Shown one piece after another: positions 1 through 22,674 of a DNA stretch of 22,674 nt; positions within the stretch are counted from its first letter, which is position 1, and each line of letters opens with the position of its first letter. The position numbers and the translations under genes were made by a program. The notes below the pieces were generated by a model, which worked only from the letters and a program-made list of their open reading frames with translations, ran no database searches and was not told the origin of the DNA. The stretch is taken from NCBI GenBank assembly GCA_009602725.1, contig WELB01000009.1, positions 386,591 through 409,264 of the forward strand, written 5' to 3'. The stretch comes from Spirogloea muscicola. Lineage: Eukaryota; Streptophyta; Zygnematophyceae; Spirogloeales; Spirogloeaceae.

Positions 1-200
1 GCTGCTGGCACAAGAGCTAGTCAATTGCCGTCCGGTATTCGAGCGTCAGCTAGCGACCTCTACGTGCTGACTCGTGGTTACTGAGCGGGTCAGCTTAGCA
101 GCAGGTGACGTACATTTGTCCAATGTGCTTGCCTTTGTACTTGGCCACACATGGCCTCCCCATCTCTTAATATACACGCATTTCCCCGCAGCCGCACATC
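1..200 (+). mobile_element. 3' end of a B-subfamily LINE-like element (copy B4)
   Basis: The window opens inside an ORF in frame 1 that ends SDLYVLTRGY and stops at 82-84. The same ending closes the B copies at 4534 (+), 5575 (-) and 7731 (+). The sequence after the stop (GTGACGTACATTTGT, then TGTGCTTGCCTTTGTACTTGG, read in part) matches the sequence after the B3 stop at 4535-4633. That stretch is therefore the element's 3' untranslated region. It contains a GGCCA-loop-TGGCC hairpin. The 3' boundary near 190-200 is approximate, and the 5' part lies outside the window. Confidence 0.7.
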
Positions 201-344
201 TACCAAACTTGCGCCTTCACTACTTTGTGACTTCCATTTTGACGAAGAAGAAGGCTCGCCCATTTGACGGGCTGACCGTTTCTCGTTTTTCCCAAGAAGG
301 GAAAACTTGGGGCCTTGTCCAGTCTTGAGTCAGCTCCATGGGCG

Positions 345-700
345 AGCACTCTTCATTCTGGAAGAAAGAAGGTGACAGCTCTTCATTTCGTAGCTGCTTT
401 GTTTCAGCCCTTCCAGATTTTGTACATTCCGTTGGGCTGGCCTCTCACAGCCATTGCCGTAAATTATAAGAGCTGTTTCTTTTCTTCTCTACAGTAAGAC
501 GATGGCTATGAGATGGCACTCTTCTCTATGGGCGAGCACTTCTTCTCTATGAGAGGCCAGTCCGGAAAGATTTGACAAGGTCCGAAATGGGCCGAAAAGC
601 GCTGACGTACACAAGCAATTACGTATGTAAGCAAGCCCAAAAAGGGTGAAATGGAAGAGCATGCCTCTCTTCCGTTCATGCGTTTGCCTCTTTTCCGCTT
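345..700. repeat. Scrambled hairpin-repeat fragments
   Basis: A plus-strand hairpin monomer lies at 435-452 (GGCTG, loop, CAGCC). A minus-strand fragment lies around 541-560 (GAGAGGCCAGTCC). The phrase ATGGGCGAGCACT that normally follows the hairpin appears near 340 and 528. These are degenerate pieces of the 3'-tail repeat described elsewhere. I see no gene in 200-1010. The ORFs there are short, lie in repeats and resemble nothing I recognise. Confidence 0.55.
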
Positions 701-1010
701 CCGCGGCGTTTGGTAAGTTCCACTTACGTGGCGCAGCGCACAGTCTCGGCTGCGCGCCCGCCGGCCCCGCCCCCGTGCCCGTGGGCTAGCTGCAAATGAC
801 GGAGCCGTGCCGATCAAGGCACAAATAATATGCGGCATATGTGGATCGGTGACAGACCGCGGTTTAGGGTCCCATGGCGGCGGTGGCTTGACCGACACGC
901 ACGCCCGCCGACACGAGGCCCCCAAACGGGCAGGAGGGGGGCGCCAGCCTGGGTGCTCACGTCAGGCGGCCACCAGGCGGGGCTCTCAATTCAGACTGGC
1001 GAGCGAACAT
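700..1010. other. GC-rich stretch without recognisable gene
   Basis: This GC-rich sequence contains no hairpin monomer and no recognisable coding signal. Two overlapping plus-strand ORFs cross it, but they run on into the repeat array, which argues against either being real. It could be a 5' or internal fragment of another mobile element. Confidence 0.3.
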
Positions 1011-1020
1011 GCCGCGCGTG

Positions 1021-1480
1021 CGTTGCTCTGGACTCCGTCGTCCTTTGTGCATTCTTTTACCTGGGCTGGCCTCTCCCAGCCACCGCTCTATGGGCGAGCA
1101 CTTCTCTCTCTTGGAAGCCGCTTTTCCAGCCCCTATCCTCAACTGGCGAGCAACTTTCTTCTTTCTCCTTCGTTCTTTTGGACTTGGACTTTCTGGGACG
1201 CTCTAACTCTTGAAGACCTGTTTCTCTGGGCTGGCCTTACACAGCTTTCCGCTGACATTGTCCATTCTTTCTGGGCTGGCTTTGCTGGCCCCCTTTCTCT
1301 ATGGGCGCGCCCTTTCTTTCCGCTGTCCGGCACCCCCGGACCTAGTCCTTATTTTCGGGCTGCTTTTCACAGCCCTCGCTCCACTTCCCTTTGGTTCTCT
1401 CTCTCTCTTTGGTCGAGCTTACCTTACTTTCACAGCCATCCACAAGTTTCAGGGGTGCAAAGGGCCAGCCCAAAAGAGTG
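1021..1480 (+). repeat. Cluster of hairpin monomers
   Basis: Clear hairpins lie at 1064-1081 (GGCTGG, loop CCTCTC, CCAGCC) and 1357-1375 (GGGCTG, loop, CAGCCC). Weaker ones lie near 1228-1247 and 1273-1290. A minus-strand piece is at about 1463-1475. Several are preceded by a CATTCTTT-type stretch and followed by ATGGGCGAGC-type sequence, the same order as in the 3' tail of the A-subfamily elements. Confidence 0.65.
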
Positions 1481-1494
1481 ACAGACATCTCCCC

Positions 1495-1570
1495 TTTTTG
1501 CTTGCCTTTGTACTTGGCCATTTGGCCTTCGTTTGTTTCAAATACACGAATTTTCCTTTTTTGGAGGAGC
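1495..1570 (+). mobile_element. Isolated B-subfamily 3' tail
   Basis: This carries the B-element 3' untranslated signature: GCTTGCCTTTGTACTTGGCC, then the hairpin GGCCA-TT-TGGCC, then AAATACACGAA followed by T-rich sequence. There is no ORF upstream, so it is an extremely 5'-truncated copy. A further hairpin start (TGGGCTGGCCTCTCA) follows near 1640. Confidence 0.6.
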
Positions 1571-1679
1571 TTCGTTCATTTGCTTTAGAAAAAGTTTCTA
1601 CTGGTCACTTCTTTTCTTCTACATATATCGTCCTTTCGTTTGGGCTGGCCTCTCATAGGTGATGTACTAGGAGGAAGAA

Positions 1680-2230
1680 TGAAGAGTAAGTTCCTGAGTT
1701 GCCCTCCCGGCGCCGCGACTCTGCGCCCCTCTTGCATAAGTCAGCATGGCCCGGCGCACTTGGCACTTAGGGGTCGCTCAGCAATAGCGGTTTGCTTAAC
1801 CACTTCCCAAGCTCCGCCTCGCCGGCCATTACTGACTAACATTAGCGCTAACACACGGCACTCAACCCATGTCAGCCTCCGTCACAGGAGCGCGGGGGCG
1901 GCTTCCCCGCAGCCCCACTGGCCTGACGTCAGCGGGACGGTGACCCCTGCCCTGACGTCACCCCCGCCTCGCTGACCTGGTGCACACGTGCACGTGGGAC
2001 CGCCCTCCTAGCAATAAACCTGCCGCCCAGCCCGTGTACGGCCGGGCGGCGTGATCAAAAGCGTGGACAAATGCAAGCAGGCATAGGAATCAAAAGCGTG
2101 AGCAAACGCTGGAAGGTCGACGCGTGTCGTGGCTGGCCGGCCTCCGACAGGCCGTCACGCTGTCAACGTCACGCAGCCCCCAGTATGCTGACGTCAGCGA
2201 TGGTGGGTGGCCGCATCGGCCTCAAGTGGG
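1680..2230. other. GC-rich intergenic block, not repeat-derived
   Basis: This 550-bp block lies between repeat clusters and has no recognisable ORF. It contains three perfect TGACGTCA palindromes, an overlapping CACGTG-type sequence near 1983-1997, and a 12-bp direct repeat ATCAAAAGCGTG at 2054-2065 and 2089-2100. It could be a promoter fragment, or the 5' regulatory region of a mobile element that lost its body. The sequence does not decide this. Confidence 0.35.
1924..2196. promoter_or_regulatory. Three perfect TGACGTCA (CRE/bZIP-type) palindromes
   Basis: TGACGTCA occurs at 1924-1931, 1953-1960 and 2189-2196. This 8-bp palindrome is the classical binding site of CREB/ATF and plant TGA-type bZIP factors. 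Three perfect copies in 273 bp is more than expected by chance. No transcription unit can be assigned to them. Confidence 0.35.
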
Positions 2231-2259
2231 CGTGACGGAATAACACAGCTTCTCTCTGT

Positions 2260-2503
2260 GGGCTCTGTGGGCATTCTTTTTGGGCTGGCTTTTCGCAGCC
2301 CTTGCCCCCATTGGGAGTGCCACTTCTTTCTTTCTGTTTCTCGACCAGTGTAAGGCAATTGTTGTGAGATTTGTTGGTAGAGTAGAGGAGTCCTTCCTCG
2401 GCATCTCATTCTTCGGCTTTGGACATTGTCCATTCTTTTTAAGCTGGCTTTGCCAGCCCCTCTTTCTCTATGGGCGAGCCTTCTCCTTCGTTTTCGCTCC
2501 GGC
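2260..2503 (+). repeat. Hairpin monomers flanking element A1
   Basis: Hairpins lie at 2282-2301 (GGGCTG, loop, CAGCCC) and 2443-2457 (GCTGGC, TTT, GCCAGC). The second is followed by TATGGGCGAGCC and then by CTCCGGC, the apparent target site of A1. Sequence resuming after A1 at 3185 (GACCTGGTCCATTCC, then GGGCTGG) continues the same repeat pattern. Confidence 0.6.
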
Positions 2504-3184
2504 GAAGAAAGTGCTCGCCCATTGAGAATAGGGGCTGGAACAACCAGCCCGAAAAAGAATGAACAGAGTACGAGAAGGGGGCCAGGGGAAGCGCTAAGTA
2601 ACAGAAACAAAGCTGCTACGAGACACTCAGTAACCCCTGCTAAGCAGCCGCAGATCAGAGATGCTGGGCTCCTGGAAGTGGGTCCCCTGGCCAGAGCCAG
2701 AGGCAGCAGCGAGGGCTCTGCCGGCACGAAGGTGCAGCGCCCGGGCCATGGACCTCTGCAGCGAGACGGCCAGGCGCATTCGATACACTTGCGCCAGCGA
2801 CCCGGCTGCAGGGAAGTCAACCGGCTCCCCATGGAAGCGCCGGGCGATGGTGTGGCGGGCGAGCTGGGTGAGCAGCTCGAGCCACCGAGCGCCCAGCGCC
2901 CCATGTGTGTCGATGGCCAACGGGAAGAACTCGTCTTCCCGCGGATGATCCGCGTACTTCAGCTCTTTGGCCCGAGCAGCGCAGGCGACCGCATACCCAG
3001 CCGTGGTGGCACATTTGGCTGGGTGTGAGCGGTCATAGGCATCAGTAGTCACCACGTCCAGGAGAAGACGTGGCCCGCCGGCCTGTCGGGTGGCCACCGG
3101 GTCTACACGCCTGGCATGGAGACCGTCGGCCCTGTGCTGGATTGGCATGATTCCGGAGTGCTCTGCTGCCACGGAGAAACCAGC
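2504..3184 (-). mobile_element. 5'-truncated A-subfamily LINE-like element (copy A1)
   Basis: This is the longest uninterrupted A copy. On the minus strand it has an ORF, a stop at 2627-2629, and about 120 nt of 3' sequence holding the GGGCTGG-loop-CCAGCCC hairpin (2532-2550). It ends in CACTTTCTT at 2505. CTCCGGC lies on both sides (2497-2503 and 3185-3191 allowing one base of uncertainty). This is a likely 7-bp target-site duplication. Without the insert, the flanks line up with the repeat at 1310-1365. The short target duplication, 5' truncation and absent LTR fit target-primed reverse transcription. There is no poly(A) tail. Confidence 0.65.
2627..3184 (-). pseudogene. C-terminal fragment of LINE-type ORF (copy A1)
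   Basis: About 185 codons are open without a stop. Visible segments in order are MPIQHRADGLHARRVDPVA, LLLDVVTTDAYD, CAARAKELKYADHP, EFFPLAIDTHGALGARW, and a helical stretch around YRMRLAVSLQRSMARALHLRAG, quoted in part, ending SDLRLLSRGY. The pattern D...T, then K..KY, then F.PLAIDT.GA.G resembles the C-terminal, possibly nuclease-like, region of reverse-transcriptase ORFs of green-algal non-LTR elements as I remember them. No reverse-transcriptase motif lies in the fragment, so the class is inferred. The 5' part of the ORF is missing and this copy cannot be autonomous. Confidence 0.55.
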
Positions 3185-3306
3185 CTCCGGCTCCTTCCTT
3201 CCGACCTGGTCCATTCCTTTGGGCTGGCCTTTCCCAGCCACCAGTCAATCTGGCCGCGCTTCTCTTTTGGGCTGGCCTCTCCCAGCCACCAGTCAATCTG
3301 GCCGCC
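3185..3306 (+). repeat. Two tandem hairpin monomers
   Basis: The 19-bp core GGGCTGGCCTCTCCCAGCC, or a one-base variant, occurs twice (3221-3239 and 3269-3287). Each is followed by ACCAGTCAATCTGGCCGC, which itself holds a small CCAG-loop-CTGG hairpin. The same longer unit recurs at 6897-6935, and a diverged form lies near 4930-4960. Confidence 0.7.
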
Positions 3307-3642
3307 CTTGTTGCTTGTGAGAGGCCAGCCCGGGAGAAATGAAAAGAAATAGCTCTTCCAGTAGAGGGTGATGGCTGTGATTGGCCAGCCCAGGAAAAGA
3401 GGGAACGAAGGAGATGAACAGACAAAGGGGCCGCCCATTGAAAAATAGGGGCTAGCAAAGCCAGCCCAGAAAAGACTGGACAATGTCCGCAGGCCTCAAA
3501 TGCCAAACGGAAGGACGCGGTGAGCTGGCCTTTCTTCTTCTTTGCCATAGACAGAGAGAGAGAGAAAGAAGCTCGCCCATATAGAGAGAGAGAGAAGGCG
3601 CGCGGGGCGCATGAATTGAAAGGGAGGCCAATTCAAGCCAAT
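3307..3642. repeat. Tandem duplication, copy 1
   Basis: This 336-bp block is repeated almost perfectly at 3675-4004. It holds three minus-strand hairpin monomers (near 3319, 3390 and 3440-3470), an AG-rich microsatellite, and the start of the GGCGCGCGGGGCGCATGAAT repeat. The only difference I see between copies is three extra AG units here. ORFs on either strand that begin MAKKKKGQ or MSSLFWAG are by-products of the repeat. Confidence 0.8.
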
Positions 3643-3674
3643 ACATTGTTCAGGCAGAGTCGAGTGCAGACTCG
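3591..3674 (+). repeat. GGCGCGCGGGGCGCATGAAT interspersed repeat
   Basis: This short element begins GAGAGAAGGCGCGCGGGG and continues through GAATTG...CAATTCAAGCCAAT to CAGAGTCGAGTGCAGACT. Further copies lie at 6975-7057 (+), partly at 3949-4004 (+), and at 8487-8550 (-, diverged). GAATTG and CAATTC can pair across a 10-nt loop. It has no coding capacity and I do not recognise a family. Confidence 0.6.
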
Positions 3675-4004
3675 CTTGTTGCTTGTGAGAGGCCAGCCCG
3701 GGAGAAATGAAAAGAAATAGCTCTTCCAGTAGAGGGTGATGGCTGTGATTGGCCAGCCCAGGAAAAGAGGGAACGAAGGAGATGAACAGACAAAGGGGCC
3801 GCCCATTGAAAAATAGGGGCTAGCAAAGCCAGCCCAGAAAAGACTGGACAATGTCCGCAGGCCTCAAATGCCAAACGGAAGGACGCGGTGAGCTGGCCTT
3901 TCTTCTTCTTTGCCATAGACAGAGAGAGAGAGAAAGAAGCTCGCCCATATAGAGAGAAGGCGCGCGGGGCGCATGAATTGAAAGGGAGGCCAATTCAAGC
4001 CAAT
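3675..4004. repeat. Tandem duplication, copy 2
   Basis: This is the 330-bp second copy of the preceding block, separated from it by 32 bp (3643-3674). It lacks six bases of the AG run. It ends at GCCAAT, where copy 1 continues into ACATTGTTCAGG. It then joins another minus-strand hairpin monomer at about 4005-4040. The near identity means a recent duplication or an assembly duplication. Confidence 0.8.
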
Positions 4005-4054
4005 CCATAGAGAAGGGGGCTAGCAAAGCCAGCCCATAGCATCTTCTGGCCCCT

Positions 4055-4633
4055 TTGTAGCTGCTACACGCTTGTAGCAGCTCTCCCGGCCGCAATTGAC
4101 CAGCATCTCTGATCTGCGGCTGCTTAGCAGGGGTTACTGAGTGTCTTGTAGCAGCTTTGTTTCTGTTACTTAGCGCTTCCCCTGGCCCCCTTCTCGTACT
4201 CTGTTCATTCTTTTTCGGGCTGGTTGTTCCAGCCCCTATTCTCAATGGGCGAGCACTTTCTTAATTGACACTTTCGGCTGCTTGGTTCCTCGCTTCCATA
4301 CCCTACTTGCGAACATAGCGAGTCTGGGATATGCTTCCAGCCCAGATGGGTATGCCGGCAGCCTATCCGTCATTTTTGCGACGTCGAGTGTCAGCTTGCC
4401 TGCAGCGAGCTCAGGCTCATGCGTTGCATCAGAAAGCTGGTCGAGCCTTGGCTGGTAGTTCAAGAGCTCGTCGATTGCCGTCCGATATTCGAGCATCAGT
4501 CAGCGACTTCTATGTGCTGACTCGTGGTTACTGAGCGGGTCAGCTTAGCGGCAGGTGACGTACATTTGTTAATGTGCTTGCCTTTGTACTTGGCCACACA
4601 TGGCCTCCCCATCTCTTGATACACACGTCTTTA
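4055..4633 (+). mobile_element. B-subfamily LINE-like element (copy B3), interrupted
   Basis: This 5'-truncated B copy has its stop at 4532-4534 and its 3' tail at 4535-4633. It appears inserted in a hairpin repeat: GCCCCT stands just before (4049-4054) and just after it (4634-4639). The outer flanks, joined, read as the usual CTGGCCCCT...CAATTCTTTTTGGGCTGG order. An A-subfamily tail sits inside it at 4101-4262. With that tail removed, the ORF reads LPAAIDTFGCLVPRFHTLL as in copy B2. A deletion near 4335-4345 shifts the frame before MGMPAAYPSFLRRR, so the copy is dead. Confidence 0.65.
4101..4262 (+). mobile_element. 162-bp A-subfamily 3' tail inserted in B3
   Basis: This segment starts in the last codons of the A ORF (SISDLRLLSRGY, stop 4138-4140) and runs through the hairpin GGGCTGG-TTGTT-CCAGCCC to CACTTTCTT. 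It is flanked on both sides by AATTGAC (4094-4100 and 4263-4269), an exact 7-bp target-site duplication. As a reverse complement it matches 2505-2666 of copy A1 at all but one of 162 positions. It is the youngest insertion that can be dated relatively here, and it fixes the element's 3' end. Confidence 0.8.
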
Positions 4634-5262
4634 GCCCCTCCGGTCCTTCGTCAATTCTTTTTGGGCTGGCTTTCCGCAGCCCTTGCCCACCTTGGAGTGC
4701 CACTTCTTCTTTCCACAGCCCTTGCCCCCATTGGGAGAGAAGTGGCACTGGGCTGCGATAATTGGGAAAGCCACTTCTCTCTTTCACAGCCACCGCCTTA
4801 GGTCGGAAGCGCTATTGTTGTTCCCGAAAGGAGGCTTGTCCGAGAACCTCTTGCTCATTCTTCAGTGGCCTCTAAGTAACCTCACTCGTAACTACTGAGT
4901 GGTCCATCCTCCCCCCGTCCTGACATAGCTTCCCAGCGACCAGGCAATCTGGCCGCGCTTTCCCCCTTCTTCAGGCCCCTTCGTAGCTGCTAAGCGCTTT
5001 TGGCCCCTTCGAACCTTTGTCAATTCTTTTCGGGCTGGCTGTTCACAGGCCTTGCCCCCATCGGGAGTGCCACTTCTCTCAGAGCCACTGCCCTTTCCTG
5101 GAAGCGTCTTTCCTTCTTCTGTGGGCTGGTTATACATTGCTTTCGCTGCTTCTTTGTGGTTGGCTTTTGGAGCATAAAGAGTCAGACGCTTCCAGGAGAG
5201 GCGGTGGCTGGGAGAGGCCAGCCCAGTGAATAGAATGAACAGGTTCGAAGGGGCCAGAGAAA
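4634..5262. repeat. Hairpin repeats in both orientations
   Basis: Plus-strand monomers lie near 4657-4681 and 5030-5060 (GGGCTGG, loop, CAGCCC or CAGG), with a partial one at 5124-5133. A minus-strand monomer is at 5203-5224, reading GGCGGTGGCTGGGAGAGGCC. A 12-bp perfect inverted repeat, AGTGCCACTTCT at 4696-4707 and AGAAGTGGCACT at 4738-4749, encloses a CAGCCC-bearing loop. The sequence GGCCCCTTCGAAC before the hairpin recurs here and at 6400, 6612 and 14604. No gene is visible. Confidence 0.6.
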
Positions 5263-5284
5263 TCCACCGGCTCCCCATTCCTTT

Positions 5285-6205
5285 TCTTAGAAAGAAAGGG
5301 CTCGCCCATTAAGGAGAGGGGCTGGACAAGCCAGCCCTAAAAAGAAAGGACAAAGTACGAGTAGGGGTCCAGGGGAAGCGCTAAGGAAAGCAAGCACAAA
5401 ACGAAGCATAGCTGCTACGAATCACTCAGTAACCCCTGCTAAGCAGCCGCAGATCAGAGAGGCTAGGCGCCTGGAAGTAAAAGATCGTGTATTAGAAAGA
5501 AATGTAGGCCAAATGGCCAGGTACAAAGGCAAGCACATCTAAAAATCTACATAACCTACAGCAGATTGACCCGCTCAATAACCACGGGTCAAAACATAAA
5601 GGTCACTACTCGATGCATGAATACTAGATGCCAGGAACGGAGCCCTTCTGCCACCTACTAGAGCTCGCCCAGCTTTCTGGTGCAAGGCACTAGCCTGAGC
5701 ACGCTGCAAACAGGCCGAAACTCGACGTCGCAAGAGCGACAGATATGCAGCTGGCAAGCCCATCTCAGCCGGAAACACATCTGCGCGTCGAGTGTAGCCT
5801 AGATTGGCAATGCTTTGAAGCAGAGTGTGGAAGCGAGGACCCAGACAGCCAAAGATGTCGATTGCAGCTGGCAGGAGTTGAATCCTGCCTGGAAGGGGGT
5901 CCCCTGGCCAGAGCCAGAGGCAGCAGCGAGTGCGCGGCCGGCACGAAGGTGTAGCGCGCGGGCCATAGACCGCTGCAGCGAGATGGCCAGGCGCATACGG
6001 TAGACTTGCGCTAGCGACCCAGCGGCAGGGAAGTCCACCGGCTCCCCATGGAAGAGACGGGCGATGGCGTGGCGGGCGAGCTAGTTGATCAACTCGAGCC
6101 ACCGAGCGCCCAGCGCCCCGTGGGTGTCAATTGCCAACGGGAAGAACTCGTCGTCCCGCGGATGGTCGGCGTACTTTAGCTCTTTTGCCCGAGCGGCGCA
6201 GAAAG
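5285..6205 (-). mobile_element. A-subfamily LINE-like element (copy A2), interrupted by B2
   Basis: This minus-strand A copy runs from CAARAKELKYADHP (near 6200) through EFFPLAIDTHGALGARW and the RMRLAISLQRSMARALHLRA stretch to FQ at 5888. It is then interrupted by a B element (5478-5886) and resumes as APSLSDLRLLSRGY with its 3' tail and hairpin near 5320-5340. The codon at 6081-6083 is an amber stop (CTA on the plus strand) where A1 has glutamine. A 20-bp stray A-ORF piece (GEPVDF) lies beyond its 3' end at about 5262-5280. The copy is non-functional. Confidence 0.65.
5478..5886 (-). mobile_element. B-subfamily LINE-like element (copy B2) inserted in A2
   Basis: This minus-strand insert is about 409 bp. 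Its ORF runs from QLLPAAIDIFGCLGPRF near 5880 through ANLGYTRRADVFPAEMGLPA and RRRVSACLQRAQASALHQKA to SDLYVLTRGY, with the stop at 5575-5577. About 97 nt of 3' tail follow, with the GGCCA-loop-TGGCC hairpin and AATACACGATCTTTTA at the end. GCCTGGAAG occurs on both sides (5469-5477 and 5887-5895). It matches A1 FFPLAIDTHGALG position for position, so A and B are homologous. Confidence 0.75.
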
Positions 6206-6240
6206 CGCTGAAGCACACAGGGAACCAGGGAGCTACGAAA

Positions 6241-6330
6241 CACTCAGTGACCCCTGTTGAGCAGCCGCTGGTCGGAGAAAGAAGTCTCCGAGTAGCGGGT
6301 CCCTTGGCCAGGCCCAGTGGCTGCAGCCAA
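6241..6330 (-). mobile_element. A-subfamily 3' ORF fragment (copy A4)
   Basis: The minus strand reads LAAATGPGQGTRYSETSFSD and then QRLLNRGH before the stop at 6244-6246. This is a diverged A ORF end. Upstream it is fused to a hairpin repeat. Downstream its 3' tail (GTCACTGAGTG, then TGCTTCAGCGCTTT) leads directly into the 5' end of A2 near 6205, so A2 probably landed in this tail. Confidence 0.6.
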
Positions 6331-6640
6331 TGTAGAGAGAAAGACGCTTCCAAAGGAGGGCGGTGGCTGGGAGAGGCAAGCCCAGAGAAGGGAATCAACG
6401 AGGTTCGAAGGGGCCAGGGAAAGCGCAATGCAGACCGGCACGCAGATGCAGCGCGCGTGTCCGGTGCAGCGAGACTGACAGGCGTGGACAATATACCTGC
6501 ACGAGACAGCCTGCTGCATAAGATTAGAGAGAAAGACGCTTCCAGGATACATGTATCCAAGAGAGGGCGGTGGCTGGGAGAGGCCAGCCCAGAGACAAGA
6601 ATGAACAAAGTTCGAAGGGGCCAGTAGAAAGAGAAGTGCT
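6325..6640 (-). repeat. Two hairpin-repeat units with an A fragment between
   Basis: Units at about 6327-6430 and 6527-6630 share GAGAAAGACGCTTCC, the GGCGGTGGCTGGGAGAGGC hairpin, and GTTCGAAGGGGCCAG, about 200 bp apart. Between them, at about 6430-6500, a minus-strand A-ORF scrap reads SVSLHRTRALHLRAG. The second unit contains a 14-bp palindrome, GGATACATGTATCC (6545-6558), that the first lacks. Confidence 0.65.
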
Positions 6641-6689
6641 CGCCCATAGAGAAGGCGCTCAAACACACAGGAAATCAAGTTGGCTTCAA

Positions 6690-6850
6690 AAATTTCTGTA
6701 ACTCCTACTAAGCAGCCGCAGGTCGGAGAAAGTAGTCCCCTGGCTAGGGCCAGAGGCTGCAGCTAAGGCACGACCGGCACGCAGATGCAGCGCGCGAGCC
6801 ATGGACCTCTGCAGCGAGATGGACAAGGGCATGCGAGATCGGAGTACGAG
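6690..6850 (-). mobile_element. A-subfamily ORF fragment (copy A3), stop codon lost
   Basis: The minus strand reads SISLQRSMARALHLRAGRAL, then AAASGPSQGTTFSDLRLLSRSY, quoted in part. At the normal stop position the sequence is CAGA rather than TGA, so the frame runs a few codons further to 6686. Both ends abut unrelated repeat fragments. Confidence 0.6.
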
Positions 6851-6884
6851 CATGCACTTCACTACTCTGGCTTCTTCAGACCTT

Positions 6885-6945
6885 GTCCATTCCTTTGGGC
6901 TGGCCTCTCCCAGCCACCAGTCAATCTGGCCGCGCTTTTCTATCA
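6885..6945 (+). repeat. Hairpin monomer with CCAGTCAATCTGG extension
   Basis: The order CTTGTCCATTCCTTT, GGGCTGGCCTCTCCCAGCC, ACCAGTCAATCTGGCCGCGC matches the pair at 3210-3305. The GGCGCGCGGGGCGCATGAAT repeat follows at 6975-7057. A minus-strand monomer with stem AGCTGGC-AAA-GCCAGCC lies at about 7095-7150. Confidence 0.65.
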
Positions 6946-7224
6946 TGCACTTCAGCAGCTTTATCAGGTGGGACGAGAGAAGGCGCGCGGGGCGCATGAA
7001 TTGAAAGGGAGGCCAATTCAAGCCAATACATTTTTCAGCCAGAGTCGAGTGCAGACTAAACAAGGCTACATAATACGGAGAAATACAAATGTAGAATGTG
7101 CTCGCCCATAGAGAAGAGTAGCTGGCAAAGCCAGCCCAAAAAGAATGGACAATATCCCAAGCCAAAGAAAGAGGAGCCGGAAAAGAACTACACTACAGTC
7201 CATGCCTTTGGACTAGGACGAAGA

Positions 7225-7990
7225 CAACAGCCAGAGGGGACCCACTTTCAGGACCCTAGCCTCTCTTAACCTGGTGGAGGACCACGGGCCCTGGTCGACG
7301 TTGTGGTAACGGAGGCGTACAAGGGACCAGCATCCACACACATCGCTGATCACGCAGTGGGCGTTGCAGAACAGAGAAAGCTGCAGCATTACTCCGACTA
7401 CCCTCAATGCGATCAGCTCCTGCCAGCAACAATCGTCGTCTTTGCTTGTCTGGGTCCTCGTTTCCACACCCTCCTCCAAAACATTGCCAATTTAGGCTAC
7501 ACACGTCGTGCAGATGTGTTTCCGGTTGAGTTGGGCTTGCCAGCTGCATATCTGTCTTTCTTGCGACGACGTGTTTCGGCCTGTTTGCAGCGTGCTCAGG
7601 CTAATGCCTTGCACCAGAAAGCTGGCCGAGCTCTAGTTGGTGGCAGAAGGGCTTCGTATCTGACATCTAGTATTCAGGCATCGATTAGCGACCTTTATGT
7701 TTTGACCCGTGGTTATCGAGCGGGCACTTTGCTGTAGATTATGTAGGTCTTTTGATGTGCTTGCCTTTGTACTTGGCCTTTGGCCTTCGTTTGTTTCAAA
7801 TACACGAAATTTTTCTTTAGCCTCTCTGATCTGCGGCTGCTTAGCAGGGGTTACTGAGTGATTTGCAGCTGCTTTCTTTCTTTGTGTGCTTTGTTTTCTT
7901 AGCGCTTCCTCTAACCCCCCTTCTCGTACTTTGTTCATCCTTTTTTGGGCTGGCTTTTCCAGCCCCTATCCTCAATGGGCGAGCCCTTCT
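7225..7990 (+). mobile_element. A-subfamily 3' end (copy A8), interrupted by B1
   Basis: The host sequence before the insert (GGGACCCACTTTCAGGACCC) matches the A1 ORF end GTHFQEPS. After the insert it continues TCTGATCTGCGGCTGCTTAG to the stop at 7855-7857. It then has the 3' tail and a plus-strand hairpin at 7947-7965, ending at ATGGGCGAGC...CTTCTCTC near 7994. With the insert removed, the frame reads HFQDPSLSDLRLLSRGY. Confidence 0.7.
7267..7817 (+). mobile_element. B-subfamily LINE-like element (copy B1) inserted in A8
   Basis: This 551-bp insert is flanked by TAGCCTCTCT (7257-7266 and 7818-7827), a 10-bp target-site duplication. Its ORF is open from 7270 and reads GPRALVDVVVTEAYK, then the charged Y.DYPQCDQLLPATIVVFACLGPRF region, and ends SDLYVLTRGY. 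The TGA stop seen in other B copies is CGA here, so the frame runs on to a TAG at 7735-7737. The 3' tail carries GCTTGCCTTTGTACTTGGCC and AAATACACGAAA. It is the most 5'-extended B copy here, but still lacks any reverse-transcriptase domain. Confidence 0.75.
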
Positions 7991-8001
7991 CTCGACGACG
8001 C

Positions 8002-8290
8002 TCAGTAACCTCTAGTCAGGAGATGCAAGTCGGAGTAGCTAGCCGGGGGAATGACGTCGCCCTGACGGAAGCCGGAGGCCGCCGCCAAAGCTCGGCCTGC
8101 GCGCAAGTGGACCGCGAACGCAAGGGACCGCTGAAGCGAGACGGCCAACCGCATGCGGAAGACGTGCGCGAGGGACCCGGCGACATTGAAGCCGGGCTGC
8201 TCGCCCTGCTGCCCGTGGCGGCGGGCCGCGGCCTGCTGCGCCAGGCGGTGAAGCAAGTCGAGCCACGTGGGACGAGGACCAGGAATTTCG
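8002..8290 (-). mobile_element. Third, diverged A-like ORF end (copy C)
   Basis: The minus-strand ORF reads GPRPTWLDLLHRLAQQAAAR, then VAGSLAHVFRMRLAVSLQRS, AVHLRAGRALAAASGFRQGD, and ends YSDLHLLTRGY with the stop at 8002-8004. It aligns along its length with A1 but differs enough, and in the linker, to be a separate subfamily. Only about 10 nt of 3' sequence remain before it meets the end of A8. At its 5' side it joins a B-type 3' tail. Confidence 0.65.
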
Positions 8291-8345
8291 TGTATTTGAC
8301 ACAAACGAAGGCCAAATGGCCATGTACTTGCCACTCTCTCTCTCT
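8278..8345 (-). mobile_element. B-subfamily 3' tail fragment
   Basis: On the minus strand it reads GGCAAGTACATGGCCATTTGGCC, quoted in part, then CTTCGTTTGTGTCAAATACACGAAA. This is the B 3' signature with its hairpin, immediately upstream of copy C. No ORF remains. Confidence 0.55.
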
Positions 8346-8349
8346 TTTT

Positions 8350-8866
8350 GATCAACTTTCCCGGCCCTCATTACCACCCCTGTCATCATCCCTTCTGCCT
8401 CTGCTGCTGCCCCACTCACCCCGCAGCTCCAGCAGTGGTCGTTTGATGGGTCAACAAGGCCCCCTTATCTTGGCGCTAGTTTTTGTCTGAACAATGTATT
8501 GGCTTGAATTGGCCTCGCTTTGATTTCATGCGCACCGCGCGCCTTCTCTCTTTTTGACGTCTGCTCTATCCGTCCAGTTCCTGATTTCAGCTTACTTTCT
8601 CACAGCCATTGCCAGCTGCACATCACGCCGACTTGCGGCTGCCGACTCGGGGTTACCAAGCTCTCAGTCGCTGTAGTCTCTTCCATAGCTGTGTGGTTTT
8701 TTGCGCCCATTGGCACCTTCAGACCTTTGTCCATTGCTTTTGGGCTGAATTTTCACAGCCCTCGCTTCCTTCGCTTATTTACTTGTCCATTGCCTTTCGA
8801 AAGCGCTTCTCTCGCTTGAGGCCGCCGCCCGCCGCCGCCCGCGCCGCGGCGGCGGCGGCGGCGGCG
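8350..8866. other. Intergenic, decayed repeats upstream of the DG1-like gene
   Basis: The region holds a diverged minus-strand copy of the GGCGCGCGGGGCGCATGAAT repeat (8487-8550). It also has a plus-strand scrap of an A ORF end (ADLRLPTRGY near 8628-8660) and one hairpin monomer at about 8737-8762 (GGGCTG, loop, CAGCCC). No gene is recognised. The promoter of the downstream gene must lie here or in the GC-rich block that follows, but I see no TATA-like element I would defend. Confidence 0.45.
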
Positions 8867-8874
8867 ATGGCGGC

Positions 8875-8951
<77 letters not shown>

Positions 8952-8952
8952 N
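8819..8952. repeat. CCG/CGG-rich inverted repeat, 75-T run and N
   Basis: A CCGCCG-rich stretch is followed by GCGGCGGCGG-rich sequence that can fold back on it. An ATG lies at 8867-8869 (ATGGCGGCGATT). Then come 75 consecutive T residues (8877-8951) and a single N (8952) before GC-rich coding sequence resumes. The abrupt change suggests a sequencing or assembly failure inside the first exon of the next gene. A genuine homopolymer, or the poly(A) of a minus-strand retrocopy, is possible but less likely. Confidence 0.6.
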
Positions 8953-11900
8953 GGCCCCTCCGAGGACGGCCGCCGCGCCGCGGCGCTGCGGCGGCTGCGC
9001 GCGCCCGAGGAGCCCCCCGGCCTCGCCGCTCTGGTCGCCAAGTACGCCGCAGCTCCGGCGGCGGGCACTCCTCCCACCGGGCCCGGCGTCAGCGACGGAG
9101 CTGCGAACGAGGCCGCGGCGGCGGAGCGGGCGCTCGCCGACCTCGTCGCCAGGCGAGTGCCTCGTCCTCAGCCGCAGCGTGGCATTGGACTTGTCATCAG
9201 TCACATTTAAATGAAGGGTTAAGGTTAGGGTTTGAAGTATGTGGGTTTAGGTTAGGGTTTGGGTTCAGGGGGTTTAGGGGTCAGGGTGTAGGCCAAAGCC
9301 GTTAGGGATGAGGGTTGAGGCTAAGGATTTAGGGGTTCATGGTTTAGGAGCTAGGGGGTTTAGGGGTCAGGGTTAAGGTCTCAGGGTTTAAGGTTGATGA
9401 CGGATTTAGAACACTGGTTTGAGGATGCACTCATGCGGTGTAGATCATGTAGGACGTGATACCATGGAAGGTGTAGAGGTCAGCATCTGAGATCATCTTG
9501 GGGATGGGTGTCTTGGGCTGTGCACTCAGGGGCAGTAACGTGAAACTCCTCAATCAAGAGGCTAGCTTTGCAGCACCTCAGATTTGCGGCAACAAAGCAG
9601 GCAAGCTCGACCATGCAGCTCCGTGCACCTACAATTTTGCGCCTTTGTCAGAGGGATCTTGGCTGCGCTTCCATGCGTCATGACCCTGATCCCATCTGGT
9701 CAAGTTTCTCCCGAGTACAAAGTGGCGAACTTGACTGCCAATCTAGCAGCTTCCTCGGTCCTCCAGTCCAGCATCCTAATCATTGCATGCAGAAGCTGGT
9801 GCTGGAGTATGAAGATTAAGGGCATAGCACTTGGTGCATAGCACTATAACTCAAGGATTAAGGTATTTCAAGTTGCAGGGTGAAGCCAAGGGTCTACCTG
9901 CTGTTGTGTTCCGCTTTGCATGTGCTAAACCCTACCCCTAAATCCTAACCCTTGGCTAAGCTCTTAACTTCTAACTCGTAACTTATAACCCTTAAGTCTC
10001 ATCTCTAGACCCCACGGAGCCCATGCTCATGAGCAGGCACTCGGTCATAGCTGCCGGTGTTCATGCCACTCAGTCGTGTGCCTTTGTCGTTTCACAGGCT
10101 TGCCGCCCTCCCGCAGGCCAAGGATGGCCGCACCTTCAGCGCAGAGGTGGAGGCGGCGGGGCTCGAGATGACGCCCGCACGTTGCGCCTGGACAGTGAAG
10201 CGCCTCGCTGAGGCAGGCTGCTGGCGGACGGCCATGGGATTTGTAGCCTGGCTCCAGGGTGGCAGGGGTCCTCTCTCCTCCATCGACAGGTACTAGGCTT
10301 CAGCAAGATCCCAGGGGTGCTTGTGTCAGAGCAAAGAAGCTGATCATGATCGCCGGTGTCATGAAGCTAACCATGAACTAAGGATCATGACGCTGAAGTC
10401 AGTATATGCATAATCTGGAAGTGTCATTTTGTCAGACCTTAGCTTGGCCTGCTTAAGGTGGCTTTGTTGCTGAATCCAGGGGTGTCTGCACGTCGCTGGT
10501 TGCCGCTCTGGGCCAGGCAAGGCGGCCTGCTGAGGCACTCCAGGTGTTTCGCTCGATGCTGGTGAGTTCTGGCTGCCCCCTGTGCTTAAGCACGTGGCAT
10601 GGAAGTGGTCAATGGGCATGAGCAGAGCAGGCCCTTGCAAGCATCATGAAGCAGTAACACTATCTGCAACTTCTTCCTGTTTCACACGTATCTGAAGGTG
10701 AACCATGACATTATTCAGGCAAGTCTTGAGCGTGCATCTATATAGTTCGGATAAATAGATTCTTGGGTAGTATGTCTAGGAGAAACTTCATAACAATAGG
10801 GTTCTACATGTGCACAGGATCACCCGAGAGCGTGGCCGGACCTGCCTGCGTACCACGCCCTCGCGGTGGCCCTCGGCCAGGCGGGCTGTCTGGACGATCT
10901 CCTCGAGGTCCTTGGCCCCTCTACCAGCTCTAGGATATGGGACTTCTCTTTGCCTTCACTTTAAGTCACATAAGGTACAACGAGCCTCCACATTTCCCCA
11001 GAATAGTTGATGTTCTTCTTCTGGACGGATGGTCTTGACGGCTCATCGTCCTGGAGCAGGTCATGGAAGAATTGCGTGGCAAGTCTCAAGGCCAGCTGGC
11101 CAACCCCAAGCAATTCATTTGCCAGCAGAATACCTTGCAGCCTGACGTAATTGTGTACAATGCTGTGAGTCATTTGCAGAAACATCATATCTGCATACAA
11201 TCATGTAAAATTCGTGCACTGTTGATGGCCATGATGATATATTCAAATGTTGGAAGCAATTGCTGCATATTCGCAAACTTTGAACCACCAAATTTATTAG
11301 AAGATCAAGATCAAGATCATATGTGGCCACTCATCTCTTGATGGATCTTGACATAGTGGTCACCTTAGCCGAGAGCTAAACAGGGCTCAGTCTGCACCAC
11401 AAGCTTGACGATCTTCTCTCGTTGGCCTCGAGGCTGAGCCCTTTGAACACAATGACGTATTCTTCTTTTGTTTGCTAGCTTTTCTCCATGGTTCACAGGT
11501 TCGTCGTGCAGTTGATGAGATCCAGAGTTTGTGGCTTCAGGTGCTCAATGCGTGTACCAGCCGCAGCAGATGGCAGTCGGTAGACTGGGTGTTTGCGAAG
11601 ATGGAAAGAGGCAAGCATACTCCAAATGCAGCAACGTACGGTCTTGCAATTGAGGTTGGCTATTGCATGGCCATCCCGGCCCCAGCTGGCCAGCTGCTCG
11701 CCCTCTTAACACATAAGATGCTGTGAGATATGCCAATGCCATCTGTTTCCGGTGGCACTGCCATCATCTGTGTAATTCATGTTCAAGTGTCTATCTAGTT
11801 AGGCGTAAGTGGAAGTATATCCAAGTGTAAGTTCATTCATTCATTCACAGTGAAGTCATGACAGGTATGAATGGTTTTACTAGACCTTGTACTAGACGAA

Positions 11901-14213
11901 CAAACTTTTGCAGGAGGATACATTGAAAGAACGAGCGTTTTCCCCATGCAGGTATACACGAGAGCTGGCAAGATTGAGGCTGCTCAGCAGATGGCCAAAC
12001 GGATGCTAGAGTGTGGCTTCAAGTTGACAACACGTACTTATATTGGTAAAGAGGTTTTAATCCAGCTCCTTCAAGGCTTAGCTCTGTTCTGTTTCCTGTA
12101 CACAATAGTAGCTGATGTTGGGATAAGTAACATTGTCTTAGTGTAGACCTTGATCACCAAAGTTGTGTAATCCGGCAAGCTGTCTCAGTCTAGACCTTTC
12201 TTTGGGGTGGCCAGCTATCTTGGCTGGCCTGGCAAAAGCAGGGAGAGTAGACGAAGCTGAAGCCGTCCTTACGAAGATGGAGGAGTGCGGCCTCATTCCA
12301 CCAGCCAGTGCTTACTACCACGTGGCCTGCGCGCTGTGCTCGGCTGGGAGGTGGCAGGACGCTGTCAAGCAGGTGAAAGTTGGGCAATGAGCACAACCCA
12401 ACCTGGCTAGAGGAGGCTAAGATTCATGTGTTGACAACTTGGGTCGACTGAGGCCTGCATGTATATATGAGAGCAGGCGTTGTCAATTCGGCATTTCCCT
12501 CCGTCTCTGTCACCTTGGCGCTGCTGCTTGTGCTTCAAACTTCTTTTCATCTGACCCTGAACGTTCATTCCATGCAATTATCTAAGCTTGGGCTTTGACA
12601 GAGAGAGATGCTTTTCGTTACATACTTGGTGTAGCCTCCTGCTTTTCTATATTCTGATGGTGGGGGTGCTAGATCACTGTTCATCCGTTTGCCAGGCACC
12701 TAGTTGCTGTTGTGAAGAAAGAGCTGCTCCACAAAATGGTTGACATCTCTCGACATGGCAACTTGCAGGTGGAGGCAACGGCAGCGTTAGATGGAGCAAA
12801 GCCCCTTGTACAGTCCCTCAGCGGCCTGATGCAGGCTTGCAGCGCAAGTGGGCACAGTAGCGACGCCGCCTGCATCTTTGAGCACATGCGGCATGGTGCT
12901 GCTGGGGTCAACGTCGGGGCTTGCAATGTCATGCTCGGCGTCTATGGCCGGGCCGGTCGCTTTGCGGAAGCAGTAGAACTATTCAGGGCAATCAGCAAGG
13001 GCTGCGTTTCCCCTGCACAGCACTCTGGGAGGGGAGGGCATGGCCTGCTGGAGCCGGACAGGTACACGTATGAAGCAATGCTGGGCGCCTGTATTCGCTG
13101 CGCACGGTGGCCGGAAGCTGCAACGACCTTCCATCACATGGCGAGCCAGGGATACCTGCCTGACGCCCGGCGTCAGGCTTGGCTCATCAACCGCCTCATG
13201 CTCAATGGGCAGGTAATCTTTCTGCACTAATCATGCAGTAAATCAATGTAGCGCTTACGTGGCCCGTAGTGCATTGCACGATCTTGAAATGGTTAGGGTC
13301 ATGTCTTTAGGGATTTTCATTGGGCATTCGTGATTAGCGCTGAGGATATGCTTGCTGCAGGTTTAGCAGCTATGGTGCAGCTTAAGGTTCAAAAACTTTA
13401 GTGTCATGTCAAACAAGCAGCTATTGAGACTTGTCGATTTCCTGCATGTCATGCTATTGACTGACCATTTTACTGCTCATTGTCTTGTAGGCAAGTACTG
13501 TGGACAAAGTCCTGCGTATTTTGTCGTATCACGAGCACGGCCCAGCTCCAGAGCTTCTGCAGCTGCGCCTGCAGGCGTTCAAAGTCGGCCCTTCCTTAGG
13601 CATTGAGGCGTCACTGCGTTACCTCCAACAGCAAGCCGCACAAGGGGTCACCATGCCAGCAACAGTCTGGCTGCACGCCAGCGGCCTGGAGCGGCCGGGT
13701 AGATTCAGCACGAGTGATGCTTCAACAGTGATCCAGTGCTTGCACCTGGTCTGTGAGGGCAGCCGTATGTTGGTCTGTCGGGCCCTGATCAAGGCACTGC
13801 TGAGGAGCGGCACAGTGGAGGATGTCTCCAAGGCGATGGATGTACTCCCGCTGCTTGGCAGCGATGAGGTGGCAGCGGAAGTGAGCGCAGCCATCGCGCG
13901 CCAGGCCTTCCGCCTCGGCCTCTGGGCTGTGGTGGAGGACTGCAGCCGTCTGGCGGCGGACCCTGCTGTAGCTCTCCTTGCTGCCCGTGCAGCCCGCCGC
14001 CGCATAGACGAGGAGATGGATTCGATACGTTCCGGGAAACCGTGGACGGACGGCAATGCTCGGATGCAGGACGCCATGGCCGAGGATGCGGCGAAGATGG
14101 GCACGAGGCCAGTGCCGCGGCGCACGGCCTCCCATGGCGCCTGGTGCGGTGTGCGGATACAGGGCTGGAAGAAGGGCTGGCTGGGGTCTTCCTACGTCCC
14201 CAGTGGCAGGTAG
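8953..14213 (+). CDS. DG1-like: DG1/EMB2279-like P-type PPR protein, 5' end incomplete
   Basis: The inferred exons are 8953-9152, 10098-10289, 10480-10561, 10818-10907, 11060-11164, 11541-11654, 11952-12045, 12215-12372, 12769-13212 and 13491-14213. Phases close exactly, giving 733 residues from the N. PPR helical pairs are visible: TSLVAALGQARRPAEALQVF, YHALAVALGQAGCLDDLLEV, then VIVYNAVLNACTS (across a junction), TYGLAIEVYTRAGKIEAA, ILAGLAKAGRVDEAEAVL, ACNVMLGVYGRAGRFAEAVE and YTYEAMLGACIRCARWPEAA. PPR proteins bind organellar RNA. The repeat order closely recalls Arabidopsis DG1 (DELAYED GREENING 1), a chloroplast protein needed for plastid-encoded-polymerase transcription. That assignment is from memory. 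A long C-terminal part without PPRs (from about 13640) is unrecognised. Introns run 152-945 nt, and the first seems to start with GC. The start codon is unknown; ATG 8867 is possible. Confidence 0.75.
9213..9410 (+). repeat. Degenerate TTTAGGG-type repeat tract
   Basis: The tract is rich in GGGTTTAGG, GGTTAGGGTTT, GGGGTTTAGGGG and GGTTCAGGG variants. TTTAGGG is the telomere repeat of plants and many green algae. The units are irregular, so this is an old interstitial or minisatellite-like tract rather than a true telomere. Confidence 0.65.
9927..9995 (-). repeat. Opposite-strand telomere-like tract in the same intron
   Basis: It contains CTAAACCCTACCCCTAAATC and CTAACCCTTGG, the C-rich strand of the same repeat type. 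It faces the G-rich tract at 9213-9410. A 15-base stretch (reverse complement TTAGGATTTAGGGGT) matches TAAGGATTTAGGGGT in the other tract with one difference, so the two could pair in the pre-mRNA. Confidence 0.6.
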
Positions 14214-14579
14214 TGGCAGGAGGCGACCAGCTCGCTCCTCTACATGTGCTTTGCACTCTGCACAGGGAATTAGTAGTCAGTCAGTTCGGCATAGAGTTCA
14301 GCATCCATACATAGGCTGTGGCCTGCCTACATTCCCACGCGCTTGTGCTATATATTTGCAAATTCGTATGGCTGGCATATGGTCAATAGGACACAAAACA
14401 ATGAGGATTCAACAGTCTTTCTGCTTACCAGCCACCTGATCCATAGCCTTGAGTGGCTGCCCGGAATGCAAAGAAAGTGACCACAGAGAGCTTCTATGAC
14501 ATCCAAGAGCCACCAAGCCTTGTGGCAGAGCGCCTTCCCACACTGCGGGACTTGGGTCAGGGCTTGTGATCGCTTGAGT

Positions 14580-14835
14580 CGCTGTGTGCTTCAGCGCTTG
14601 TCTGGCCCCTTCGACAATTGTTCATTCCTTCTTTCTGGGCTGGCCAACCACAGCCATCTCCCTCTACTGGAAGAGTCTCCTATTAGGGGCGACTTCCGTG
14701 GATTTTGGGACAACGGACAGGCCAAAATGGCCAAGTACAAAGGCAAGCACATCTGATGACGTACATTACCCACTGCAGATTGACCAGCTCAGTGAACACG
14801 GGTTAAGACATGAAGGTCGCCATTGCGGCTGGGGC
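14580..14835. mobile_element. Retroelement tails between the DG1-like and SAL1 genes
   Basis: A plus-strand hairpin monomer (GGCCCCTTCGAC, TTCATTCC, GGGCTGGCC, loop, CAGCC) occupies about 14600-14665. A minus-strand B-subfamily 3' tail with decayed ORF end (GCGACCTTCATGTCTTAACC on the minus strand) occupies about 14722-14835. The remainder of 14214-14948 must hold the 3' untranslated region of the first gene and the promoter of the second. Nothing else is recognised there. Confidence 0.6.
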
Positions 14836-14948
14836 AAACGACTCCAGTTGGGCAGCCTGTGTGAGATCAAGGCCAGGCGTGATCTAACCAGGCAGGCCAC
14901 TAAGCCTTTACATGCCGTGCCTTGTCACATACTGGCAGGCGATCCGCC

Positions 14949-17705
14949 ATGGCGGCCGCGCTCCAGGGGCCTCCGCCGGCGACGCCGCCGCNGGGCCCGG
15001 CAGCGCGACGCGGCCGTGGCCGCCGTGCGCCGCGCCTGCCGGCTCTGCCGCTCGGTGAGACGGAGCTCCGGGCGTCCGCAAGCCTTCGCAAGCCTTTCCA
15101 CAGCCTATCCAGAGCAGAGCCTTACCGAGCCTTTCCAGGCTTTTCCGAGGAGGCCGGCCCCTGCCTTTCCGTCCAGATAGTGGGGCTAGGCCTGGGGCTC
15201 TCGTCAAGCGCCTATTCACTAGCCTAAGCTAACAGAAATGTACAGAGAATAGCAGATAAGGATGTTGCTTCAATTCTGACATGAGCGATGGCTGCTGCTA
15301 TGACACAGGTCGACGCGGAGCTCCGCGGCAATGCCGGCAAAGATGGAAATCATGGTGATGGCGCTAACGGCAGCGGCTGCCTGGAGAAGAGTGACCGGAC
15401 GCCCGTCACGGTGGCAGACTTCGGAGTGCAGGCCCTGATTGCTCTTGGTGGGTTCTGGCGAGCACCCATGCGTCCTCAGCCTCGAGGCCCAGTTGCCACT
15501 GCGGTTTGGAGCATGGACTTGGGCATTGAGCTTTTGGCTCGCCAGCCGCAGCCGAGCGCTCTGTGATGCAAAGTGATTCAGTTTCCAAGAGATTTGATGA
15601 GAATGCAGCACACTGTCTATAATGTGTGTTGGGCAGTTCGCACATGTCATGGGTATCACATCATGCCACGTAACTCCCAGCTTGCAGGTATCAGAGCTCA
15701 GGCTGTTACTCCTGGCTTCATTATCATGATGCCAGACTTATGTCACTTCCTAAGTATTCTCACCAAATGGAACAATGTGTGAAGCAGAGCTTGAGCGTGA
15801 CTTCCCTGAGCTGCGGCTGGTGGGCGAGGAGGATGCCAGCCAGCTGCGGGCAGAAGATGTTGCTGCCCCCGTCATGAACACCAGTGGCAACCGCTCGGAT
15901 GCAGCATCAGCTTCTGGGGAGGACAAGAGCCCTCTTGTTGAAAGGATAAGGAGAGCTGTGGCAGAGCACGTGCGTGTGGAGCTTCAGAATATCACTCCAG
16001 AATCATTGCTAGCAGCTATTGACAGAGGCGGCACCAAGGAGCACGCAGCCAGCTACTGGGTACGCCGCCGCTCGGCTGCCAACCTTCACACAGCCAATGT
16101 CTACAAGGACAACACATGCAATAGCATTGAGGAGATTAGCACGTAGGCTAGACCTTGTTCCCTTGCCTGATGACTGCTTGCTGCTTTGATCGTGCAGGTT
16201 CTTGACCCCATTGATGGCACGCGTGGCTTCCTGCGGGGAGGCGACTTGCAGTATGTGGTATGGTCCTCCATGCATTCCTCGTCCTCCATCTACAGGAGTA
16301 CCGAAGGCCAGCTTGCATCTAGTTTGAGGTGCAACGCGATCCTTGGATTGAGGAGAACTTGGCTACAGATGTGTTTCTTTGGCCAATCCTGTCCTTATCT
16401 GATACAGTAGAGCTTGACTAACTTTGATTGTCGTCCTATATTATCAGAGGTTGGGCCTCTGCACCTTGCCTGGGCTGGCCCTGAACCTCTTGGCCACTTC
16501 TTGACAGATCGGCTTGGCACTAGTTGAGGATGGTTCGGCGGTTGTTGGCGTACTGGGGTGCCCAAACATGATGGTGGATGAGCATGGCCGCCCGTGCCCA
16601 CGTGCCACCTCTGCCGGAGCTTCAAGTGGGCCAGCGAGTCCAGCTTCCAGTGCCGGGGGGTGCATCATATCAGCCAGCCTTGGCAATGGCACCTGGGCTG
16701 AGCCGCTGCAGTTCGCAGGCGTGGCTGACAAAGGTGAAGACCCTGCGGGCGAGCGGAAGTCGGAGGCGCTCCGGCACAGGCTGCACGTGGACACCAAGGA
16801 GAGCCTGCGGGCGGCGGTCTTCTGCATCTCCGACCATGAGACCTGGTCAGAGCTGCCGCTGGCCCGGACAATGGCAGCAGAGCCCGTGGACGGTGGTGGG
16901 CCAGCGGCGTGGGAGGCGCTGCAGCTGCCCATCTGCTGCGGGAGGTGCAGTTTGCCCGCTTGCTACAGGGACGCTGTCTTTATCAGCTCCATCGTGCACC
17001 ATGGCAGGGTCCTACATTGTGGCATTTGAAGGCTCTGTGACCTTTTCAAGCTCTGATGTAGTAGTATTCATCAGTAGCATGGTAAAGCATGAAATAGACA
17101 TTTCTTGGAATGGTCTTCACTAAAGCACACACAATTCTGTGGGAGCAGCCTGTGCAAGTACGCCGCTGTGAGCTGCGGGGCCGCGTCCATCTTTGTCCAG
17201 CACCCACTCGAGTCCCCGGAGCTTAAGGTGACATCCATATTGTATGCACAAGCTCATTGTGAATGCTGATCCTGCATGTATATGCACACAACACTGGTTG
17301 CTTCGCACATCCTAATCTTCCTACTGTTTCACCAATGTGGTGCCTTCAGGTGTGGGATCACGCTGCCGGGGTCATCTGTGTCACGGAAGCAGGCGGCCAG
17401 GTATGCTTGCCCCATCCTCTGCTCCCAGCTTGCAATGCACAAGTCTCGGCTGTAAAACGTCGCTTGCCGTTTTCTACAATATATTTCCTTCTTGTCTTGC
17501 TGTACTTGCAAGAGCGTCCCGACCATTGAATGCTTCCAGGTTGTCGCAGGTCACAGACTTCAAGGGAGACGCGCTCTGCTTTGGCAGAGGCGGCCACACG
17601 TTCCATGCAGGCGGCGGCGGTGTCGTCGTCACCAACGGCAATTTGCATGCAGAGGTCTTGGAGAAGCTTCGCACCAGCATGGCTGCTAGTCCTGCGGCAT
17701 CTTGA
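14949..17705 (+). CDS. SAL1: 3'(2'),5'-bisphosphate nucleotidase (SAL1/HAL2/FRY1 family)
   Basis: This Mg-dependent, Li-sensitive phosphatase removes the 3' phosphate of PAP (3'-phosphoadenosine 5'-phosphate), a by-product of sulfation. In plants it acts in chloroplasts and mitochondria and controls PAP retrograde signalling. Inferred exons: 14949-15054, 15309-15447, 15788-16059, 16198-16257, 16508-16944, 17149-17227, 17350-17400 and 17550-17705. This gives 432 residues if the N at 14992 is dropped. Visible signatures (that numbering) are PVTVAD at 67-72, the metal-binding EED at 95-97, DPIDGT at 175-180 followed by GFLRGGD, GVLGCPN, SLCKYA, and WDHAAG at 366-371 followed by TEAGG. The protein is longer than typical members (about 350), with low-complexity insertions in exons 2, 3 and 5. 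ATG 14949 is the only start giving a short N-terminus before the RRACRLCRS helix. Confidence 0.85.
15070..15150 (+). repeat. Short degenerate GCCTTTCC repeats in SAL1 intron 1
   Basis: Units such as GCCTTCGCAA, GCCTTTCCACA, GCCTATCCAGA, GCCTTACCGA and GCCTTTCCAGG follow one another every 10-12 nt. The tract lies just inside the first intron, as do the telomere-like tracts of the neighbouring genes, but its unit is different. Confidence 0.5.
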
Positions 17706-17791
17706 CCAACCGCCATGTGAAAGTGACCCCAGTGTCGCCTTGATCTGCACAAATTGTGCAACTGATGGTCAGGCTTCAAGCCCGTCGTTTT

Positions 17792-17796
17792 TGTAA
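17792..17796 (+). terminator. Candidate TGTAA polyadenylation signal of SAL1
   Basis: TGTAA, the usual green-algal polyadenylation signal, occurs 87 nt after the SAL1 stop codon in a T-rich context (CGTTTTTGTAAAATA). Position and context are plausible, but a pentamer is weak evidence on its own. Confidence 0.4.
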
Positions 17797-17955
17797 AATA
17801 CGTGATTTTGTGGGAGCCTTGGGCGTTGAGATGGGAGCATCTCGCTCACCTTTCTCTCATGGAGTCTATTTTAAGGGCAACCTTTGCAGAAGGCTTTGGA
17901 TGTCTAAAGTCAAAGGTCGTAAATTGTCACGAGATTGCTCGTAAGTCGGCACTAG

Positions 17956-20900
17956 GCCGGCGGCGCCGGCGTGGCGGAGCTGCGGCTGGACCACATAGTG
18001 GGGTTCCACGCGCCCACGCAGCTCAAGGCCCTGCTCGACGCCCGCTGCCTGCCGGTCATCGTCACGTTCAGGTGCGCTGCCCCAACACCTCTGCCGCAGG
18101 AATGCAAGTCTTAAGGTTTAAGAGGTTGAGGGTTCAGGGTTCAGGGTTTAAGGAGTTTAAGGGTTAAGGCTTTAAAGGTTAGGGGTTGAGGTTTGAGGTT
18201 GAGGTAATGTAGGGTAGGATTTTGGGTTCAGGTCACGGAGTCTGAGGTTATTCAGCAACTCGGCGAAGGTGTGATTATGCAAGTCTTAAGTATTTATGTT
18301 TTCGATTTGAGGCTGAGGTAAGGTAGGATAGGGTTTTGGGTTCAGGTCACAGAGTCTGAGGTTACGTATCAATGCAGCTCACGGTTCATGGCTGACGGCT
18401 GGGATTGCCGGCCTGGAGCAGGCCGACGTGGGAGGGCGGCCAGTACTCGGGGCCCGAGGAGGCTCGGCTGGAGGCGCTGCTGCAGGCCGTCGACCTCGGC
18501 GCCGACTTCGTGGACGTGGAGCTCCAGGCACGTGGTCCTCTGACTCCAGTGCCAGCATTAGAGTCCTTCACTTGAGGGTGGAGGGTTTGAGGTGTAAATG
18601 GGTCCAGTTCAGCAGCAAGTGGTAGGGCCCACCGCCATAGGCCACAGGCAAAGCTCAGTAGATAGCTTGAGACGTGCATAGGTTGGACCCAAGACCACCG
18701 CCTGGTGATACTCGCTGTGTTGACACTAGAGACTGGCAAAGTTCCTGAGACCCAGAATCTCCCCTTAATTTCCAATGAACCTGCAAACTTGCACTCGAGA
18801 TGTAGTTTCTGCACCATCATCTTTGTTGGTGAGTTAGCAACATCTCAACTTTCTTATAAGGTAGGGCATAGTTGACCGCAGGTGGCGAGCAGCTTCGTGC
18901 AGCGTGCAAGGGACATGATGGCCGCGCGGCCGGCCACGTCGCCGGCCACGCGGATCATCGTCTCCTCGCATAACTATGAGGCGACCCCCGACGACGAGGG
19001 CCTTGCGCGCCTCGTGGCCGACATCCAGGCCACTGGGGCTGACATTGTCAAGCTCGCGACCACGGCTGTGGACATCACCGACAATGCCCGCATCTTCTCG
19101 CTCCTGGGCCGCACGCAGGTAATCTTCTACCAGTGTGTGCTCATGCAGCCGGCACATCACTCAAGCCCTGCACCTGCAGCCCAGATCTGTAGTTTACATG
19201 GATTCTTAAGCCTGAAGCTTGGAGTCTTCCTCGAATTGCTGAGGCAGAAGTTCAAGCTTGAGCGCAAAGTATATTCTGTCACCATCTTTATTGGGTCAAG
19301 CTGGACAACATGATGCAGGCCAGTCACTCCTCGTAGGCTTATCTCCAACATGTTATCAGATCCTCAAACTCCACCTGGACCCTTCATACCTCTACCAAGA
19401 CATGACAACATGTCCACTTGTGCATGTGGTATCCACCACGTCTGGAATGCAGGTGCCCATGATTGCCCTCGTCATGGGGCCAAGAGGCCAGATCAGCCGC
19501 TTCCTCGCCCCAAAGTTTGGAGCGTTCCTCACCTTTGCTGCTTTGGACGCCGGGAAGGAGTCGGCCCCAGGGCAGTCGACGGTGTCAGAGCTCTCAACAG
19601 TGTACCGCTTGAGCCGGGTTGGCAGGGACACAAAAGTCTTGGGGTTGATTGGCAACCCTGTCAGCCACAGCAAGGGGCCCGTGCTCCACAATGCTGCCAT
19701 GACCAGCACAGGCTACAATGGAGTCTATGTGCCTTTCCTGGTGGACAATGTTGCTTCCTTCTTGAAGACGTTCGACTCGCCTGACTTTGCAGGATTCAGG
19801 TCAGAGTACACAGACAGGACAAGCCCATTAGGTTGACGTGGCACGTAGAAGAGCAGCTGTCCTTAGCCTTGCGCAATACCTGCACATATCCGTCTAGCTT
19901 ACAGCATTGCTATGCTATACTTCATTTCTTTAGGTGTCTAGGTTTGTCTTGAGTACGCTGTTGCCATGATCTCACAGGCCTGTTACTGAGGTCTGTTTTT
20001 GTCTTGGCAATGCTCCAGCAATGAGAGCTGGGCTGACCTTGACCATGGGGTTCCTCTTGCGGCAGCGTGACAATACCTCACAAGCTGGCAGCTCTCCAGG
20101 CCTGCGATGAGGTTGACCCAGTCGCCAAGGTACCCTTCCAATGTTGTCGGTGCTAGCATGTTACCGAGGCTTACACCCGAATCTAGCAGAAAGTGATACT
20201 TCAGTAATACTAGTATAGGCAGTACCACTGTTAGCACTGTCTGGCATTTGCATGCATACGTACACATCTTGTTGCCTATCGTCTGTAGGAGACTGCCAGT
20301 GAGTGCATTTCATTCTTGCTTGCTGACATCGAAATAGACGTTACTCTGAATCACATGCGGTTGGGGTTACAGGCCATTGGAGCAGTGAACACGATTGTGC
20401 GAAGGCCTGAAGACGGCAAACTTGTTGGCTACAACACGGACTGGGAAGCAGCCATCTGCGCGATTGAGGATGGCCTCCGAGCTGCTGAGGGATCAAGTGC
20501 AGGTCACATAAGCTACCTCGGAACCTACATATAGAAGGAGTCAGCAAAGCAAGCCTTGCAAGAGCAGAGATAAATGTCATTGGGTTACATTAGAGCCTTT
20601 CTTTGCCTCCTCAGAGCTTACCTACAAGCCTTTCTTGAGTTAAACTCAAGTATTGGTAGTTGTATCCATCTTTTTGATTCTTTGTCATAAGTTCGACTAA
20701 TTGCTCTTTGCAGATCCATCACGAGCTGGTAGATATGGGTATCTGGTATCAATGCATGCTGTTGCGTGCTCTTGTGAGAGTTGGAGGATTTACTAGTCCA
20801 AGTACCCAGCTCCATCGGTCGAAATCAAGCAATGAGCTACACAGGATGCGTTTGACTACCTCACCAGTCCATGTCCAACTCTGACCTTTCCCAATGTCTC

Positions 20901-21620
20901 GTGCCCTTCAGCAGGAATGACATCCTCAACGAATAAAGGAGAGGAGCACTCGCCGCTGCGCGACAGACTCGTGGTTGTAGTTGGCGCAGGCGGAGCAGGC
21001 AAGGCCCTTGTGTTTGGAGCCAGGCAGCGGGGTGCCCGGGTGCTCATAGCAAACCGCAGCAGGCTCAAAGCTGAGGAGCTGGCCATGGAGGCCGGCGCCA
21101 ATGTTGTGGATCTCGTTGAATTGTCGCAGCCTGGTATAGTCGAGCTGGCGGCTGGAGAAGCGCTCATGCCTGTGCTTGCAAACACCACCTCCATAGGCAT
21201 GCACCCCAATGTGGACGAGTCCCTAATTGCTGCTGTGAGCTCTTATCTCCATCAAGCTTCTCTGTGCACCTACAAGCTTTATCTTGATTGCAGGTCTTCC
21301 ACTATATAGAGACATTGTGACAGATATCTTGGCATGAATTGTTTACTTGTACCCTATAAGACAGTACCCTATAAGACAACAAACTGCCTTTGCACGATCA
21401 TGACTTCTGCAGACCCTTAAGATGAGAGCGATCACCTGATCATATGCAGGAGGGGCTGAGGGGCTACCGGGTTGTGTTCGATGCTGTATACACACCCATG
21501 GAGACCATGCTGCTTCGTGACGCCAAGCAGATGGGGTGCCATCCCGTCAGCGGGCTTGAGATGTTCGTCGGCCAGGCTGCGGAGCAGTTTGAGCTGTTCA
21601 CGGGCAGCCCTGGTGCATAA
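17956..21620 (+). CDS. DHQ-SDH: Bifunctional 3-dehydroquinate dehydratase / shikimate dehydrogenase, N-terminus missing
   Basis: It catalyses steps three and four of the shikimate pathway (3-dehydroquinate to 3-dehydroshikimate to shikimate, using NADPH), a plastid pathway in plants. Inferred exons: 17956-18071, 18422-18527, 18882-19118, 19453-19799, 20066-20129, 20373-20502, 20915-21234 and 21450-21620. They give 496 residues with consistent phases. The type I dehydratase domain (about 1-195) has VAELRLDHI, H104 in SSHNY and Schiff-base K131 in ADIVKLATT, and ends in APGQ. The dehydrogenase domain (about 213-490) has NPVSHSKGP, K275 in TIPHK, D313 in YNTD, GAGGAGKA with NRSR for NADP, NTTSIGM, DAVYTP and GLEMFVGQA. 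The first 20-30 residues of the dehydratase barrel are absent. An in-frame TAG at 17953-17955 doubles as the splice acceptor, so an upstream exon must exist or was lost. No exon in 17706-17950 fits. Confidence 0.9.
18102..18375 (+). repeat. Telomere-like repeats in intron 1 of DHQ-SDH
   Basis: The tract contains GGTTTAAGAGG, GGGTTCAGGGTTCAGGGTTT and GGTTAGGGGTTGAGG variants. It also carries longer direct repeats: ATGCAAGTCTTAAG at 18102-18115 and 18277-18290, and a block of about 55 bp (GAGGTAA.. TTTTGGGTTCAGGTCAC.. GTCTGAGGTTA) starting at 18201 and 18315. The unit type matches intron 1 of the DG1-like gene. Confidence 0.6.
18528..18881 (+). other. Intron 2 of DHQ-SDH, apparent GC-AG intron
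   Basis: Exon 2 ends VDVELQ at CAG|GCACGT, and exon 3 starts after CCGCAG with VASSFVQ. The join matches the family pattern (ELxVA) and keeps phase 0. The nearest GT (at 18532) would leave one extra base and break the frame, so GC is the best donor. Confidence 0.55.
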
Positions 21621-22440
21621 ATCTAACCACAGCAACATCAGTGCTCTATTGCTAGACAGCACCATCGATGTCACATGATCTCCAGCTGGTTCGCTCAACA
21701 GCAGATTATGCTTGTCTTGGCCTGGTGTTGGGTGTCAGCCTTGTTCCTTTGTGCACCTCCTTCGTAGGTGACAGCCACTCTTGTTGTTCTCAAATTCGTG
21801 TATTGCATCATGATGGTTCTCACACTGCACTGTGGCGCTTGACTGGCAGCTCCTCGGCAGCTCATGCGAGACGTAGTCTTGAAGAGCATGAAGCAATGAA
21901 TCGTATTTCCAATTTTGGCTAGTATGGGTTTATTGTGTAGGCCAGCAACAGGGATTGTTGCTAGCCCACACCTCTGTCAATGGACTATAGAGTTCGATCC
22001 ACTATTCTTTGGGAGTCATTTATTCTATTGTCACGGGCATAGAAGCGGCAAACCATATCATCACTGTCAGTCACAGAGACTGGCGAAACCATGACCTTGT
22101 ATTACAGCCAACTGATAATTGATTGTTGGAGTGGTCGAGATGTAGCAGATGGACACTGCCGTAGACGAGTCGGCTTCTTTGGAATCCTAGGAGCTCTTAT
22201 GGGCTACCGATTCTCCATTTCCTGGAGAGGACATTCACGGTTGGCTGGCCTTTCAGAGACAGTCAGCAAGCACGAACACGTACAAGAGCCCAGGGAGGTT
22301 GTCAATGCTTAGTGCAGACAGTCAGCAGAAAAGCACGGCGCCATGCTGTCCGCTCGCTGCTGAGGACTTCACAGAGGTGATTTAGCCGACGGCTATGTTG
22401 GATCACAGACCTTGATAGCCGCAGCCAAACAAGGGCAGGG
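21621..22440. other. Intergenic, no gene recognised
   Basis: This is AT-richer sequence after the DHQ-SDH stop. It presumably includes that gene's 3' untranslated region. Short ORFs on both strands show no motif I recognise. No hairpin repeat is present, unlike the left third of the window. Confidence 0.4.
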
Positions 22441-22489
22441 AGCGGCAACACCAGCGCCAATAGCTATAGCTCTTTGGAGTTGCGAGACA

Positions 22490-22640
22490 GGCAAGTGCTG
22501 GTGGCCAAGGGACTGAGATACACGGGTCTTGACGACAGCCAGAGGCTGCAGCTAAAGCACAGCCAGCACGCAGGAGCAAGGCGTGGGCCATGGACGCCGC
22601 TGGAGGCATACGGACAGGCGCATGCGGAAGCCGGAAAAAG
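22490..22640 (-). mobile_element. Broken A-like LINE ORF fragment
   Basis: The minus strand reads FRMRLSVCLQRR, then after a one-frame shift MAHALLLRAGCALAAASGCR. It aligns with FRMRLAVSLQRS and LRAGRALAAASG of copies C and A1. It is frameshifted and truncated at both ends. It shows that the element also lies to the right of the host genes. Confidence 0.6.
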
Positions 22641-22659
22641 CCGCAGACGCCGCAAGAGT

Positions 22660-22674
22660 GGGGGGGGGGGGGGG
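22660..22674. repeat. Poly-G run at the window edge
   Basis: Fifteen consecutive G residues end the window and may continue beyond it. This may be a genuine homopolymer or a contig-end artefact. The sequence shows no more. Confidence 0.6.

Follow-up and report, generated by a model that had tools for sequence, protein, structure and literature searches.

Nested LINE-like repeat copies in a repeat-rich segment of Spirogloea muscicola DNA

The window and its repeat heap

The window, i.e., the whole stretch of Spirogloea muscicola DNA that was analysed, is 22,674 bases in length and belongs to a eukaryotic nuclear genome. Positions 1 to ~9,000 are densely filled with repeats, referred to below as the heap. 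Pfam analysis of the window shows PPR repeats at 12.7–13.2 kb and an arrangement of type I dehydroquinase and shikimate dehydrogenase in gene pieces at ~18.9–21.3 kb. Fusion of dehydroquinase and shikimate dehydrogenase is typical of plants and green algae. Of nine open reading frames compared with Pfam, four come from genes and match gene domains; the five that lie in the repeat heap have no match at E up to 1. Near genes, at positions 9200–9400 and 18120–18360, there are degenerate GGGTTTAGG/GGGTTCAGG-like repeats that resemble plant-type telomere repeats. A 75-base T run ending in N (8877–8952), a single N in GC-rich sequence (14992) and a G run at the end of the window (22660–22674) look like weak points of the assembly.

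Two related repeat families, termed A and B, are found in the heap. Comparisons of A, B and the host tail described below are all internal to the window. Copies of A have a common 3' end and vary in length from 681 bp (A1) and 162 bp (A2) to several tails of ~60 bp. Copies of B likewise share a 3' end, with lengths of 551 bp (B4) and 409 bp (B2) in addition to short B tails at 1499 and 8284. The two families encode homologous C-termini ending in SDL--L-RGY; identity to A1 is 38% for B4 as well as for B2, and a four-sequence alignment has 27 invariant columns. Matches were absent in searches of the B2 and A1 proteins against viral_contigs, of the B2 protein against genome_contigs, of B2 by tblastn against plasmids and of A DNA against phages. 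Pattern searches were also empty, with the B tail in genome_contigs and viral_contigs and with the A pattern in viral_contigs.

The copies and junctions referred to in the text are as follows.

2504–3184, minus strand: A1, the longest A copy found in the window, 681 bp, 5'-truncated, with an exact 7-bp repeat at both ends
4042–4078, plus strand: left part of the host, a probable A-clade tail cut by B3 (the hairpin repeat of the first-pass annotation), 31 of 37 bases matching 4968–5004 without gaps
4075–4078, plus strand: putative target-site duplication TAGC of B3, 5' copy, from the gapless junction against 4955–5110
4079–4631, plus strand: B3, a 5'-truncated B-family element that holds A2 and one AATTGAC, from alignments with B1, B2 and B4
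4094–4100, plus strand: target-site duplication AATTGAC of A2, 5' copy, an exact repeat
4101–4262, plus strand: A2, a 162-bp 5'-truncated A element with the last codons, the 3' untranslated part and the hairpin tail, identical to A1 at 161 of 162 bases
4263–4269, plus strand: target-site duplication AATTGAC of A2, 3' copy, an exact repeat
4632–4635, plus strand: putative target-site duplication TAGC of B3, 3' copy, from the empty-site alignment
4636–4707, plus strand: right part of the host, a probable A-clade tail (4630–4707 is 82% identical to 4999–5077)
4968–5077, plus strand: uninterrupted copy of the host tail, with GCCCCT internally at both 4975 and 5003, from the joined-flank alignment
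5478–5886, minus strand: B2, 409 bp, inserted in the A copy A3; joined flanks compared with A1 show no gap at the site
7267–7817, plus strand: B4, 551 bp, inserted in the A copy A4; joined flanks compared with A1 show no gap at the site

A 175-aa open reading frame on the minus strand (5575–6102) looks like an artefact of nesting, in which A3 in another frame is fused to the coding end of B2.

The A2 copy within B3

The first-pass annotation had described a 162-bp A tail inside B3 between exact copies of AATTGAC, and the coordinates, the end of homology and the match to A1 all agree with this. The heptamer AATTGAC is present only twice on the plus strand of the window, at 4094 and 4263 (its reverse complement occurs five times). 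Positions 4101–4262 differ from the reverse complement of 2505–2666 in A1 at a single base, 4147. Homology to A spans 4100–4262 and stops at 4262, the base preceding the second AATTGAC, and the reading of the exact repeat at both ends of A2 as the target-site duplication of the A element is supported. When 3000 random pairs of points were drawn from the repeat-rich part at the spacing of A2, with ±3 bp slack, 17 had an exact repeat of at least 7 bp. With 4000 pairs the fraction was 0.0005, 0.004 and 0.00925 at a slack of 0, 2 and 5, respectively. In the 3000-pair trials, genuine repeats of this part are counted as well, which tends to inflate the chance estimate.

Removal of A2 and one AATTGAC restores a sequence that aligns with B2, as had been proposed. 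The joined flanks match B2 without gaps at 51 of 72 bases around the site, where B2 has a single AATCGAC as the target, and they encode the peptide ALPAAIDTFGCLVPRFHTLL in frame with B2. The restored frame had been taken as evidence against chance repeats; the restoration itself is seen, but its weight was overstated, since it follows once 169 bp are removed, with length modulo 3 as the sole determinant. To the DNA match it adds a coincidence of no more than one in three. A separate deletion of ~17 nt is present in B3, and beyond it the match to B2 runs in another frame, so that B3 in its present form is broken independently of A2.

Transfer of A2 from nearby A1 by gene conversion, recombination or filler-DNA repair, without retrotransposition, was also considered. 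The near identity of the two copies and their proximity (A1 is inverted and ~1.4 kb away) would fit such a transfer, and an exact 283-bp tandem duplication shows that local rearrangement has occurred. However, A2 interrupts an otherwise continuous B copy, ends at the 3' terminus common to A1 and is flanked by an exact 7-bp duplication; these three features are marks of target-primed insertion and are not needed for filler DNA. We therefore consider such a transfer highly improbable, and insertion of A2 as a retroelement is preferred. The tandem duplication consists of 3307–3589 and 3675–3957, which are 368 bp apart; beyond them, a GA run differs slightly in length between the copies, of which the second ends near 4004. 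It represents a recent duplication or an effect of assembly.

The host tail and the boundaries of B3

The outer boundaries of B3 differ from those first proposed, where GCCCCT at 4049 and 4634 was read as the target-site duplication and B3 as starting at 4055. The match of 4042–4078 to 4968–5004 runs without gaps across the proposed junction at 4054/4055. Positions 4055–4078 match 4981–5004 at 19 of 24 bases, a level reached by none of the 45,208 other 24-mers on the two strands of the window, and this segment belongs to the host tail. Left and right host matches overlap at 4999–5004 of the uninterrupted copy, which places the insertion point of B3 there. When 4078 is joined to 4636, the alignment with 4955–5110 has no gap at the junction. 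The joined flanks are 82.7% identical to 4968–5077 over 110 columns, with 18 mismatches and one gap, and the first 100 positions align ungapped with 79 identities.

The alignments place B3 at ~4079–4631, and the best candidate for its duplication is TAGC, which is four exact bases and weak. The length of TAGC is not significant, with 526 of 3000 random pairs reaching 4 bp; a longer version, TGTAGC at 4073–4078 versus TTTAGC at 4630–4635, matches at five of six bases. In this respect the GCCCCT reading has an advantage, for the motif is present at both 4049 and 4634 and an exact repeat of at least 6 bp at that spacing is uncommon (49 of 3000 random pairs), far rarer than one of 4 bp. However, the uninterrupted copy has both motifs internally together with the stretch between them, and a join at the GCCCCT junctions leaves a hole relative to that copy. 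This is the outcome that the first-pass annotation had itself named as refuting its reading, GCCCCT as ordinary internal residues, and it is provided by a copy within the window. GCCCCT occurs 14 times on the plus strand of the window and 15 times on the minus strand. Together with the 24-base match described above, these results leave GCCCCT as the flank of B3 with hardly any probability, and the TAGC boundaries are used in what follows. The earlier statement that the nest was resolved to the base holds for A2; for B3 the ends are ambiguous by a few bases, with the 3' end at 4629–4631. The evidence for the B3 site is the empty-site alignment, for which a single uninterrupted copy is the basis.

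When the host tail is aligned with A2, A3 and A4, all have the ATTC-TTTT block, the hairpin and the GGG-GAGC-like block, and the order is conserved. The closest resemblance downstream of the hairpin is among the host tail, the tail near 2282 and the uninterrupted copy. These likenesses suggest that the host hairpin repeat is itself probably the 3' tail of an A-clade element, and the nest would then read as A in B in an A-clade tail and not as three unrelated repeats. The left host match is only 37 bp, one uninterrupted copy is known in the window, and in related tails the similarity often fades upstream near the B3 site, so that the host could be composite.

The three layers are borne out by the alignments of A2 within B3 and of B3 within the host tail. 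The order that had been given, hairpin repeat, then B3, then A tail, agrees with the nesting and with the identities of the layers. These are 82.7% for the host versus its uninterrupted copy, 90.4% for B3 versus B1 (178 columns) and 99.4% for A2 versus A1; they are pairwise identities and not dates, and the relative ages that they give are in agreement with the order. B3 is only ~73% identical to B2 and B4.

LINE-like properties and insertion habits of A and B

Three other insertions have exact duplications. A1 is flanked by CTCCGGC at 2497–2503 and 3185–3191 (11 of 3000 random pairs), B2 by the 9-bp GCCTGGAAG at 5469–5477 and 5887–5895 (7 of 3000) and B4 by the 10-bp TAGCCTCTCT at 7257–7266 and 7818–7827 (6 of 3000). 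Target-site duplications of variable length are thus found, exact at 7 bp for A2 and A1, 9 bp for B2 and 10 bp for B4, with that of B3 being weak. Empty sites are gapless at the junction in four cases, A2/B3, B3/host, B2/A3 and B4/A4. In both families, the copies end at the same 3' terminus and are truncated at differing 5' points. Taken with the duplications of 7–10 bp, this pattern is consistent with the target-primed reverse transcription of LINE-type elements; insertions nested in this way and LINE tails of this type are well documented.

A and B share with non-LTR LINEs in general the common 3' ends, the variable 5' truncation, the 7–10-bp duplications and the nesting, but differ in that a reverse transcriptase or endonuclease domain was not found in six-frame Pfam scans of positions 1–9200 (RVT, E up to 1). 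With 681 bp (A) and 551 bp (B) as the greatest copy lengths, the part that would encode reverse transcriptase is missing, and the copies are called LINE-like only. The term retroelement, used from the start for this nest, is a fair inference that the domain scans of 1–9200 do not bear out directly. The sole six-frame matches in 1–9200, UPF0524 (E 0.0016) and ETRAMP (E 0.00014), are below their own cut-offs and are read as composition-driven. Pfam gave no match to A1 or B4 at E up to 10, and a PDB sequence search with B2 was likewise negative. PDB matches of a four-sequence profile (E 1.4 and 4.6) are not credible. A suspected restriction-like endonuclease region upstream in A1 received no support from Pfam, PDB or structure prediction; the AlphaFold model of the A1 C-terminus (mean pLDDT 44.3, pTM 0.29) is too poor for fold comparison. 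Long terminal or terminal inverted repeats were not noticed by eye at the ends of the 5'-truncated copies A1, A2, B2 and B4.

A conserved inverted repeat, GGGCTGG...CCAGCCC, is located near the 3' end. The folding z value is -4.1 for the A2 tail, -0.6, -1.4 and -0.4 for the other three A-clade tails and -1.9 and -1.2 for two B tails. Secondary structure was analyzed with 25 tails picked by eye, 24 of which are among 82 pattern matches; the remaining one (2412–2486) is there only as a reverse reading. The set leaves out the tails near 3699, 3759 and 3835 (all three in the second tandem-duplication copy), a few weak tails near 563, 1228, 1471 and 5123, reverse readings of the same hairpins and matches in gene regions or other sequence. 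RNAalifold gave no consensus pair for the 25-tail alignment. With a subset of 11 tails, 10 of them distinct, nine pairs are predicted; none is changed on both sides and none represents the GGGCTGG/CCAGCCC hairpin. A named two-stem structure pairs in 75.1% of cells, versus 31–52% when slid by 1–3 columns. In the 10 distinct tails, not one of its 17 pairs has a compensatory change on both sides; pairing is just as good in 492 of 500 shuffles, and covariation is likewise no better than in shuffles. There is no Rfam match at the gathering score.

Mean best identity among the 25 tails is 0.72 in the hairpin and drops upstream to 0.48 (-30 to -10), 0.42 (-50 to -30) and 0.38 (-70 to -50). The tails near 1273, 2441, 3467 and 7137 have similar starts, each with GGACATTGTCC-like sequence immediately 5' of the hairpin; the starts of other short tails are GGCCCCTTCGA-like. 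Such recurrent starts could reflect SINE-like units or an enzyme that halts at the hairpin foot. The upstream parts are only loosely related, and a SINE-like origin has some, if low, probability for the shortest tails: the short hairpin tails, A2 excepted, would be non-autonomous elements with a 3' tail taken from A, and not truncated A copies. The many copies of only ~60 bp with a tail in common, the drop in similarity, the recurrence of the two kinds of start and the start of seven of 20 A1 BLAST rows at A1 612–620 (one being the tandem-duplication copy) are in favor of this. Chlamydomonas SINEX families have tails in common with RandI LINEs (PMC3747384). On the other hand, the last A codons are part of A2, the starts of A1, A3 and three further copies (6223–6327, 6735–6836 and 7997–8208) lie elsewhere in A, enzyme stops at the hairpin foot would yield the same recurring starts, and a tRNA search was negative. 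On balance, SINE-like elements are an unlikely source of the short tails, and truncated A copies are the preferred reading.

The RandI/Dualen clade is defined by reverse transcriptase phylogeny and by paired APE and restriction-like endonucleases. In PMC3747384, RandI tails are given as (ATT)n and (CTATTT)n and the SINEX-2_CR tail as (CTTT)n, and the non-poly(A) tails here, CTTTCTTC at the end of A1 and CTTTCTT at that of A2, are similar in kind to those of RandI/Dualen LINEs and SINEX. This likeness is a lead only. LINEs of the stringent type with a 3' stem loop, also treated in that paper (PMC3747384), are resembled in the conserved GGGCTGG...CCAGCCC near the 3' end and in the z value of the A2 tail. 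Differences are the lack of compensatory changes among the 10 distinct tails and the z values of the other A-clade tails (-0.4 to -1.4) and of the two B tails (-1.9 and -1.2).

The reading that best fits these results, and which we hold with considerable confidence, is that A and B are two related LINE-like (non-LTR) families whose 5'-truncated copies were inserted reciprocally through target-primed reverse transcription, in the order host, B3, A2. An A-clade tail (4042–4078 plus 4636–4707) received B3, with a duplication of approximately TAGC, and B3 later received the very young 162-bp A2, with the duplication AATTGAC. The alignments show the homology and order of the layers, their boundaries and duplications, and the empty sites. 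A LINE-type reverse transcriptase would start at the shared 3' tail and stop early, which would account for the 5' truncation, and A and B may have been active families of the same host.

The sequences beyond the 3' junctions of B3 (4632–4641, TAGCCCCTCC) and B4 (7818–7827, TAGCCTCTCT) are similar. A target preference of B is possible; B2 departs from it, with CTTCCAGGC on its own strand. B2 and B4 are inserted in their A hosts at A1 coordinates 506 and 520, ~14 bp apart, and the homology of A2 starts at A1 position 518, a coincidence with the B2 and B4 sites that was noticed post hoc. The coincidence of the B2 and B4 insertion sites and the 5' end of A2 at A1 506–520 could be due to chance. 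That A and B home on each other, with the shared spot as a possible nicking or pausing hotspot for both families, is very unlikely; if true, the heap would be self-feeding and neighbouring genes could be spared.

The region represents ordinary LINE-like nesting and ordinary genome wear, and the corrected boundaries of the B3 layer do not change the general understanding of such nests. Four exact duplications and four empty sites are enough to define the 3' ends and the insertion habits of A and B. The nesting is reciprocal, with A in B once and B in A twice, in addition to B3 in an A-clade tail. This suggests that the two families were active over overlapping periods, so that neither can be called older as a whole.
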